64,000 nucleotides of DNA from Pelagibacterium sp. 26DY04 (GTDB lineage: Bacteria > Pseudomonadota > Alphaproteobacteria > Rhizobiales > Devosiaceae), in NCBI RefSeq assembly GCF_031202305.1, contig NZ_CP101731.1, forward strand, positions 992,001-1,056,000, in the 5' to 3' direction. Position numbers and translations under genes: made by a program. Below, piece after piece: positions 1 to 64,000 of the stretch. How positions within the stretch are numbered: position 1 is the stretch's first letter; the number at the start of each line of letters is the position of its first letter. The notes under the pieces are model-generated. The model worked only from the letters and a program-made list of their open reading frames with translations, was not told the origin of the DNA and searched no databases.

Positions 1-849
1 GGCGGCATTTTCGAAACGCTGCTCGGTCCGGAAGATGCGGTCGTCTCCGATACGCTTAACCACGCCTCGATCATCGACGGCGTGCGGTTGTCCAAAGCCA
101 AGCGCTACCGCTTTTCGACTTCGGACATGGACGATCTCCGCCTCCAGCTCCAGGCCGCCGATGATGATGGCGCGCGCTTCAAGCTCATCGTCACCGATGG
201 CGTGTTCTCAATGGATGGCTACATCGCCAAACTGCCCGAAATCTGCGACCTGGCCGAAGAATACAAGGCCGCTGTTCTGATCGACGAATGCCACGCCACT
301 GGCCATCTGGGTGAAAAGGGCAGAGGCACGCCAGCCCTCACTGGCGCCGGCAACCGCGTCGACATCATCTCTGGCACCTTCGGCAAGACGCTCGGTGGCG
401 CCATGGGCGGCTTCATCGCCGGCCCGCAGCCGGTGGTGGGCCTGCTTCGCCAACGCGCCCGGCCCTATCTGTTTTCCAACGCCCTGCCGCCCTCGGTCGC
501 CGCCGGCGCCATAAAGGCCATCGAGATCGCGGAAAAAGCCGATGACCGCCGCGCCAGGCTCGAAGCGCACACCACCCGTTTCCGTACAGCCCTGACCGAA
601 GCGGGCTTCGATCTGGTTCCGGGCGAAACCCCGATCATCCCGGTCATGCTCTACGACGCCGTCAAGGCGCAGCAAATGGCCAAGGCTCTCCAGGATCGCG
701 GCGTCCTCGTCTCGGCCTTCTCCTTCCCCGTGGTTCCCAAGGGCAAGGCCCGCATCCGCACCCAGATGTCGGCTGGGCTCTCGGAAGACAACATCACCTT
801 CGCCATCGACGCCTTCGTCGGTGCGGGGAAAGAGCTTGGGGTGATTTGA
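1..849 (+). CDS. kbl: Glycine C-acetyltransferase (2-amino-3-ketobutyrate CoA ligase), 5'-truncated by window edge
   Basis: This PLP enzyme cleaves 2-amino-3-oxobutanoate with CoA into glycine and acetyl-CoA, the second step of threonine catabolism. The window opens inside the gene: 282 residues are visible, against roughly 400 for the family, so about the first 115 are missing. The visible start (GGIFETLLG, then LNHASIIDGVRL) is typical of Kbl. DECHATG contributes to the PLP site, and the PLP-binding lysine lies in SGTFGKTLGGA (codon 385-387). The family fold (aminotransferase class II) continues to the TGA at 847-849. The next gene on the same strand is tdh, which makes its substrate, so the pair forms the threonine dehydrogenase route even though 199 bp of repeat DNA separates them. 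Confidence 0.93.
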   Translation, partial: GGIFETLLGPEDAVVSDTLNHASIIDGVRLSKAKRYRFSTSDMDDLRLQLQAADDDGARFKLIVTDGVFSMDGYIAKLPEICDLAEEYKAAVLIDECHATGHLGEKGRGTPALTGAGNRVDIISGTFGKTLGGAMGGFIAGPQPVVGLLRQRARPYLFSNALPPSVAAGAIKAIEIAEKADDRRARLEAHTTRFRTALTEAGFDLVPGETPIIPVMLYDAVKAQQMAKALQDRGVLVSAFSFPVVPKGKARIRTQMSAGLSEDNITFAIDAFVGAGKELGVI

Positions 850-866
850 TGCTGAAGCTCAGCGCC

Positions 867-1008
867 CCCCTCATCCCCGGCCCTTTTCCTGTCAGGGGAG
901 AAGGGGGCTTCCTTGACTGCTCTCGAGTTTCCAGCCGAAACGCTGCCACTGTCTACCCTTCTCCCCTGGTGGGAGAAGGTGGCTCGCGAAGCGAGACGGA
1001 TGAGGGGG
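867..1008. repeat. Palindromic intergenic repeat between kbl and tdh
   Basis: The gap holds inverted copies of a CCCCTCATCC-type sequence at its two ends (867 onward, and the TGAGGGG ending near 1008). A strong hairpin lies inside, with arms CTTCTCCC (958-965) and GGGAGAAG (971-978). Related blocks occur at 15582-15627 and 16889-16953 in this window, so this is a dispersed element, not gene-specific DNA. No convincing coding sequence was seen. Confidence 0.6.
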
Positions 1009-1048
1009 GCGCAGCGCTTGCCCCCTACACCATCGTCGGAGAATACCC

Positions 1049-2083
1049 ATGACCCGCACCATGAAAGCCCTCGTCAAAGCCAAGGCCGAGCCGGGCCTGT
1101 GGATGGAAGAGGTTCCCATCCCCGAGATCGGCCCCGACGACGTGCTGGTCAAGGTCACCAAGACCGGCATCTGCGGCACCGATCTGCACATCTACAAATG
1201 GGACCAATGGGCCCAGAGCGTCATCCCCGTGCCCATGACCGTCGGCCACGAATATTCGGGCACCATCGCCGAACTGGGCGCCAATGTGCGCCATCTCAAG
1301 CTCGGCCAGCGCGTCTCGGGCGAAGGCCATGTGATTGGCTTTAAATCCCGCGCGAGCCGGGCAGGGCGCTTCCATCTCGATCCCGAGACCAAGGGCGTGG
1401 GCGTCAACCTCCCCGGTGCCTTCGCCGAATATGTGAAGATCCCAGCCTTCAACATCGTGCCCTTGCCCGACAGCGTCGATGACGAACTCGCCTCGATCCT
1501 CGATCCGCTGGGCAATGCGGTCCACACCGCGCTCGCCTTCGATCTGGTAGGCGAGGACGTGCTGATCACCGGCGCCGGCCCAATCGGCATCATGAGCGCG
1601 GCGGTCGCCAAGCATGTGGGCGCCCGTCACGTCGTCATCACCGATCCCAACGACAACCGGCTCGAACTCGCCAAAAAGACCGAGCCCACCGTCATCACCA
1701 TCAACACCTCGGAAGACCTGCGAGCGGTAGCGCAATCCCTCGGCATGAGTGAAGGCTTCGACGTGGGCTTCGAAATGAGCGGCGCCCCGGCCGCCATGGC
1801 AAGCCTCACCGAGCATCTGGTGATGGGCGGCAAGATCGCCATGCTCGGCCTGCCGTCGAAACCGTTCGAATATGATTTCGCAAAGATGGTCCTCAAGATG
1901 ATCACCATCAAAGGCATCTACGGCCGCGAAATGTTCGAGACCTGGCATAAGATGCTGGCCATGCTGCAATCGGGCCTCGATATCCGCTCGGTCATCACCA
2001 ACCGCTTCCCGGCCGACCAGTTCGATACCGCCTTCCAAAGCGCCATTCAGGGCGGCGCAGGCAAGATCGTCCTTGATTGGTAG
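1049..2083 (+). CDS. tdh: L-threonine 3-dehydrogenase, lacking the structural zinc cysteines
   Basis: A medium-chain zinc dehydrogenase of 344 residues that oxidises L-threonine to 2-amino-3-oxobutanoate with NAD+. The catalytic zinc site is present: Cys42 in GICGTD and His67-Glu68 in GHEYSG. The Rossmann motif GAGPIG lies near 175-180, and the family hallmarks DPLGNAVHTAL, FDLVGEDVLITGAGPIGIM and GIYGREMFETW are all intact. The odd part is the structural-zinc lobe. The four cysteines expected with spacing 3-3-8 are Gly97, Ser100, Ser103 and Asp111, while the flanks (SGEGH, GVGVN.PGAFAEY) align without a gap. A frameshift therefore does not explain the loss. The gene follows kbl on the same strand, and its product feeds Kbl. 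Confidence 0.95.
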   Translation: MTRTMKALVKAKAEPGLWMEEVPIPEIGPDDVLVKVTKTGICGTDLHIYKWDQWAQSVIPVPMTVGHEYSGTIAELGANVRHLKLGQRVSGEGHVIGFKSRASRAGRFHLDPETKGVGVNLPGAFAEYVKIPAFNIVPLPDSVDDELASILDPLGNAVHTALAFDLVGEDVLITGAGPIGIMSAAVAKHVGARHVVITDPNDNRLELAKKTEPTVITINTSEDLRAVAQSLGMSEGFDVGFEMSGAPAAMASLTEHLVMGGKIAMLGLPSKPFEYDFAKMVLKMITIKGIYGREMFETWHKMLAMLQSGLDIRSVITNRFPADQFDTAFQSAIQGGAGKIVLDW

Positions 2084-2133
2084 ACCTGCCATGACCAAAT
2101 CGTAACGTCCGCGCCGCAATTTCTCCCTATAGG

Positions 2134-2171
2134 GTGGATCAACAGGCGAGGTATTCGCTTTTATGATCCAC
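2134..2171. other. Inverted repeat between tdh and the lipid kinase gene
   Basis: Perfect 8-bp arms GTGGATCA (2134-2141) and TGATCCAC (2164-2171) flank a 22-nt loop. There is no T-tract, so it is a weak terminator candidate. It could equally be an operator for the next gene, whose start lies 22 bp further on. Confidence 0.35.
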
Positions 2172-2193
2172 CGCGTGGCCGGAAAACGATTTG

Positions 2194-3102
2194 ATGACTG
2201 AAGCTTCCCCTCCGAAAATCCGGCGCGCCCTGATGCTGGTCAATCCCAACGCGCGCCGGGGCAGCCAGGCCGTCGAGCCCATCGCCAAGCGGTTGCGCTT
2301 TCGCGGACTCGACGTCACCGTGGAGCGGTTCAAATCCCCTGACGAATTGGCCACCGACATCGCCCGCCGCCGGCACGAGGTCGATCTCGCCATCGTCTGC
2401 GGCGGTGATGGCACCATGAACGCGGCTGCCCCGGCCATCATCGAGACCGGCCTGCCCATGGGCATCATTCCCATGGGCACCGCCAACGATCTTGCCCGCA
2501 CGCTGCATATTCCCGAAAGCTTCCAGCAAGCCGCCGACATCATCGCCGACGGCCATACCCGCGCCATCGATGTGGGGGTGGTCAATGGCCGCCCGTTCTT
2601 CAACGTCGCCAGCATCGGGCTTTCGGCCCAGCTCGCCAACAAGCTCTCCCCGGACGTCAAACGCCGCTGGGGCAAGCTCGGCTATGCGCTGACGGCGCTG
2701 CAACTGGTCACCACGGTGCGTCCCTTCTCCGCTGAAATCGTCTCAGGCGACGAGGTCACCAAGGTCAAATCGCTCCAGATCGCAGTGGGCAACGGCCGCT
2801 ATTATGGTGGCGGCACCGTGGTCGAGGCCGACGCCAAGATCGATGACGGCACGCTCGATCTCTACAGCCTCGAAACCGGCGACGTGCTGAAACTCTTTTT
2901 GATGCTCCGCGCCTTCCGCAATGGCACGCATGGCACCTGGACCGAGGTTCGCACGGCAAAGGGTGACGTCTTCGAAATCCGCACCCGGCGTCCCCAACCG
3001 GTCAACCTCGATGGAGACCTCGTGACCGAAACCCCGGCCCGCTTCGAGATACGCCCCAAAGCCATCACCGTCTTCGTGCCGCCCAGCTATGCCTATTCCT
3101 GA
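2194..3102 (+). CDS. Diacylglycerol kinase / YegS-family lipid kinase
   Basis: A 302-residue soluble lipid kinase expected to phosphorylate a membrane lipid such as diacylglycerol or a sphingosine-like base. The ATP-binding signature of the DAGK catalytic domain is clear: NPNARRG near 18-24 and GGDGT at 70-74, followed by GLPMGIIPMGTANDLARTL, the usual second block. The C-terminal half (YYGGGTVVEADAKIDDGTLD) also matches the family. ATG 2194 is preferred over the in-frame TTG just before it. The gene stands alone between tdh and a TetR gene, so its physiological substrate cannot be read from context. Confidence 0.85.
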   Translation: MTEASPPKIRRALMLVNPNARRGSQAVEPIAKRLRFRGLDVTVERFKSPDELATDIARRRHEVDLAIVCGGDGTMNAAAPAIIETGLPMGIIPMGTANDLARTLHIPESFQQAADIIADGHTRAIDVGVVNGRPFFNVASIGLSAQLANKLSPDVKRRWGKLGYALTALQLVTTVRPFSAEIVSGDEVTKVKSLQIAVGNGRYYGGGTVVEADAKIDDGTLDLYSLETGDVLKLFLMLRAFRNGTHGTWTEVRTAKGDVFEIRTRRPQPVNLDGDLVTETPARFEIRPKAITVFVPPSYAYS

Positions 3103-3160
3103 AGCCTTGCCAAAGACGGCGCTTGTCTGTCATCCAAGGCCCTGACCACCGGATACGGCA

Positions 3161-3730
3161 ATGCCCAGACCCAAGCTCCATTCCGACGACACCATTCTCG
3201 CCGCCGCCCAGCAGGTGCTCCTCACCCGCGGCCCGTCCAACTTCACCCTGAACGATGTCGCCAACGCCGTCGGCATATCCCGCGCCGCGCTCATCCAGCG
3301 CTTCTCGGACAAGGCGACCCTGCATCTCAAGGTCATGGAGCGCTCCACCCAGGAGGTGCGCGACTATTTTGCTGCCGCCCCCAACGATGTTGGGCTTACT
3401 CCTCTCTGGACCATGCTCAAGGACCTGATCGACGGCATGGGGGCAGGGGATGGCTTTGCCGGTTACCTGCTGCTCGAATGGAGCGATGTGGTCGATGACC
3501 GCCTCAACGCCCTGGCGCAAGAACGCAACCATCTCGTCCGAGCCGCCATCCTCGAGCGTCTTCCCGCTGGTCCGCACGATCCCGAAACCGCCGCCGGCCT
3601 CATTCAATCGGTGATCCAGGGCGCCACCATGCAGTGGCTGATCGACAAGCCGGGTGCGCTCAACAGCTTCGTCATCGACCGGACCCGGCACCTGCTGCAA
3701 ATCCTCTATCCCGATCACGCATTCGATTGA
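3161..3730 (+). CDS. TetR/AcrR family transcriptional regulator
   Basis: A 189-residue protein with an N-terminal TetR-type helix-turn-helix at about residues 8-55 (ILAAAQQVLLTRG, then LNDVANAVGISRAALIQRFSDK). The remainder is a helical ligand-binding domain with no recognisable ligand signature. It lies 58 bp after the lipid kinase gene and 32 bp before the MarR-GNAT gene, all on the same strand, so it might regulate either. The palindrome right after its stop codon belongs more naturally to the next gene. Confidence 0.85.
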   Translation: MPRPKLHSDDTILAAAQQVLLTRGPSNFTLNDVANAVGISRAALIQRFSDKATLHLKVMERSTQEVRDYFAAAPNDVGLTPLWTMLKDLIDGMGAGDGFAGYLLLEWSDVVDDRLNALAQERNHLVRAAILERLPAGPHDPETAAGLIQSVIQGATMQWLIDKPGALNSFVIDRTRHLLQILYPDHAFD

Positions 3731-3739
3731 CGACGCCGG

Positions 3740-3761
3740 ATATCTGACCTAAGTCAGATAT
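3740..3761. promoter_or_regulatory. Candidate operator: 22-bp palindrome abutting the MarR-GNAT start codon
   Basis: Arms ATATCTGAC and GTCAGATAT are exact reverse complements separated by CTAA. The right arm ends one base before the ATG at 3763, leaving no room for a Shine-Dalgarno sequence. This is the size and placement of a MarR-type autoregulatory operator. The transcript may be leaderless or start inside the palindrome. Function is inferred. Confidence 0.55.
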
Positions 3762-3762
3762 T

Positions 3763-4635
3763 ATGTCACTCGATCCCGTCGCCCGCTTCCGCCGTTTCTC
3801 CCGCGCCGTCACCTCGGAGGTCGGCGCCCTCGATACGTCTTTCTTGGGGCGAGGCCGCCCCCTCGGCTCGGCGCGAGTCCTGAACGCCGTTGGCCATGGC
3901 CGCACCGACATAGCCGAAGTCCGCGACTATCTCGGCCTCGATTCCGGCCTCATGAGTCGCCTGCTGCGTGGCCTTGAGGATGAAGGGCTGATCGAAACCC
4001 GCCCCGATCCCGCCGACGGCCGCCGCCGCATCGCCGCGCTCACCCAGGCAGGCCAGCGTGAATTCGAGGCCTATGAGAATATCTCCAACACCCGCGCCAA
4101 AGCCCTCCTCTCCCGCCACCCGCACCCTGAAGCGCTGCTCGCCGCCATGGACCTTGTCGCCTCCGCCCTGGGCCGCGATCGTATCGTGTTCGAAGAAGTC
4201 GATCCCCGTTGCGAACCCGCCCGCTATTGCCTCGGCGAATATTATGCCGAACTCGCCCGCCGCTTCGAAAACGGCTTCGAGGTTTCGCTGTCCCGCGATC
4301 CCGACGCCAACGACATGATCCGCCCACGCGGCAGCTTCCTCGTCGCCTTTTCCGATGGTCTGCCCATCGGCTGTGTCGGGCTCAAGGGCGGGATCGATTA
4401 CGCCGAGGCCAAACGCCTCTGGGTCGCGCCTTCGGCCCGCGGGCTCGGCCTCGCCAAGCGCCTCATGGCCGCCACCGAGGACGCCGCTCGCGAACTGGGA
4501 CACACGATCATCCGTCTCGACACCAACCGCGCCCTTCCAGAAGCCATAGCGATGTATCGCAAATCCGGCTGGACCGAGATCGACCGCTACAACGACGATC
4601 CCTATCCGGACTTCTTCTTCGAAAAGCGGCTCTGA
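3763..4635 (+). CDS. MarR-family regulator fused to a GNAT acetyltransferase domain
   Basis: A 290-residue two-domain protein. Residues about 35-100 form a winged helix of MarR type (VRDYLGLDSGLMSRLLRGLEDEGLI, then the wing with RPDPADGRRR). Residues about 150-290 form a GNAT fold with an acetyl-CoA loop RGLGLAKRLM and a C-terminal MYRKSGWTEI block. Known proteins of this design couple DNA binding to acetylation of a small molecule or protein, but the substrate here is unknown. The start is set by the conserved VARFRRFSRAV opening. The palindrome at 3740-3761 touches the start codon, which suggests self-repression. Confidence 0.85.
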   Translation: MSLDPVARFRRFSRAVTSEVGALDTSFLGRGRPLGSARVLNAVGHGRTDIAEVRDYLGLDSGLMSRLLRGLEDEGLIETRPDPADGRRRIAALTQAGQREFEAYENISNTRAKALLSRHPHPEALLAAMDLVASALGRDRIVFEEVDPRCEPARYCLGEYYAELARRFENGFEVSLSRDPDANDMIRPRGSFLVAFSDGLPIGCVGLKGGIDYAEAKRLWVAPSARGLGLAKRLMAATEDAARELGHTIIRLDTNRALPEAIAMYRKSGWTEIDRYNDDPYPDFFFEKRL

Positions 4636-4651
4636 ACCCTCCGGGCTTGAA

Positions 4652-4673
4652 TATAACCGTCATAACGGTTATA
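4652..4673. promoter_or_regulatory. Palindrome upstream of the RlmN/Cfr-family gene
   Basis: Arms TATAACCGT and ACGGTTATA are exact reverse complements around a CATA centre. It sits 16 bp after the MarR-GNAT stop and 48 bp before the next start. The AT-rich ends could overlap a promoter. It differs in sequence from the palindrome at 3740-3761, so a different regulator is likely. It also lacks a T-tract, so a terminator is less likely. Confidence 0.45.
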
Positions 4674-4721
4674 AATGAAGGATCGCAGGCATAGCCTGAA
4701 TTCTGAACCTCCTGATGCCCC

Positions 4722-5771
4722 ATGACCTCCGCCGTTCTCACCCGAACCGCGGCCGCTTCAACGCGCGCCGCTGCACCTCCGTTCGCCCTCGATCTCGACC
4801 GCGCCGCGTTCGAGCGCCTCAACGCGCGTTCGGCCCGACCCATCACCTATCGCGATCTCTTCACGCCCCACGCCGATCTGCCCAAGCCCCTGCGCCGTTG
4901 GGCCGAAGAGCAGGGGGTGGAGTTGCGCCGTCTCACCCTGCGCTCGCGCGAGCGCGGCACGCGGTCTGAAAAATTTCTCTTCGCGCTGCCGGACGGCTAC
5001 GCCATCGAAACCGTGCTCATCCGCCGGCATGATGGCTTCACCGCCTGCGTCTCCTCCCAGGTCGGCTGCGCCTTCGCCTGCCGTTTCTGCGCCTCGGGGC
5101 AGGCGGGTTTGAAGCGCAATCTCACGTCCGGCGAGATTGTCGAACAGGTCCTGCGCCTGGGCCCCAAGGTCAACCGCATCGTCTTCATGGGCATTGGCGA
5201 ACCGCTCAACAATTACGAAAACGTGCTCAAGGCCATTCGCATCCTGCGCGACCGCGCTGGCATGGCGTTCCCCACCTCGGGCATCACGGTCTCAACCATC
5301 GGTATTCCCAAGGCACTCAAGGCCCTGCGCGAGGAGCATCTGAAGCTCAACCTCACCATCTCGCTCCACGCCACGACCCAGGAAAGCCGCGCCACGCTGA
5401 TCCCCGGCAGCAAGAAGCACGACATCTCCGAAGTCGTCACTCGCGCGCGCTCCTGGGCCGAGCGCCACAACCGGATCGTAACCTTCGTTTATCTCGTCCT
5501 GCCCGGCATCAACGACACCCGCGCCGATCTCGACCGGCTCTGCGCCATGTTCGCCGACCAGCCCGCCCGCATCAATCTGATGCGCTGGAACCCCGTCGAT
5601 GGCATCGCGCTGGGCCGCACCGATGACCGCACCCTCGCGCTGTTCCGCGCCGGCCTCGAACGCGCCGGCATCCCCGTCGTCGTGCGCGACACCCAAGGCC
5701 GCGACATCACCGCCGCCTGCGGCCAACTCTGGCTGCGGGATGTGCAGGGATTGCCGGTGGCCAAGCGCTAG
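4722..5771 (+). CDS. RlmN/Cfr-family radical SAM rRNA methyltransferase
   Basis: A 349-residue enzyme of the family that methylates A2503 of 23S rRNA (C2 for RlmN, C8 for Cfr). The radical SAM cluster motif is CAFACRFC (Cys116, Cys120, Cys123). The two cysteines needed for methyl transfer are present: Cys109 in ACVSSQVG and Cys333 in TAACGQL. Other hallmarks are FMGIGEPLNNYENV, TVSTIGIPKAL, ISLHA and NLMRWNPVDG. The central part (KALREEHLKLNLTISLHATTQESR) differs from the usual proteobacterial RlmN as I remember it, and the protein is shorter, so it may be a second, divergent paralogue. I do not assign rlmN firmly. The N-terminal 20 residues look poorly ordered. Confidence 0.8.
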   Translation: MTSAVLTRTAAASTRAAAPPFALDLDRAAFERLNARSARPITYRDLFTPHADLPKPLRRWAEEQGVELRRLTLRSRERGTRSEKFLFALPDGYAIETVLIRRHDGFTACVSSQVGCAFACRFCASGQAGLKRNLTSGEIVEQVLRLGPKVNRIVFMGIGEPLNNYENVLKAIRILRDRAGMAFPTSGITVSTIGIPKALKALREEHLKLNLTISLHATTQESRATLIPGSKKHDISEVVTRARSWAERHNRIVTFVYLVLPGINDTRADLDRLCAMFADQPARINLMRWNPVDGIALGRTDDRTLALFRAGLERAGIPVVVRDTQGRDITAACGQLWLRDVQGLPVAKR

Positions 5772-6160
5772 GGACAGCGATCAGGCGGTCGAATTTAGCA
5801 GGCGCTCCCAGCCACGGCGTTCTCCCGAAGGACACCACCTCTCCCCTCGTCGTCTTCGGGCTAGACCCGGAGACCCGCAACGCTCCCACGCAACTCAGCA
5901 GGAGTTTGTTTCCACACCCCTCGAGCCCGAGGGTGACGAAGGAGAGGGTGGAGAACGTGACCACTCCTCATCGGAAGTCCCACCGTCTCCACAAACAAAT
6001 CCCTGTCATTCCGGGCGTGAGAAGCGATTCGGCCTTGGCCGGAGGCAAAGCTCCGGTGGAGCTTTGGCAGCGCACGAACGCCTTGAGACCTACGGTCGAA
6101 AGGCCCCGGGAACCCAGCAGCCGAACCTCGCCGGGCCGCCGAGGCTGAGTTGGCAGTCAG
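5772..6160. other. Non-coding stretch with a dispersed 36-bp repeat
   Basis: No credible gene was seen in these 389 bases. Positions 5845-5880 carry a 36-bp sequence that recurs at 15157-15192 with a single mismatch. Its core, CGGGCTAGACCCG, is near-palindromic. The rest has the patchy composition of degenerate intergenic repeats and leads directly into the tandem array at 6161. Confidence 0.55.
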
Positions 6161-6568
6161 CCCCTACTGCAAGACGCGATCCAGGGAATACTCGCCGTTG
6201 CTGATTCGATACCCGCAACGTGCAAGCCGACGCCCTGCGTCGGCGCCCGACAAAGTTGCGCGAGGAAACCGGATCGGGAAAGCCCCTACTGCAAGACGCG
6301 ATCCAGGGAATACTCGCCGTTGCTGATTCGATACCGCAACGTGCAAGCCGACGCTTGCGTCGGCGCCGACAAAGTTGCGCGAGGAAACCGGATCGGGGAA
6401 GCCCCTACTGCAAGGCGCGATCCAGGGAATACTCGCCGTTGCTGATTCCATACCGCAACGTGCAAGCCGACGCTTGCGTCGGCGCCCGACAAAGTTGCGC
6501 GAGGAAACCGGATCGGGGAAGCCCTACTGCAAGACGCGATCCAGGGTGTATTCCCCGTTGCTGATTCG
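6161..6568 (-). repeat. Tandem array (about 120-bp unit) made from the 3' end of the adjacent gene
   Basis: Units begin at 6161, 6283, 6402 and 6522, giving periods of 122, 119 and 120 bp. Read on the minus strand, each unit encodes the peptide ISNGEYSLDRVLQ followed by TAG, then about 78 bp of flank. The fourth copy is the true 3' end of the CDS at 6524-6799, which reads ISNGEYTLDRVLQ. The flank in each unit holds a hairpin with arms GCCGACGC and GCGTCGGC, which could act as that gene's terminator. So three extra copies of tail plus putative terminator lie downstream of the gene. Units abut without unique spacers, so this is not CRISPR. Confidence 0.85.
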
Positions 6569-6799
6569 ATCCGGAATGTTGCCGATCAGTTGCGCCACGG
6601 CCTCTTCGCCATAATCGCGCACCAGGGTTGCGATCGCCGCGAAGAGCGCCGCATGGGCCAGCGCTTCGGTGTCGATTCCATCGCTGTCGGCCGCATTCCA
6701 GGCGTCCGCCAGGTATTCGAGCGCGATCTGGCGCTCTTCCTGCTCGGCCTCGATGCCGGTGGACTCGGTGGGAAACGGAAAAGTGGTGCGCGTGGTCAT
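6524..6799 (-). CDS. Small protein of unknown function, 91 residues
   Basis: I do not recognise this protein. It is acidic and mostly helical by composition (ALEYLADAWNAADSD, ALAHAALFAAIATLVRDYGEEAVAQLI) with no signal peptide or membrane segment, so it is probably cytoplasmic. It starts with ATG at 6797-6799. Its last 13 codons are copied three times downstream in the tandem array (6161 onward), with a Thr-to-Ser change in the copies. The real gene and the copies thus agree in reading frame up to the stop, which supports the gene being real. An 82-bp gap separates it from the TIGR02301 gene on the same strand. Confidence 0.7.
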   Translation of the reverse strand: MTTRTTFPFPTESTGIEAEQEERQIALEYLADAWNAADSDGIDTEALAHAALFAAIATLVRDYGEEAVAQLIGNIPDRISNGEYTLDRVLQ

Positions 6800-6881
6800 G
6801 GCCGCTAGTTACCATGCCTTTATGGCGCTGCTAAGGGGAAATGACCAATTGGTTAACGCGGCGCCCCAAATTGGGGAAATC

Positions 6882-7250
6882 TCACTCGGCGTAGCGCTGG
6901 TGGATGTCCCGCGCCAGCGTGTCGCCCTCGGCCAAAAGCCGGGCGATCGCCGTCTGCGCCGAGGGCGTGCAGCTTCGGTAGAATCGCGCATAGGCTTCGT
7001 AACCGGCGTTGAACGCCCCGGCCAGTCTGGCGCGCCGGTCCTCGTCCGGCTCATCGAGTTCGATCAGTTCAGCCATCTGCCCACGCCAGTCGGTGGTGAC
7101 GTCGCCACAGAGCGGGCTGAGCATGTAAAGGCTGCCCAGGATTTCCGACAGCCGCTCCATCTGCGCCTGATAGGGCGGGTCGACGGCCAGAACGGGCAGC
7201 GGCGCGATCACTATGCACAGCGCCATACCGAGCGCTCGGATTCGCCTCAT
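6882..7250 (-). CDS. TIGR02301-family secreted protein of unknown function
   Basis: A 122-residue protein beginning MRRIRALGMALCIVIAPLPVLA, a typical signal peptide. The mature part matches what I know of the alphaproteobacterial TIGR02301 family: RLSEILGSLYMLSPLCGD, then EDRRARLAGAFNAGYEAYARFYRSCTPSA and a short helix to the end. Two cysteines (LCGD and RSCT) could form a disulfide in the periplasm. No biochemical role is known to me. Its ATG overlaps the stop of the upstream Nudix gene (ATGA, 7247-7250), so the two are translationally coupled. That start is also the only one that leaves an intact signal peptide. Confidence 0.82.
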   Translation of the reverse strand: MRRIRALGMALCIVIAPLPVLAVDPPYQAQMERLSEILGSLYMLSPLCGDVTTDWRGQMAELIELDEPDEDRRARLAGAFNAGYEAYARFYRSCTPSAQTAIARLLAEGDTLARDIHQRYAE

Positions 7251-7654
7251 GGCTCTATGCCCGTAAGCCCCAGCGTCCTGGCGCAGTCCTTGACGATTCG
7301 ATCTAGGCCCTCCGTGGTGCGATAGGCCTGCACCTCGTCCACATGCACCCATTCCCAATCGGTGATTTCCGGGCTGGTGATCGGCGCCGAAATCGGGCAG
7401 CGCGCCGCGAACACCATCAGCCTATAGGTCCTTTCCGCCTCGCCGACCGTTTCGACGAGGACTTCTATGGGATCGGCGACGATGAGCCTTGTTTCCTCGA
7501 ACAGCTCGCGCTGCACGCAATCGATCGGCGTCTCGCCAGGCTCCATCCGCCCGCCGGGAAAGGTCCAAAGGCCCATGAAAGGAGCGTAGGCGCGCTGGAT
7601 CAGCAGCACCTCGTCTCCGTGGAAAAGCCCGATAGAACAGGCGTCGGGCTTCAT
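7247..7654 (-). CDS. NUDIX hydrolase
   Basis: A 135-residue single-domain Nudix protein, expected to hydrolyse a nucleoside diphosphate linked to another moiety with Mg2+. The Nudix box runs from GGRMEPGE to RELFEET with the correct seven-residue spacing. The glycine usually two residues after EE is an arginine (EETRLIV), a minor departure. The start KPDACSIGLFHGDEVLLIQR is the expected first strand. The gene is coupled by ATGA overlap to the secreted TIGR02301 gene downstream, an arrangement I recall from other alphaproteobacteria. The substrate cannot be told from the sequence. Confidence 0.88.
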   Translation of the reverse strand: MKPDACSIGLFHGDEVLLIQRAYAPFMGLWTFPGGRMEPGETPIDCVQRELFEETRLIVADPIEVLVETVGEAERTYRLMVFAARCPISAPITSPEITDWEWVHVDEVQAYRTTEGLDRIVKDCARTLGLTGIEP

Positions 7655-7702
7655 CTGGCGGTTGCCTTGTCTATATTGGGCAATGAACGGGAACGATGAA
7701 TC

Positions 7703-8446
7703 ATGTGCGGTCGATACGCGGTTACCTTGCCTGATGAGGCGATGCGCCAGATCTTTATGACGGACAACCTAATTCACTCCGTTCCGCGCTACAACATTGC
7801 CCCGACTCAACCCGTCATCGCCATCTGGAACGATGAGAGCCGGCGCACGGCCAAGCTCGCGCGCTGGGGCCTTGTGCCCCATTGGGTCAAGGACCCGCGC
7901 GAGTTTCCCCTGCTGGTCAACGCCCGGGCTGAAACCATGGCCGAAAAACCCGCCTTCCGCGACGCGGTAAGGCACAAGCGCTGCATCCTGCCGGCCTCGG
8001 GCTATTATGAGTGGAAGACGCTGCCGAACGGTAAAAAGCTGCCCTATTACATCACGCACCAGAGCGGCGAGCCGATCGCCCTTGCCGGGCTGTATTCGAG
8101 CTGGATGGGCCCCGACGGGGAGGAGATCGATACGGTGGCGACCATTACCGTCCCCGCCGGCCCGGATGTGGAGCACATCCATGATCGCATGCCCGCCATC
8201 ATGCGCGGAGAGCAGATCGACCAATGGCTCGATGTCCGCAATGTAAGATTCCGTGAGGTCGAATCGTTCGTGGTCCCGCAGCCACAAGGAACGATGGCCT
8301 CCCATCCGGTCTCGATACGCGTCAATTCCGCCGTCAATGAAGGTCCCGATCTTATCGAGCCGGTCAGCGAGAATCTCCAACCCGAGACCAATGACAAGTC
8401 CATGACCGTCAAGGGAAAAAAGTCGGCGCAGCTCGACCTTTTTTGA
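7703..8446 (+). CDS. SOS response-associated peptidase (SRAP, YedK/HMCES family)
   Basis: A 247-residue SRAP protein. The family crosslinks to abasic sites in single-stranded DNA through its N-terminal cysteine and so protects replication forks. The protein starts MCGRY, so Cys2 is exposed after Met removal. Asn73 in VNARAE, Glu103 in YYEW and His160 in HIHDRMP complete the catalytic set. The C-terminal tail ends in a lysine-rich SMTVKGKKSAQLDLF. It is divergent from the Nudix gene 48 bp away, and the short gap must hold both promoters. I saw no LexA-type box there. Confidence 0.9.
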   Translation: MCGRYAVTLPDEAMRQIFMTDNLIHSVPRYNIAPTQPVIAIWNDESRRTAKLARWGLVPHWVKDPREFPLLVNARAETMAEKPAFRDAVRHKRCILPASGYYEWKTLPNGKKLPYYITHQSGEPIALAGLYSSWMGPDGEEIDTVATITVPAGPDVEHIHDRMPAIMRGEQIDQWLDVRNVRFREVESFVVPQPQGTMASHPVSIRVNSAVNEGPDLIEPVSENLQPETNDKSMTVKGKKSAQLDLF

Positions 8447-8880
8447 CATCGGTGCCCGGAACCGGTTCCTCCATTGTCCGTTCTGGGGGCAGGAATTTTC
8501 GCCAGCGGTCGCCGATTTGGCACATTCGCACTCGATCTTTTCGTCAAGCCTTGTTATTTCTGCTTCGTGGCACCAGCTAAGGTGCCCCGAGGTCAGGCTG
8601 GAGAACGGCAAATGGTAAAACACACTGCATGGGCACGCCTGACCGCGTCCGAGACCTCCTGCGTACGATTTAATCTCAAACGTACCGGTCTCATGTGTCG
8701 CTCCTGGATGTGGCGCGTAGCGCGACAATAGAGCGCTTCCAGAAAAAGTGGCCGCCACTTTTGCGGTTCGGAAGCGCGACTGACGGAAGTCGCCGCCCGC
8801 CCCGTCACAAGACCCTCACATAAGACTGTTAGCACCGCCCCTGGGCTGGGCGGCATCGCATTTCGCAGAGTGTTTCGATC
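8447..8880. other. Non-coding stretch with several stem-loops
   Basis: No credible gene was seen in these 434 bases. Positions 8591-8644 form a stem with arms GGTCAGGC and GCCTGACC. Positions 8651-8692 form another, with arms GAGACC and GGTCTC and an inner pair at GTACG/CGTAC. The palindrome GGAACCGGTTCC lies at 8458-8469. The block at 8732-8779 is listed separately. The series of stems suggests repeat-derived DNA or a structured transcript. I cannot match it to a known RNA family. Confidence 0.45.
8732..8779. repeat. Dispersed palindromic element (copy 1)
   Basis: An imperfect hairpin: the outer arms GCGCTTCC and GGAAGCGC enclose inner arms AAAAGTGG and CCACTTTT. The right half closely matches 35276-35305 in the TRAP operon (CCRCTTTTGC, then TTCG, AAGCGCGA), which marks both as members of one repeat family. 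Confidence 0.6.
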
Positions 8881-9114
8881 ATGACCAAGCCAATCGTTAT
8901 TTCAGTTGCCGGTGAACCCCAGGGTGTCGTTGTTCCCAACGGCACGGACTTCCGCTTCATGGCCGTCAAGCTCGGCGTGTTCCCGCTCGATGGCAAGATT
9001 TTCGAATCCATCGAGGCAGCGCGCGCCGCTGCCGAAGCAGTGGTCGAGGATGCGGCCAGCCTTGCCGGTTCGTTCAAGCCTGCCGATGGCGGCGATGAGG
9101 GAATGGTGGCCTGA
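8881..9114 (+). CDS. Small hypothetical protein, 77 residues
   Basis: I do not recognise it. MTKPIVISVAGEPQGVVVPNG suggests a short beta sheet, and the second half (IEAARAAAEAVVEDAASLAG) an amphipathic helix. There is no signal peptide. It ends GGDEGMVA. The ATG at 8881 follows a modest purine run. The gene sits 79 bp upstream of a secreted-protein gene on the same strand and could be co-transcribed with it. Confidence 0.55.
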   Translation: MTKPIVISVAGEPQGVVVPNGTDFRFMAVKLGVFPLDGKIFESIEAARAAAEAVVEDAASLAGSFKPADGGDEGMVA

Positions 9115-9193
9115 CCGGGTTCTCCGCCAAAACTTGATCAGGGTGCACCCGGTCTGGCACAAAGACACCTGCCTTTGCAGTAAGGAGTGTGCC

Positions 9194-10870
9194 ATGCGCC
9201 AGACCAAACCCCGATCCGGCGCTATCGCCGCAACGCTTGTTCTCGGTCTCGCGCTTGTGCCCTCGGTCGCTTGGGCCCAGGAGGCAGAGATCGAAATCTC
9301 GGGTTTCGAGGTAACCGATTCTGCCCTCGACGAAGCCGCGTTGACCGCCATTCTCAATGGCGATCCGGACGCCGATCTCGACGGCCTCGCCGCGCTGGAC
9401 GCGCTGACCATAACCATCGATCGGCTGGAGGCCGTTGCGCCCGACGGCACCGTGACGGTGCTTTCCGAGTTGGTGCTGGCTAATGTTGTCGACGGCGTCG
9501 CGGGCACGGCGGCCATCGATTCGATTACTGTCACCGAAGGCGAAGAATTGATCGGCGAGTTCGGGCTGGTCACAATCTCCGATCTCGATATCGGCGCCAT
9601 CCTCGCCCTGAGCGGTCAGACCGCCCCGCTCGAAACCGATGCTTTCGTCCCCGTCTTTTCCAGTTTCAGCTTTTCAGGCGGTCATCATGAGACTGACGAG
9701 GCTAAATGCGCATTCAATGCTACCCATCTGGGCTCATTGAGCATCCACCCGCAGGAGTTGGCGGCCATGGAGGCGCTGGCCGAAGCGGGCGATGATGCGG
9801 AAGGTGAAGCCGTTCTCACTTTCATGTCCAGCTTCCAACTCGATGGGTTGGAGTTCGGCGGCTTCCGGTGCAAAGGCCCGAATGCAGATGGGCGTCCGAT
9901 AGATTTTCAGATTGGCGGCGTGACGGCGGGCAATTTCACTCCCGGCCTGTGGCCTGAAATCGAACTCGCCGATCTTTTCGTCTCGGGCTTTCAGGATGGG
10001 GAGCCGGCCCTGGTGAGCATCGCTTCCGCGCGCTGGGGCGCCACAGATTACAGCCATCTGCTGCAATTGGAGGACCTCGATCTCGAAAGCGCGAGCTTTG
10101 AAGCCGCTCGCAGGACCATGCCGCATGTCTCGGGCTTTTCGATTTCCGGCGTCGAAATGGACGTTGCTGACGGAAGCTCCGGCGAGCGCATCGCCTTAAG
10201 CCTGGGCGAAATGAGCGTCGATGTGGGCGAATGGTTCAACGGCCTGCCGACCAGCATTTCCTTTTCCATCCAGGATCAGGTGATGAATTTCCAACTCGAC
10301 CACCCGGCCGAGCAGGAATTCATTGCCCTCATGGGCCTGGCCTCTACCCCGATAGACTATAGCGGCGCCATCTATTGGGATCGTGAGGCCGAGACCATCG
10401 AGATCGACTCCATGTCCTACACATGGGGCGATTTGGGTTCGATGACCTCTTCGGTCACCATCGCCAACGCCACCGAGGAGCTGTTCTCCTACGACGAGGC
10501 TGAAATGCTCGGCGCAGCGCTGCAACTGGGGCTCGCCGCCTTCATGACCGAAGCCACCGACACAGGTTTCATCGACCTGGTCGCCGAAGTCGCGGGCTAC
10601 GCCGACGGGTTGTCAGTCCGGGAATCGCGCACGCAATTGGCCAAGACCGCGTCCGAGGACTTGACCACTGATGCCCCCGAGCTTCAGGCGCTCTGGCAGC
10701 CGGTGGTCGATTTCATCCAGACGGGCGGCAGGTTGATCGTCGAAGGCCGGGCGGCCGGGGAGGGGGCGGCAGGTCTGTCCACCTTCATGCTGATGGAAAC
10801 CGATCCCGGCCAGTTTCTCGAAGCTTTCGACATCTCGGTCACCAACTCGCCCCTCCCCGAGGAGGGGTGA
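9194..10870 (+). CDS. Large secreted protein of unknown function, 558 residues
   Basis: Starts at ATG 9194 behind a good ribosome site (AAGGAG, 9182-9187). The N-terminus RSGAIAATLVLGLALVPSVAWAQ is a standard signal peptide cut after the AWA-Q region. The mature chain is strongly acidic and rich in beta-type and helical stretches (ISGFEVTDSALDEAALTAIL, LDGLAALDALTITIDRLEAV). It has a repeated style of statements such as GFEV, GLEFGGFRC and GFSISGVEMD that hints at internal repeats of a beta-rich fold. A C-terminal helical part ends in NSPLPEEG. I know of no family. Location is periplasm or outside. Translation in the same frame upstream of 9194 runs through the small gene at 8881 and is not used. 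Confidence 0.75.
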   Translation: MRQTKPRSGAIAATLVLGLALVPSVAWAQEAEIEISGFEVTDSALDEAALTAILNGDPDADLDGLAALDALTITIDRLEAVAPDGTVTVLSELVLANVVDGVAGTAAIDSITVTEGEELIGEFGLVTISDLDIGAILALSGQTAPLETDAFVPVFSSFSFSGGHHETDEAKCAFNATHLGSLSIHPQELAAMEALAEAGDDAEGEAVLTFMSSFQLDGLEFGGFRCKGPNADGRPIDFQIGGVTAGNFTPGLWPEIELADLFVSGFQDGEPALVSIASARWGATDYSHLLQLEDLDLESASFEAARRTMPHVSGFSISGVEMDVADGSSGERIALSLGEMSVDVGEWFNGLPTSISFSIQDQVMNFQLDHPAEQEFIALMGLASTPIDYSGAIYWDREAETIEIDSMSYTWGDLGSMTSSVTIANATEELFSYDEAEMLGAALQLGLAAFMTEATDTGFIDLVAEVAGYADGLSVRESRTQLAKTASEDLTTDAPELQALWQPVVDFIQTGGRLIVEGRAAGEGAAGLSTFMLMETDPGQFLEAFDISVTNSPLPEEG

Positions 10871-10872
10871 GT

Positions 10873-11430
10873 TCAGGCCCAGATGTTGAAATAGCCCAGC
10901 GCATCCCCGATCGAATCTTCTTCGTAGCTCAGATGTGAGAGCAGCACCCGCTCAAGCGCGTCGTTGATTTCGACGGCGGCGGCGAAATTGTCCTGATTGG
11001 GCTCGCGCACCAGCGTGTTGAGCGCCCCGATCAGCTTGACCAGCAGCGCATGGACCACCTCATGCTCGGCGGCAAGCCGGTCGGTGACCTTCTTCCAGGC
11101 CTCGCCCTTTTGCGACAGCACCGGGAAAAACCCAGCGTCCTCGATCGAATGGTGCGTATGCACCACCTGGCAGTGCTGGCCGCACAAATTCCCGAACCGG
11201 CGGAAATTGGTGACCATGGTCAGCGCCTCGGCTTCCGCCTCGACCTCTTCCGCCGTCTTCCTGCCCGCCATGATCTCGTCGATCATCGTGCGCAGCACCT
11301 TGGTGTTCTGCCGCAGATGATCGTGGATCGCCTTCAAATGCTGGCCGTAAACCTTCTGTTGCGGCGTCGTATCGAGCCTGGGCGCGCGCGGGCGCGTGGA
11401 ATCGTCGAGAAAAGAGATGTCGAGAAGCAT
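10873..11430 (-). CDS. Hemerythrin HHE domain protein
   Basis: A 185-residue cytoplasmic protein with a hemerythrin-like four-helix bundle. Iron-ligand candidates are the histidines in KAIHDHLRQN, QVVHTHHSIEDAGFFP, AAEHEVVHALL and LLSHLSYEEDSIGDALG. The HxxxE and ExxxD spacing suits a di-iron site. Such proteins bind oxygen or NO, or take part in iron or oxidative-stress handling. Its stop lies 2 bp from the stop of the convergent secreted-protein gene, and it is followed on the same strand direction by nothing. The FAD dehydrogenase lies 55 bp upstream of its start, also on minus. Confidence 0.82.
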   Translation of the reverse strand: MLLDISFLDDSTRPRAPRLDTTPQQKVYGQHLKAIHDHLRQNTKVLRTMIDEIMAGRKTAEEVEAEAEALTMVTNFRRFGNLCGQHCQVVHTHHSIEDAGFFPVLSQKGEAWKKVTDRLAAEHEVVHALLVKLIGALNTLVREPNQDNFAAAVEINDALERVLLSHLSYEEDSIGDALGYFNIWA

Positions 11431-11485
11431 GGGAATCTAGGGTCTGTGAGGTTGAGCCCCAATCTATGCATTCCCGCCCCGATTT

Positions 11486-12898
11486 CTACCCCAGCAGTTT
11501 TCCCGGATTGAGAATGCCCTTGGGATCGAGCGCCGATTTGATCGCCCGCATCATCTTGAGCGCCACCGGATCCTTCACCGCCTTGAGCAGTCCCGTCTTG
11601 AGCTGCCCGATCCCGTGCTCGGCCGAAACCGATCCGCCCAACTCGCGCACCACGGCGTAAACCACCTCATGCACGGCCTCCGCGCCGTCCATGAACGCCT
11701 TGGGGTCCGCGCCCTCCGGTTGCGAGAAATTGAAGTGGATGTTCCCATCCCCCAAATGCCCGAATGGCACGGGCCTGATCCCCGGCACCACCCGCGCCGC
11801 CGCCTCGCTCCCGCGTGCGATCAGCTCGGGTACTGCCGCCACGGGCACCGAAACGTCGTGCTTGATCGACGCCCCTTCGCGCGATTGCACCTCGCTCATC
11901 TGCTCGCGCGCCACCCAGAACGCCTGCCGTTGCGCCAGAGAGTCCGCAATCACCCCATTGCCGACCAGTCCGGTCTCGAACATATCCTCGACCGCCTCGG
12001 ACAGCGCGCTGCCCCGGCCACCCTTGGGCACCGAAATCTCGGCCAGCACATACCACCCCGACACCGCCGCCGTCGGGTCCTGCGCGATCATGCCGTGCTT
12101 TAGCTGAAACTCGAACCCGATGCGCGGCATCAATTCGAACGCCGTGAGCGTATTGCCCGCCCGCGCCCGCAATTGCGCGAACACCTCCAGCGCCGCCTGT
12201 GGCGAAGCCACATTGAGCAGCGCCGTCTCGTATGTCTCGGGCTTGGGATAAAGCTTCAGCGTCGCCGCCGTGATGATCCCCAGCGTTCCTTCCGAACCCA
12301 CCAGCAGGTCCTTGAGGTCGTATCCGGTGTTGTCCTTCCGCAGCGCATTGAGCCCGTTGTAGATCGACCCGTCGGCCAAAACCGCCTCGACCCCGAGGCA
12401 CAATTCCCGCGCATTGCCATAGGAAAGCACCTGCACCCCGCCGGCGTTCGATCCCAAGACGCCCCCGATCCGCGCCGAGCCCTGCGAGGCGATATAGAGC
12501 GGGAACATCATCCCGGCTTCCTCGGCGGCCTCATGGGCCTCCTCAAGCGTCGTCCCCGCGTCGAGCGTCATATGCCCCGCCGCCGCATCCACCGATCGCA
12601 CGCCCCTGAGCCGGGAGATCGAAACGATCACCTCGTCGCCATAAAGCGGCACCTGGCCGCCCACCAGCCCGGTGTTGCCCGCCTGCGGCACGATATGCAC
12701 GCCCACCTCATGGGCCCACTCCATCACCGCCTGCACTTCGGCCACCGTGCGGGGCAGGGCGATCGCCTGCGCCTCTTTGTGGAACCGTCGGCGCGGTTCG
12801 GAGAGATAGCCCGCCATGTCGGCTGGCTCGGCCAATACGCTCTCGGCGCCGAGAAGCTGGATGAGGGCCGGAACGATCTGGTCTCTGGAAAGCGTCAT
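11486..12898 (-). CDS. FAD-binding oxidoreductase (D-2-hydroxyacid dehydrogenase / GlcD type)
   Basis: A 470-residue flavoprotein with an N-terminal FAD_binding_4 domain (PQAGNTGLVGGQVP, SRLRGVRSVD) and a C-terminal FAD-oxidase_C domain. The last part holds HLGDGNIHFNF and SAEHGIGQLKTG, which in this family carry the metal and substrate site for D-lactate, D-2-hydroxyglutarate or glycolate. Length and the absence of an iron-sulfur extension fit the D-2-hydroxyglutarate/D-lactate branch, but the substrate is not decided by sequence. ATG 12898 is chosen because MTLSRDQIVPALIQLLG starts the conserved region. An upstream in-frame ATG adds 17 unlikely residues. Confidence 0.87.
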   Translation of the reverse strand: MTLSRDQIVPALIQLLGAESVLAEPADMAGYLSEPRRRFHKEAQAIALPRTVAEVQAVMEWAHEVGVHIVPQAGNTGLVGGQVPLYGDEVIVSISRLRGVRSVDAAAGHMTLDAGTTLEEAHEAAEEAGMMFPLYIASQGSARIGGVLGSNAGGVQVLSYGNARELCLGVEAVLADGSIYNGLNALRKDNTGYDLKDLLVGSEGTLGIITAATLKLYPKPETYETALLNVASPQAALEVFAQLRARAGNTLTAFELMPRIGFEFQLKHGMIAQDPTAAVSGWYVLAEISVPKGGRGSALSEAVEDMFETGLVGNGVIADSLAQRQAFWVAREQMSEVQSREGASIKHDVSVPVAAVPELIARGSEAAARVVPGIRPVPFGHLGDGNIHFNFSQPEGADPKAFMDGAEAVHEVVYAVVRELGGSVSAEHGIGQLKTGLLKAVKDPVALKMMRAIKSALDPKGILNPGKLLG

Positions 12899-13039
12899 GA
12901 AAATCCCGTCTTCGAATCCGCCCGCATTATCGCATGCGGCAAATGGCACTGGCCAGATGTTCCAACCCCTGTGCCACCTTGCCCGTTCCTATCCCCTGTG
13001 CCAAAACCGGCGGTAACGAAACCGATACCGGAGAACACC

Positions 13040-13843
13040 ATGGCTGGTTTGATGGAAGGCAAGCGCGGGCTCATCATGGGCGTCGCCAACAACCGCTCGA
13101 TTGCCTATGGCATCGCCAAGGCCCTGCACGGGCAGGGAGCGGAAATGGCCTTCACCTATCAGGGCGAGGCGCTGCACCGCCGCGTCGAACCGATCGCCGC
13201 CGAGTTCGGCTCCGATCTGGTCCTGCCATGCGATGTGACCGACCCCGACGCCATGGACGCGGTGTTCAACGTGCTGAAATCGAAATGGGGCAAGCTCGAT
13301 TTCCTCGTCCACGCCATCGGCTTTTCCAACAAGGAAGAGCTCGAGGGCCGCTACGTCGACACCACTCCGGGCAATTTCGCGCTGACCATGAACATCTCGG
13401 TGTTCTCTTTGACCGCGCTCGCCAAGCGCGCCGAAGCGCTCATGGAAGATGGCGGCTCGATCCTGACGCTCACCTATTACGGCGCCGAAAAGGTGCTGCC
13501 CAACTATAACGTCATGGGTGTCGCCAAGGCCGCGCTCGAAGCCTCGGTGCGTTACCTCGCCTCCGACCTCGGCCCGCAGAATATCCGCGTCAACGCCATT
13601 TCCGCCGGCCCCATCAAGACGCTTGCCGCTTCGGGCATTTCCGATCTGCGCGAAATGCTCAAGTGGAACGAGGAGAACGCTCCCCTGCGCAAGAACGTCA
13701 CCATCGAGGAAGTCGGCAATTCTGCCCTCTATCTCCTCTCCGATCTTTCGACGGCGGTGACCGGCGAAGTCCATTATGTCGATTCCGGCTACAACATCAT
13801 CGGCATGAAGGCCATGCCCAAGGATGCGCCGGCCGGCGAATAA
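13040..13843 (+). CDS. fabI: Enoyl-[acyl-carrier-protein] reductase (NADH)
   Basis: A 267-residue SDR-type enoyl-ACP reductase, the last step of each fatty acid elongation cycle. NAD is bound through GVANNRSIAYGIA near 14-26. The catalytic set is at positions identical to the E. coli enzyme as I know it: Tyr146 in TLTYYGAE, then Tyr156 and Lys163 in NYNVMGVAK. NAISAGPIKTLAASG is the substrate loop. The ATG at 13040 is chosen on homology. The long in-frame upstream translation lies antisense to the FAD dehydrogenase and is spurious. The gene is followed by a hairpin and a phosphatase gene. Confidence 0.95.
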   Translation: MAGLMEGKRGLIMGVANNRSIAYGIAKALHGQGAEMAFTYQGEALHRRVEPIAAEFGSDLVLPCDVTDPDAMDAVFNVLKSKWGKLDFLVHAIGFSNKEELEGRYVDTTPGNFALTMNISVFSLTALAKRAEALMEDGGSILTLTYYGAEKVLPNYNVMGVAKAALEASVRYLASDLGPQNIRVNAISAGPIKTLAASGISDLREMLKWNEENAPLRKNVTIEEVGNSALYLLSDLSTAVTGEVHYVDSGYNIIGMKAMPKDAPAGE

Positions 13844-13851
13844 GCCTTTCG

Positions 13852-13871
13852 GGGCGCGGGGTGCCGCGCCC
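13852..13871 (+). terminator. GC-rich hairpin after fabI
   Basis: Perfect 8-bp arms GGGCGCGG (13852-13859) and CCGCGCCC (13864-13871) with a GGTG loop start 9 bp after the fabI stop. The run that follows (TCATTCTTC) is only weakly T-rich, so it may be a partial terminator or an mRNA-stability hairpin. Confidence 0.45.
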
Positions 13872-13897
13872 TCATTCTTCAACCGTTTGGAACTGCC

Positions 13898-14524
13898 ATG
13901 CACCAGGTCACCTGGCCCGATTTCTATTTCGCGCGCCACGGCGAAACCGACTGGAACCGCGAACGCCGCTACCAGGGCAGCCGCGATATCCCGCTCAACG
14001 AAACCGGCCGCAAGCAGGCCGATTCCAACGGCCACCTTCTGCGTTTCCTGCTCGAGGAAGCGGGGGCCGATCCGCGCAAATTCCATTGGTACGCCTCCCC
14101 GCTCAGTCGCGCCCGCGAGACCATGGAACGCATGCGCGCCGCTTTCGATGTCGACCTGCCCGAAGTGATCTACGACCAGCGGCTGGTCGAGATTTCCTTC
14201 GGCGCTTTCGAGGGCATGCTGCACGACGAGATCGCCCGTGAACGCCAGGCCCTGGCCCCCGGCCAGCGCGATGCAAGCTACTGGACGTTCCGCCCCGACA
14301 ATGGTGAAAATTACGACGATGTGGCCGCGCGGCTCCTCGATTTCGCGCGCGAATTGACCGACCATTCCATCATCGTCGCCCATGGCGGCGTGCTGCGCGT
14401 CCTCCGCCATCTTGTCGAAGGTGTCGAGCGCGCCGAAGTGCTCAACTGGCAGCCGCCTCAGGGCGTCATCGCCCATTTCGTCGGCGGCGACATGACCCTG
14501 CACGCGGCGCAAAAGACATGGTGA
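13898..14524 (+). CDS. Histidine phosphatase family protein (phosphoglycerate mutase-like)
   Basis: A 208-residue branch 1 histidine phosphatase. The catalytic RHG motif is FARHGETDWN near residue 11, with the supporting GSRDIPLNETGRKQA. The second catalytic histidine lies in IIVAHGGVLRVL. The Glu region LVEISFGAFEGM is also present. Cofactor-dependent mutase function cannot be told from general phosphatase activity. It starts 54 bp after fabI and is followed after 4 bp by the truncated haemoglobin gene, so the two are very likely co-transcribed. Confidence 0.87.
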   Translation: MHQVTWPDFYFARHGETDWNRERRYQGSRDIPLNETGRKQADSNGHLLRFLLEEAGADPRKFHWYASPLSRARETMERMRAAFDVDLPEVIYDQRLVEISFGAFEGMLHDEIARERQALAPGQRDASYWTFRPDNGENYDDVAARLLDFARELTDHSIIVAHGGVLRVLRHLVEGVERAEVLNWQPPQGVIAHFVGGDMTLHAAQKTW

Positions 14525-14528
14525 GCTT

Positions 14529-14951
14529 GTGGACGACAATCCGCTGACCCGCCCGGGTCCGGCCCATCCCGACATCACCGATCCCGATATCGCCCGGCTC
14601 GTGGCCACCTTCTACGGCCGCGCCCGCGAGGACGAAGTGCTTGGCCCGATCTTCAATCGCGCCGTTGACGATTGGGATCACCACATTGCCCAGATCACCG
14701 ATTTCTGGTCCTCGATCATGCTGCGCACCGGCCGCTATTCCGGCCGCCCCCTCAACCCGCACCTCCGCCTCCCGCTCGAGCCCATCCATTTCGACCGCTG
14801 GCTGGCCCTGTTCGAAGAGACCGCGAGCGAGATCTTCAGCCCCGAGATCACCCACGAATTCATGATCCGCGCCCGCCGTATCGCCGACAATTTCGAACTC
14901 TCCATCGGCACCATGCGCGGCGAAATCAGAACACCGCGGCACTCGCGCTGA
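14529..14951 (+). CDS. Group III truncated haemoglobin
   Basis: A 140-residue globin. The proximal histidine lies in PIHFDRWLALF. The distal region, with VATFYGRAREDEVLGPIFN, and the aromatic-rich HHIAQITDFWSSIMLRTGRYSG are typical of group III truncated globins. The family binds oxygen or NO in the cytoplasm. It starts with GTG 4 bp after the phosphatase stop, since no better ATG precedes the conserved ITDPDIARLVATFY. Close linkage to a phosphatase says little about the ligand used in the cell. Confidence 0.85.
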   Translation: MDDNPLTRPGPAHPDITDPDIARLVATFYGRAREDEVLGPIFNRAVDDWDHHIAQITDFWSSIMLRTGRYSGRPLNPHLRLPLEPIHFDRWLALFEETASEIFSPEITHEFMIRARRIADNFELSIGTMRGEIRTPRHSR

Positions 14952-15019
14952 CGTAGGGGATTCGGTCTGGCATGGAGTGTGCCCTCAAACCTCTCCCGCA
15001 CCGCCGGCAGCGTTGCGGA

Positions 15020-15040
15020 TTGTCGGGTCAAGCCCGACAA
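15020..15040. repeat. REP-like hairpin
   Basis: Arms TTGTCGGG and CCCGACAA, perfect 8 bp, around a TCAAG loop. The core CGGGTCAAGCCCG is shared in style with the hairpin at 15113-15131. Confidence 0.6.
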
Positions 15041-15112
15041 TGACGAACGAGAGGTGGGAGTGCCGAAAAATGTTTGATGCTTTCACTCACCTCTTCCACC
15101 CCCACCGTGTCA

Positions 15113-15131
15113 CCCCGGGCTTGACCCGGGG
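15113..15131. repeat. REP-like hairpin
   Basis: Arms CCCCGGG and CCCGGGG, perfect 7 bp, around a CTTGA loop. This is the complement-type partner of the TCAAG loop at 15020-15040. Confidence 0.6.
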
Positions 15132-15156
15132 CGAGGTATGCGCGCCGCCCCACCCA

Positions 15157-15192
15157 CCTCGTCGTCTTCGGGCTCGACCCGGAGACCCGCAA
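15157..15192. repeat. Dispersed 36-bp repeat (second copy)
   Basis: Matches 5845-5880 in the same orientation over 36 bp with one mismatch (CTCGACCC here, CTAGACCC there). It lies in non-coding DNA at both sites. Confidence 0.7.
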
Positions 15193-15260
15193 GGCCTCCA
15201 CGCCCTCTTTGCAAAAAAAACTTATCCCCGCCCTCTGCGCTTCCTCCATACTCCCCCTCA

Positions 15261-15510
15261 CGATCCCGCGCATATGGACGCAAGCGCTACGAACGTTTGG
15301 GCGGGATCGGTTCGGGTCCGTTGGGAGTCGTCCCAGCGGAGGCAGAAACGTTCCCAGCGCCAGCCCATGGTAAGGCCGAGGGTGTACTGGCGAAAGCCAG
15401 CGGGGATTGGCCCCAGCATGAGAGGACGACCAGGCCCAAAATCCCGAGCGCATGGGGCGATGATCGCTTCATACTAACAAATACAGCACGAGGCGTTCAT
15501 CGCCCCATGC
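15261..15510. other. Hairpin-rich block, possible structured RNA or composite repeat
   Basis: At least five stems follow each other: CGATCCCGC/GCGGGATCG (15261-15269 with 15301-15309); CGTTGGGA/TCCCAGCG (15319-15338, one G-T pair); CTGGC-GAAA-GCCAG with a GNRA tetraloop (15387-15400); a GGGG/CCCC stem near 15402-15414; and a long stem with 14-bp perfect arms at 15450-15463 and 15497-15510. I do not recognise a known RNA family. Strand is not determined. Confidence 0.4.
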
Positions 15511-15581
15511 CGTCTATCCAATCATCAGCCGAGGCCCATGGCCGTCGGGCGCTTGCTCGTACCCTTGGCCACGGTGCCGAA

Positions 15582-15627
15582 CCTCGCCCCCTCGGGGAGA
15601 GGTGTCCGGCAGGCCGGTGAGGGGACA
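15582..15627. repeat. Palindromic intergenic repeat upstream of aroC
   Basis: Begins with an imperfect hairpin (CCTCGCCCC and GGGGAGAGG), followed by a GGCCGGTGAGGGG-type tail. The same composition appears at 867-1008 and 16889-16953. Confidence 0.55.
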
Positions 15628-15736
15628 GCCTCTCCCAGCGGACAACCCCGGAAATCACCACAACCTCCTCCCATCGAACGATTGACCCGCTTTCCCGCGC
15701 TGCCTAGAACACCTTCACCAATTTCGGGGCATCCCA

Positions 15737-16849
15737 ATGAGCGACAATACCTTCGGCCACCTTTTCCGCTTCACCACCTGGGGCGAAAGCCATGGGCCCG
15801 CGCTCGGGGTGGTCGTCGATGGCGTGCCGCCCAATCTCCCCATCAGCGCCGAAGTGATCCAGCGCGATCTCGACCGTCGCAAGCCCGGCCAGTCGCGCTA
15901 CACCACCCAGCGCCGCGAGGCCGATGAGGTGAAAATCCTCTCCGGCATCTTCGAGGACGAGCGCACCGACGGTCTGCGCACCACCGGAACGCCGATTTCG
16001 CTGCTGATCGAAAATACCGATCAGCGCTCCAAGGACTATTCCGAGATCCGCGACAAATTCCGTCCCGGCCACGCCGATTACACCTACCACCAGAAATACG
16101 GCATCCGCGACTATCGCGGCGGCGGCCGCTCCTCGGCGCGCGAAACCGCCGCCCGCGTCGCCGCCGGCGCCGTGGCGCGCCTGGTGATCCCGCAGGTTTC
16201 CATCCGCGCCTCCCTCGTCCAGATCGGCCCGCACAAGATCGACTATGCCAATTTCGATTGGGATCAGGTCGACGAAAATCCCTTCTTTTGCGCCGACCCC
16301 AGGGCCGCCGAAACATGGGCGGAATATCTCGACGGAATCCGCAAGGCCGGCTCATCGGTCGGCGCCGTGGTCGAAGTCGTTGCCGAAGGCGTGCCCGCCG
16401 GCTGGGGCGCCCCGATCTACGGCAAGCTTTCCGCCGATATCGCCTCGGCCTTCATGTCGATCAACGCCGTCAAAGGCGTCGAGATCGGCGAGGGCATGGG
16501 CGCGGCTGAATTGACCGGCGAGGAAAACGCCGACCAGATGCGTTCGGACCGGCCGCTGCCCCAATTCCTCTCCAACCGCTCCGGCGGCATTTTGGGCGGC
16601 ATTTCGACGGGCGAACCCATCGTCGCCCGTTTCGCGGTCAAGCCCACAAGCTCCATCCTCACCCCGCGCCAGACGGTCACCACGGGAAACGAGGATACCG
16701 ACATCATCACCAAGGGCCGTCACGACCCTTGCGTCGGCATCCGCGCCGTCCCCATCGGCGAAGCCATGATGGCCTGCGTCCTCGCCGACCATTTCCTGCG
16801 CCATCGCGGCCAAACCGGGCGTGAGGGCGGAGTAGGTTTTTCCCAATGA
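15737..16849 (+). CDS. aroC: Chorismate synthase
   Basis: A 370-residue enzyme converting 5-enolpyruvylshikimate 3-phosphate to chorismate with reduced FMN, the last step of the shikimate pathway. All three family signatures are present: the opening [15 protein letters not shown], the central [26 protein letters not shown] region (start of the FMN site), and [20 protein letters not shown] near the C-terminus. [20 protein letters not shown] is also intact. Length is normal. It stands alone between two repeat blocks. Confidence 0.96.
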
Positions 16850-16888
16850 GTTTCACGAAAGGTCCTCTCACCGGGTCAATTCACGGTC

Positions 16889-16953
16889 GCCCGACCTTCA
16901 CCTCTCCCTTGGGGGAGAGGTCGGGCTTTGCGCAGCAAAGGCCGGGTGAGGGG
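16889..16953. repeat. Palindromic intergenic repeat between aroC and ribB
   Basis: A hairpin with perfect arms CCTCTCCC (16901-16908) and GGGAGAGG (16913-16920) lies inside an outer pair GCCCGACC (16889-16896) and GGTCGGGC (16919-16926). A GGCCGGGTGAGGGGG tail follows. It is a member of the family also seen at 867-1008 and 15582-15627. Confidence 0.6.
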
Positions 16954-16982
16954 GCCTTGATCCGTGCCGGGGACAAGTCCGC

Positions 16983-18065
16983 ATGACCAGTGAATCCGAC
17001 CGCCGCGTCGAAACCGCTCTGGCGGCCATGAAAAATGGCGGCATGGTCGTGGTCATCGACGATCACGACCGGGAAGGGGAAGGCGACATCATCGCCGCCG
17101 CCTCGACCATCACGCCCGAGCAGATGGCGTTCATCGTCCGCCACACCTCCGGCATCGTCTGCGCGCCCATCACCGGCGAGCGCGCCGCAAAGCTGCGCCT
17201 CGATCCCATGGTCGCCGTCAACGATTCGGCTCACACGACCGCTTTCACCGTCTCGATCGATTTCAAGCACGGCACCACCACCGGCATCTCGGCCGATGAC
17301 CGTACGGCGACCGTCCGGGCGCTGGCCAATGGCAATATCGGCGCTGACGATTTCTCCCGCCCCGGCCATATCTTCCCGCTCATCGCCCGGCGCGGCGGTG
17401 TGCTCATGCGCTCGGGCCACACCGAAGCGGCCGTCGATCTGTGCAAGCTTGCCGAGTTGCCCGATGTCGGTGTCATTTGCGAGCTGGTCAATGATGACGG
17501 CACAGTCACCCGTGGCCAGCAGGTTGCCGATTTCGCGCAAAAGCACGATCTGCCGCTGATCTCGGTCGCCGACCTCATCACCTATCGCCAGCGCCGCGAA
17601 AAACTGGTCGAGCGCGTCGCGACCTTCGATATCGAAACCATCGCCGGCCGGGCCATCGCCCACGCCTATTCCACGCCCTTCGATCGCGTGCAGCACCTGG
17701 CCTTGGTCTTCGGCAACCCCAGTCCCGCCGAGGCTACCCCCGTGCGCCTGCAGCGCGAGGATATTGTCGCCGACGTGTTCGGCGGCGCCTCCAAGCTCAA
17801 CCAGTCCATCGAAGATCTCGCCCGAACCGGCGGCGTCCTCGTGTATCTGCGTGAGGGCACGGCCGGCGTTGCACACGATAGCCAGGCAGCGCTTGCCGAG
17901 CGCGAGGACCACGCCTCGGCCCGCGACCGCGAAGCCGAATGGCGTGAAGTCGGCCTCGGCGCGCAGATCCTGCGCGATCTGGGCATCACGACCATCCGTC
18001 CCCTCTCGTCGCGCTCGCGCCGCTATATCGGGCTGGAAGCGTTCGGGATCACGATCTCGGAATAG
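16983..18065 (+). CDS. ribB: 3,4-dihydroxy-2-butanone 4-phosphate synthase with degenerate GTP cyclohydrolase II domain
   Basis: A 360-residue two-domain protein. Residues about 1-205 are a complete DHBP synthase, which makes the four-carbon unit of riboflavin from ribulose 5-phosphate. Its acidic Mg site is [10 protein letters not shown], and [11 protein letters not shown] is the second active-site block. The C-terminal half has the overall order of GTP cyclohydrolase II ([34 protein letters not shown]), but the zinc-binding cysteines normally found in ECLTGD and RCDCG are absent. Such RibBX-type fusions are known in proteobacteria. The cyclohydrolase step must therefore come from another gene. 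No FMN riboswitch was seen upstream. Confidence 0.92.
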
Positions 18066-18330
18066 CGGGTTTTCGCCTCGGCCGCGACCGCCGGAAGGTG
18101 CGCGCCACCGATCCGGCGGTTCGTTCCTCGAACATGGAAAGCAGGCTGTCGAGCCAGCCCCAGTGCCGGCGCAGCCGACGCACCAGCCGCAGGGCGAGTT
18201 TGGAGGAGCCGATCAGCAAGAAGATCGCCACCGCCATCATCGGAATGCCGAACGGCAGCGGCGTCGGCGTGATGATGGCGCCGGTCAAAAGCAGCACAAG
18301 GGCAAAGGGGACCACGACGATCCGCAGCAT
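18049..18330 (-). CDS. Small membrane protein of unknown function
   Basis: A 93-residue protein with one long or two adjacent hydrophobic segments at its N-terminus (VVVPFALVLLLTGAIITPTP, then IPMMAVAIFLLIGSS). A very basic C-terminal tail ([23 protein letters not shown]) should lie in the cytoplasm. The PTPLPFG turn resembles the proline-glycine turn of small PGPGW-type membrane proteins. I do not know its role. Its 3' end overlaps the ribB 3' end by 17 bp, convergent. It is the last gene of the leftward operon that begins with the deacetylase gene. Confidence 0.7.
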   Translation of the reverse strand: MLRIVVVPFALVLLLTGAIITPTPLPFGIPMMAVAIFLLIGSSKLALRLVRRLRRHWGWLDSLLSMFEERTAGSVARTFRRSRPRRKPAIPRS

Positions 18331-18346
18331 TCAGCCAGTCTCGGGT

Positions 18347-19081
18347 TCAGCCGCGCCTGAAGGCGGCGAGTTGCTCGATATTGCCGTCACCGCCCTTGAG
18401 CGGGGAGGGCATCCGAGCGACCAGTATCCATCCCAGATTTGACATTTTTGCGATAACCGCTGCGATTGCCTCTTCCACATGCGGTCCAGCCCGCACGATG
18501 CCGCCCTTGCCGATGTGGTCGCGCCCCACCTCGAATTGCGGCTTGATCAAAAGCACCGCTTCGGCCCCCGGCACGCAAAGTGCCGACGGTGCCTCGATCA
18601 CCTTGGTGAGCGACACGAAGCTGATGTCGCAAACCAGCATCTCGATCGGCTCGCCGATCACCTCCGGCCCCAGATCCCGGGCATTGGTGCCCTCCAGCGA
18701 AACGACATTGGGCAGTGCAGCCACATCGGCATGCAACTGCCCATGCCCGACATCGACGGCATAGATCTTGGCAGCTCCCCGTTCGGCGAGCACCTGCGTG
18801 AAACCGCCAGTGGATGCACCGAGATCGAGACAGACTTTTCCCCGTGGGTCAAAGCCCGTGCTATCAAGCCCGGCAACGAGTTTGAGGGCTGAACGTGAGA
18901 CATACGCTGCGGCAGGATCATCGAGCGCTATGACGTCGCTTTCGGAAACCTGCTGGTTGGGCTTGGAGGCTGGATGTCCGTTGATGGTGACCGTGCCGCG
19001 CAAGATGGCATCGCGTGCCCGCGCCCGGGAGGGGACCAGCCCTCGCTGCTCCAGCGCAATGTCGAGCCGGATGCGGCTCAT
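18347..19081 (-). CDS. tlyA: TlyA-family rRNA 2'-O-methyltransferase
   Basis: A 244-residue protein with an N-terminal S4 RNA-binding domain (residues about 2-62: RIRLDIALEQRGLVPSRARA) and an FtsJ-like Rossmann methyltransferase domain. The SAM motif is CLDLGASTGGFTQVL. The K-D-K set seems present in SRSALKLV, CDISFVSL and LLIKPQFE. TlyA methylates 16S (C1409) or 16S plus 23S rRNA, and some members have been reported as haemolysins. The ATG overlaps the stop of the Sco gene by 4 bp (19078-19081), so translation is coupled. Confidence 0.9.
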   Translation of the reverse strand: MSRIRLDIALEQRGLVPSRARARDAILRGTVTINGHPASKPNQQVSESDVIALDDPAAAYVSRSALKLVAGLDSTGFDPRGKVCLDLGASTGGFTQVLAERGAAKIYAVDVGHGQLHADVAALPNVVSLEGTNARDLGPEVIGEPIEMLVCDISFVSLTKVIEAPSALCVPGAEAVLLIKPQFEVGRDHIGKGGIVRAGPHVEEAIAAVIAKMSNLGWILVARMPSPLKGGDGNIEQLAAFRRG

Positions 19082-19665
19082 GCTTCGGTGAGCCGTCTCA
19101 CCTTGTCGAGCGCGGCATCGGTGTCCTCGCCCCAGGCGATGGTGCCGAAGAATTCGCCCTCATCGTCGATCATGAACACCGAGGCCGTATGATTGACGAG
19201 ATACTCGGTCGTACTTTCGGACTCGACCTTCTCGGAAAAAACGCCGTAGGAGCGCTTGATCTGCTCGGTTTGGGCTTCATCGCCCACGAGCCCCATCACC
19301 TCCGGCCCGAAATTGGAAAGATAGGCCTTGGTGTGCTCGAGCGTATCGCGCGCCGGGTCTACGGAAACGAAAATGATGCGCAGCTCGTCGTCACTGAGCC
19401 CGAGCTGTTCCTTCCACCCCGTCGCTTCGGCCAGCGTCGTCGGGCAGACATCGGGGCAATAGGTGTAGCCGAAGAACATCAGCGTCGGCGTACCGACCAG
19501 ATCGTCCTGGGTGAACGTCTCCCCACTCGCCGTCGAGACCATCTCGAACGGCCCGCCGAACATCGAGCCGGACGGCGTGATTGGGCGGGTAAAGAAGATC
19601 ACCGTCGCCGAAATCGCGGCGAGGGCCACCAGGGCCCACAAAACGATGCGCACTTTTGCCAGCAC
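19078..19665 (-). CDS. SCO1/SenC family copper chaperone
   Basis: A 195-residue thioredoxin-fold protein anchored by an N-terminal membrane segment (LWALVALAAISATVIFF). Copper ligands are Cys70 and Cys74 in YTYCPDVCP, plus His159 in YLVNHTASVF. The family delivers copper to the CuA centre of cytochrome c oxidase or acts as a thiol-disulfide reductant in the periplasm. No oxidase gene is in the window. It overlaps tlyA and lies 15 bp after xseB. Confidence 0.9.
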   Translation of the reverse strand: MLAKVRIVLWALVALAAISATVIFFTRPITPSGSMFGGPFEMVSTASGETFTQDDLVGTPTLMFFGYTYCPDVCPTTLAEATGWKEQLGLSDDELRIIFVSVDPARDTLEHTKAYLSNFGPEVMGLVGDEAQTEQIKRSYGVFSEKVESESTTEYLVNHTASVFMIDDEGEFFGTIAWGEDTDAALDKVRRLTEA

Positions 19666-19680
19666 GGCCTAAATTCCCAG

Positions 19681-19914
19681 CTATTGATCCAGCGGCTCGA
19701 CGCCGGTTGGAGTTCCATCCCTTGCCAGCGTGATCTTTTCGATCCGCGCCTCGGCCTGCTTGAGGAGGGCTTCGCAATGGCGCTTGAGCGCTTCGCCGCG
19801 CTCATAGATCGCGATCGATTCCTGCAGCGGGGCCTTGCCGCCTTCGAGCTGCGCGACGATCTTTTCAAGCTCGTCCAGCGCCGCTTCAAAGCTCATATCG
19901 GCAATGTCGGTCAT
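19681..19914 (-). CDS. xseB: Exodeoxyribonuclease VII small subunit
   Basis: A 77-residue helical protein with the standard XseB opening [20 protein letters not shown], then [14 protein letters not shown] and a basic helix. XseB binds XseA to form the single-strand exonuclease VII. xseA is not in this window. The gene is 10 bp after the deacetylase gene and 15 bp before the Sco gene, in one leftward operon. Confidence 0.93.
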
Positions 19915-19924
19915 GGCTGCTCCC

Positions 19925-20878
19925 TTAGTGTTCGTTGTGTTCGGGTCCGGCTTCGCCGGTCAGCAGCATGCCTACATGCGCCGATACCCCCGAGGCAAGC
20001 CCGCCCAGGTCGTAGCCGCCTTCGAGCATCGAGACCAATCGGTTTGAGCAGCGCTTGGCGGCAATGTCCATCAACTTTCCCGTGAGCCAGGCATAGTCGC
20101 TCCCCACCCATTCGAGCTGGGCCAGCGGGTCGCGGCGCTCGGCGTCGAACCCGGCGGAAACCAGAATCAGGTCCGGCGCGAAATTGTCGAGCGCGGGCAG
20201 GATGCGCTCCTTGTAGGCCGCGCGCATCTCGGCGCCCCCGGTCCCCGCGTCGAGCGCCACGTTGACGATATTGCCGACCCCAGTTTCGTGCGGCGCCCCG
20301 GTCCATGGGTAAAGCGGCATCTGGTGCGAGGAGGCATAGAAAACGCTTGGATCGTCCGCGAATATATCCTGCGTCCCATTGCCGTGATGTACGTCGAAAT
20401 CGATGATGGCGATCCGCTCGGCCCCATAGAGCCGCTGCGCCTGCCGCGCTGCGATGGCGATGGTGTTGACGAGGCAAAACCCCATCGAGCGTTCGCGTTC
20501 GGCGTGATGTCCCGGCGGGCGAGAAAGCACGAACGCATTATCCGCCTCGCCCAGCACCACGGCCTCGACCGCCCGCAAGACCCCGCCCAACGCAGTAGCC
20601 GAGGCATCGAGGCTTTTGCCGGAAACGAAGGTGTCGGCATCGATCTGCCCGATCCCTTCGGCGGGCCGTATGTCGCGGATGGTGCCCATCACCTTGGGGC
20701 TGTGCACCAGCTCGGCCAATTCCAGGTCGCCGCCAGGCGCCGCTTCGCGCACAAGTCCGGCAAAGCGCGGGTGGCTCAGCGCCTTAGCCGCCGCCTCCAG
20801 TCGCTCCTGGCGTTCGGCATGGCCCTTGGGCGTAAGGTGCGCGGCGCCATTGGTCTGGCTGATGAGAAGCGTGGTCAT
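19925..20878 (-). CDS. Histone deacetylase family protein (AcuC/HDAC-like)
   Basis: A 317-residue zinc-dependent deacetylase. Hallmarks are [16 protein letters not shown] (the general-base histidine pair), [18 protein letters not shown] (zinc ligands Asp and His) and [13 protein letters not shown] (zinc ligand Asp), with GGYDLGGLA at the end. The bacterial substrate may be an acetylated polyamine, lysine or acetoin-related protein and is not decided here. ATG 20878 is preferred because [11 protein letters not shown] begins the conserved fold. It heads the leftward operon with xseB, a Sco gene and tlyA. Confidence 0.9.
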
Positions 20879-20937
20879 TTGGGCCTCGGCTAGCGTCTCT
20901 TCTTGACGTGGCCCGGACCGCTTGTCAAACACCCTCG

Positions 20938-21885
20938 ATGGCTATTGAACGCACCGATCCCCAGACAGTTCAGGAGGCCGCCGCATTGCTGCGCGCGGGG
21001 GAGCTCTGTGCTTTCGCCACCGAGACGGTCTATGGTCTGGGCGCCGATGCCACCAATTCCAATGCCGTGCTCAAGATCTACGAAACCAAGGGACGCCCGC
21101 GCTTCAATCCGCTGATCTGCCATTGCGCCGATCTCGAAATGGCCGAGCGCTATGCCGTGTTCTCCCCCCTGGCGCGGGAGATCGCAGAAATCTTCTGGCC
21201 CGGCCCGTTGACGCTCGTCTTGCCCGTCAAACCCGGCGGAAGTCTTTCCGACCTCGTGACCGCCGGCCTCAATACCGTGGGCCTTCGCGTTCCGGCACAC
21301 CCCATGGCGCGCGATCTGATCTCCGGGCTGGGACGTCCCGTCGCCGGCCCCTCGGCCAATCCTTCGGGAAAGCTTTCCCCCACCACCGCCGAGCACGTGC
21401 GCGCCGCTTTCGGCAGCGCGGTCCCCGTGCTGGACGGTGGCCCGTGCTACAGCGGGGTTGAATCCACGATCCTGGCGGTCGAAGACGACAGGGTGACCCA
21501 GCTCAGGGCAGGGGCCATGCCACGGGAGAATATCGAAGCGGCTCTCGGCAGACCTGTTGCCCAGGCCTCGCATGACGCTGCCATCACCGCGCCAGGCATG
21601 CTCAAAAGCCACTACGCCCCGGGCGCGGCCTTGCGGCTTGATGCCAATGCCCCGTCTCCGGGCGAAGCCTATCTCGCCTTCGGTGAAGCTCCGGCCCATG
21701 ACGGCCCGCTCCTCAACCTCTCGCCAGAGGGCGATCTGCGCGAAGCCGCGCGCAATCTTTTCGCTTTCCTGGCGCGTCTCGATGCATCCGGCGCCAAAAC
21801 CATAGCCGTGGCGCCCATTCCCCATAGCGGCTTGGGCGAAGCGATCAACGACAGGCTTGAACGCGCCGCCGCGCCGCGCGGCTAA
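20938..21885 (+). CDS. tsaC: L-threonylcarbamoyladenylate synthase (Sua5 type)
   Basis: A 315-residue enzyme that makes threonylcarbamoyl-AMP for the t6A modification of tRNA. The YrdC domain covers about residues 1-205, with ETVYGLGADA, KGRPRFNPLI and GPSANPSGKLSPTTAEHV. A C-terminal Sua5 domain follows, linked by APGMLKSHYAPGA. That makes it the long Sua5 form rather than the short TsaC form. ATG 20938 is preferred over the GTG at 20908. It is divergent from the deacetylase gene. Its stop overlaps the convergent DnaJ-like gene by 4 bp. Confidence 0.92.
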   Translation: MAIERTDPQTVQEAAALLRAGELCAFATETVYGLGADATNSNAVLKIYETKGRPRFNPLICHCADLEMAERYAVFSPLAREIAEIFWPGPLTLVLPVKPGGSLSDLVTAGLNTVGLRVPAHPMARDLISGLGRPVAGPSANPSGKLSPTTAEHVRAAFGSAVPVLDGGPCYSGVESTILAVEDDRVTQLRAGAMPRENIEAALGRPVAQASHDAAITAPGMLKSHYAPGAALRLDANAPSPGEAYLAFGEAPAHDGPLLNLSPEGDLREAARNLFAFLARLDASGAKTIAVAPIPHSGLGEAINDRLERAAAPRG

Positions 21886-22835
21886 TCGCGGACCTTATAA
21901 GGCTTCTGGTCGCGCCAGAACCGCATCAGGCTCTCAAGGTCGGGGTCGCCGCCTTCAGGGAGGACGACCCGCAGGTTGACGTAGAGATCGCCCTTGCCGA
22001 ACAGCCCTTTGCCCTTGAGCCGCAGCGCCTTGCCAGTGTCAGGGCCTGGCGGCAGGTTGAGTTCCACCGCGCCGTCGATCGTAGGTACACGCACCTTGGC
22101 GCCAAGCACGGCCTCATAGAGCGTGATCGGCACATCGACCCGCAGATCGTTGCCGTCGCGGCGGAACTGCTTGTGCTTGGCAAATTTGATGGTGATCAGC
22201 GCATCGCCCGGCTGCCCACCGAGAGGTGAGGGGCGTCCCTGGCCGCGCAGGCGAACCTGCTGGCCTTCTTCGATGGGAGAGGGGAGCTTGACCGAAACAG
22301 TTTTGCCCGAAGGCAGCGTCACAGGCACCGAGCCGCCCTTGTGGGCATCTTCGAGTGAAACGGCGAGGTTGACGACAACGTCTTCGCCCGCGGGCGCACC
22401 GCCGCCCATCGAGCCGGTGAACGGGTCCCATCCCGCACCGCCCGCGCCCATTCCGCTGCTGAAATGGCTGCCGCCGGCCGAGCGCCTTGCGCCGCCGAAG
22501 CCGCTCATGAATTCCTTGAGAATATCCTCGGCATTAAAACCTCCGGCACTGGCGCCCGCCCGTCCGCCGCGCATGCCTGAAGGGTCGAAGCCGCCGAACC
22601 CGGCGAACTTCGGATTGCCGTCGGCATCGATTTCGCCGCGATCATACTGGCCGCGCTTGGTCTTGTCGGACAGGAAGTCGTATGCGGCCGTTACTTCGGC
22701 GAACTTTTCGTGCGCCGTCTTGTCGTTCGGGTTCTGGTCCGGGTGCAGCGTCTTGGCCAGCTTGCGATAGGCGCTCTTGATCTCCTTCTCGCTGGCGCTC
22801 TTTGGCACCCCAAGTACTGTGTAAGGGTCGCGCAT
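21882..22835 (-). CDS. DnaJ-like co-chaperone (CbpA type)
   Basis: A 317-residue J-protein with an N-terminal J domain (residues 3-68) including the HPD motif in [11 protein letters not shown] Gly/Ala-rich linker follows ([26 protein letters not shown]), then the two beta-sandwich client-binding domains ([46 protein letters not shown]). The four-cysteine zinc finger of DnaJ is absent, so it is CbpA/DjlB-like. The domain would stimulate a DnaK. The 3' end overlaps the tsaC stop. Confidence 0.9.
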
Positions 22836-22974
22836 TCGCTTAAATCACCTTGAAAGGGCGCCCCGGCGGTCGGCCGGTGGCGCCACGTCCTTTCGATTCC
22901 ATTATTTGCGGGCAGTTGAAGCGCCGCAGGTTTGCGTTCTATATGGCCACGCACCCCGCTATTGTCCAGAAGGG

Positions 22975-23616
22975 ATGGATTTGTCCGTCATGGCCTCGCT
23001 GACCGATCTGCTCTTTGACGATGCCCACAAGGGTGACATCGATCCCATGGAACTCTTTCCTCTCTGGCTCGACGAGGCGCGGGCCAGCGAGATGAACGAT
23101 CCCAACGCCATGGCCGTCGCAAGCGTCGATGAAGCCGGCTTGCCCGATATCCGCATGGTCCTGCTGAATGGCTTTTCCCCGGCGGGCTTTGTGTTCTTCA
23201 CCAATTTCGAATCGGCAAAGGGGCGTGAACTGCTCGCCCATCCCCGGGCCGCCCTCCTGTTTCACTGGAAGAGCCTGCGCCGCCAGGTGCGCGTGCGCGG
23301 CATCGCACAAGAGGTTCCACCCGCCGAAGCCGATGCCTATTTCGCGACGCGCCCGGCCCAATCGCGCATCGGTGCTCACGCCTCGGACCAGTCCCGCCCG
23401 CTCGAAAGCCGTCAGGTGCTGGTGGATCGGGTCGATGCCCTCACCGAACGCTTTTCGGACGGCGATATCCATCGCCCGGCGCATTGGTCAGGCTTCCGTA
23501 TCATCCCCCTGCAAATCGAATTCTGGAAGGATGGCGCCTTCCGCCTGCATGACCGGGTTCTTTTCTCCCGTCCGGCGCCCGATGCGTCCTGGGGCCGCAC
23601 GCGGCTTTATCCCTAG
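22975..23616 (+). CDS. pdxH: Pyridoxamine 5'-phosphate oxidase
   Basis: A 213-residue FMN enzyme that oxidises pyridoxine or pyridoxamine 5'-phosphate to pyridoxal 5'-phosphate. Recognised features are [24 protein letters not shown], the FMN region [13 protein letters not shown], and the C-terminal block [14 protein letters not shown] with RLHDRVLF and GRTRLYP. ATG 22975 follows AGAAGGG directly. The next in-frame ATG at 22990 (MASLTDLLF) has better spacing to that site and is an alternative. The downstream DUF1499 gene follows after 3 bp. Confidence 0.93.
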
Positions 23617-23619
23617 CCT

Positions 23620-24429
23620 ATGCGCATTCTGGTTCGCACGTCCAAGCTCGCGATCTGGGCCCGGCGCCTGGCGCTCTTTGCCGCCGCGCTGATCGTTATT
23701 TCCGCCGGTCTTCATGTTATCGGCCAGGTCGCTTCGGACGTGTTCGAGATCAGCCTGATCATCGGGACGCTCTGCGCAGCGGCCGCGTTCCTTGTGGGCC
23801 TTGCCGCCTATATCCGCCTCTGGTTCACCGGCGACAGGGGCTGGGGGCCCGCGACCGTGGGGTTCGCACTGGGCCTTCTGTGCCTGGCTCCCGCAGCGGT
23901 CACGGCGGTGCTGGCCGAGCTCTATCCGTCCACCGCCGACGTCACTACCGCCCTGTCCAATCCGCCGCAATTGCGTATGGCCAACCCTGGTCAATCCCAG
24001 GTCGATTCCGAGACGGTGCTGATCTCGTTTCCCAATCTCATCACCCGCATCTACCGCATTCCGCCTCAAACGCTGTTCTCGCTTGGGGAGGCTCTGGCGG
24101 GCGCCAATGGCTGGGAGGTGATCGCCTCAACCCCGCCCACCGCCGAGCAGGCCGGTGAGTTCAACGCCCTGCGCCGTTCGCTTCTCGGCTTTGAAAACGA
24201 GATCGCTTTTCGCGTTGTGCCCAACCCGATCGGTGCGCTCATCGACCTGCGCGCCGCCTCGGTCGATCCCGTGCTGCACGATCTGGGCGACAATGGCCGC
24301 GCCATCGAGAGCTTTCTTCTTGCGCTCGATGATGCTGTCTCGGTTCATATCCAGAACAACATGGCCGAAACCGAGGCCGCGCCGGTCGATCCCGGACTAG
24401 TGCCGGAGGGCGAGACGGGTGCCCAATAG
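23620..24429 (+). CDS. DUF1499-containing membrane protein
   Basis: A 269-residue protein with about three N-terminal membrane segments (LALFAAALIVISAGLHVI, IIGTLCAAAAFLVGLAAYI, GPATVGFALGLLCLAPA). The remaining domain resembles DUF1499, including YRIPPQTLFSLGEALAG and the diagnostic LGDNGRAIESFL. The function is unknown. The gene follows pdxH after 3 bp, so the two are co-transcribed. Its last 33 bp overlap the convergent metallo-beta-lactamase-fold gene. Confidence 0.8.
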   Translation: MRILVRTSKLAIWARRLALFAAALIVISAGLHVIGQVASDVFEISLIIGTLCAAAAFLVGLAAYIRLWFTGDRGWGPATVGFALGLLCLAPAAVTAVLAELYPSTADVTTALSNPPQLRMANPGQSQVDSETVLISFPNLITRIYRIPPQTLFSLGEALAGANGWEVIASTPPTAEQAGEFNALRRSLLGFENEIAFRVVPNPIGALIDLRAASVDPVLHDLGDNGRAIESFLLALDDAVSVHIQNNMAETEAAPVDPGLVPEGETGAQ

Positions 24430-25317
24430 TCCGCGCTCGAGCAGGATTTCGCCGCGTCTTTCGAGATATTCGGCGTGCGAGAGCAGCGTCCGCCGCGCCG
24501 CGATCGCCAGCTTGCCCTTGAGCGCCGGATAAATCGCCCGCGTCGCCGCAGATAGCGTCGTCGGCCCTCGCCGCAGGACGTCGAGCAACTGACCATTCCG
24601 CATCAGCCGGTGCGCCTTGAGTGCGCGGGCAAAACCAGGCCCGTCGGCGATTTCCCCGCCATGGGCCGGCACATATCGCGTCTGCGGCAGCGCTATCACC
24701 CGATCCAGCGAGGAAAGATAGTCGCCCAGATCCCCGTCGGGCGTCGCCACGACGGTCGAATTCCACCCCATGACGTGGTCGCCCACCAACAGATGGCTTC
24801 CGCCTCGTGCCGCAAGGGCCAGATGGTTGGCGCAATGGCCGGGCGTCGCCACGACCTTGTAGCCGATACCGTCGATCTCGATCGTTTCGCCATCGGCAAG
24901 TGTACGATCGGGCACCAACGTGAAATCCCCGGAGCGAGCAAAGGGATTGAACTCAAACCGCTTGAGCGGCCGCGACAGCCGGTGCGGCCCGCCCGACCAG
25001 AGCGGCGCCCCGGTTTTGGCCATCAGCCGCTGCGCCAGGCCGCTATGGTCGCGGTGCGTATGGGTAAGAATCACCGCCAACACGGCCCTTCCATCGATGG
25101 CTTCGAGCAGCGCCGAGAGGTGAACGGGATCATCAGGGCCGGGATCGAGAACGGCAACCGCATTGTGGCCGATCAGAAAGCTGTTGGTGCCGGTAAAGGT
25201 ATAGGGGCTCGCATTGGGTGCCGTCACCCTCACCAGTCCGGGCACTATCGTCACCGGTTCGCCCGTCTGCGGGTCAAAGTCGGTCGAATAGGGCGGGGAG
25301 GGAAAGGAGGCGGGCAT
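24397..25317 (-). CDS. Metallo-beta-lactamase fold hydrolase
   Basis: A 306-residue MBL-fold enzyme related to the LACTB2 type. Metal ligands are in LTHTHRDHSGLA (HxHxDH), ATPGHCANH and VGDHVMGW. A C-terminal winged-helix-like tail (RRGEILLERGL) follows, as in LACTB2 proteins. The substrate is not known; ribonuclease or thioesterase activity are options in the family. ATG 25317 is used; an ATG 15 bp upstream (25332) would add MRACA. No clear ribosome site separates them. It is divergent from bioY and overlaps the DUF1499 gene at its 3' end. Confidence 0.82.
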   Translation of the reverse strand: MPASFPSPPYSTDFDPQTGEPVTIVPGLVRVTAPNASPYTFTGTNSFLIGHNAVAVLDPGPDDPVHLSALLEAIDGRAVLAVILTHTHRDHSGLAQRLMAKTGAPLWSGGPHRLSRPLKRFEFNPFARSGDFTLVPDRTLADGETIEIDGIGYKVVATPGHCANHLALAARGGSHLLVGDHVMGWNSTVVATPDGDLGDYLSSLDRVIALPQTRYVPAHGGEIADGPGFARALKAHRLMRNGQLLDVLRRGPTTLSAATRAIYPALKGKLAIAARRTLLSHAEYLERRGEILLERGLLGTRLALRH

Positions 25318-25385
25318 TGCGCACGCTCGCATGTCTGGCTAGAACAAAAGCTTCTTGCTTCGGCTTTAACGCAAAGGGACAAGTT

Positions 25386-26000
25386 ATGGCCACGACTTTC
25401 GCCACTTCCAACACGCTTCTCGGCCTTTACCAGCCCCGCTCGCAAGCCGCACGCCTGGTCTCGGCGGTTGCGGTTGCCTTCCTGGGTTCGGTGCTGCTCA
25501 CCATTTCGGCCAAGATCAACGTGCCAGTCTGGCCTGTTCCGGTCACCCTTCAGGCTATGGCCGTTGCGGCCCTCGCCGCCGCGCTGGGTGCACGCCTGGG
25601 CGTGGCCACCGTTGCGCTCTACCTCGTCCAGGGCCTTGCCGGGCTTCCCGTCTTTGCCGGCGCCGGCGCCGGGCTGCCCTATCTGATGGGCCCCACCGGC
25701 GGGTTCATCCTGAGCTGGCTGCCCATGGCCGCTATCATCGGTTATGCCGCTGACAAGGGCCTTTCGCGTAAGGTTGTCCCGCTCTTCCTGGTGATGACCG
25801 GTGCCGCCATGTTGAGCCTCGTCGCCGGTTTCCTATGGCTTTTGGCGCTTTCCGGTCAGGCCGGCTGGATTGACCAGAGCAATGTCGTGCTGTCCGCCTA
25901 TAAGGGCGCCATCGAGCCGTTCGTCGTCTGGGATATCGTCAAGATGGCCTTTGCGGCGTTGACCGTGGTCGGCGGCTGGGCCCTGCTCGAACGCAAATAA
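25386..26000 (+). CDS. bioY: Biotin transporter substrate-binding protein
   Basis: A 204-residue ECF S component with about six membrane segments: LVSAVAVAFLGSVLLTI, VTLQAMAVAALAAALGA, VATVALYLVQGLAGLPV, PTGGFILSWLPMAAIIGYAA and more. BioY hallmarks are the KINVPVWPVPVTLQ region and GLPYLMGPTGGF. It binds biotin and works with energising BioMN (not seen here) or alone. The ATG at 25386 lies behind AAAGGGACAA. I found no BioR-type TTATCTATAA box. A strong terminator follows. Confidence 0.93.
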   Translation: MATTFATSNTLLGLYQPRSQAARLVSAVAVAFLGSVLLTISAKINVPVWPVPVTLQAMAVAALAAALGARLGVATVALYLVQGLAGLPVFAGAGAGLPYLMGPTGGFILSWLPMAAIIGYAADKGLSRKVVPLFLVMTGAAMLSLVAGFLWLLALSGQAGWIDQSNVVLSAYKGAIEPFVVWDIVKMAFAALTVVGGWALLERK

Positions 26001-26023
26001 GCACCAGAACCTATTTTTCAGGG

Positions 26024-26055
26024 GGCCGGTCGGGCGACCGGCCCTTTTTGTTTTT
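26024..26055 (+). terminator. Rho-independent terminator after bioY
   Basis: Perfect 9-bp arms GGCCGGTCG (26024-26032) and CGACCGGCC (26035-26043) are followed directly by CTTTTTGTTTTT. It is 23 bp after the bioY stop, and separates bioY from the small ORF and ndh. Confidence 0.88.
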
Positions 26056-26120
26056 GCAACCGGGTCAGGGTTCTCCCCGTTGAGTTTGCAACAGGCAAAT
26101 GACGGTTACAGGAGAAAAAA

Positions 26121-26291
26121 ATGGATCCCTTTCCCTATCCCTGGTTGTTCGCGGTCCTCGGCGGTGCCATCATCCTCGGCATCGTGATTGCCTACGGGGC
26201 ATACAAATCGTCGAAAGCCACGCCGCGGCAGAAAGATGCTGCCGAGCATGGTGCTCACGAAATATACCATAAGGACCAGAGTAAGAATTGA
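26121..26291 (+). CDS. Small single-span membrane protein coupled to ndh, 56 residues
   Basis: A short gene with ATG at 26121 behind a strong ribosome site (AGGAG, 26110-26114). It encodes MDPFPYPWLFAVLGGAIILG, then IVIAYGAYKSSK and a charged tail ending DQSKN. The hydrophobic stretch is a single membrane helix with a basic cytoplasmic side. Its TGA (26289-26291) overlaps the TTG start of ndh (26288-26290), so translation of ndh is probably coupled to it. I do not recognise the family. A structural or assembly partner of NDH-2 is only a guess. Confidence 0.72.
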   Translation: MDPFPYPWLFAVLGGAIILGIVIAYGAYKSSKATPRQKDAAEHGAHEIYHKDQSKN

Positions 26292-27628
26292 GTGACGACC
26301 AACGCCGCGTTGTCATCGTCGGAGCAGGCTTTGGCGGCCTGAGCGCGGCCAAGACCCTCGCCCGTGCCGGTGTGCCGATAACGCTGATCGACAAGCGCAA
26401 CCACCACCTTTTTCAGCCGCTGCTCTACCAGGTCGCGACGGCCATGCTCTCCCCGGCCGAAATCGCCGTCCCCATCCGCTCGGTTCTCTCGCCGGGCAAG
26501 GGCCGCGCCATCGAGATCATGATGCAGGAAGTGGGCGATATCGATACGGAAAAAAAGATCGTACACTGCGTGAGCGGTGACGAAATTCCCTATAGCGCGC
26601 TGATCGTCGCCACAGGCTCGAAATACACCTATTTCGGCCACGAGGACGAGTGGGCGTCCTTTGCCCCCGCGCTCAAATCCATTGACGATGCCGTCAACAT
26701 CCGCCGCCGCGTGCTGCTCGCTTTCGAGCGTGCCGAAACCACAAACGATCCGGCTTTGCGCGAAAGGCTGATGACGTTCGTGGTGATCGGGGGCGGTCCC
26801 ACCGGCGTTGAAACCGCTGGCGCGCTGGCCGAGTTGGCCAAGGCGACCCTTGCCCGCGATTTCACCAATATCGACCCCCGCGCTGCCCGCGTCGTGCTGG
26901 TTGAGGCGGTTGGCGGCCTGCTGGGCGCTTATCCCAAGCATTTGGGTGCCTATACCGAACGCAAGCTGACCGATCTGGGCGTCGAGGTCCTTACCAATTC
27001 GCCGGTCAAAAAGATCGACGAAGAAGGTGTCATGGCGGGCGAAACCTTCATCGCCACCTCCAACGTCTTCTGGTGCGCGGGGGTGGAGGCCACACCGGTC
27101 GGCAAATGGCTCGGTGTCGGTACGGAAAAGAACGGCACCGTCAGCGTGGGCGCGGACCTGCAGGTTCCCAGCCTGCCGGGCGTCTATGTCATTGGCGATG
27201 CCGCCACCGCCCATGACGCCGACGGCAAGCGGCTTCCCGCCCTCGCGCCCGTCGCCAAGCAGCAGGGCAAATATGTTGCCGAGTCGATAATCCGGGCCCG
27301 CCAGGGCCGCTCACCGCAAGGCCAGTTCCGCTATCGCGACTGGGGCACCATGGCCACCATTGGCCGTTCGGCCGCGGTGGGCAAATTCGGCAGGTTCGAA
27401 CTCACTGGCTTTCCGGCCTGGATGATGTGGGGGGCGGTCCACATCGCCTATCTCGTGGGATTCCGTAACCGGATCAACGTGCTGGTCAACTGGCTCTGGG
27501 CCTGGATCACCTACGCCAAGGGCGCGCGCCTCATCACCGGCCCGGAGGCCGCCACGACCCAGTCGATCGACAGCCGCAAGGCTATCGATGAGGAGTTGGA
27601 CAAGACGGTCGCCAACGTCCAGCAATGA
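26288..27628 (+). CDS. ndh: Type II NADH:quinone oxidoreductase
   Basis: A 446-residue membrane-associated flavoprotein that oxidises NADH and reduces quinone without pumping protons. The FAD site is VVIVGAGFGGLSAAKTLA near the N-terminus, and the NADH site is VVIGGGPTGVETAGALAEL near 165. ALAPVAKQQGKYVA and the C-terminal amphipathic region (GFRNRINVLVNWLWAWITYAKG) are typical. The start is TTG 26288, fused to the stop of the small upstream ORF (TTGA overlap). No other start keeps the SDDQRRVVIVGAG context. A convergent small gene follows. Confidence 0.93.
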   Translation: MSDDQRRVVIVGAGFGGLSAAKTLARAGVPITLIDKRNHHLFQPLLYQVATAMLSPAEIAVPIRSVLSPGKGRAIEIMMQEVGDIDTEKKIVHCVSGDEIPYSALIVATGSKYTYFGHEDEWASFAPALKSIDDAVNIRRRVLLAFERAETTNDPALRERLMTFVVIGGGPTGVETAGALAELAKATLARDFTNIDPRAARVVLVEAVGGLLGAYPKHLGAYTERKLTDLGVEVLTNSPVKKIDEEGVMAGETFIATSNVFWCAGVEATPVGKWLGVGTEKNGTVSVGADLQVPSLPGVYVIGDAATAHDADGKRLPALAPVAKQQGKYVAESIIRARQGRSPQGQFRYRDWGTMATIGRSAAVGKFGRFELTGFPAWMMWGAVHIAYLVGFRNRINVLVNWLWAWITYAKGARLITGPEAATTQSIDSRKAIDEELDKTVANVQQ

Positions 27629-27658
27629 TGGTTTGGCGCGGAGCTCCGCGCCATTGCC

Positions 27659-27991
27659 TCATTCGTGAAAGGTGAAGGTCGCGACCTCGCAGACATTGAC
27701 GCCGGCTTGGATCGCTTCGGTGCCGTCGGCAAAAACCGCTCTGAAATCATAGCGGCAATAGCCGCTGCCATCATCGATGTTCATGACCACCGCATTGCCG
27801 GCCGGCAGCACGGAATCGCCCAGGATGTCTTCTTCCCAGGTCGGCGCATCCACCGTCGAAGCATAGAAATACATCATCGTTTCGGATGTGGCGTTGACGA
27901 TCTGGACTCGGCGGTCATAGCTCTGAGCCCATGCCGTTGCAGCCGTCGCGGCGACGGCCAGCGCGACCGCACCTGCAAGCAATCTCTTCAT
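27659..27991 (-). CDS. Small secreted protein of unknown function
   Basis: A 110-residue protein starting MKRLLAGAVALAVAATAATA, a clear signal peptide cut near AWA-Q. The mature part (VQIVNATSETMMYFYASTVD, then SGYCRYDFRAVFADGTEA, AGVNVCEVATFTFHE) is beta-rich with two cysteines that may pair. I do not recognise the family with certainty. The ATG at 27991 is preferred because the shorter form keeps a normal signal peptide. It is convergent with ndh. Confidence 0.7.
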   Translation of the reverse strand: MKRLLAGAVALAVAATAATAWAQSYDRRVQIVNATSETMMYFYASTVDAPTWEEDILGDSVLPAGNAVVMNIDDGSGYCRYDFRAVFADGTEAIQAGVNVCEVATFTFHE

Positions 27992-28068
27992 TTTCGAATG
28001 TTCCCCCATAACTCCCGGTCCGGGAGCGCCGGCTATTCTAGCGCGTCGTCTGAAGGCTGCGAAGAGGG

Positions 28069-28105
28069 AAAAACAAAACCCGGCTTCGGTTGTCCGAAGC
28101 CGGGT
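28069..28105 (-). terminator. Rho-independent terminator of tRNA-Pro
   Basis: Perfect 12-bp arms, ACCCGGCTTCGG at 28078-28089 and its complement at 28094-28105, with a 4-nt loop. On the minus strand the stem is followed by TTTTGTTTTT (28069-28078), so it terminates leftward transcription from the tRNA-Pro gene. Confidence 0.88.
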
Positions 28106-28111
28106 CTAAAG

Positions 28112-28188
28112 TGGTCGGAGTAGGGTGATTCGAACACCCGACCCCCTCGTCCCGAACGAGGTGCGCTACCAGGCTGCGCTATACTCCG
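28112..28188 (-). tRNA. tRNA-Pro(CGG)
   Basis: A 77-nt cloverleaf on the minus strand with the 3' CCA encoded. The acceptor begins CGGAGTA and pairs with the 3' TACTCCG. The anticodon arm is CCTCG-TTCGGGA-CGAGG, so the anticodon is CGG, reading CCG (Pro). The T arm is GGGTG-TTCGAAT-CACCC. Confidence 0.95.
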
Positions 28189-28333
28189 ATATCATCGTCG
28201 GCAGGCGTCCGGCGAAAAGTCGCCCAGCGCGTTGTCGTCGTTTCGGGGCGTTATATAGTGCGTCGTGCGCCTGTTCAAGCCCGTTCGACAGTGTTGCGGC
28301 GCACGGGCAAACAGTGTAGGACCAACCCGCTTT

Positions 28334-28408
28334 TGGGGCGTCGCCAAGTGGTAAGGCATCGGTTTTTGGTACCGACATTCGCAGGTTCGAATCCTGCCGC
28401 CCCAGCCA
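28334..28408 (+). tRNA. tRNA-Gln(TTG)
   Basis: A 75-nt cloverleaf starting TGGGGCG, with the acceptor partner CGCCCCA before GCCA. The loop around GGTTTTTGGTACC gives anticodon TTG, reading CAA (Gln). The T arm contains GCAGG-TTCGAAT-CCTGC, and CCA is encoded. Confidence 0.93.
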
Positions 28409-28631
28409 ACCTTTCCAAGAGCCAAATCATCTCCCCGCACATCCCGCCCAGGGATAGGGTCGTTGGCGTCTATGGCGCGAAGTGGTCGCTTCTTCCCCTA
28501 TAGCCGGAACTTATGGGTGCGCGACGCGATTCTATTTTCCCATTCCTGCGCGCTTCCCTAGCTTGTTGTCTGAACTTTGCGCAGGCGCCCCGCCGCCTGC
28601 CGATCGATGCAGGTACAGGGTACGAGAAGAG

Positions 28632-29360
28632 ATGAACAAAACCGCTTTAGTTGTTTCCGCGCATTCGGCCGATTTCGTGTGGCGTTGCGGCGGTGCGATC
28701 GCGCTGCATGCTTCACTTGGCTATAACGTCACCGTGGTTTGCCTTTCCTATGGCGAACGCGGAGAAAGCGCCAAGCTCTGGAAGAACGAGGGCATGACCC
28801 TCGACGTCGTGAAGTCCGAGCGCCGCAAGGAAGCTGAAAACGCGGCCAAGGCGCTCGACGTTCACGACATCGAGTTCTTCGACCTGGGCGACTATCCGCT
28901 GGAAATGACCCGTGAAGCCAAGGACCGGCTGGTGGGCGTCATGCGCGCTGTCCAGCCCAGCTTTATGATGACGCATTCCAAATACGACCCCTACAACACC
29001 GACCACATGTATGTGTCGCAGTGGACCTTGGAATGCCGCGCCATCGCCCAGGCCTGGGGGCACAATCCGGGAGAGAAGATCCTGGGCGCGCCCCAGGTCT
29101 ACCTGTTCGAGCCGCACCAGACCGAGCAGATGGAATGGAAGCCCGATACCTTCCTCGACATCACCCCTGTCTGGGATAAGAAATGGGCGGCGATTCAGTG
29201 CATGCAGGGCCAGGAACACCTCTGGCGCTATTATGAGAACGTGGCGCAGAACCGCGCCAATCATTTCATGCGCAATTCCGGTGGTCAGTCGGGAGGCCGC
29301 AAGGCCCAATATGCGGAAGGCTTCCAGTCGATCTTCCCCCGCACCGTGGATGAACTCTGA
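28632..29360 (+). CDS. galB: 4-oxalomesaconate hydratase (GalB, PIG-L family)
   Basis: A 242-residue enzyme of the LmbE/PIG-L family. It opens [20 protein letters not shown], matching GalB of Pseudomonas putida as I remember it. The metal motif of PIG-L proteins (AHxDD) is present in relaxed form (AHSADF). [14 protein letters not shown] and [14 protein letters not shown] are further family features. GalB hydrates 4-oxalomesaconate to 4-carboxy-4-hydroxy-2-oxoadipate. It is the first of three overlapping genes with ligK and galD, and the product of the LigI lactone hydrolase feeds this step. Confidence 0.82.
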
Positions 29361-30031
29361 TGAGCGTCGTCGTCCAGAACATCGAGCGGGCCGATCCCGC
29401 GATCATCGCCGGACTGGCCGAATGCGGCGTTGCCACCGTGCATGAGGCGCAGGGGCGCAAGGGGCTGTTGGCGGCCTATATGCGGCCGATTTATTCGGGC
29501 GCCCGGCTTGCCGCTTCTGCGGTCACGATTTCCGCACCCCCTTGCGACAACTGGATGGTTCATGTGGCCATCGAGCAGATCAAGGACGGGGACATTCTGG
29601 TGCTCGCGCCCACCTCGCCGTCCGACGCCGGCTATTTCGGCGATCTTCTGGCGACCTCCGCGCTGGCCAGGGGGTGCAAGGGACTGATCATCGATGCCGG
29701 CGTGCGTGACGTGGCCGATCTCGCCGCCATGAAGTTCCCGGTCTGGTCCAAGGCGATCTTCGCCCAGGGCACCGTTAAGGAAACACTCGGATCGGTGAAC
29801 GTGCCGATCGTCTGCGCCGGAGCCTACATCAATCCGGGCGACGTTATCGTGGCCGATGACGACGGGGTTTGCGTGGTGCGCCGCGACGAAGCGGCGCAAG
29901 TGCTCGAAGCCTCCCGCAAACGCGTCGAGAACGAGGAGGCCAAGCGCAAGCGCCTGGTGGCCGGTGAGCTAGGCCTCGATATCTACGGCATGCGCGAGCG
30001 CCTTGAGCAAAAGGGTCTCAAATATGTCTAA
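29360..30031 (+). CDS. ligK: 4-carboxy-4-hydroxy-2-oxoadipate aldolase / oxaloacetate decarboxylase
   Basis: A 223-residue RraA-fold class II aldolase that cleaves 4-carboxy-4-hydroxy-2-oxoadipate into pyruvate and oxaloacetate. Recognised parts are [31 protein letters not shown] and the metal/substrate loop [35 protein letters not shown] is also typical. The start codon overlaps the galB stop by 1 bp (TGATG), and the 3' end overlaps galD by 8 bp, so the three genes are one translationally coupled unit. Confidence 0.88.
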
Positions 30032-31079
30032 GGCCGGTACGCGCGTCATGTGGATGCGGGGCGGGACTTCCAAGGGCGGCTATTTTCTCGCCTCGGATCT
30101 GCCCGCCGATCCCGCGGTCCGCGACGCGTTGCTGCTTCGGATCATGGGCTCGCCCGATCCGCGCCAGATCGACGGCATGGGCGGAGCCAATCCGCTCACC
30201 TCCAAGGTGGCGGTGGTCAAGCCCTCGACGCGGGACGGGGTCGATGTCGATTACCTCTTCCTGCAGGTGTTCGTCGACAAGGCAATCGTCACCGATGCGC
30301 AGAACTGCGGCAACATTCTTGCCGGGGTCGGCCCCTTCGCCATCGAACGCGGCTTGGTTGCGGCCGCGGATGGCACCACGGATGTTCGCATCTTCATGGA
30401 AAACACCAGTCAGATCGCGACGGCCACCGTGTCCACCCCAGGCGGCGTCGTCGACTATGCCGGGGAAGCCCGGATCGATGGCGTGCCCGGCACTGCGGCG
30501 CCTGTTCCGATCGTCTTCGAGGATACGGCAGGCTCGAGCTGCGGCGCGCTGCTGCCCACCGGCAATGCGATCGATACCGTCAACGGCGTCGAACTGACGC
30601 TGATCGACAACGGCATGCCCTGCGTCATCCTCGATGCCGCCGATTTCGGGATCACCGGCACCGAGGCGCCGGCGGAGCTCGATGCAGACCAGACGTTGAA
30701 AGCGCGGCTCGAGGAGATTCGCCTGGCGGTCGGGCCGATGATGAATCTGGGCGATGTCTCGGAGAAGTCCGTTCCCAAGATGACCCTGGTGAGCCCGGCG
30801 GCCAATGGCGGCGCGATCTCGACCCGCAGCTTCATTCCCCATAAATGCCACGACGCGATCGGCGTCTTGGCCGCCGTCAGCGTCGCCAGCGCGTGTCTGC
30901 TGCCGAGTGGCCCCGCCGCCAGATACGGTAAGATCGGACCTGGGGCCGACAAGTCGATTTCGGTGGAACATCCCACAGGGGAATTCACGGTGATCGCCCG
31001 GCTCGACGGGAGCGGTGAACTCGCATCTGCCGGCGTTCTGCGCACGGCGCGCAAGCTTATGGATGGCTACGTATTTTAA
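30024..31079 (+). CDS. galD: 4-oxalomesaconate tautomerase / delta-isomerase (PrpF family)
   Basis: A 351-residue PrpF-family protein related to GalD and LigU. It should convert between forms of 4-oxalomesaconate. LigU has been reported as an allylic isomerase, so 'tautomerase' may be the older name. Key family blocks are [43 protein letters not shown] and [16 protein letters not shown] 30024 is used because [14 protein letters not shown] is the normal start. It overlaps ligK by 8 bp. Its 3' end overlaps the convergent LysR gene by 4 bp (31076-31079). Confidence 0.83.
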
Positions 31080-32269
31080 CCCGCTGGTGTCGGGTGGCCG
31101 AACTGCCCACGCACGGAATCGAGGAATTGCCTCTGCATGGGCGTCGGGCGCCAATTGCTGCGCATCGTAAGTCCGATGGCGCGCCGGCTGTCTTCGATTG
31201 CGATGGGCAGGGCGCTCATCAGACCTTTTTCGATTTCACCGGTCGCCTGAAGGCGCGAAACGACGCCAAGATACGGCCCTTGATGGAGGAGTTCCCGCAT
31301 CAGGATCATCGAACTGGTTTCGACCATGGTGAAGGGCGTTGGAAGGCCAGCGCGTTCGATCTGTGCATCGAAGTGCTGGCGCGCCGGCGTGCCCGAAAAG
31401 GGAATCACCCAGGGAAAGTCCAGCGCCTGGCGCAAATCGGGAGCGACTTCCCCGGCGAGCGGGTGACCGGGTCCGGAGACGACGACCACCTCGTCCTCAA
31501 AGAGATGCTCCTGGACGATATCGGCGACCGGGGGCGGGGTCCGCAACGCGCCGAGCAGCAGATCGATCTCTGCCCGCAATAGCCCCCCGAGTAGCGTTTC
31601 GTACGGGCCCTCGACGATCCTGAAATTGACCTGAGGGTATCGACGCTGGAACTGGGCCATGGCCCTGGGCAGCAGAAAGGCCCGTGAAAGCGGCATGCCG
31701 CCGATCGTGATGGTAAGGCGGGCGTTCCCTCCCGTCTCTTCAAGCTCCATTTGCGCCTGGGCTAGCTCGGCAAAGGCCAATTGTGCGGCCTGCGCGAGTT
31801 GATGTCCCACGCGCGTTGGAACAATCCCGAACTGCGTGCGCCGAAACAGAGGACGGCCCAGTTCCTGTTCGAGCTGGGTTATGGCCCGGTGCACGGTAGG
31901 TTGCGTAATGCCCAGGTTGCGGGCAGCCAGGCTGAAATTCTGGCTATGAGCCAGTTCAATCAGGGCCCTGAGACGCGCTGTGCTCGCCGTAAGGTGGAGG
32001 CGCGCGCCGAAGGGGGTCGCCGCGGCATCGAGCAGCCCCAAAGCACGTTCGATGCGGGCCGTCAGGATGGCGCCGCTCGGGGTTGGAAAAATGCCTTTAG
32101 TGGTGCGGTCGAAAAGCGGCTGGCCGAAACCGGCCTCCAGCTTCTTGAGCGCCTGGGTCGCGGCGGGCTGGCTGATATTGCATCGCGAGGCGGCGGTGGT
32201 GATCGAGCCGGTTTGCGCAACGTTCAGCATGAGCCTCAGATGCCGCAGGTTCAGCTCCGGAATGACCAA
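31076..32269 (-). CDS. LysR-type regulator with two tandem helix-turn-helix domains
   Basis: A 397-residue LysR-family protein, about 90-100 longer than usual because it has two N-terminal HTH_1 domains. The first covers residues about 7-66 (LNLRHLRLMLNVAQTGS, NISQPAATQALKKLE). The second covers about 98-157 (RLRALIELAHSQNFS, GITQPTVHRAITQLEQELGR). The periplasmic-binding-type effector domain runs from about 165 to the end. It is the last gene of the leftward operon with ligI and the TRAP genes, so an aromatic-acid effector is likely. Convergent overlap with galD. Confidence 0.87.
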   Translation of the reverse strand: MVIPELNLRHLRLMLNVAQTGSITTAASRCNISQPAATQALKKLEAGFGQPLFDRTTKGIFPTPSGAILTARIERALGLLDAAATPFGARLHLTASTARLRALIELAHSQNFSLAARNLGITQPTVHRAITQLEQELGRPLFRRTQFGIVPTRVGHQLAQAAQLAFAELAQAQMELEETGGNARLTITIGGMPLSRAFLLPRAMAQFQRRYPQVNFRIVEGPYETLLGGLLRAEIDLLLGALRTPPPVADIVQEHLFEDEVVVVSGPGHPLAGEVAPDLRQALDFPWVIPFSGTPARQHFDAQIERAGLPTPFTMVETSSMILMRELLHQGPYLGVVSRLQATGEIEKGLMSALPIAIEDSRRAIGLTMRSNWRPTPMQRQFLDSVRGQFGHPTPAG

Positions 32270-32325
32270 TGTGTTTGCCAGGCCTTCTTGGAAAGAGGGG
32301 GCGGGGTAACCCGCCCCTCACGCTG

Positions 32326-33198
32326 TCACAGAGTTTCGGGCCAGTAAAGCCGCGTCGGATTAGTGACGAGCAGCGCCTCGAGTTTGTCGGCGCCGGGTGC
32401 GATGATCTTGAGCAGGTCGACCAACTCGCCATCGTCGGGCATGTTCTTTTTGATATTGGGATGCGGCCAATCGGTGCCCCAAAGGACGCGATCGGGAAAT
32501 TTCTCGACCAGCAGGCGGCCATATTCGGCGGCGTCGTGGAATGGCGGTCCCGCACGGGAGATGCGTTCCGAGCCGCAAACCTTCACCCAGAAGCGCTCGT
32601 CTTCCATGAGCTGGAGCAGCAACTGGAAGGCCTGCTGTTCCACGCCCGCGCTGGCATCGACCCGCCCCATATGGTCGATCACGGTCACGATATCGAGTTC
32701 CTCGAGGAAGGGGGCGAGATCTTCGAGCCAGTGAGAATCGAAGTGGACGACGATGTGCCAGCCGAGCGGCTTGATCTTGGCGACGATTTCGCGAACCGCG
32801 TCCTTGTCGGCCGCTTCTCCCAGATGGGCCACGAAGTTGAACCGAACCCCACGCACACCCGCTTCGTGGAGCGCCCGCAATTCCTCCTCGCTCACGTCCC
32901 GCTCGACCATGGCGATGCCGCGATAGGCGCCGCCACCCGCCCGGAGCGCATCGACCATGGCGCGGTTGTCGGTGCCGTGGCAGCTGGCCTGCACGATCAC
33001 CGAGCGCGACAGGCCCAGATGCCGGTGCAGCGCGAACAGTTTTTCCTTGGGCGCGTCTTCGGGGCGATAGGTCGCCGCATCCGAATAGGGGAATACGTTG
33101 CCCGGCCCGAACACATGGCAATGGGCATCGCACGCGCCCTCGGGAAGAACGAGGTCGGGCTTTTTGGGGTTGGGGTGGGGAGGAAGATTTTGCGACAT
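32326..33198 (-). CDS. ligI: 2-pyrone-4,6-dicarboxylate hydrolase (amidohydrolase family)
   Basis: A 290-residue amidohydrolase-fold protein. Metal-ligand or substrate motifs are CDAHCHVFGPGNVFPYSDAA (the HxH block), QASCHGTDNRAM, VRGVRFNFVAHLG, VVHFDSHW and GTDWPHPN. This set matches LigI, which opens 2-pyrone-4,6-dicarboxylate (PDC) to 4-oxalomesaconate without requiring metal. The start at 33198 is preferred over an upstream in-frame ATG. It lies 91 bp after the TRAP permease gene and before the LysR gene in one leftward operon. Confidence 0.85.
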   Translation of the reverse strand: MSQNLPPHPNPKKPDLVLPEGACDAHCHVFGPGNVFPYSDAATYRPEDAPKEKLFALHRHLGLSRSVIVQASCHGTDNRAMVDALRAGGGAYRGIAMVERDVSEEELRALHEAGVRGVRFNFVAHLGEAADKDAVREIVAKIKPLGWHIVVHFDSHWLEDLAPFLEELDIVTVIDHMGRVDASAGVEQQAFQLLLQLMEDERFWVKVCGSERISRAGPPFHDAAEYGRLLVEKFPDRVLWGTDWPHPNIKKNMPDDGELVDLLKIIAPGADKLEALLVTNPTRLYWPETL

Positions 33199-33289
33199 AG
33201 GGCTCTTTCTCGATAGTCTGGCACGGCCGGTTCCCGGCCGCATGGACCGGGAACCGCCTTGCCGCTCTAAAAAAGCGACTTGAACTCGC

Positions 33290-35236
33290 TTAGTTGATCT
33301 GGGCTTGCGCCGCCGGGCGCGGAGTGGCGGTGACCACGCGGAACATCGTCACTGCCACGAACACGACCCCGATGACCCGTGCGCCGACCGTCACCGGATC
33401 GGTGGCATCGACCGGGGTCGGCCAGCACACCAGCAGCGCACCCGCGATCAGCAGGCCCCGTTCGAGCCAGCTCATCGGCCGCACCATCCAGCCCGCGAAC
33501 GCCACCGAAAGGACGCCCACCGCAATCGTGGCGAACACGATCCCGAGCGTGATCTGGACCGGCGTGCCGATCATCAAAATGCCCGGCATGGTTACGAACA
33601 GGAACGGCACGAGAAGTTTGACGAACCCCAGCCTGATCGATTCCGCTGCCGTCTCGTTGGCTCCGGCGCCCGAAATCGAGGCGGCGGCATAGGCGGCCAG
33701 CGCCACGGGTGGGGTAATGGCCGAAACGAGCCCGAAGTAGAAGATGAACATATGGGCCGAGATCGCAGGCAGGCCGAGCTGGGTGAGCGCCGGCGCGATC
33801 AATACGGCCAGCAGCAGATAGGCGGCCGAGGTCGGCAGGCCCATGCCCAGAACGAACGAGGCCAGAGCAGTGAGGATCAGGATCAGCCAGATATTGCCCG
33901 CCCCGACTTCGAGGATCAGGCTCGAGAGCATCAGCCCCAGGCCCGTGAGGTTGAGCACGCCGATTACGATCCCCGCGGCGGCAACGGCGGCGATGATGGG
34001 AACGGTCGAGATCAGCGTATCGCGGCATACCAGAACCAGGCCGATCGGACCCAGCCGCGTATCCTTGCGCCAGGGGCTGATCGCCAGCGCCAGCACGATG
34101 CAGAACACCGCGGCACGGGTCGGCGTCATGCCCAGGCTCATGAGCACGATGATGCCGATCAGCGGGACCAACAGATAGCCGCGGGTCTTGAGCGTTTCCC
34201 AAAGGAACGCCATGCCCCCAGCCGTATCCCGCGCCAGGTTCAGCTTGCCCGCCTCGAGCCGCACCGCGACAAGCAGCGCGAAGACGTAGAGCAGCCCTGG
34301 CACCAGGGCGGCGAGCGCGATGGTCGAATAGGGCACGCCGATGATCTCGGCCATAAGGAACGCGGCGGCGCCCATTACCGGTGGTAGGATCTGTCCCGCT
34401 GAAGAGGCCGCGGCTTCGATCGCGCCAGCCAGCTTGGCCGAATACCCCACCCGTTTCATGAGCGGAATGGTGAACGTGCCCGTGGTCACCACATTGGCGA
34501 CTGCGCTGCCGTTGATGGTCCCCATCAACGTGCTCGAAACGGCAGCAGAAAGCCCAGGGCCACCCTGCACGCGTCCGGTCAGCCCGCGCGCGATGTTCAC
34601 GAACACCTCGCCGGTGCCCATTTTCATCAGGATCATGCCCAGAAGGGCGAAAAGGAAGATGTATTCGACGGCAACGCCCATCGGCACGCCGAAGAAGCCT
34701 TCGGTGGAAAGGAACAGCGTCGAGGTCAGGCGGGCGAGGTCATAACCGCCATGGCCGTATTTGCCGGGGATGACATAGCCGAAATAGGCGTAGATCAGCG
34801 CCACGACCGAAAGGATCAGCAGGGCCCAGCCCAGCGTCTTGCGCACGAGGACGAGGGTGACCGCGAGCAGCCCGAGGAAGATGTACTGGTCTATGGGCGT
34901 CGACATCGCGCCGCGCATGATGATGTCGTAATAGGAGGTCCACAGATGCGGACCCGGAATCAGCGCGATGAGCGCAAGGAGGTAGAGCGCGGCGCGTCCA
35001 AGGGCGGATCGGATCTGCAATGCCACAGCCAACAGGCCGGCCGAAGCGGCCAGTGAAAAGAACGTGGCGCGCAGGATCAGCGCCGTGATGCTCCCGAAAT
35101 AGGCGCCGTGAATGACCAGCGCCGTTACGCCCACCGCGAGCACGGCGTAGAGGAAGGAAACGATCGCCGCTTCTTTCCCTGTTCCATGCTCGTTCGGCAG
35201 CGCGAGCTTGTTGTGGACGTCGGACAGGAACGACAT
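33290..35236 (-). CDS. TRAP transporter permease, fused 4TM/12TM (TAXI type)
   Basis: A 648-residue integral membrane protein fusing the small (4-helix) and large (12-helix) TRAP subunits. Many hydrophobic segments alternate with short loops. TRAP landmarks are MGTINGSAVANVVTTGTFTI, GQILPPVMGAAAFLMAEIIGV, GLPTSAAYLLLAVLIAPAL and VSAITPPVALAAYAAASIS. Transport should use a sodium or proton gradient. It works with the TAXI receptor encoded upstream. From the neighbours, the cargo is probably PDC or a similar di- or tricarboxylic acid. Confidence 0.92.
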   Translation of the reverse strand: MSFLSDVHNKLALPNEHGTGKEAAIVSFLYAVLAVGVTALVIHGAYFGSITALILRATFFSLAASAGLLAVALQIRSALGRAALYLLALIALIPGPHLWTSYYDIIMRGAMSTPIDQYIFLGLLAVTLVLVRKTLGWALLILSVVALIYAYFGYVIPGKYGHGGYDLARLTSTLFLSTEGFFGVPMGVAVEYIFLFALLGMILMKMGTGEVFVNIARGLTGRVQGGPGLSAAVSSTLMGTINGSAVANVVTTGTFTIPLMKRVGYSAKLAGAIEAAASSAGQILPPVMGAAAFLMAEIIGVPYSTIALAALVPGLLYVFALLVAVRLEAGKLNLARDTAGGMAFLWETLKTRGYLLVPLIGIIVLMSLGMTPTRAAVFCIVLALAISPWRKDTRLGPIGLVLVCRDTLISTVPIIAAVAAAGIVIGVLNLTGLGLMLSSLILEVGAGNIWLILILTALASFVLGMGLPTSAAYLLLAVLIAPALTQLGLPAISAHMFIFYFGLVSAITPPVALAAYAAASISGAGANETAAESIRLGFVKLLVPFLFVTMPGILMIGTPVQITLGIVFATIAVGVLSVAFAGWMVRPMSWLERGLLIAGALLVCWPTPVDATDPVTVGARVIGVVFVAVTMFRVVTATPRPAAQAQIN

Positions 35237-35260
35237 GGATGTTACTCCCGGTGAGATTCA

Positions 35261-35286
35261 GGCAAAAGCGGCGCACCGCTTTTGCC
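35261..35286 (-). repeat. Intercistronic hairpin between TAXI receptor and permease genes
   Basis: Perfect 11-bp arms GGCAAAAGCGG (35261-35271) and CCGCTTTTGCC (35276-35286) with a CGCA loop. It sits between the receptor stop and the permease start and has no T-tract, so it may protect the receptor mRNA and set a receptor excess. The right side belongs to the same dispersed family as 8732-8779. Confidence 0.6.
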
Positions 35287-35313
35287 CTTCGCAAGCGCGA
35301 TTGAGTGGCGGAA

Positions 35314-36246
35314 TTACTGTGCCAGCTCGTCGAAATAGAGCTGAGCGCCCTGATGAAGCGGGATCGGCGTGTTGACCGCGGTTTCAACGCTGATATTGGC
35401 CGCCTCGGGGTGAACCTGCGCGAGCTGGTCGAGATTGTCGAACAGCGCCTTGGTGATGGCGTAGACCTGTTCGTCGGTCGCGAACTGGCTGGTAAAGAGC
35501 GTGGCGGGATCGTTGATCACCAGCACCGGTTCGGCCTGGTCCTCATAGGTGCCCGCCGGCATCTCGTAGACCTGATAGAAGGGGAATTCCGCCAGCATTG
35601 CGCCGACGGTTTCCTCTTCGATCGGGATCAGCTTCATGTCGCGCTGGGAGCCCAGATCGATCAGGGCCGCGGTCGGGGCACCGGCCAGCACCACGGTGGC
35701 GTCGAGCTGGCCGTTCATGAGCGCAGCCGTGCCTTCAGTGTAGGAGAGGAACTGCGCGTTGGCCGGATCGAAAACGCCGTAGGCTTCCATCAGACGCTGC
35801 ATCAGCACGGCCGAGTTGGAGCCCGGAGGGCCCATATTGACGCGCTTGCCGGCGAGTTCAGCCATGGTTTCGATGCCGGTGTCGGCCGTCGTCGCGATCT
35901 GGAGCACGGCCGGGTAGAGATAGGCCATGGCCGCGACGGGCAAGGGCGCTTCGAACGGACCTTCGCCAACGCTCGCTTCATAGAGCGTCGAAGACGAGGA
36001 GAACCCGAAGGTCATCTGGTCGGCGGTCACGCGGCGGATGTTTTCCACCGAAGCCCCGGTCACTTCGGCGCGCGCCGTGGCGTTTTCCATATTCTGGTTA
36101 ATCACCTCGGCCATACCGGCCCCGATGATGTAAAACAGCCCGCCGGTGCCCCCGGTGCCGATGGAAATACGCTCCTGGGCGAGGGTGGGCGTGGCCATCA
36201 GGCCAAGCGTGAGCCCGACGCCAGCGAGCATTTTGACTAACTGCAT
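35314..36246 (-). CDS. TAXI-family TRAP solute receptor
   Basis: A 310-residue periplasmic binding protein. The signal peptide is MQLVKMLAGVGLTLGLMATP followed by TLAQ, and the mature protein begins ERISIGTGGTGGLFYIIGAG, a TAXI hallmark. Later blocks (MAELAGKRVNMGPPGSN, GTAALMNGQLDATVVLAGAP) are typical of this receptor class. It captures the substrate for the fused permease. The start at 36246 has a nearby purine-rich site and avoids an upstream extension of unlikely composition. The gene is 35 bp after the TetR gene on the same strand. Confidence 0.9.
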   Translation of the reverse strand: MQLVKMLAGVGLTLGLMATPTLAQERISIGTGGTGGLFYIIGAGMAEVINQNMENATARAEVTGASVENIRRVTADQMTFGFSSSSTLYEASVGEGPFEAPLPVAAMAYLYPAVLQIATTADTGIETMAELAGKRVNMGPPGSNSAVLMQRLMEAYGVFDPANAQFLSYTEGTAALMNGQLDATVVLAGAPTAALIDLGSQRDMKLIPIEEETVGAMLAEFPFYQVYEMPAGTYEDQAEPVLVINDPATLFTSQFATDEQVYAITKALFDNLDQLAQVHPEAANISVETAVNTPIPLHQGAQLYFDELAQ

Positions 36247-36281
36247 TTTAGGAGAACCTCCCAAGTTCAATGATGGTGGCA

Positions 36282-36959
36282 CTATGCCGCGTGGCCCGAT
36301 TTCTGGTCGTGGCCGTGCTTGGCCAGAGCGCGGAAGCTGGCAAAGCTGGCTTCCACGATCTGGTTGACCGCCGCTTCGCGGTCGTTTCCGTCCACCGCGC
36401 CATCTGAAAGGCGGGTGACGCGTTCGGGGTTGATCAGGGCGTAATAGAGCGCTCCGAGCAGAAACTGGCTGCGCCAGACAAGGCCCTCGCGATCGGCATC
36501 GGGAAGGCACTCGGCAATGGCATCGAGAAAGGCGCGGCTGGTGGCGTCGAAGGCGCCGGCGATGATCGTGCGGGCATCTTCGTTGCCTTCCGCCGAAAGA
36601 ACGGCGCGCATGCGGGTGAAATCCGCCCCGCCGCCGTCGAAATCCGATGAGGAGGAAAAGGCCGGGATCACATAGGCGCGAAGGATCGCCATGAGGCGCT
36701 CGTCGGCATCCTGGATGCGGCGGGCTTCGCCCAGCAATTCCATACGCCGGTGGTTCATGGGTTCGGTGTGGCGCTGATAAATCTCGCGCAGCAGCACGGC
36801 CTTCGAACCGAAATGGTAGGTGAGGCTGCCGACATTGGCACCGGCGGCCTTGGCGATCTCGCGCATGGAAACGGCATTGTAGCCGTTCGACGAAAACAGC
36901 CGGACCGCAGCGGAAAGCAGCGCTTCACGCACATTGGCTCGAGACAAGGGTTCCTCCAT
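36282..36959 (-). CDS. TetR-family regulator heading the TRAP-ligI operon
   Basis: A 225-residue protein with a TetR helix-turn-helix near residues 8-55 (LSAAVRLFSSNGYNAVSMREIAKAAG, SLTYHFGSKAVLL). The C-terminal ligand domain (YVIPAFSSSSDFDG, QFLLGALYYALI) resembles CerR-like regulators. It is the first gene of the leftward operon TetR-TAXI-permease-ligI-LysR, and the palindromes upstream (36960-36998) look like its own operators. It probably represses the operon until a substrate or an acyl ligand appears. Confidence 0.87.
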   Translation of the reverse strand: MEEPLSRANVREALLSAAVRLFSSNGYNAVSMREIAKAAGANVGSLTYHFGSKAVLLREIYQRHTEPMNHRRMELLGEARRIQDADERLMAILRAYVIPAFSSSSDFDGGGADFTRMRAVLSAEGNEDARTIIAGAFDATSRAFLDAIAECLPDADREGLVWRSQFLLGALYYALINPERVTRLSDGAVDGNDREAAVNQIVEASFASFRALAKHGHDQKSGHAA

Positions 36960-36998
36960 TCGTACATTCGTACGATTTATTTGTACAAATGTACAAAT
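36960..36998. promoter_or_regulatory. Paired palindromes upstream of the TetR gene
   Basis: Two dyads lie right before the start codon. One is TCGTAC-ATTC-GTACGA at 36960-36975. The other is a perfect 20-bp palindrome at 36979-36998 with arms ATTTGTACA and TGTACAAAT around AA. Both carry a GTAC core. Tandem sites of this size at a TetR start are typical of autoregulation. The DNA is AT-rich and may hold the promoter. Confidence 0.65.
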
Positions 36999-37385
36999 CG
37001 AACCGGAGAGTCAACCGTGATGTTGCAGCGGCCACAGGCGGGAAGAAGCGGGCCAAGGGGGGGGTATGGCGGCGGCAGGCTCTTCATGCCTCACATCCCG
37101 TGTCACAAGTTTTCGTCGGAAATGCGAGGTGACGGATCGGTCTGGGCGGCAGAGAGGATATAAATGTATATATGTACTGCTAACGAGCTAAATCGAGAAA
37201 CATATTTACTTACATTTGCTATATATATTAAATTATTTCACCACTGTATTTCTGGTGCAGGTAACTAACTTCTGCGGTCTCGGCTGTTATGGAATCGCCC
37301 GCCTGTTGCGGTGTGCTGAGCGCGCTCTTCGAGTAGTAAGCTTAAGAGTATTGTTCTGTTCTACATGACTGCCTGAGGGGCTCAA
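36999..37385. other. AT-rich intergenic boundary before the polysaccharide cluster
   Basis: No gene was seen in these 387 bases. From about 37160 the DNA is much richer in A and T than its neighbours (for example TATATATATTAAATTATTTC near 37220). This region must contain the promoter of the rightward glycosyltransferase genes. A ribosome site GAGGGG (37375-37380) precedes the ATG at 37386. The change of composition marks the left edge of the polysaccharide island. Confidence 0.55.
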
Positions 37386-38183
37386 ATGAAGATCGAGCTG
37401 GACCACCGTATTCAAAAAAGGAATTCTGCAGATCCTGGCTTCATTAGGCAGAAACACAGGAACACGCCCGTAATTTCTGTAGTTATTCCTGCGATGAACG
37501 AGGCAAGGAATTTGCCGCATGTCTTGCCGCTCATTCCCCGTTGGGTGGATGAGGTCGTTCTGGTGGATGGAAACTCGCAAGACGACACCGTTGCCGTCGC
37601 GCAGCGATTGATGCCGGACATCGTTATTGTAGGGCAGGACAGGCCCGGCAAGGGTGCCGCGCTGATGTCGGGCTTTCGCGCCGCCAGAGGCGAAATCATC
37701 GTTATGCTCGACGCGGATGGCTCCACCGATCCTCGCGAGATACCGGCCTTCGTCGGCGCGCTGCTTTCGGGCGCGGATTTCGTCAAGGGTTCGCGCTTTT
37801 TGCAAGGTGGTGGCACGCTGGACATGGAGTGGTACCGGCGGCTGGGCAATTGGGGGCTCGTAAAGCTCGTATCTCTGCGGTTCGGCGGGAATTTTTCCGA
37901 TCTTTGCTATGGCTACGCCGCCTTCTGGCGCGACGTTCTCGATCGCATGTCGCTCGATGATGCCGTGGGATTCGAAATCGAAACCAGCATGAACGTTCAG
38001 GCGCTGCTCTCCAATCTCAAGATCACCGAGGTCGCCAGCACCGAGCAGCGGCGCATCCACGGCAAAAGCAACCTGCGTACAATACCGGATGGATGGCGCG
38101 TGCTGACAACCATCATGCGGTTGAGCAGCCGGCCGCAAAGGGAGCTGCCAGGCCTGGACGTCGCAAAGTCTCAACAGAACTGA
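37386..38183 (+). CDS. Family 2 glycosyltransferase (DPM1-like)
   Basis: A 265-residue GT-A fold glycosyltransferase. PVISVVIPAMNEARNLPHVL is the nucleotide-binding start, and DADGS (in IIVMLDADGSTDPREI) is the metal-binding DxD equivalent. GFEIETSMNVQALLSNLKI resembles dolichol-phosphate mannosyltransferase-like proteins. It should be cytoplasmic and add a sugar from a nucleotide-sugar to a lipid or glycan acceptor. It is the first gene of the rightward polysaccharide operon, 15 bp before the double glycosyltransferase gene. The 5' part is AT-richer than the rest of the window. Confidence 0.87.
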   Translation: MKIELDHRIQKRNSADPGFIRQKHRNTPVISVVIPAMNEARNLPHVLPLIPRWVDEVVLVDGNSQDDTVAVAQRLMPDIVIVGQDRPGKGAALMSGFRAARGEIIVMLDADGSTDPREIPAFVGALLSGADFVKGSRFLQGGGTLDMEWYRRLGNWGLVKLVSLRFGGNFSDLCYGYAAFWRDVLDRMSLDDAVGFEIETSMNVQALLSNLKITEVASTEQRRIHGKSNLRTIPDGWRVLTTIMRLSSRPQRELPGLDVAKSQQN

Positions 38184-38198
38184 CTGCTGGGCTCGGGG

Positions 38199-40382
38199 AT
38201 GTCTGAAATGGAGAAGATTTCAGTCGTCATCTGCACCCACTCAACTTCCAGGCTGCCACTTGTGCGCGATGCGTTGGCATCGGTTCAGATCCAAACGCGC
38301 CCAGCCCATGAAATCATCGTCGTTGTCGATCATAATCAGACAGTGGCGGACGCCCTGGCGTCCGATGACACCAATGTCCGGGTGATCCCGAATACCGGCC
38401 CCCAAGGCTTGTCGAGCGCGCGCAATTGCGGCGTCGCGGCGGCCACCGGCGATATCATTGCCTTTATCGACGATGACGCGCGGGCCGCCCCCGATTGGCT
38501 TGAAAAGCTTCTTGAGATCTATCGTACCCGCGATGTTTTGGCCGTCGGCGGCTACATCGAGCCGGTTTGGCCAGGCGGGCGCCCCAGTTGGTGGCCGGAG
38601 GAATTCGACTGGGTGGTGGGATGCAGCTATCGCGGCCAGCCCGAGACGGCGGCTTCGGTGCGAAATCTCATCGGATGCAACATGTCCTTCCGCCGGATGG
38701 CATTCGACGTTTGCGGCGGTTTTTCCGAAACCTTGGGACGCGTCGGTGCCGATGGTGGCGGATGCGAGGAAACCGAGCTCTGCATCCGGGCCCAGTCGGC
38801 ATTTCCGTTGAGCCGCATACTTTATGATCCCGCCGTCCGCGTCAGGCACCGGATCGATCCCGAGCGCGTGAGCTGGCGCTATTTTGTCAAGCGGTGCCGT
38901 GCGGAAGGACGCTCGAAAGCGCTTCTTGCTGCTCGGCTGGGCGGTGGCCAGGGCTTGAAGACCGAAACCCGTTACGTCAGGCGCGTCCTGCCCGCGGGCG
39001 TCCTCAAGGGATTGGCCGGCGGATGGGACGGATTTCTCCGGGCCGGCGCCATCATCGCGGGATTTGCCATCACCGCCACGGCCTATGCTCTCCCGCGCCG
39101 AACGCGGAGCAAAGCCGAAGCGGAAGCACCCCCTTTTGCCCCCATCAAGGTCGCTCAGTTCGACCTTGCCGAACCGATCGGCGAGCTTGCGTCTGACGAC
39201 CCCGGAAACGGGCGAATTTATGGAGGTGCCTTCTGCCTCGTGCGCGAACATGACCGGCCGCTCGGTATCGCGAAATTTGCTACCCATGGCCGCCCCGTCG
39301 AGGCAAGGGAGTTTTCCGTGCTCTTGCAGCAAGCGCGCGCCGGCGATGAGGCTGCGGTCCGGCCGGCGAAAGTCCTGTCCCAACCGCCGACCGCCCGCGT
39401 CGTCGTCGCCACCCGCGACAGGCCCGGGATGCTGGTGAGATGCCTCGATAGCCTGCTGGTCCAGGCCTATCGCCAGTTCGAGATTCATGTGGTCGATAGC
39501 GCCCCGGCGAGCAGCGCAACCCGCGAGTTGATCGCGCAGAGATATGCGGGGACCAATATTTGCTACAGGCACGAAGCCAATCCGGGGCTCGGCTTGGCGC
39601 ATAACCGGGGGATCGCCGGAGCCCGGGCCGAGATCTTGGCGTTCACAGATGACGATGTTCTCGTCGATCGCAACTGGCTCGCTGTCATCGGCAACGCCTT
39701 TGCCCGCGATGCACGTATCGGGTGTGTCACCGGCCTTATCCTGCCGGCCGAACTCGAAACCCGCGCCCAGTGGTGGACCGAGGCGCATGGGGGCTTCAAC
39801 AAGGGCTTCACGCCCAGGCTTTTCGATCTCGAGTTCAACCGTCCCAAGGGAAGCCTCTTTCCCTATGCCCCAGGTGCTTTCGGTTCGGGAGCCAACATGG
39901 CGTTTTCCCGGGCTGCGCTCGATGCCATTGGCGGTTTTGACCCGGCATTGGGTGCGGGGACGTTGGCGCGTGGAGGCGATGACCTGGCTGCCTTCACCGC
40001 GACGATCCTTGCAGGATTCCAACTCGCCTACGAACCGGGAGCCATCGTCTGGCACCATCATCGGCGCACCGAGGAGGGTATTGCAGGGCAGGCTTATGGC
40101 TATGGAGTAGGTTTGGGCGCGTATCTCACCAAGACCCTGTTCGATCACCCCTCTTCGGCATTGGCCTATGCTCTCGGGCTTCCCGCAGCCCTCGTCCACA
40201 TCCTCGGACCCGGATCGTCCAAGAATGCGCGGCTGCCTTCGGATTACCCATCGGCTCTCAAATGGGCGGAGCGCCGGGGAATGGTCGCGGGCTTTGCCGC
40301 CTATTTCCGCAGCCGCCGCGCCGTGGCCCGGCGCGCAGGCCGCGAACGTCAACCGCCCCTGATGTCGCAACGCAGTGCTTGA
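38199..40382 (+). CDS. Double family 2 glycosyltransferase (two GT-A domains)
   Basis: A 727-residue protein with two complete GT2 domains. The first spans about residues 7-260 (EKISVVICTHSTSRLP, AFIDDDARAAPDWL, ETELCIR). The second spans about 400-660 (TARVVVATRDRPGMLVRCLDS, LAFTDDDVLVDRNWL, GGDDLAAF, VWHHHRR). A linker holding YGGAFCLVREHDRPLG joins them, and a short hydrophobic stretch near 285-300 may touch the membrane. Two catalytic sites in one chain could add alternating sugars. It starts 15 bp after the previous gene and is followed after 9 bp by the deacetylase gene. Confidence 0.87.
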   Translation: MSEMEKISVVICTHSTSRLPLVRDALASVQIQTRPAHEIIVVVDHNQTVADALASDDTNVRVIPNTGPQGLSSARNCGVAAATGDIIAFIDDDARAAPDWLEKLLEIYRTRDVLAVGGYIEPVWPGGRPSWWPEEFDWVVGCSYRGQPETAASVRNLIGCNMSFRRMAFDVCGGFSETLGRVGADGGGCEETELCIRAQSAFPLSRILYDPAVRVRHRIDPERVSWRYFVKRCRAEGRSKALLAARLGGGQGLKTETRYVRRVLPAGVLKGLAGGWDGFLRAGAIIAGFAITATAYALPRRTRSKAEAEAPPFAPIKVAQFDLAEPIGELASDDPGNGRIYGGAFCLVREHDRPLGIAKFATHGRPVEAREFSVLLQQARAGDEAAVRPAKVLSQPPTARVVVATRDRPGMLVRCLDSLLVQAYRQFEIHVVDSAPASSATRELIAQRYAGTNICYRHEANPGLGLAHNRGIAGARAEILAFTDDDVLVDRNWLAVIGNAFARDARIGCVTGLILPAELETRAQWWTEAHGGFNKGFTPRLFDLEFNRPKGSLFPYAPGAFGSGANMAFSRAALDAIGGFDPALGAGTLARGGDDLAAFTATILAGFQLAYEPGAIVWHHHRRTEEGIAGQAYGYGVGLGAYLTKTLFDHPSSALAYALGLPAALVHILGPGSSKNARLPSDYPSALKWAERRGMVAGFAAYFRSRRAVARRAGRERQPPLMSQRSA

Positions 40383-40391
40383 GGAGGATCA

Positions 40392-41249
40392 GTGACAGTC
40401 CCGATCCTGATGTACCACAGCATTGGAAACGACTGTTCGGCGGGCTATCGGCGCTGGATGGTTACGCCTGATCGGCTGGAAAGCCAGCTCAGGGCCGTTC
40501 GCTCGCTCGGCTATCGATTTGTCACCATCAGGGAGCTGGCCCATATCAGGCGGAATGGAGGCCTTTACGGGCATCGTCTCGCTGCCGTCACGTTCGATGA
40601 CGGCCTTGCAGATTTCCTATCCGGTGCCGTGCCTGTTCTCGAGCGGCTGGGGGTGCCGGCAACCCTGTTCGTCACCACCGGCTATGTGGGTGAAACCGCC
40701 CGCTGGCTTGCCGGGCTCGGGGAAGGTGACCGCCCGATGCTGGCCAAGTCCGATATACAGGCCCTTGCCCGTTCAGGCATCGAATGCGGGGCGCACAGCC
40801 ATACTCATCCGCAATTGGACCTGCTCGATCCCGCGGCCGCTTCCCGCGAAGTGCTGACCAGTCGGGACCTGCTTGGCGATTGGCTGGGTTCGATGCCCAG
40901 GAGTTTCGCCTATCCCCACGGATATTACACGCAGCCGGTTCGCGAGATCGTCGCCCAGGCGGGCTTTTCTTCCGCCTGCCGGGTTGCCCATGCCCTGAGC
41001 CGGCGGGAGGAAGATCCCTATGCTCTTGCCAGGATCATCATGACCGAACGCATCGACCAGCCGGCACTTGAAAGAATGCTGCGCGGGCAGGAAATCGGTT
41101 ACGCGCCCCCAAGCGACAGCCTCCCCATCCGCGCCTGGCGCCTGGTGCGGCGGATACAAGGCCTTGCCAGACCGGCGGCATACCTTCCATTGCTGCTTTG
41201 CACCCATCCCCACGCGCACACTTTTGCGGATCTGATATCTGCTGTATAA
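40392..41249 (+). CDS. Polysaccharide deacetylase (NodB fold)
   Basis: A 285-residue NodB-homology enzyme that removes N- or O-acetyl groups from a glycan. The metal Asp pair is in VTFDDGLADF and the His pair is in CGAHSHTHPQLDLL. SFAYPHGYY and the opening VPILMYHSIG are typical. There is no signal peptide, so it may act in the cytoplasm on lipid-linked intermediates or cross by another route. The start is GTG 40392 behind a GAGGAGG site (40381-40387). Confidence 0.88.
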   Translation: MTVPILMYHSIGNDCSAGYRRWMVTPDRLESQLRAVRSLGYRFVTIRELAHIRRNGGLYGHRLAAVTFDDGLADFLSGAVPVLERLGVPATLFVTTGYVGETARWLAGLGEGDRPMLAKSDIQALARSGIECGAHSHTHPQLDLLDPAAASREVLTSRDLLGDWLGSMPRSFAYPHGYYTQPVREIVAQAGFSSACRVAHALSRREEDPYALARIIMTERIDQPALERMLRGQEIGYAPPSDSLPIRAWRLVRRIQGLARPAAYLPLLLCTHPHAHTFADLISAV

Positions 41250-41285
41250 CCATATCGCGATGACACGACCCTCAAGTGGCGATCC

Positions 41286-41600
41286 GTGGCCAAGATTTTC
41301 AATGATGCGGTCTTTGAAGAGTGGCAGGAGCTGGTCCAGTCATGGGAGCGGACCGAGCGCGAACTCGCCGAATTGAAGGCTGCGCCGGACCAATCCCAGA
41401 CGCATGAGCGCGAAGCGAAACTGCATGATGAACTTGCGCGTTTGAAGTCCGAGATCGACGGGCTTGTCCAGCGCATGTCCAACGGCCGCGACCGGAGTGG
41501 GGAAGAAATGCTCGTCGCCCTTGTCGACACCAAGCCGGAACGCACCTCGTTTGCCTCGATGGTCCGCGAACGTCTCGCCCGCCTGCCGGGAAGGCGATAA
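41286..41600 (+). CDS. Small coiled-coil protein of unknown function
   Basis: A 104-residue charged protein. Residues about 10-65 (EEWQELVQSWERTERELAEL, AKLHDELARLKSEIDGLV) form a coiled coil. The tail (MLVALVDTKPERTSFASMVR, ERLARLPGRR) is basic. It is probably cytoplasmic or a scaffold in the cluster. It starts with GTG at 41286, 36 bp after the deacetylase gene, and ends 3 bp before the stop of the convergent membrane protein gene. Confidence 0.6.
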   Translation: MAKIFNDAVFEEWQELVQSWERTERELAELKAAPDQSQTHEREAKLHDELARLKSEIDGLVQRMSNGRDRSGEEMLVALVDTKPERTSFASMVRERLARLPGRR

Positions 41601-41603
41601 ACC

Positions 41604-43481
41604 TCAGCGCGGCGGCGCGGCCCTCTCCGTGGAAGGCTGAAACACGATGGCGTCGGGACCGACGAAAGCGATCTCGACATCGGGCGAGGCGAGAAGCGCC
41701 TCCACCACATCGGAGAGATCGGAGTCGGGCAGCGGGTTCATCGCCTCGAAATAGGCGTTCTGGCTGCGCGTGAAAATGGCATAGGCCGGGCCGTCGTGAT
41801 CGTGCAGCCAGTCTGCCAGAAGTCCCGCCGGGTCCGAGCTGAGCGCGGCCGCAATGGCTGGCAGTTCCTCGGGAAGCGGCACGTAGATCATGTTCTCGTA
41901 GTTCTGTAGCTGCCTCGGATAGGTACTCGCGCCTTCGATCAAGAGGGTATTGGGCTCGGAGGTCTCATAGAGCCATCGGGCGGCGGCAACCTCGCTGTCG
42001 GAAAACCGGTACTGAGCGTCCTTGCCATTGTTGGCGAGAATGAAGGCTGCAGATCCACCCATCAGCAGCAGTGCCAAGGCGAGAGCCTTGAATGGCTGCA
42101 ACCGGCTTTTGGGCGCGGGAAAAACGAGTGCAGCGGCGAAAAAACTCAGGAACGGCAGGGCGAAGAAATAGACGCGAAACAGAACCTCCCCGCCATATGA
42201 CGTAGCGATGGCCAGCGGCAATGGCGCCAGGGCCAGCATCGCGGCAATCCCGTCCCGATACCCGCGATGAAAGCGGATGACGCAACCGGCGATCGCCGCA
42301 AGGCCGATGGTGGCGACGATGGCCCGGCCGGCCAGTGATACCAGGCGTTGGCTTTCACTGACACTGTTCCAATCGATCACGGCGCCGAACGTGTCCTCGC
42401 CGACCGCTCCGAACTCGGCGACAAGCATGGAGAGCATTTGCCCCATGAACGGATCGGCCACGAAAACCAGCCACAGGACCTCGGCGGCAATTGCAAACAG
42501 GGCAAACCCGATAGCAAGGCGACCGAGCAGGAAAAGCCCTGACAACATCGCGATCAAAAGGATTGGCGTGAGCTGATGGCTGGCGACGATGGCAACGATC
42601 AGCGAGAGCACCACCCCGATGGCCGTCGCTTTCATGGCCGGGGAAAGCGCTCGGGGCAGCACCGGCATGCGGCGCGTTGCCCAAAGCCTCAGCCTCCACA
42701 TATCAAAATGCAAGGCCGGCGCGTGAGGCGAGGGCCTGGGAGGAATGGCGGCAAGGGGGCCCAGACACAGCGCCAGGGCGATGAGCAGCAGCAGAAACGC
42801 CGTGCCTTGAGGGGAAAAATAATCCTGCCCGACCCAATTGCCGACCACGAAAATGGCCGTTGCCGTCCAGACAAGGCGGAGATCGGTTGACAGGCACCGA
42901 AAGATGTAAGGCAGGACCAAAGCGTAGAGCAGATTGAGGCCCAGCGGGAAGAAGCGGCCGATCTGCGACATGGCGATCGGATCGAGCCCGAACAGCTTTC
43001 CGAGCCCGGCAAAAACGAGAAAAAATCCCGGCCAATTGTGATAGGCGGCAAGATAGCGCGACCACGGATCGATCGAGCCGGTGCGCTGGATGTATTCGAT
43101 GACGCCCAGATGCTTCCATGCCCAAGGGTAGCGCAAATTGTCGTAAACCAGCGCCGGCGTTCCGTGCAGCAGAACGACAAGCATCAGGATCAGGGCCAGC
43201 GGCGTGAGGCGCCGGCCGGGTTTTTCCCCCAGCGCGATCACGAACCCGCCCGCGATCAATCCCACCGATAGGGCCATGGTCCAGGACAGGGCGGTTATCA
43301 GCCCAAGCCCGCCGATCTCGTCCACCGAAATCTCCGGCAGGCCGATTGCCCACAGAACCATCGCCGCCAGCAGGCATGCCCAAGGCAGCAAGGTTCCGGC
43401 CAATGCGGCCCCGTCGTTGAACCCGAAGGTTTGCCGTGCGCCTGAAAATGGCAGGGAGGGGCCGTGAGAAGCGCTGCTCAT
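41604..43481 (-). CDS. Polytopic membrane protein of the polysaccharide cluster
   Basis: A 625-residue protein with about a dozen membrane segments (LLPWACLLAAMVLWAIG, ALSVGLIAGGFVIALG, LALILMLVVLLHGTP, VYFFALPFLSFFAAALVFP and others). A soluble C-terminal part follows from about residue 480. A periplasmic loop with RTGSIDPWSRYLAAYHNWPGF resembles GT39/O-antigen ligase-like proteins. Its place beside a flippase suggests a polymerase, ligase or glycosyltransferase working outside the membrane. The family cannot be fixed by eye. The start at 43481 overlaps the flippase stop by ATGA. Confidence 0.72.
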   Translation of the reverse strand: MSSASHGPSLPFSGARQTFGFNDGAALAGTLLPWACLLAAMVLWAIGLPEISVDEIGGLGLITALSWTMALSVGLIAGGFVIALGEKPGRRLTPLALILMLVVLLHGTPALVYDNLRYPWAWKHLGVIEYIQRTGSIDPWSRYLAAYHNWPGFFLVFAGLGKLFGLDPIAMSQIGRFFPLGLNLLYALVLPYIFRCLSTDLRLVWTATAIFVVGNWVGQDYFSPQGTAFLLLLIALALCLGPLAAIPPRPSPHAPALHFDMWRLRLWATRRMPVLPRALSPAMKATAIGVVLSLIVAIVASHQLTPILLIAMLSGLFLLGRLAIGFALFAIAAEVLWLVFVADPFMGQMLSMLVAEFGAVGEDTFGAVIDWNSVSESQRLVSLAGRAIVATIGLAAIAGCVIRFHRGYRDGIAAMLALAPLPLAIATSYGGEVLFRVYFFALPFLSFFAAALVFPAPKSRLQPFKALALALLLMGGSAAFILANNGKDAQYRFSDSEVAAARWLYETSEPNTLLIEGASTYPRQLQNYENMIYVPLPEELPAIAAALSSDPAGLLADWLHDHDGPAYAIFTRSQNAYFEAMNPLPDSDLSDVVEALLASPDVEIAFVGPDAIVFQPSTERAAPPR

Positions 43482-45715
43482 CGTGCCTCCAGGTATCGCT
43501 TGACCTGCTGGAGGGGCCAATCGAGGTTGACCGCGCGCCAGGCATGGTTGGTTGCGTAGGCAGCGTCACAATCAAGGTTCCGCGCCAAATGATGGATCCA
43601 GGCCAGCAGCACCATCTCGCCCCTGAGGTCGTCCTGCTGCAGCCAGTGCCCGCCCGTCCCTCCGGCGGCAAGCCAGTCACGCTCACCGGCCGACCACGCG
43701 CCGCCGTTCAAAAGATCATGGACGACCGGCCCCAGCTCCTGATCGCGGACCATCATGCGCGTCGTGAGCGCCAGGTGGCAGATGTCGAGGCCCGCAGGGG
43801 CGTCCCGGCGCATATGCGACCAGCCCACAATCCTGCACACATGTGGCCGATCGGATGCGCCGGTTTCGAGCAGAAAGCTTTCGGGGACCAGATTGCAATG
43901 GGCGACACCCAGATGAAGCTGCCGGCTGGACCAGAATTCGAGCATATGGGCTTCGAGCGCTGCCAGCGCCATGTCGGCTCGAGTGCGATGCCGGCGCTCC
44001 AGACGCCGGATCGTTGCCAGCGGGCGGCGGATCCAGGAGTCCGTCCAGGCCACCGAAACGCTCTCCAGCGAGGCCGTCGCTGCATGAATCCGCCCGATAG
44101 CCCGCGCCGCCGTCGCCAGGCCGGGAGACGGATCGTCCTGTTCGAGCAGATCCGCCAGAGTCAACCGTTCCGTCCCGGCATGCCAACCGGATCCCGGCGC
44201 AGGCGGAAGCAGGTGCTTCAGCCGCGAGAGGCGAGGATCGGAATGAAGCAGGCCGAGATTTTCCTTTTCACCATCGAGCGCCGCGCTTGCCCTACCCTCG
44301 ATAGCGGTCACCCTGTTCGGCGTGCCGATCATGCCGCGAACGATCCGACCCAACCCGCCCGAGAGGACGACCGCCACGTTGAGCGCCCGGTTCAACCCGA
44401 ATTTCGAGATGATGCCGACAAGGATAACGAGAACCGATGCCGTCTGGGCCAGAAGCCAGGCCATTGCCATGCCGGCTCCGCCCATTTCCGGCACCAGGAA
44501 AAGCCCGAGCGAAAGGGCAAGCACAAGGTTCAGCCACTGCACGCCCAGCATCGCGGGCAGCCAATCCTTGGCGCGCGCCACGGCAAGGAAGATCGTCTCC
44601 AACGTCCAGGGAATGCACGAGAGCGCCAGAAGCTGAAGGATGACGGTCCCTTGGCCCTGGTATCCGGGCCCGAAAAGCGACATCAGGCCCGGCGCCAGTA
44701 GAGCGATGGCGACCGAAACGACCGTTATCGGGAGCACCGCCTGGGCGATGGCTTGTCCGGCCAGCGATGCGATCCGTTCGCCTGCGACCACGCTCTCGGC
44801 CAGCAGCGATATGCCCATCGAGTGCCCCATCATGTAGATCGAATATGCGATCAACCAGCCGATATAATACTGTGCGGTGGTTTCCGGTCCGGCGTGGTCG
44901 AGGACGATCAGCGGCGCCGCGGCGATGGCGATGGTGGGGGCAAGGCCGGCGAGATAGTCGACGCTATAGAAGCGCGCCATCGCCCCGAGCGTGGGCAGCG
45001 GCCTTCCCTTGGCCGCTCGTTTGGGCAGCAGCTTTGCAAAGACCAGATAGCTCCCCACGACGACCGCCGGGATGACGGGAATGATCCAGGCGGTAAGAAG
45101 GCCCAGGCCATTTGCGGCAAACAGCGATGCGCCGGCCAGCGCGCCGATCTTGAGAGCAGACGAACTGATGGAAAAGACCGGAACCCAATGCGCGGCCCGC
45201 AACGCGCTCAAGGTGCTTTCGAGCAGTGAATAAACAGCCCATGCGGCAACGATCACGGCAAAGAACACCGAGAGCGCCCAGGACGCTGAAAGAAGTGCGA
45301 GCTCCTCGATGAACCAGCCGGCAGTCCGGGCAAATATCAAGCCCGCCAGAGCCCCCGGAATGGCACCGATGGCCAGGGCTCCGAGCACCAGGCGCTCGGA
45401 ACCCGGTCCGGTGCCGGGTAGAAAGCGCTGCAGGACATTGTTGAGGCTCAGCCGCGTGATGACGGAGATAGTCATGGCGGTATTGATCAGCACGCTGCCG
45501 ATACCGACCGCTGCCTGGTCGAGCAGGCGTCCGGCAAGCAGCCAGAACAAAAGGCCAAGCGCCGAGGTCACCACGATGCTCGTCATCAGGGCATAGGCAT
45601 TGCGGGCCAGGGACGAAGCCATGACCGCGTCAAACATGTGGAAAAGGCGCTCGGATATGGCAGTCAGCAGCGCTCTCTCGCCGGTTTCGCGCTGAATGCC
45701 GGGCCGGGGCATCAT
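43478..45715 (-). CDS. Polysaccharide flippase fused to a degenerate APH-like kinase domain
   Basis: A 745-residue fusion. Residues about 30-490 form a MOP/Wzx-type flippase with about a dozen to fourteen helices (YALMTSIVVTSALGLLFWLL, GWLIAYSIYMMGHSMGISLL). Residues about 545-745 resemble the C-terminal lobe of aminoglycoside phosphotransferase-like kinases. The expected HGDxxxxN loop reads HCNLVPES (606-613), so Asp is Asn608 and Asn is Ser613. The expected IDW motif reads VGW, so the metal Asp is Gly631. All three catalytic residues appear lost, which points to a pseudokinase. The ATG overlaps the GH16 stop (ATGA, 45712-45715), and the 3' end is coupled to the membrane protein gene. Confidence 0.82.
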   Translation of the reverse strand: MMPRPGIQRETGERALLTAISERLFHMFDAVMASSLARNAYALMTSIVVTSALGLLFWLLAGRLLDQAAVGIGSVLINTAMTISVITRLSLNNVLQRFLPGTGPGSERLVLGALAIGAIPGALAGLIFARTAGWFIEELALLSASWALSVFFAVIVAAWAVYSLLESTLSALRAAHWVPVFSISSSALKIGALAGASLFAANGLGLLTAWIIPVIPAVVVGSYLVFAKLLPKRAAKGRPLPTLGAMARFYSVDYLAGLAPTIAIAAAPLIVLDHAGPETTAQYYIGWLIAYSIYMMGHSMGISLLAESVVAGERIASLAGQAIAQAVLPITVVSVAIALLAPGLMSLFGPGYQGQGTVILQLLALSCIPWTLETIFLAVARAKDWLPAMLGVQWLNLVLALSLGLFLVPEMGGAGMAMAWLLAQTASVLVILVGIISKFGLNRALNVAVVLSGGLGRIVRGMIGTPNRVTAIEGRASAALDGEKENLGLLHSDPRLSRLKHLLPPAPGSGWHAGTERLTLADLLEQDDPSPGLATAARAIGRIHAATASLESVSVAWTDSWIRRPLATIRRLERRHRTRADMALAALEAHMLEFWSSRQLHLGVAHCNLVPESFLLETGASDRPHVCRIVGWSHMRRDAPAGLDICHLALTTRMMVRDQELGPVVHDLLNGGAWSAGERDWLAAGGTGGHWLQQDDLRGEMVLLAWIHHLARNLDCDAAYATNHAWRAVNLDWPLQQVKRYLEAR

Positions 45716-46644
45716 TGCCCCCTTTGCCAAATTCGGACGTAGTCGATCAGGAACCGAGCGGGAAAGCGAGTGGTTTCGTCGGGCGCGCCGGGCCAGGTGC
45801 CCCCGACGGCCAGGTTGACGAGCAGATACATTGGTTCCCTTGGAATGACGGACGCGTCGGTGAACCGCCAGAGTTCGACCCCGTCGAGATACCAGACGAT
45901 CGCGTCCGCAGACCATTCAAGCCCATAGACGTGGTAGCCTTGCGACAGATCGCTCACCGTGCGGGATCGGTTGACGCTGCGTCTCTCCCCGCTGCCGTCC
46001 TGATAGTGAAGGTGCATTTCGACCACGTTGGGACGGTGCCCCAGCACCTCCATGATGTCGATTTCTGGCAGCGAGCGATGCGTGGAAGGCAAAAGCCATA
46101 TGGCCGGCCATAGGCCCTGTCCGGCCGGAATGTGCGCGCGCACCTCGACATAGCCGTAGGTGAATGAGAACCGATCCGGGCCGGGGCGCTCCTCGTAATA
46201 GCGGCCCGTCGTAATAATTCCCGAAGTATAATCAAATATACGATCATCGATCCCGCGCACCGATTGTTCGCGGGCCGTCAACTCCAGTGCGCCGTTGCGC
46301 CCTGCAATGTTGGCGGCTGTGTACCACTGGTGGTTCTGGTTACCCAGATTGGTGCAGCCGCCATCCTCCCACCAATAGCAATGGGTCCATTTTGAGCCGT
46401 CTAGCCGGCCCGTGCCGAACTCATCGGAGAACACCCGGACCCATCCGGTCCCGCCGCTGATCGGCCCGGCCAGGGGGCTTCCAGACGCCGATGGCGGACT
46501 TTGCGCCGGGACGTTGGCCGCCGTTACGGGCGCTTGCGCCGCAGGCGTCCCCGTTCGCATGACCGTTGCCAGCGGCGTGCACGAACTTGCGATAAACAAA
46601 AAGCTCAGCAGCAAAACGCCCGTAAAAAGGGGAAAGTTTTGCAT
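45712..46644 (-). CDS. GH16-family glycoside hydrolase, lipoprotein
   Basis: A 310-residue secreted enzyme. The N-terminus FPLFTGVLLLSFLFIASSC is a lipoprotein signal with the lipobox cysteine after IASS, so it is anchored to a membrane. The GH16 catalytic motif ExDxxE is LPEIDIMEVLGH (nucleophile and acid/base Glu). WPAIWLLPS and HVYGLEWSADAIVWYLDGV are further hallmarks. GH16 enzymes cleave beta-1,3 or beta-1,4 glucans and galactans, so it may trim the polysaccharide made here. The ATG at 46644 has a GAGGGG site (46655-46660). It heads the leftward operon. Confidence 0.9.
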   Translation of the reverse strand: MQNFPLFTGVLLLSFLFIASSCTPLATVMRTGTPAAQAPVTAANVPAQSPPSASGSPLAGPISGGTGWVRVFSDEFGTGRLDGSKWTHCYWWEDGGCTNLGNQNHQWYTAANIAGRNGALELTAREQSVRGIDDRIFDYTSGIITTGRYYEERPGPDRFSFTYGYVEVRAHIPAGQGLWPAIWLLPSTHRSLPEIDIMEVLGHRPNVVEMHLHYQDGSGERRSVNRSRTVSDLSQGYHVYGLEWSADAIVWYLDGVELWRFTDASVIPREPMYLLVNLAVGGTWPGAPDETTRFPARFLIDYVRIWQRGQ

Positions 46645-46855
46645 TTCAACTTCGCCCCTCAAGCAAGCATGATTACCGGACGTGTTTTATGTTTAATAAG
46701 GAGTAAACCATATTCAATCGGGGAAAGAAACAGACTCCGGCGCTCACTAAATCCAAAGATTGAGTGCGCCAGCGAGAATGCGAGTCTGCATCTGATGAGG
46801 AACGTTAGCCAAGGTCGAGGCATTGGGAGTGAACACCCATCTCCCGAGGCCTCAC

Positions 46856-47371
46856 ATGACTCTTACCCTCACCGTGAACGGACAGGACCGCGCGCTCGAT
46901 CTTGATCCGCGCACCAGCCTTCTAGACGCCCTTCGCGACCATCTCGACCTTACCGGCACCAAGAAGGGTTGCGACCACGGCCAATGCGGCGCCTGCACCA
47001 TCCTGGTCAATGGCCGCCGCATCAATTCCTGCCTCACGCTGGCGGTGATGCATGAGGGCGACGACATCACCACCATCGAGGGATTGGGCACGCCCGAGGC
47101 GATGTCGCCGCTCCAGGCCGCCTTTGTCACCCATGACGGCTATCAGTGCGGCTATTGCACGCCGGGCCAGATCTGCTCGGCCACCGCCATGCTCGGGGAG
47201 ATCGAAGCGGGCTGGCCCAGCCATGTCAGCGAGGACCTGCTGGCCGATCCCGAGCTGACCGAAGCGGAGATTTCCGAGCGCATGAGCGGCAATATCTGCC
47301 GCTGCTCGGCCTATCCCAACATCGTCGATGCCATTCGCCAAGTGGGAGGCAGCCGCGATGATGCCGTTTGA
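46856..47371 (+). CDS. paoA: Molybdenum oxidoreductase [2Fe-2S] subunit (PaoA-like)
   Basis: A 171-residue subunit with two 2Fe-2S clusters. The plant-type cluster uses [11 protein letters not shown] plus a later Cys in INSCLTLAV. The second uses QCGYCTPGQ and [11 protein letters not shown]. It passes electrons from the molybdenum centre to FAD. No Tat signal is visible at the N-terminus ([16 protein letters not shown]), so it should act in the cytoplasm unless an upstream start is used. It is followed by the FAD subunit gene with an 11 to 14-bp overlap. Confidence 0.92.
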
Positions 47372-48344
47372 TTACCAGCGCGCCGAAAGCATCGGCGCCG
47401 CCGCCGGCCTGGCCCGAGATGCCCGCAACGCCCGCTTCATCGCCGGCGGCACCAATCTTCTCGATTTGATGAAGCTGGAGATCGAAACGCCCCAAATGCT
47501 GATCGACATCTCCCGTCTGCCCCTCGACACCATCGAGGAGGCCGACGATGGACGGTTGCGCATCGGCGCGCTGGTCACCAATGCGGATCTGGCCGCCGAC
47601 CACCGCGTGCGCCGCGATTATCCCGTGCTCTCTCGCGCGCTCCTGGCCGGTGCCTCGGGCCAATTGCGCAACAAGGCGACGACGGCTGGCAATCTGCTGC
47701 AGCGCACCCGCTGCTATTATTTCTACAACCCCGCCATGCCCTGCAACAAGCGCGAGCCGGGTTCCGGTTGCGGCGCGCTGGAAGGACACAACCGCATCCA
47801 CGCCATCCTGGGCGCAAGCGAACACTGCATCGCCACCCACCCCTCCGACATGGCCGTCGCCATGATGGCGCTTGAAGCGGAGGTCGAAATCCTCGGCGGC
47901 GGCACGCAAAGAACGATCGCGCTCGAACAATTCTATCGTCTCCCCGGCAATACCCCGCATATCGAAACCGTGCTCGAGCCGGGCGACCTCATCACCGCCG
48001 TCGTGCTCCCGGCGCCCATTCCCGGCCGGCACAGCTACCGCAAGGTGCGCGACCGCGCCTCCTACGCCTTCGCGCTGACCTCGATTGCCGCCATCGTCGA
48101 TTTCGATGGCACGACGATCCGTGACATACGGCTGGCCTTTGGCGGTTTGGCGCCGATGCCCTGGCGCGACCGCGATATCGAAGACCTGCTGCGCGGCAAA
48201 GCGCCCTCCGATGCGCTATGGGACCAAGCCGCCGATACCCTGCTCGCCGACGCCCGAGGTTACGGCGAGAACGACTTCAAGCTCGCTCTGGCGCGACGGA
48301 CGCTCGCCGCCGTTCTCGACCAGGCCTGTAGCGGAGGGCGCTGA
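47361..48344 (+). CDS. paoB: Molybdenum oxidoreductase FAD subunit (PaoB-like)
   Basis: A 327-residue FAD-binding domain protein of the xanthine dehydrogenase family. FAD contacts lie in [13 protein letters not shown] and [14 protein letters not shown] cysteine-rich insert ([21 protein letters not shown]) is the mark of the 4Fe-4S-containing PaoB/YagS branch. The start overlaps the paoA stop; ATG 47358 or 47361 are equally possible. The stop is 1 bp before the start of the molybdenum subunit, so the three subunits are co-translated. Confidence 0.9.
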
Positions 48345-48345
48345 G

Positions 48346-50574
48346 ATGGAAATGACGCACAAAATGGATGCGCCGGTCGCCGATAGCCTTCTCGACAAGA
48401 CCGGCCGGAACATCATCTCAAGCCCGATCGACCGGATCGAAGGCCCGCTCAAGGTCACCGGCACGGCACGTTATACCGCCGAGTTCAAGTTCGACGGCAT
48501 GCTCCATGGCGTGCTGGTGAGCGCGTCGATCGGCAAGGGTACTGTGACCGCGATCGATACGGCCGCCGCCGAACAGCTCCCGGGCGTGGTCAAGGTGATC
48601 GTCGATTTCGAGACGTTTCTGCGCAACCCGGCCCAGGGTCTGGCCACCGAAGCGCCCGCCCAGGGCGTGCGAGAGATCAGCCATTTCGGCCAGCCCATCG
48701 CGTTGGTCGTGGCCGAAAGCTTCGAGGCGGCCCGCCACGGCGCACTGGCCATCGATGTCCAGTACGCGACAGTGCCGGGACGTTTCGATTTCGCCGCCCG
48801 GCGCGATACCGGCGAACTCAAGGAAGGGACCGACCAGAGCCAGGGCGATATCGAAGCCGCGATGGAGGCCGCCCCCGCCAGGATCGACGGCATCTGGACC
48901 ACGCCGTCCCAGAATGCGTCCGCCATGGAGCCGCACGCCAGCACCGCGTTCTGGGAGGGAGATAACCTCACCCTCTATGGTTCCTACCAGATGCTGGCCA
49001 GCGACCGCGAGCAGCTTGCCGATGCGCTGGGGCTCGATCCCGAAAAGGTGCGGATCATCGCCCATTACATCGGCGGCGGGTTCGGCTCCAAGCTCGGCAT
49101 CAGTGCCGAAAGCGTCGCCGCGGCGCTCGCTGCCCGGCAGCTCGGCCGCCCGGTGCGGGTGGTGATGACCCGCCAGCAGGTCTATGACGCCACGGTCCGC
49201 CGCTCCAACACCGAACAACGCGTACGCCTGGCCGCCGACCGGAATGGGAAGCTGACGGCTGTAGGCCACGAAACCTGGACAGCCAATCTCGATGGCGAGA
49301 ATTTCTCCGAGCCCGCCAGCGCTTCCACGCAATTCCTCTATGGCGGCGAGGCGAGACGGTTCGGCAATTACATCGTGCGCATGGACCAGGTGCTTTCCGC
49401 CTCCATGCGGGCGCCCGGTGAAGCCGCCGGAATGCTGGCCCTCGAATGCGCCATGGACGAATTGGCCGAAAAGCTTGGGCTCGACCCGGTCGACTTGCGC
49501 AAGCGCAATATCCCCGATCGCCACCCGGTCAACGACATTCCCTATTCCAGCCGCTCGCTTGCCGAATGCCTCGATATCGGCGCCGCCGAATTCGGCTGGT
49601 CGGCCCGCAATCCCCAGCCGGCGAGCCGGCGCGAGGGCGAATGGTGGATCGGCATGGGCATGGCCGCCGCCGCTCGCTCCAACATATTGCGCAAATCGAG
49701 CGCCCGCGTGACCCTGAGGCCCGAGGGCAGGGCGGTGGTGGAAACCGACATGACCGATATCGGAACGGGGTCCTACACCATCCTCGCCCAGATTGCCGCC
49801 GAACTTCTGGGCCTGGACGTCGACAAGGTCGACGTCCATCTGGGCGACACAGCCCTTCCGCCCGCCCCCGGTTCAGGCGGCAGCGTCGGCGCCGCAAGTT
49901 CGGGCTCTGCGGTCTATCTCGCCTGCGAAAAACTGCGCCAGACCATCGCCGGAAAGCTCGGCTGCACGCCCGAGAGCCTGGTGCTCTCGGACGGCATGGC
50001 GCGTTCGGGCAACGTCTCCCATCCCTTGGGCGAATTGGCCGCAACTCCGCTCGAGGCCATGGGGATCATCGAGCCGGGAGAAACCGGCAAGGCGTTCGTC
50101 CAGGCCGCGTTTGGTGCCCATTTCACCGAGGTCGCCGTCAATGGCTATACCGGCGAAACCCGTGTGCGGCGCATGGAGTCGACCTTCGCGGCTGGCCGCA
50201 TCCTCAACGAAAAAACCGCCACCTCCCAATGTATCGGCGGCATGGTGTTCGGCATCGGGGCGGCGCTCACCGAAGAGCTCATGTATGACAAGCGCTTCGG
50301 CCAGATCGCCAATCGCGATCTCGCCGAATACCATGTTCCGGTCAACGCCGACGTGCCCCAGCTCAAGGTCAGGTTTCTTGAAGAGCGCGACTATGCAGCC
50401 AATCCGCTGCTCGCCAAGGGCATCGGAGAATTGGGGATTTCGGGCGCCGGCGCGGCGATCTCCAACGCGATCTACAACGCCGTCCGCATCCGCGTCCGGG
50501 ACTATCCCATCACCCTCGATAAGCTGATCGACAAGCTCCCCGATCCGCAAGGCGAGGGCACGCGCCCGCGTTAA
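48346..50574 (+). CDS. paoC: Molybdenum oxidoreductase catalytic subunit (PaoC-like)
   Basis: A 742-residue molybdopterin-binding subunit. It starts with a RIEGPLKVTGTARYTAEF-type domain and continues through IAHYIGGGFGSKLG and ASMRAPGEAAGM, which carry the cofactor and substrate site. The catalytic Glu lies in AKGIGELGISGAG near the C-terminus. The family oxidises aldehydes, including aromatic aldehydes, to acids with water as the oxygen source. Vanillin-type aldehydes would suit the catabolic genes nearby, but that is a guess. The maturation factor PaoD/XdhC is not in the window. Confidence 0.92.
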   Translation: MEMTHKMDAPVADSLLDKTGRNIISSPIDRIEGPLKVTGTARYTAEFKFDGMLHGVLVSASIGKGTVTAIDTAAAEQLPGVVKVIVDFETFLRNPAQGLATEAPAQGVREISHFGQPIALVVAESFEAARHGALAIDVQYATVPGRFDFAARRDTGELKEGTDQSQGDIEAAMEAAPARIDGIWTTPSQNASAMEPHASTAFWEGDNLTLYGSYQMLASDREQLADALGLDPEKVRIIAHYIGGGFGSKLGISAESVAAALAARQLGRPVRVVMTRQQVYDATVRRSNTEQRVRLAADRNGKLTAVGHETWTANLDGENFSEPASASTQFLYGGEARRFGNYIVRMDQVLSASMRAPGEAAGMLALECAMDELAEKLGLDPVDLRKRNIPDRHPVNDIPYSSRSLAECLDIGAAEFGWSARNPQPASRREGEWWIGMGMAAAARSNILRKSSARVTLRPEGRAVVETDMTDIGTGSYTILAQIAAELLGLDVDKVDVHLGDTALPPAPGSGGSVGAASSGSAVYLACEKLRQTIAGKLGCTPESLVLSDGMARSGNVSHPLGELAATPLEAMGIIEPGETGKAFVQAAFGAHFTEVAVNGYTGETRVRRMESTFAAGRILNEKTATSQCIGGMVFGIGAALTEELMYDKRFGQIANRDLAEYHVPVNADVPQLKVRFLEERDYAANPLLAKGIGELGISGAGAAISNAIYNAVRIRVRDYPITLDKLIDKLPDPQGEGTRPR

Positions 50575-50659
50575 CACAAGAGCACCATGCCCGAGCCGGG
50601 GAACGTTCGCCGCTCTGCTCCGGTTGACGGGAAAGCCACCTCAAGCGCAGGAGCCTCCC

Positions 50660-51304
50660 ATGAGACGCGATGTCGTGCCCGGTGCCCGATTTCCCGATTT
50701 CGTCCTCCCCGACCACACCAAGACGCCGCGCCGCCTTTCCGATCTGCAGGGCGACCAACTCATGGTCGTCATCCTCACCCGCGGCTCCTTCTGCCCCAAG
50801 GACCGCCAGCACATGCTCGAACTCGTGCGGTTCCACCCCCAGTTCGTGGTTGGCTATACCCAATTGGTCACCATCACGACCGACGATTGGCACACGACAA
50901 ACAACTACCGCCAGCAGACCGCCGCACCCTGGCCCTTCCTCTACGACCAGCAGCGGATCGTGCAGAAGGATCTCGACATCAAGGAATACACCGATACCTC
51001 CTATGACGTGATGATCCCCCACACCATCGTCCTGGGCCGCAACCTCGAGGTCTTCAAGATCTATAACGGCTACTACTACTGGGGCCGCCCCGCCATGGCC
51101 GAACTCCACGCCGACCTGCGCGAACTGGCCAAAAACACCTATGCCGATTGGGACATCACGCAACCCGAACTGCGGGAGAAATGGGAAAAGGGCGACAAGT
51201 CCGATTTCTACCCCTACGGGCCGACCTCGATTTCCATGGAAACCCTGATGCTCCAAATGGCCGGCGCCACCGACCAATACGCCGGCCCGGCCGAGGAAGA
51301 ATAA
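50660..51304 (+). CDS. Thioredoxin-fold peroxiredoxin-like protein
   Basis: A 214-residue AhpC/TSA-fold protein (RRDVVPGARFPDFVLPDHTK, QLMVVILTRGSFCPKDRQHM). The single cysteine after TRGSF sits where peroxiredoxins keep their peroxidatic Cys, although the usual TxxC spacing is altered. The rest (FLYDQQRIVQKDLDIKEYTD, TIVLGRNLEVFKIYNGYYYW) is typical of the redoxin fold. There is no signal peptide. ATG 50660 has GGAG ahead. It follows paoC after 85 bp on the same strand and could protect the molybdenum enzyme from peroxide. Confidence 0.75.
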   Translation: MRRDVVPGARFPDFVLPDHTKTPRRLSDLQGDQLMVVILTRGSFCPKDRQHMLELVRFHPQFVVGYTQLVTITTDDWHTTNNYRQQTAAPWPFLYDQQRIVQKDLDIKEYTDTSYDVMIPHTIVLGRNLEVFKIYNGYYYWGRPAMAELHADLRELAKNTYADWDITQPELREKWEKGDKSDFYPYGPTSISMETLMLQMAGATDQYAGPAEEE

Positions 51305-51375
51305 GGCAGGACAGAGGGGAAGCATAGCCCGCCCCATTGTCTCGATATTGTCATGTCCGCTCCGTATGGGGCGCC

Positions 51376-52392
51376 ATGACTTCGATTTTCCTTCACAATC
51401 TGAGCAAGACGTTCGGCGATGCCGCTGCGGTAAAGGACGTCACGCTCAATCTTCCCAGCCGATCCTTCACCGCGCTTCTCGGTCCCTCGGGGTGCGGCAA
51501 GACCACGCTTTTGCGCCTCATCGCCGGCTTTGAGCAGCCGACCGCCGGCAGCGTCGGGTTCGACGGTGTCACCATGGCCGACCAGTCCACCATGGTCCCG
51601 CCCGAAAAGCGCAATCTGGGCATCGTCTTTCAGTCCTATGCCCTCTGGCCGCACATGGATGTCGCGGCCAATGTCGCCTATCCGCTCAAGGGCCGTGGGC
51701 TGGGCCGCGCCGAAATCGAAAGCCGCGTCGCCGATGCCCTCTCCATGGTCGCGCTCGATGGCTATGCCGGCCGCAGCGTCGATGCGCTTTCGGGCGGCCA
51801 GCGCCAGCGCGTCGCCCTGGCGCGCTGCCTGGTGACGGGCACGAGCATCATCCTGCTCGATGAGCCGTTGGCCAATCTCGACGTGCATTTGCGCGCCGCC
51901 ATGCTCGATATCTTTGCCGATATCCACCAGCGCACCGGCGCCACCATCGTCTTTGTCACCCACGACCAGTCCGAGGCCCTGGCCCTGGCCGATACCATAG
52001 TGGTGCTCGACCGGGGCAGGGTGCAGCAAATCGGCTCACCTCAGGAAATCTATGCTCGCCCGGCCAGCGCCATGGTCGCCAGCTTCGTGGGGCGCGGCAC
52101 CCTCGTTGATGCCCAATTGCGCGACGACCTCGCCCGCATCGGCGACGCCACCATTCCTGTGCGCGGCGGCGGCAACGGCCCGGCCAGGCTGCTAATCCGT
52201 CCCGAGGCCGTGCACCTGGCCGATTCCGGCCTCGCCGCCACCGTCCAGCGCGTCCGCTTCACCGGCGCCAACTACGAGACGACGCTCGTTCTGGGCTCAG
52301 GCGACAGGATCGTCGCCGACCTCCCCGAGCGCCTCGATCCCAGCACTGTCGCCAGGCTCTCGATTTCCGACGCCTGGGTGGTTCCCACCTAA
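51376..52392 (+). CDS. ABC transporter ATP-binding protein (FbpC/PotA-like)
   Basis: A 338-residue ATPase with Walker A GPSGCGKTT, Q-loop VFQSYALWPHM, signature LSGGQRQRVALAR, Walker B IILLDEPLAN and the H-loop VTHDQSEAL. A C-terminal TOBE-like region (RLLIRPEAVHLADSG) follows. This is the branch serving ferric iron, phosphonate, spermidine and similar importers. Its orientation is odd: it is convergent with the permease gene and shares a 4-bp 3' overlap (52389-52392) instead of being in one operon with it. ATG 51376 is chosen by the SIFLHNLSKTFGD start. Confidence 0.88.
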   Translation: MTSIFLHNLSKTFGDAAAVKDVTLNLPSRSFTALLGPSGCGKTTLLRLIAGFEQPTAGSVGFDGVTMADQSTMVPPEKRNLGIVFQSYALWPHMDVAANVAYPLKGRGLGRAEIESRVADALSMVALDGYAGRSVDALSGGQRQRVALARCLVTGTSIILLDEPLANLDVHLRAAMLDIFADIHQRTGATIVFVTHDQSEALALADTIVVLDRGRVQQIGSPQEIYARPASAMVASFVGRGTLVDAQLRDDLARIGDATIPVRGGGNGPARLLIRPEAVHLADSGLAATVQRVRFTGANYETTLVLGSGDRIVADLPERLDPSTVARLSISDAWVVPT

Positions 52393-54113
52393 CGCCAGGG
52401 CAGCACTCCGGCCGGCAGGCGCGGCGCCAGCCGATCCAGGGCCAAAAGCAGCATCACCACCACGGCGATGGTAACCACCGCCACGGCCGAGGCCTGCGCC
52501 GAAAGCCCGGCCTCATCGAGCGAAAACAGGATCACGCCCAGCGTCTCGTTGCGGCTCGACCAGAGCAATGCCGAAACTGTCAGCTCGTTGAAGGCGCTCA
52601 TGAACACCAGCAGCGCTCCGGCGGTCGCCGCCGGAGCCGCCAGCGGCAGGGTGATGGTCAGAAGCCGCCGCATCCCGCCGGCCCCCGCCGCCGCGGCAGC
52701 TTCTCCCAATTGCGGCGGTATCTGCCCCAGCGCCGCATCGACGGGCCGCACCGCCAGCGCCGCAAAGCGCATCAGATAGGCAACGAGAATGATCCAGGGC
52801 GTGTTGTAGAGGCTGCCGATCAGCGGCAGCGGCCGCAGGAACAACAGGATGCAGGCGATGGCCAGCACGATCCCCGGCAGCGCATAAGGCAGGTCGAGCA
52901 GCCCGTGCAGCGCCTGCCGCGTCCGCATCGGTATGCCGCGCAATCCCAGCGCCACCGGCACGGCAAGCAGCGCCAGGATCAGCGCCGCGAGTCCCGAAAG
53001 GTAGAACGAATTGGTGAATGCCCGGATCGTGGAGGCCTGCCGCGCCAGCACCTCCACATAATTGTCCAGCGTTATCGTATCGAAGCTCAGCCGAACCCCA
53101 TAGGTGGGCACCAGCGAGGTGGTCAGCAGCGCCAGCATCGGCAGTACCAGCATCACCCCGATCAGCAGCAGGCCGATACCTGCGACCGGCCACCGCCACC
53201 CGCCAAGGCTCAACCGCAGCGGCGCGCCGCGCGTGATGGCAAAGCTCTCGCGCTTTTGCGCCAGCGATTGAATGGCGATCCCCACGATGGCGATCGCGGC
53301 GATCAGCAGCGACAGCATGGCGGTCTGGGCCAGAACCGTCGGCCCGTTGCTGGCCAATTGCTGGTAGATCAGCGTCGCCAGTGTCAGATAGTTGACCGGC
53401 AGGCCCAGGAAAGCGGGGATGCCGAAATTGCCCACGCCTGAAACGAAAGCCAGCGCCAGCGCGGCGATGAAATAGGGGCGCATCAGCGGCAGCGTCACTG
53501 TTGCCAGCACACGCCAGGGCCCGGCCCCCGCCGCCCGCGCCGCCTCGAAATAGTCGCGGGGCAGGGCGGTCAGCCCGGCCCGCAGGGTGATGAAGACGAT
53601 GGGCGCATGCTGGATGCCGTAAAGCAGGATGATCCCACCGCGCCCCAGCAGCGGATTGGGCGTTCCCGGCGCCGGCGCCAGCCCGAGCGTTCCCAGCAGC
53701 GCGCTCGACGGGCCCAGAAGCTGCATATAGGCCAGCGCCGTGACCTGCGGCGCGATCATCAGCGGTAGCAGCAGCATGAAGCCTTGCAGCCGCCGGAACG
53801 GCACATCGGTGAGCGCCACGAAAAACGCGAACGGCGTGCCGATCAGCAGCGCCAGAATGGCCCCCATCACGGCGGTATCGAGGGTGTTGAACATGGCGCG
53901 CTGGGTCGAGCCGCGCATCAGCCGCTCGATCAGCGGGGCGAAATCGAGCCCCGCATTCCCCACCAGCGCCGTCGCCATCAGCCGCCCCAGCGGCAGCGCC
54001 GCCAGAACCCCGACGGCCACGATGGCGAGCGCGACGGGCGCGAACCGCGCCACCCCGGCAATGCGCCCGGCCGTTGCCGGCCGGGCAGCTCTATGTGTCA
54101 GCGGCAGGTCCAA
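52389..54113 (-). CDS. ABC transporter permease, two fused membrane domains
   Basis: A 574-residue protein with two sets of about six helices, each ending in an EAA-type loop (EAARAAGAGPWRVLATVTLPLMRP in the first half, GEAAAAAGAGGMRRLLTITLPL in the second). This is the fused FbpB/PhnV-like form. It should pair with the ATPase encoded convergently and the binding protein encoded upstream (5 bp apart). The substrate is not fixed by the permease. Confidence 0.9.
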   Translation of the reverse strand: MDLPLTHRAARPATAGRIAGVARFAPVALAIVAVGVLAALPLGRLMATALVGNAGLDFAPLIERLMRGSTQRAMFNTLDTAVMGAILALLIGTPFAFFVALTDVPFRRLQGFMLLLPLMIAPQVTALAYMQLLGPSSALLGTLGLAPAPGTPNPLLGRGGIILLYGIQHAPIVFITLRAGLTALPRDYFEAARAAGAGPWRVLATVTLPLMRPYFIAALALAFVSGVGNFGIPAFLGLPVNYLTLATLIYQQLASNGPTVLAQTAMLSLLIAAIAIVGIAIQSLAQKRESFAITRGAPLRLSLGGWRWPVAGIGLLLIGVMLVLPMLALLTTSLVPTYGVRLSFDTITLDNYVEVLARQASTIRAFTNSFYLSGLAALILALLAVPVALGLRGIPMRTRQALHGLLDLPYALPGIVLAIACILLFLRPLPLIGSLYNTPWIILVAYLMRFAALAVRPVDAALGQIPPQLGEAAAAAGAGGMRRLLTITLPLAAPAATAGALLVFMSAFNELTVSALLWSSRNETLGVILFSLDEAGLSAQASAVAVVTIAVVVMLLLALDRLAPRLPAGVLPWR

Positions 54114-54118
54114 CCGGC

Positions 54119-55093
54119 TTACTGGCCGAAGATTTCGCCGAAGCGGTCGCGGTTGGCCTGTTCGTTGGCCAAAGCATTGGCCGCGTCATAGTTCAGCACG
54201 TTGATTTCCGAACGGTCCGGATAGCCCTCGGGCAGCGCCATGCCGTCCCTAGCCGGGATGTAGCCCTGGCTCACCGCCAGTTCCTGGCCTTCTTCGGAAA
54301 GCAGGAAGTCGATGAACAGCTTGGCGTTTTCCTGGTTCTGCGAGGACGCCAGGATCGCCGCCGGCTCGGTCACCGCCGAAACGCCTTCGGTGGGGAACAC
54401 GAATTCCACCGGCGCACCATTGGCCGCTTCACGGATCGGCATGTAGTCGACGATCATGCCATAGAGCTTTTCGCCGCCCGACACCGCCGTCAGCACGCCG
54501 CCATTGCCGCCCGAAGCCTGGGCGCCGTTCTCGGCGAGCGCCGTGTAAAAGTCCCAGCCTTCGGGCAGGTTCTCAGTGAGCGTCACCGTGTGGATCAGCG
54601 CCGCGCCCGAGGTCAGCGGGCTCGGCATGGCGATCTGGCCCTGCGCTTCGGGCTTGGTCAGGTCGTACCAGCTTTCCGGGATCATGGTGGCGGCGGTGTT
54701 GTAGACGATGCCGGTGGTGATCAGCTTGGTCGAGAAATAGGCGCCGTCTTCGTCATGCAGCCCTTCGGGATAGGCGCTGACATCGGCTTCGGGGTAGTTG
54801 AGCAGCAGGCCCTCGGCCTTGAGCCCTTCCATGGTCACGACGTCCGCGATCAGCAGCACGTCGGCCTGCGGCGTTCCCGCTTCCAGTTCCGAGCGGAAGC
54901 GCGCCATGATCTGGGTGGTTCCGTCGCGCACCCACTCGACGGTGATGTCGGGGTATTGCTCCATGAACGCGTCAGCGGTCTGCTGCGCGTCGGTCTGGGG
55001 CTGGCTGGTATAGAGAACCAGGCGGCCTTCCTGAGCCATGGCGGGGGTAAGGGCGGTCGCCAGCATCAGGCCGGCGGTGATGATTGCGCGCAT
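54119..55093 (-). CDS. ABC transporter substrate-binding protein (family 1, FbpA-like)
   Basis: A 324-residue periplasmic receptor. The signal peptide is MRAIITAGLMLATALTPAMA, cut before QEGRLVLYTSQPQ. The fold matches iron-type family 1 receptors (QQTADAFMEQYPDITVEWVRDG, GTPQADVLLIADV, AGQELAVSQGY-like C-term). I do not see the paired tyrosines (YY) used by classical FbpA iron binding; MIVDYMPIREA has only one. So ferric iron is likely from context but not certain, and 2-aminoethylphosphonate or another oxyanion is possible. It sits 5 bp before the permease start. Confidence 0.82.
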   Translation of the reverse strand: MRAIITAGLMLATALTPAMAQEGRLVLYTSQPQTDAQQTADAFMEQYPDITVEWVRDGTTQIMARFRSELEAGTPQADVLLIADVVTMEGLKAEGLLLNYPEADVSAYPEGLHDEDGAYFSTKLITTGIVYNTAATMIPESWYDLTKPEAQGQIAMPSPLTSGAALIHTVTLTENLPEGWDFYTALAENGAQASGGNGGVLTAVSGGEKLYGMIVDYMPIREAANGAPVEFVFPTEGVSAVTEPAAILASSQNQENAKLFIDFLLSEEGQELAVSQGYIPARDGMALPEGYPDRSEINVLNYDAANALANEQANRDRFGEIFGQ

Positions 55094-55250
55094 ATCTGTC
55101 TCCAGCAAAATGGCACCGCTTGAGTCGGGTACGGCGCCGATGGGCGGCGTTTAGCCCCCCTCGGTAACGATGCGATGACACCCTTGTCGGGAGCGGCGCA
55201 CCCCGTGCGTCCTCGGGATATGATGTACCCTCAACCCCGGAGCCTCCGTC

Positions 55251-55904
55251 ATGGTCCCCACCATCACCGCGTTTGAAAACTCGCCCGACGGCGGCCAGGG
55301 CCACGCCCGCGATATGCGCGTCCGCTGGGCGCTCGAGGAAGTGGGCCAGCCCTATGATGTGCGCCTCGTCTCTTTCGAGGCGCTCAAGCAATCGCCGCAC
55401 CGCTCCCTCCAGCCCTTCGGCCAGATCCCGACCTACCAGGACGGCGATCTGACCCTCTTCGAATCCGGCGCCATCGTCCTCCACATCGCCCGCAACCACC
55501 CCGGCCTGCTGCCGGACGACGCAAACGCCCAGGCCCGCGCCGTCGCCTGGCTGTTCTGCGCCCTCAACACGGTCGAACCGCCCATCGTCGAGCGCGAACA
55601 GGCGCCTTATGTCGAACGCGGCCAGAGTTGGTTCAACGCGGAACGCCTCGCCTTCCTCGATGATCGCGTCCGCATTCGCCTTGCCGATTTTTCCGCCCGG
55701 CTGGGGGACGCCGAATGGCTCGAAGGCACGTTCAGCGCCGGCGATCTGATGATGGTCATGGTGCTGCGCCGCCTGAACGGCTCGGGGCTCCTCGAGGAGT
55801 TCCCGAACCTTTTCGCCTATGTCGCGCGCGGCGAAGCCCGCCCCGCCTTCCAACGTGCCTTCGAGGCCCAGGCGGCAGTAGCAAGGGCCGCCCGGAAGGA
55901 CTAG
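55251..55904 (+). CDS. Glutathione S-transferase family protein
   Basis: A 217-residue GST with an N-terminal thioredoxin-like domain (TITAFENSPDGGQGHARDMR, PFGQIPTYQDGDLTLFESGAI, which includes the cis-Pro and ES binding residues) and a helical C-terminal domain (GTFSAGDLMMVMVLRRLNG). The class is not decided. The ATG follows GGAG. Its stop overlaps the convergent tonB stop by 4 bp (55901-55904). It is divergent from the ABC receptor gene. Confidence 0.85.
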   Translation: MVPTITAFENSPDGGQGHARDMRVRWALEEVGQPYDVRLVSFEALKQSPHRSLQPFGQIPTYQDGDLTLFESGAIVLHIARNHPGLLPDDANAQARAVAWLFCALNTVEPPIVEREQAPYVERGQSWFNAERLAFLDDRVRIRLADFSARLGDAEWLEGTFSAGDLMMVMVLRRLNGSGLLEEFPNLFAYVARGEARPAFQRAFEAQAAVARAARKD

Positions 55905-56878
55905 CGCACGAACCCAAGCGGCAGCGTAAAGGTCCACTCGCTCCGTCCCGCCGCCGGCGGAATGGGCGGGAAGGGCGCCGCGCGGCTCACCGTCGCCAGC
56001 GCCGCCTGATCCAGTACGGCATTCCCGGTGCTCCGCACCACGGTAGCACCCGCCACCTGTCCGTTGGCCAGCACGGTGAACCGGACAATTGCTTCCCCCG
56101 TCGCTCCGCGCCCATTGGGCGGGTAGCGGAACGCACGCGAGAGTGCGGAAGCCACCTGTCCGGGGTAGTTGGAAACGGCGGCGTTCCCGGCTTGGCTCGC
56201 TGTTCCCCCGCCTGTCGCTGTGGAGGTGCCCGTCTGGCTGCCCTGCGCCGCGCCTTGCGTGGTGTCCGCCTGTTCCGTCCCGCCATTGCCCGCCGAAGAA
56301 GGCGGCTGGGGCTGGGGCTGCGGGCGCGGCGGGGCAACCAGCCCCTCGGGCCGCTGCGGCGGCGTGGGCGGGGCCTCGACGGCGGTTTCGGGCTCGAGGA
56401 CTTCGGTTTCCCTCGCCTCAACCGGTTCGGAAAGCTCGGCGGTCAGTGTTTCCGGCTCCAGCGCCTCGACCATCTCCGGCTCGATGGCTTGAACCTCGAC
56501 CTCTTCCGGTGCGACCGGCTCTGCCGTCTCGCTCTCGAGCGCCACCACCACCATATCGGGCTCCACCGCTTCTGCGGGCAGTCCCTCGGCCATTTCCGTT
56601 TCGGCCGGCTCAAGCGCTTCGACCGGCTCGATAGGCGCCGGGGCGGTCACGGGCTCGGGCGTCAGTTCGTCCACGACCTCCTCGGTCTCCGCCGTCAGCA
56701 CCGCCTCCGGCCCACCCGCCGACATCGCCGTCTCGAACGCGTTCCCCAGCACGGCGGCATCTCCCATCGCTCCTCCTGCGATTTCGATTTCCCCGGTCCG
56801 GCTGGTCAGCGCAAACAGCAGCGCAAGATGCACCAGAACCGAAAAGACGATGGCGATTGTCCAGGCGCGGATCGACAC
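55901..56878 (-). CDS. tonB: TonB family energy transducer
   Basis: A 325-residue protein with one N-terminal membrane helix (RAWTIAIVFSVLVHLALLFAL). A very long Glu/Pro/Ala-rich periplasmic spacer (residues about 40-190, rich in EPE and EALEPE) and a C-terminal TonB domain follow (residues about 240-325, RYPPNGRGATGEAIVRFTV, with QVAGATVVRSTGN). It transmits ExbBD energy to the outer-membrane receptor. It is the last gene of the leftward operon, overlapping the exbD stop by 1 bp. Confidence 0.88.
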   Translation of the reverse strand: MSIRAWTIAIVFSVLVHLALLFALTSRTGEIEIAGGAMGDAAVLGNAFETAMSAGGPEAVLTAETEEVVDELTPEPVTAPAPIEPVEALEPAETEMAEGLPAEAVEPDMVVVALESETAEPVAPEEVEVQAIEPEMVEALEPETLTAELSEPVEARETEVLEPETAVEAPPTPPQRPEGLVAPPRPQPQPQPPSSAGNGGTEQADTTQGAAQGSQTGTSTATGGGTASQAGNAAVSNYPGQVASALSRAFRYPPNGRGATGEAIVRFTVLANGQVAGATVVRSTGNAVLDQAALATVSRAAPFPPIPPAAGRSEWTFTLPLGFVR

Positions 56879-57264
56879 TATTGCGCCCTCTCGGTAACGA
56901 GCACCACATCGGCAAGCCCCAGCGCCCGCAACTCCCCGAGCAGGTCGATCAGCATCTCTGCCGGCAAATCGCGATCGGCGCCCAGCCGCACCGGCTCGCC
57001 TTCAGCCGGCCCGTGGTTTTGCGCGAAAGCCTCGGCCGAAATCGCCGCGCCGTTCCACGTCAGCGCCCCCTCGGCATCGGCATAAAGCGCAGCGGTGGGC
57101 GGCGATTGCGGCGCTTCCTCGGTGGTCGAAAGGTTCACATCCCCATCCATCGGCGGCGCGACGGTTCCCGCCACCAGAAAGAAGATCAGCATCAAAAACA
57201 CCACGTTGATCAGCGGTATGGTGCTTTCGCGCTCGGTGGGGCGCTTGGGTTGACTGATTTTCAT
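56878..57264 (-). CDS. exbD: ExbD/TolR family protein (second copy)
   Basis: A 128-residue protein with a single N-terminal membrane helix carrying INVVFLMLIFFLVAGTV, with the functional Asp seemingly replaced by Asn in PLINVVFLM, and a periplasmic domain (EMLIDLLGELRALGLADVVL). It works with ExbB in the motor. It lies between the other exbD and tonB, 3 bp from one and overlapping the other by 1 bp. Confidence 0.85.
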   Translation of the reverse strand: MKISQPKRPTERESTIPLINVVFLMLIFFLVAGTVAPPMDGDVNLSTTEEAPQSPPTAALYADAEGALTWNGAAISAEAFAQNHGPAEGEPVRLGADRDLPAEMLIDLLGELRALGLADVVLVTERAQ

Positions 57265-57267
57265 GGC

Positions 57268-57654
57268 TCAGCGTGCAATATTGACCGGCAGGGCGGTCAC
57301 CCGCCGCAGATGCTCCAGCGCATCGACGAGCTGCTGGGTGGAAACCCCGCTCCGGGGCAACAGGGTGATGGCTTCGGCGCCCAGCCCCGCAAATCGCTTC
57401 AGCCGCGCCTCGACTTCGCCGGGCGCGGTCGCCTCGCCGTTGATGTTCCAGCCTCCGGCCTCATCGATCCGTACCAGGATGCCCGGCGCCGCCGCACTGG
57501 CCGATGCCCCGGCGCGCCCGCCCTGCAGCTCGATTTCCGAAAAGCGCGAAAAGGTCGAGCTGAGCATGAAAAACAGCAGCAGCAGGAAAATGACGTCGAT
57601 GAGCGAGGTCAGCGACAATGGCCTGCGCCTGCCGACTCCGCGTTCAATGCGCAT
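57268..57654 (-). CDS. exbD: ExbD/TolR family protein (first copy)
   Basis: A 128-residue protein with a single membrane helix LTSLIDVIFLLLLFFMLSS that keeps the essential Asp in LIDVIF, followed by a periplasmic domain (QQLVDALEHLRRVTALPV). The ATG at 57654 overlaps the exbB stop by 11 bp. An upstream start is rejected since it lies in exbB. With the second copy, two ExbD proteins are made. Confidence 0.87.
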   Translation of the reverse strand: MRIERGVGRRRPLSLTSLIDVIFLLLLFFMLSSTFSRFSEIELQGGRAGASASAAAPGILVRIDEAGGWNINGEATAPGEVEARLKRFAGLGAEAITLLPRSGVSTQQLVDALEHLRRVTALPVNIAR

Positions 57655-58360
57655 GGGCGAGCTTGGCTGGTGCCCCCGCACGGCCCTCGGCATGAAGCGC
57701 GGCAACCGTCACCGAACCGGTTTCGGCAATCTCGTTCAGCCATTGGGTGACGAGGTCTTCCAATGCCGCCCGCTCATTGTCCACCCGCGTTTCGAGCATG
57801 GTGAGGACGATCGAGACCGGCATGGCCACCGCAAGCCCCACGGCCGTGGTCAGAAGCGCTACCCAGATGCCGCCGGCCAGAACCGACGGGTCGACCGCCG
57901 CGCCTGCCGATTGCATGGCCTGAAACGCCTCGATCATGCCCAGCACCGTGCCGAACAGCCCCAGCAGCGGCGAAATCTGCGCGATCGCGTCGAGCGTGCG
58001 GAAGCCCTTTTGCAGGTCGTGCAGTTCGCGCCCCGCCACGCGGGTGGCTTCGCTCTCGACGGTTTGCGCGTCGGCGCCATCGAGCTTGGCGGTCATGCCC
58101 GCTTCGAGCGAGCGCGAAATGATCGAGCGCGAGTCCGCGCAAGCCGCCAGCGCATCCCCATGCCGCCCGGCCCGCCAGAGCGTGACTGCGTTTTCCGCGC
58201 GCCCGAGCCGGCCCAGGCCGCGCCGCCAGAACTGGAACAGTTTGAGCGCGATCAGCGCCACCGCGAAGACCGATAGCGCCAGCAGCAGCGCGACCACCGG
58301 CCCGCCGAGTGCGAGAATGCCCCAGATGGCATCGATGGCGTCGTTGAGTTGGTTTTCCAT
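57644..58360 (-). CDS. exbB: ExbB/TolQ family proton channel protein
   Basis: A 238-residue protein with three membrane helices (GGPVVALLLALSVFAVALIAL, ISPLLGLFGTVLGMIEAF, GGIWVALLTTAVGLAVAMPVSI). The MotA/TolQ/ExbB motif GLFGTVLGMIEAF is present. It starts with ATG 58360, 2 bp after the stop of the periplasmic protein gene; an upstream TTG overlapping that stop is less likely. It drives TonB with the ExbD proteins. Confidence 0.9.
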   Translation of the reverse strand: MENQLNDAIDAIWGILALGGPVVALLLALSVFAVALIALKLFQFWRRGLGRLGRAENAVTLWRAGRHGDALAACADSRSIISRSLEAGMTAKLDGADAQTVESEATRVAGRELHDLQKGFRTLDAIAQISPLLGLFGTVLGMIEAFQAMQSAGAAVDPSVLAGGIWVALLTTAVGLAVAMPVSIVLTMLETRVDNERAALEDLVTQWLNEIAETGSVTVAALHAEGRAGAPAKLAHAH

Positions 58361-58362
58361 GG

Positions 58363-58779
58363 TCAAAGTCCGAACGTGATGCCCGAGCGGCTTTCGGTCG
58401 TGAGTGCATCAAGGCAGATCGAAGCGTCCTCGGGGCCCTCGCAAGCCGCGACATCGTTGATCAGCACCCGCCCGATATCCTGGCAGCCCTCGCCCGGCAG
58501 GGTGAATTGCAGCACCTTGGTGCGTCCGGTCGCCATCTCCCCGAAATCGAGCGCCAGCATGCGCGTGACCAGCCCTTGGCCGTCAAACAGCACGACCTCG
58601 AAGCTCAGCCTTTCGATCGGTGCATCGAGCCCGTTCTGACCGACGAAGGTGGCGCGGCATCCGTTCTCGGCGGCTTCGGTGGCGTTGAGGTCCAGGGACA
58701 GGGTTCCCGTTTGCGCCTGAACCGGCGCGGCCATCGCCGCGAGCGCGGCCACAGCCAACGCCAGACAGCTTCTGTTCAT
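58363..58779 (-). CDS. Small periplasmic protein of unknown function, TonB operon
   Basis: A 138-residue protein with signal peptide MNRSCLALAVAALAAMAAPV, cut after QAQ. The mature part is beta-rich (IERLSFEVVLFDGQGLVTRM, ARMLALDFGEMATGRTKVLQF) with cysteines at NGCRATF, GEGCQDIG, AACEGPED and SICLDAL, enough for two disulfides. It is the first gene of the operon with exbB, two exbD and tonB. I know no function. The start at 58779 has AAGGA 10 bases upstream; 58788 is possible. Confidence 0.75.
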   Translation of the reverse strand: MNRSCLALAVAALAAMAAPVQAQTGTLSLDLNATEAAENGCRATFVGQNGLDAPIERLSFEVVLFDGQGLVTRMLALDFGEMATGRTKVLQFTLPGEGCQDIGRVLINDVAACEGPEDASICLDALTTESRSGITFGL

Positions 58780-58842
58780 TGCGTTCATTCCTTGTGCCGT
58801 TCGATGGATTCGGAAGGCGATCCAAAACATGACTCTTTTGTT

Positions 58843-58871
58843 CATAAAAACTCAACGCGACAATGTGTCAA
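58843..58871 (-). promoter_or_regulatory. Candidate promoter of the TonB operon
   Basis: On the minus strand TTGACA (58871-58866) is followed after 17-19 bases by a TTTATG/TATGAA-type -10. This is a plausible sigma-70 promoter for the periplasmic protein-exbB-exbD-exbD-tonB operon. The -35 is exact and the -10 weak. Confidence 0.4.
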
Positions 58872-58907
58872 GAGCAAGCCATTGATAACTTGCGACAAAA
58901 AATTTGT

Positions 58908-58922
58908 TGACTCTTGAAGTCA
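58908..58922 (+). promoter_or_regulatory. IRO-like iron-responsive box before fepA
   Basis: TGA-N9-TCA (58908-58922), with the dyad TGACT/AGTCA in the arms, matches the IRO consensus bound by RirA in rhizobia. It overlaps a TTGACT -35 candidate (58907-58912) of the rightward promoter, so binding would block it. It lies in the divergent gap with the TonB operon and may control both sides. Confidence 0.6.
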
Positions 58923-58971
58923 GAATTAAATAGCAACTTCGGCGACACAAAACCGACTGGATGTTGCTGCA

Positions 58972-61125
58972 ATGAAAACACACTCTGTCACGCTGGGCGG
59001 GTGCCTCACGGCCCTCGTGCTGGTCTCGGCTCTCCCCGCCTATGCGCAAGAGCAGCAGGACATTCTTCTCGATGAGGGAACCATTCTCGACATGCTGGTC
59101 GTCCAGGCCGCTTCCGATGAGTTGCGCCAGGCCCTGGGCGTGTCCAACATCACCTCCGAAGACCTGCTCAACCGGCCCGTGGCCCGCGACATTTCCGAAA
59201 TCGTCCGCACCATGCCCGGTGTCAATCTGAGCGGAAACACCTCCACCGGCCAGCGCGGCAATCAGCGCCAGATAGACCTGCGCGGCATGGGGCCGGAAAA
59301 CACCCTGATCCTCATCGATGGCCGTCCCGTCCTTTCGCGCAACGCCGTCCGCCCCGGCCGCCGAGGCGAGCGCGACACGCGTGGCGATGCCGGCTGGATT
59401 CCGCCCGAACTCATCGAGCGCATCGAGGTCATTCGCGGCCCCGCCGCCGCCCGCTACGGTTCGGGCGCGGCCGGCGGCGTGGTCAACATCATCACCCGCC
59501 AGCCCGAGCAATTGGCCATGCAGGTCTCCACTTTCCTGCAGATCCCCGAGGATTCCGATGAAGGCGGCTCGCGCCGCGTCAACGCGCTGCTGGCCGGCCC
59601 GGTCAATGACATGCTGTCTTACCGGCTGACCGCCGGGGCGAGCTGGACCGATCCCGATTCTCCCGACATCAACGAGGAGGCCGCCGAGGACGAAGACGCT
59701 CCGGCTGGCCGCGAAGGCGTCGTGACCTATGATTTCGGTGCCCTCTGGAGCGCCCAGCTCGATGCCAATCACAGCGTCGATCTCGACGTTTCCTGGAGTC
59801 GCCAGTCAAACATCTTTGCCGGTGATACGCTTTTAAGCAGCCCCACGGATCTCACCGACGCCCTGGCCGAAGACGGAGCCGAAACGAACACAATGGAGCG
59901 CACCTCGGTCGCGCTGACCCATTCGGGCACCTATGATTTCGGCGTGTCCGAAAGCTTCATCCAGTGGGAAAACACCTTCAACCGGCGCCTCAGCGAAGGA
60001 ACCGCGGGCGGGGGCGAGGGCGCCATCAACACGGAGGAAGATTACCGCGTCGGTATCCTCGACAACATCATCGCCAAGACCGAATGGGACATTCCGCTCT
60101 TTGTCCTGCGCGACCAGACCATAACGCTGGGCGCCGAATATCGCGGCGAATTCCTCGAATCCTATACCGAGCTTGCCGACGGCACGATCGAGGATTTCGA
60201 AGGCCGCTACCAGGAAGCCCACATGCTCGGCCTCTATGTCGAAGACAACATCCTGGTCACCGACCAGTTGACCGTTACCCCCGGCCTGCGCCTGGACGTC
60301 CATGACAGCTTCGGCACCAACTATTCGCCCAGCCTCAATGTCTCCTACGCCATGACCGACGAAATCACCGTCAAGGCCGGCATCGCCAGGGCCTTCAAGG
60401 CGCCCACCGTCTACCAGCTCAACCCGCTCTATGCCTGGTCGACCCGGGGCAGGGGGTGCCCCACCGGCTTCTCGGGCCCCTGCGACGTGTTCGGCAATCC
60501 CGATCTCGAGCCGGAACACTCGCTCAACATGGAAGTCGGCGTGGCCTACGCCAATGTCGATGGCTGGCAGGCGAGCCTCACCTATTTCCATAACGAGTTC
60601 GACAACCGTATCGAAGCCGTCTACGTCGACGACCCTTCCTATCCGGGCAGCTTGTTCCGCTGGGGCAATTCCGGCTCGGCCACCGTCCGGGGGCTTGAAG
60701 GCAACCTCGTCGTTCCCCTGCACGAGACGGTGAGCTGGTCGACCAACTTCACCGCCATGCTCGAATCGCGTGAGCACGAATACGACCAGCCGCTCTCGCT
60801 CATCCCCGATTACACCATCAACAGCTCGCTACGCTGGGAAGCCATGGAGAATCTGGGGCTCACGCTGTCGGGCACCTATTATGGGGAGATCCAGCCCCGT
60901 ACGGTCGACCACAACAACGATCCCATTCCCGAGGAAGAGCAGATCGGCCGCGATCCCTATGGCGTCGTCAATTTCGCGCTCGACTACCAGATCAACGACA
61001 ACGCCCGCCTCACCGCCGGGGTGAACAATCTGTTCCACACCCAGCTCTACCGCACTGGAGAAGGTGCCAACACCTTCAACGAACCTGGCCGCTCCTTCTA
61101 TGTGGGCCTGACCGGATCGTTCTAG
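58972..61125 (+). CDS. fepA: TonB-dependent siderophore receptor, FepA type
   Basis: A 717-residue outer-membrane receptor for ferric catecholate siderophores such as enterobactin. The signal peptide is THSVTLGGCLTALVLVSALP cut before QEQQDI. The plug holds VRTMPGVNLSGNTSTGQRGN and the strong FepA block RQIDLRGMGPENTLILIDG, then RRGERDTRGDAGWIPPELIE. A TonB-box-like stretch (TILDMLVVQ) precedes the plug. The barrel ends GRSFYVGLTGSF with a C-terminal aromatic Phe. It is divergent from the TonB operon, with the IRO box in the gap. Confidence 0.93.
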   Translation: MKTHSVTLGGCLTALVLVSALPAYAQEQQDILLDEGTILDMLVVQAASDELRQALGVSNITSEDLLNRPVARDISEIVRTMPGVNLSGNTSTGQRGNQRQIDLRGMGPENTLILIDGRPVLSRNAVRPGRRGERDTRGDAGWIPPELIERIEVIRGPAAARYGSGAAGGVVNIITRQPEQLAMQVSTFLQIPEDSDEGGSRRVNALLAGPVNDMLSYRLTAGASWTDPDSPDINEEAAEDEDAPAGREGVVTYDFGALWSAQLDANHSVDLDVSWSRQSNIFAGDTLLSSPTDLTDALAEDGAETNTMERTSVALTHSGTYDFGVSESFIQWENTFNRRLSEGTAGGGEGAINTEEDYRVGILDNIIAKTEWDIPLFVLRDQTITLGAEYRGEFLESYTELADGTIEDFEGRYQEAHMLGLYVEDNILVTDQLTVTPGLRLDVHDSFGTNYSPSLNVSYAMTDEITVKAGIARAFKAPTVYQLNPLYAWSTRGRGCPTGFSGPCDVFGNPDLEPEHSLNMEVGVAYANVDGWQASLTYFHNEFDNRIEAVYVDDPSYPGSLFRWGNSGSATVRGLEGNLVVPLHETVSWSTNFTAMLESREHEYDQPLSLIPDYTINSSLRWEAMENLGLTLSGTYYGEIQPRTVDHNNDPIPEEEQIGRDPYGVVNFALDYQINDNARLTAGVNNLFHTQLYRTGEGANTFNEPGRSFYVGLTGSF

Positions 61126-61147
61126 GCCGCTTACGAACCTCCAAAGC

Positions 61148-61175
61148 CCCCCGTTCCCAGCCTTGGGAGCGGGGG
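61148..61175 (+). terminator. Hairpin after fepA
   Basis: Arms CCCCCG/CGGGGG and TCCCA/TGGGA with a GCCT loop and one mismatch form a strong stem 22 bp after the fepA stop. Only ATTTCTCC follows, so termination may be partial. Confidence 0.5.
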
Positions 61176-61266
61176 ATTTCTCCGCATGCGGCCTCAAGGC
61201 GCATTCATTTGCGCGCCGGCCCAAGCGAGAACCCCTTGAACGCAGCCATGCGAAAGGGGCAAGCCG

Positions 61267-61728
61267 ATGCACAAGATGGTTCCGATCCTTGTCGGTGGCG
61301 CCGTGCTCGTGGGCGGGGTGTTGCTGAACATCTTTTACGAGCCGGTCGTCGTGCAGCAGTCTCGCCCCGAACCCGCCGCTCCGCCTCCAGCCGTTGAGAA
61401 AGTCGCCGTCCAGCCGCCGGCGGAAACCTTCGCCCCGGTGTTCGAGCCCTGCGCCCATTGCCATCAGGTGGGCGAGGGGGCGAAAAACTCCACCGGCCCG
61501 GTCCTCAACGCCATCCTGGGCAAGCCCGCCGCCAATGGCGACTACCCCTATTCCCAGGCCATGCAGGATGCCGCTCTCGTCTGGGACGAAGAAACCCTCA
61601 AGGCCTTCATCATGGCCCCTGAAGCCGTGGTTCCCGACAGCCGCATGTATTTTGGCGGTGTCCCAGAGGAGGAAGCCGAGGCCATCATCGAATTCCTCAA
61701 GGCCCCCAGCGCCGATCAATCGCTATAG
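61267..61728 (+). CDS. Membrane-anchored cytochrome c
   Basis: A 153-residue c-type cytochrome. An uncleaved N-terminal anchor (VPILVGGAVLVGGVLLNIFY) leads to a proline-rich linker and one haem c domain with CAHCH (near residue 62) and a methionine ligand in PDSRMYFGG. The domain resembles cytochrome c552/c2 and probably carries electrons to an oxidase in the periplasm. It lies 141 bp after fepA, and a strong hairpin separates them. Confidence 0.88.
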   Translation: MHKMVPILVGGAVLVGGVLLNIFYEPVVVQQSRPEPAAPPPAVEKVAVQPPAETFAPVFEPCAHCHQVGEGAKNSTGPVLNAILGKPAANGDYPYSQAMQDAALVWDEETLKAFIMAPEAVVPDSRMYFGGVPEEEAEAIIEFLKAPSADQSL

Positions 61729-61768
61729 GCATAATTCCACGTCGCTGCCTCGACTAAGGACGTGCCGC

Positions 61769-61802
61769 TTGTTCTCTCGTTAGTTATGTTATATAACATA
61801 AC
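61769..61802 (+). promoter_or_regulatory. Promoter with perfect palindromic operator before the feruloyl-CoA synthetase gene
   Basis: TTGTTC (61769-61774), a 17-bp spacer and TATAAC (61792-61797) form a promoter. The -10 lies inside a perfect 20-bp palindrome at 61783-61802 with arms GTTATGTTAT and ATAACATAAC and no spacer. Binding there would block polymerase. A MarR-type (FerC/CouR-like) repressor is a reasonable guess. Confidence 0.6.
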
Positions 61803-61822
61803 CACATTATGGGAGGAGAATC

Positions 61823-63685
61823 ATGAACGCTCAGGCCGTGTCGATTCGTCCGGTTCGGATGGGAACGATGACCGCGCATGCTCATCCGCGTTCCGACGGC
61901 AGCGTGCTGATCCGTTCCGACGAAACACTGGCGGCCTATCCGCGCTCCATTGTGGATGCGATCGCTCAGTGGGCGGAAAAAACCCCGGACGCTTTGATGG
62001 TTGCCGATCGCGACGGCGGCGAGAATTGGCGCCGGCTGTCCTATGGGGAGGTTATGGAAGCCATTCCGCCGCTCGCCCAGGCGCTGCTCGACGCCAGTCT
62101 TTCGCCCGAACGTCCGCTGGTCATCCTCTCGGGCAATGAGATCGAGCATCTTCTGCTCGGCCTGGCTTCCATCTGGGTCGGCATTCCGTATTCCCCCATC
62201 TCTCCGGCCTATTCGCTGATCTCCACCGATTACGGCAAGCTCAGGCACATTGCGGGGCTCCTCACGCCGGGCATGATCTACGTTTCCGATGGGGCCCGCT
62301 TCGCCCCGGCCGTAGCAGCGGTCTTTGCCGAAGATGTGCCCCTCGTCGTCAAATCCAACCCGCCCGCCCGTGCCAACACGCGCCTCTTTTCCGATCTGGC
62401 GAACACCTCCGTCACCCCCGCCGTCGCCGCCGCGCACGAGAACATCACCCCCGATACGGTCGCCAAGGTGCTTTTCACCTCCGGTTCGACCGGCATGCCC
62501 AAGGGCGTCATCACCACCAACCGTATGATGGCCTGCAATCAGGAGATGATCCGCACGGCACTGGCGTTCTTGAAGGACGAGCCGCCGGTATTGCTCGATT
62601 GGATGCCGTGGAATCACGTCGCCGGCTCCAGTCACAACACTGGCATCGCGTTTTACAATGGCGGCAGCTTCTATATCGATGACGGCCAGCCAACGCCCGA
62701 AAAGATCGGCAGGACGCTCCGCAACCTGCGCGACGTCCAGCCCACGATTTCAACCAATGTCCCCAAGGGCTATGAATTCCTCGTCGCCGCCTTCGACGAA
62801 GACCCGGAAATCCGCCGCAACTTCTTCGCGAAGATGAAGTTGGTCCAATATGCCGGCGCCAGCCTCTCGCAGCACGTCTTTGAAGGCCTCGACCGCTCGG
62901 CCCGCGCCGAACTTGGCCAGCGCGTGATGATCATCACCGGTTACGGCTCGACCGAAACCGCCCCCTTCGCCTTCACCACCACCTGGCCGGTGGAAGAGGC
63001 CGGCCATATCGGCCTCCCCGCCGCCGGCATCGAGGTCAAGCTGGTCCCCAATGGCGACAAGCAGGAACTGCGCTTAAAGGGGCCCAATGTCACGCCCGGC
63101 TATTGGCGCGATGCCGAAAAGACTGCCGAGGCCTTCGATGAAGAAGGCTTCTACTGCATCGGCGATGCCATCAAACCCGCCAGTCCCCAAGATCTCTCCA
63201 AGGGCTTCGTCTTCGACGGCCGCGTCAGCGAGGATTTCAAGCTCTCGACCGGCACATGGGTCAATTTCGCCAATGTGCGCAAATCGGTGATCTCCGCCTG
63301 CGCGCCGCTGATCCGGGACGTCGTCCTCACCGGCGCCGACCGCAATCATCTCGGGGCCCTGATCTTCCCCGATCTCGAAGCCTGCGCCCGCCACGCCGGC
63401 CTCCCGGTCGGCACCGACGCTGCAACCATCCTCGCCCACCCCGCAGTCGCCGACAAATTCGCCCAAAGCCTCCGCGACCTCGCTCATCGGGCAACCGGCA
63501 GTTCCAACCATGTCGCCCGCGCCCAAATCATGGCCGTCGCCCCGGATATCGACAAGGGCGAGGTGACCGACAAGGGTTCCATCAATCAGCGCGCCGTCCT
63601 CGCCGCCCGCAAGGATCTGCTTGAAGCGCTCTATGCCGACCCGGTCCCCGCCGACGTCCTCGATCTGCCCCGCAAAGGAAAGTGA
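61823..63685 (+). CDS. fcs: Feruloyl-CoA synthetase (AMP-forming)
   Basis: A 620-residue acyl-CoA synthetase. The ATP motif is LFTSGSTGMPKGV. The block LDWMPWNHVAGSSHNTG is typical of feruloyl/trans-feruloyl-CoA synthases, as are YAGASLSQHVFEGL, TGYGSTETAPF and the C-terminal LSTGTWVNFANVRK. It would activate ferulate, coumarate or caffeate to the CoA ester. The start is ATG 61823 behind a GGAGGAG site (61812-61818). It is followed after 2 bp by a thiolase gene, so the two are one operon for hydroxycinnamate breakdown. Confidence 0.87.
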   Translation: MNAQAVSIRPVRMGTMTAHAHPRSDGSVLIRSDETLAAYPRSIVDAIAQWAEKTPDALMVADRDGGENWRRLSYGEVMEAIPPLAQALLDASLSPERPLVILSGNEIEHLLLGLASIWVGIPYSPISPAYSLISTDYGKLRHIAGLLTPGMIYVSDGARFAPAVAAVFAEDVPLVVKSNPPARANTRLFSDLANTSVTPAVAAAHENITPDTVAKVLFTSGSTGMPKGVITTNRMMACNQEMIRTALAFLKDEPPVLLDWMPWNHVAGSSHNTGIAFYNGGSFYIDDGQPTPEKIGRTLRNLRDVQPTISTNVPKGYEFLVAAFDEDPEIRRNFFAKMKLVQYAGASLSQHVFEGLDRSARAELGQRVMIITGYGSTETAPFAFTTTWPVEEAGHIGLPAAGIEVKLVPNGDKQELRLKGPNVTPGYWRDAEKTAEAFDEEGFYCIGDAIKPASPQDLSKGFVFDGRVSEDFKLSTGTWVNFANVRKSVISACAPLIRDVVLTGADRNHLGALIFPDLEACARHAGLPVGTDAATILAHPAVADKFAQSLRDLAHRATGSSNHVARAQIMAVAPDIDKGEVTDKGSINQRAVLAARKDLLEALYADPVPADVLDLPRKGK

Positions 63686-63687
63686 CA

Positions 63688-64000
63688 ATGAGCAAGGGAT
63701 TGCGCCTCAATTTCGATGACGCCTGGCTGCTCGGCGGCGCCCGCACGCCATTCGTCGATTACCGCGGTGCCCTGGCCGACATCTCGCCCATCGACCTCGG
63801 CATCAAGGCCGCCCGCGCCGCCATCGAACGCACCGGCGTCAAACCCGCCGATATCGAAACAACCGTCGCCGGCTCCATGGCCCAGGCCTCCTTCGACGCC
63901 TATATGACCCCGCGCCACATCGGCCTCTACGCCGGCGCGCCCCAGGATGCCCCGGCCCATCTGGTCCAGCGCATCTGCGGCACCGGCCTCGAGGTCATCG
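63688..64000 (+). CDS. Thiolase (acetyl-CoA acetyltransferase family), 3'-truncated by window edge
   Basis: Only the first 104 residues are visible. LLGGARTPFVDYRGALADIS and the active-site block LVQRICGTGLEVI (catalytic Cys in RICGTG) are typical of thiolases. It starts 2 bp after fcs and is probably co-transcribed with it. In hydroxycinnamate catabolism a beta-oxidation-type thiolase can release acetyl-CoA from the aromatic thioester, so it fits the operon, but which branch it belongs to needs the missing part. Confidence 0.85.
   Translation, partial: MSKGLRLNFDDAWLLGGARTPFVDYRGALADISPIDLGIKAARAAIERTGVKPADIETTVAGSMAQASFDAYMTPRHIGLYAGAPQDAPAHLVQRICGTGLEVI

Follow-up and report, generated by a model that had tools for sequence, protein, structure and literature searches.

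A Wzx-like flippase fused to an APH-fold pseudokinase in Pelagibacterium, with relatives whose kinase active site is intact

The gene studied here encodes a Wzx-like flippase that is fused to an APH-fold pseudokinase (Table 1). It lies in the window, by which we mean the whole 64,000-nucleotide stretch of Pelagibacterium sp. 26DY04 DNA that was analysed. That the protein combines a flippase with a cytosolic APH-fold domain, and that this domain has an ancestry among intact kinases, is in our judgement almost certain. As a whole, the gene is best explained as a flippase-acting kinase that has turned into a non-catalytic docking or gating module, a reading to which we give a probability of about 0.5.

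Table 1. Features of the flippase-pseudokinase gene and its neighbours (positions in the window; residues are those of the window protein)
Feature	Position	Strand	Evidence
Wzx-like flippase fused to APH-fold pseudokinase, 745 aa	43478..45715	-	
Flippase module, residues 34-450, 12 transmembrane segments, both ends cytoplasmic	44366..45616	-	AF2 model, WzxE match, K+R loop counts
Linker and kinase N-lobe remnant, residues 451-528	44132..44365	-	alignment, pLDDT
Kinase C-lobe, residues 529-745	43481..44131	-	alignment, fold search
Former catalytic loop, residues 606-613, HCNLVPES (HGDxxxxN in intact relatives)	43877..43900	-	alignment
Gly631, metal-binding Asp in intact kinases	43823..43825	-	alignment
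Conserved segment 635-672 of the C-lobe	43700..43813	-	pairwise identity in pseudokinase group
Candidate polymerase (POL), ~625 aa, membrane protein by sequence	41604..43481	-	
Family-16 glycoside hydrolase	45712..46662	-	best NCBIfam model EglC, below cut-off
Double family-2 glycosyltransferase, homologue of the GT2 module in actinobacterial megaproteins	38199..40382	+	
Family-2 glycosyltransferase	37386..38183	+	
Polysaccharide deacetylase	40392..41249	+	

Results

The flippase module has the MOP fold, with its transmembrane segments being our own grouping of the helices of the AF2 model. Summed per-loop counts of lysine and arginine gave 20 inside and 1 outside, which places both ends in the cytoplasm, and this topology puts the pseudokinase domain on the cytosolic side of the membrane. 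In the fold search, the flippase scored 32.4 with WzxE, 30.7 with human MATE1 and 27.6 with the best MurJ chain. MurJ instead of Wzx was weighed as its identity and had the lower score; human MATE1 also scored near WzxE, so that the fold by itself leaves the cargo unsettled. The matched chain of the WzxE lipid III flippase (9g9p and related entries) spans the flippase part only, at 12% sequence identity, and the window protein had no match in Pfam or NCBIfam scans. A lipid-linked oligosaccharide is the predicted cargo, from the gene neighbourhood (GT2, GH16, deacetylase and candidate polymerase).

Because the full-length fold search listed MOP transporters alone among its matches, the kinase domain was folded by itself. 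The original prediction had described the C-terminal part as an APH-type kinase fold in which the catalytic Asp, the Asn and the metal Asp were replaced, and the modelled domain and the alignment bear out both points. All 50 matches listed for the domain were APH-like kinases, though the absence of Ser/Thr-type kinases from such a listing excludes nothing. In structure the domain is related to small-molecule and sugar kinases, including glucosamine kinase, maltokinase and LicA. The protein itself did not match PF01636 in the Pfam scan; P0004 does pass PF01636, which ties the window domain by sequence to the APH family. Since our domain profiles contain the window sequence, its own match to them is circular, and its kinship was taken from evidence beyond these profiles, including P0004 and the fold search. 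At the aligned places the domain reads Asn608, Ser613 and Gly631. Most of the N-lobe has gone too, together with the ATP-binding lysine: residues 451-528 hold no aligned lysine, the span between fixed alignment columns is 78 residues in the window protein and P0002 but 100-153 in 19 others, and pLDDT in the AF2 model falls below 50 at 464-478 and 507-516. The domain has in common with the APH-like kinase superfamily (PF01636 and kin) the C-lobe fold, with the HGDxxxxN...DW motif present in its relatives, whereas in the window copy, which is joined to a membrane flippase, the catalytic residues and most of the N-lobe are missing.

Some pseudokinases transfer a nucleotide-derived group with non-standard residues, and the window domain might do the same. 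Lys, Asp, Asn and Asp are all absent at the aligned places, however, and the structure model has no N-lobe sheet, which makes residual transfer highly improbable. A second copy of the kinase that supplies the lost activity was also considered and rejected, as the A2 profile matched in G000 only the two pieces of the window gene itself (E<=0.001). Two further APH-family matches lie in the genome of the window gene, at distances of about 68 kb and 631 kb.

The fusion is not private to the window gene; it does occur in other genomes, and more widely than was first thought, as a patchy but widespread module whose kinase active site is usually intact. A single-sequence search of genome contigs found no relative, and a search of the contigs with alignment A1 found 6 loci. 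In the protein searches, scoring was limited to the roughly 8,000 candidates that had the most words in common, so that the counts given here are of what was found. Among 46 distinct kinase domains, 41 keep all three residues and read H-D-N-D-W-D in the six scored columns. The window protein and P0002 read H-N-S-G-W-D, P0003 and P0005 read H-R-S-G-W-D, and P. lentulum, altered at just one of the three scored catalytic positions, reads H-N-N-D-W-D. A 21-sequence tree groups the window protein with P0002, P0003 and P. lentulum in a single clade (support 100); P0005 is partial and was left out of the tree, and it is nearest to P0003 (142/219 identical in the C-lobe). The five altered domains are the window gene and its nearest relatives, which places the loss of catalysis within the lineage of this gene. 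Judged from these sequences, the window pseudokinase is a derived dead branch and not a fusion in which the kinase was dead from the outset.

The window gene belongs to a four-part module (flippase, kinase, GT2 and candidate polymerase) whose parts have been fused or clustered repeatedly, as its locus and its relatives show. All four homologous modules lie in the window locus, where POL and the flippase-pseudokinase gene share an ATGA overlap and the last 4 bases of the glycoside hydrolase gene overlap the flippase start. Elsewhere the four are encoded next to one another, are partly fused (Devosiaceae, Roseibium) or make up a single protein of ~1,750 aa (Rhodococcus, Nocardia, Mycolicibacterium). 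P0001-P0068 (n=68) include 20 flippase-kinase-GT2-polymerase, 2 flippase-kinase-polymerase, 3 flippase-kinase-GT2 and 7 flippase-kinase proteins. A further 7 flippase-GT2-polymerase and 8 flippase-polymerase proteins have no visible kinase, so that the kinase is dispensable to the module. Of 136 Devosiaceae genomes, 7 have the full-length fusion and these same 7 have the candidate polymerase, and kinase, flippase and polymerase lie together as separate genes in three Mycobacteriales loci (L063-L065). No solved structure was found with the POL profile at E values up to 10, and the window copy had no Pfam match; the label 'polymerase' thus rests on position, on the fusion of POL homologues to flippase-kinase in relatives and on sequence character, and POL may be a glycosyltransferase of another type.

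If the kinase were no longer needed, the domain could be a decaying relic that is retained only through its fusion to a required flippase. The loss of every catalytic position and of most of the N-lobe would fit this, as would a linker and N-lobe remnant with just 16/71 residues identical to P0003 and the several related architectures without kinase. The ratio of C-lobe to flippase branch length, summed by hand from the 21-sequence tree, is 2.13 when only the branches after the loss are counted (window, P0002, their stem and P0003), a high value that still falls within the 0.87 to 2.48 of intact terminal branches. Over the whole window clade, however, the C-lobe rate is not raised (ratio 1.23 vs 1.48 in the rest of the tree), the C-lobe is 100/217 identical to that of P0003, and it keeps a coding-type GC pattern. 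Moreover, a conserved segment adjoins the dead site. Mean pairwise identity in residues 635-672 is 0.81 among P0001, P0003 and P0005 and only 0.37 in 601-634, whereas seven intact alphaproteobacterial domains have 0.40 in both; the segment is largely kept in P. lentulum as well. Its permutation p of 5e-5 is optimistic because the segment was picked after the window-by-window table had been seen. Open frames in relatives are weak evidence of function because protein databases list open frames only. Taken together, the C-lobe rate and the conserved segment speak against plain decay of the domain at the sequence level, and we regard the relic as unlikely.

In the C-lobe, the conserved segment comes immediately after what was once the metal-site strand. 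This position, and the small-molecule and sugar kinases among the structural relatives, would also suit a domain that has kept acceptor binding rather than protein docking, and that filters for specificity in flipping by binding the lipid-linked glycan from the cytosolic side; we hold this to be possible but doubtful. A non-catalytic docking or gating role of the C-lobe has, in our estimate, a little less than an even chance.

Discussion

We propose that the ancestral kinase would have phosphorylated a sugar in the lipid-linked repeat, or some other small acceptor, at the cytosolic face just before flipping. The window lineage would then have given up phosphorylation and retained the C-lobe as a surface for docking or gating without catalysis, perhaps made up of the C-terminal helices together with residues about 635-672. 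Such a surface might couple the flippase to GT2, the polymerase or both, or might check the glycan before flipping.

The flippase with a pseudokinase tail that is known to us is mycobacterial MurJ. According to two papers (PMC6180346, PMC12599244), MurJ (MviN) is a lipid-linked glycan flippase whose intracellular pseudokinase, ActPs3, is of the Ser/Thr-kinase type, is dispensable for growth and is thought to be regulatory; phosphorylation by PknB leads to recruitment of FhaA, and the family constraints lie in its N-lobe. The parallel with MurJ that had been drawn for the window protein is real, both proteins joining an intracellular pseudokinase to a flippase for a lipid-linked glycan (predicted here), but the window domain comes from a different kinase group, being APH-type, has lost most of its N-lobe, sits on a Wzx-like flippase and has intact-kinase relatives. 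EcpK and HfsB, according to PMC12004946, are BY pseudokinases of Wzx/Wzy pathways and proposed scaffolds in polysaccharide export. They resemble the window protein as dead kinases with a proposed non-catalytic part in polysaccharide export, and differ in being of the BY-kinase type and stand-alone, with a co-polymerase and not a flippase as partner. PMC12419801 mentions VanZ-type proteins fused to or neighbouring MviN/MATE flippases, with an APH-like kinase in a figure legend, and may contain a neighbourhood akin to the window locus.

The original prediction knew of no description of a Wzx-like flippase/APH fusion, and among the papers listed by our searches of the open-licence PMC literature we likewise recognised none. 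The label of P0006 at its source, 'O-antigen/teichoic acid export membrane protein/aminoglycoside phosphotransferase', names both parts.

The window protein is a second, apparently independent case of a flippase with a pseudokinase, on another kinase group than that of mycobacterial MurJ. The series of active-site-intact, single-change (P. lentulum) and fully dead homologues allows a direct comparison across a loss of catalysis in which the domain was kept. More tentatively, actinobacteria may carry a Wzx/Wzy stretch (add sugar, phosphorylate, flip, polymerise) in one polypeptide and alphaproteobacteria in coupled genes, and in the Pelagibacterium-like branch the kinase may have become a phosphorylation-independent flippase gate, convergent with the MurJ pseudokinase, with the 41 intact relatives representing the ancestral state. 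The four-module megaproteins predict which proteins act side by side in the sugar-export line.

Kinase fold of the fused domain

The kinase domain of the window protein P0001, a Wzx-like flippase fused to an APH-fold pseudokinase, gave no match in Pfam or NCBIfam scans. PF01636 was matched above cut-off by three of the five relatives scanned, with no such match in P0003 and P0005, the other members of the dead group that were scanned, and the family profile matched capreomycin phosphotransferase (E 2.6e-6). When the window domain was folded alone, the predicted structure matched, among others, glucosamine kinase, APH(2''), choline kinase, maltokinase and LicA, with modest Foldseek TM-scores of about 0.3-0.5 and never below an E value of 0.001, as would be expected of a domain without its N-lobe. 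Intact relatives were part of the folding alignment, and the model therefore does not stand independently of them.

Loss of the catalytic residues

The table of catalytic columns held 53 rows, representing 46 distinct domains at 99%, and H-D-N-D-W-D was found at the six scored columns in 41 of these 46. The five others were P0001, its nearest relatives P0002, P0003 and P0005, and P0004 from Pelagibacterium lentulum, in which the sole change at the scored columns is catalytic Asp to Asn. By eye, the aligned relatives outside this group of five carry a hydrophobic-x-K lysine before the next helix, and P. lentulum retains this lysine; no lysine was seen at this place of the alignment in P0001-P0003, each of which carries one further on, within the part aligned with that helix. 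A short N-lobe by itself does not prove inactivity, because that region is also short in a Devosia ih3 protein (100 residues), yet the catalytic residues there are intact.

In a tree of 21 proteins, the window protein, P0002 and P0003 formed one group (support 100), which P. lentulum joined (support 100). Elsewhere among the alphaproteobacteria several nodes had weak support (32, 38 and 54). P0005, a partial protein, was left out of the tree, and its C-lobe is closest to P0003. The simplest history is that the catalytic Asp was lost first and the remainder later.

Constraint on the dead domain

The window protein and P0002 differ at 8 of 422 residues in the flippase, 12 of 217 in the C-lobe and 11 of 73 in the linker. 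Hand sums on the 21-protein tree gave a C-lobe/flippase branch ratio of 1.23 over the clade versus 1.48 elsewhere, and 2.13 for the post-loss branches alone, a high value within the 0.87-2.48 spanned by intact terminal branches. Conservation within the pseudokinase domain is uneven: among P0001, P0003 and P0005, identity was 0.81 for residues 635-672 and 0.37 for the former catalytic stretch, 601-634. The corresponding values were 0.40 and 0.40 in seven intact alphaproteobacterial domains, and 0.53 and 0.57 in seven actinobacterial domains. Against the alphaproteobacterial set this contrast had a permutation p of 5e-5, which is optimistic because segment 635-672 was picked after inspection. 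GC by codon position in the C-lobe (0.71, 0.52, 0.77) still shows a coding pattern, similar to the one in the flippase part (0.64, 0.48, 0.78).

The window locus

The GH16 gene, the flippase-pseudokinase gene and the downstream gene look translationally coupled because of the short overlaps at both junctions. Two GT2 genes and a polysaccharide deacetylase gene converge on them from the plus strand. Elsewhere in the window genome, PF02397 (phosphoglycosyltransferase) has four matches, one of them partial, and PF02563 (polysaccharide exporter) has one.

Coordinates of the features in the window and at two other loci
Feature	Position	Strand	Remark
Flippase-pseudokinase ORF	43478-45715	minus	745 aa
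GH16 gene end/flippase-pseudokinase start	45712-45715		overlap of 4 bases
Flippase-pseudokinase stop/ATG of next gene	43478-43481		overlap ATGA
Molybdenum hydroxylase-like enzyme genes	46823-50574		2Fe-2S, FAD and molybdopterin subunits; adjoin polysaccharide locus
Actinobacterial four-module protein	L015:5911-11160		flippase, APH kinase, GT2 and candidate polymerase in one protein
P. lentulum candidate polymerase (L072)	G004:C43:200012-201787		not adjacent to flippase-kinase gene; separate contig

Module architectures and distribution

Architectures were counted in 68 proteins (P0001-P0068; E<=1e-10, with a GT2 profile from one sequence), and the counts depend on how the proteins were found. 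Flippase, kinase, GT2 and candidate polymerase are joined in 20 single actinobacterial proteins (P0019-P0038, 1,518-1,918 aa), with Rhodococcus, Nocardia, Mycolicibacterium and a Mycobacterium MAG as named sources; P0026 has an OmpA-type domain (PF00691) in addition. The remainder were flippase-kinase-polymerase (2), flippase-kinase-GT2 (3), flippase-kinase (7), flippase-GT2-polymerase (7), flippase-polymerase (8), GT2-polymerase (10), flippase only (9), polymerase only (1) and GT2 only (1). At Devosia loci L011 and L012, flippase-kinase-polymerase is a single 1,371-aa protein. P0016, P0018 and P0066 show another module order: a GT2 Pfam label, flippase from about residue 270-320, then polymerase, with no kinase match.

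Matches at E<=0.001 were found in 41 of 136 Devosiaceae genomes, with the full-length fusion in only seven (G000, G004, G013, G016, G086, G115 and G138) and partial matches in the rest (best 3.4e-22); the candidate polymerase (E<=1e-20) occurs in exactly the same seven. One of them, P. lentulum (G004), of the same genus as the window genome (G000), encodes an 817-aa protein identical to P0004. At E<=1e-30, an order-wide sample gave 3 matching genomes of 397 (G000, G004 and G500). In G500 the fusion adjoins the polymerase, and a second, stand-alone family kinase with intact motif lies on another contig (L046, L048). Named holders are P. lentulum, Cucumibacter marinus, two Devosia MAGs, a Roseibium MAG and Rhodococcus sp. 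CH91. Among 298 Mycobacteriales genomes, 49 matched at E<=1e-30, mostly via the flippase part alone; one, a Rhodococcus (G512), gave a full match, and six gave a separate kinase match (G576, G529, G676, G556, G615 and G686). In the five of these six that were inspected, kinase, flippase and polymerase lie within one 14-kb stretch in G576, G529 and G676, and the kinase gene adjoins a gene that is GT2-like by eye in G556 and G615.

Proposed mechanism

In the open-licence PMC papers searched, no description of the Wzx-APH family was recognised. As presented in two papers (PMC6180346, PMC12599244), mycobacterial MurJ is similar in outline to the window protein, but its kinase domain belongs to a different group, and the phosphorylation-FHA switch has been described for MurJ. 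EcpK is an earlier example of a pseudokinase acting as a scaffold in a Wzx/Wzy pathway (PMC12004946).

Repeated fusion and clustering indicate that the four activities act on one object at one place; the simplest candidates are the lipid-linked repeat unit as the object and the flippase entrance as the place. An APH-type kinase there would most probably work on the cytosolic face, phosphorylating a sugar or another acceptor. That the C-lobe was kept while the active site was lost suggests that the domain still serves in binding, and its partner may be the polymerase, the GT2 or the glycan.
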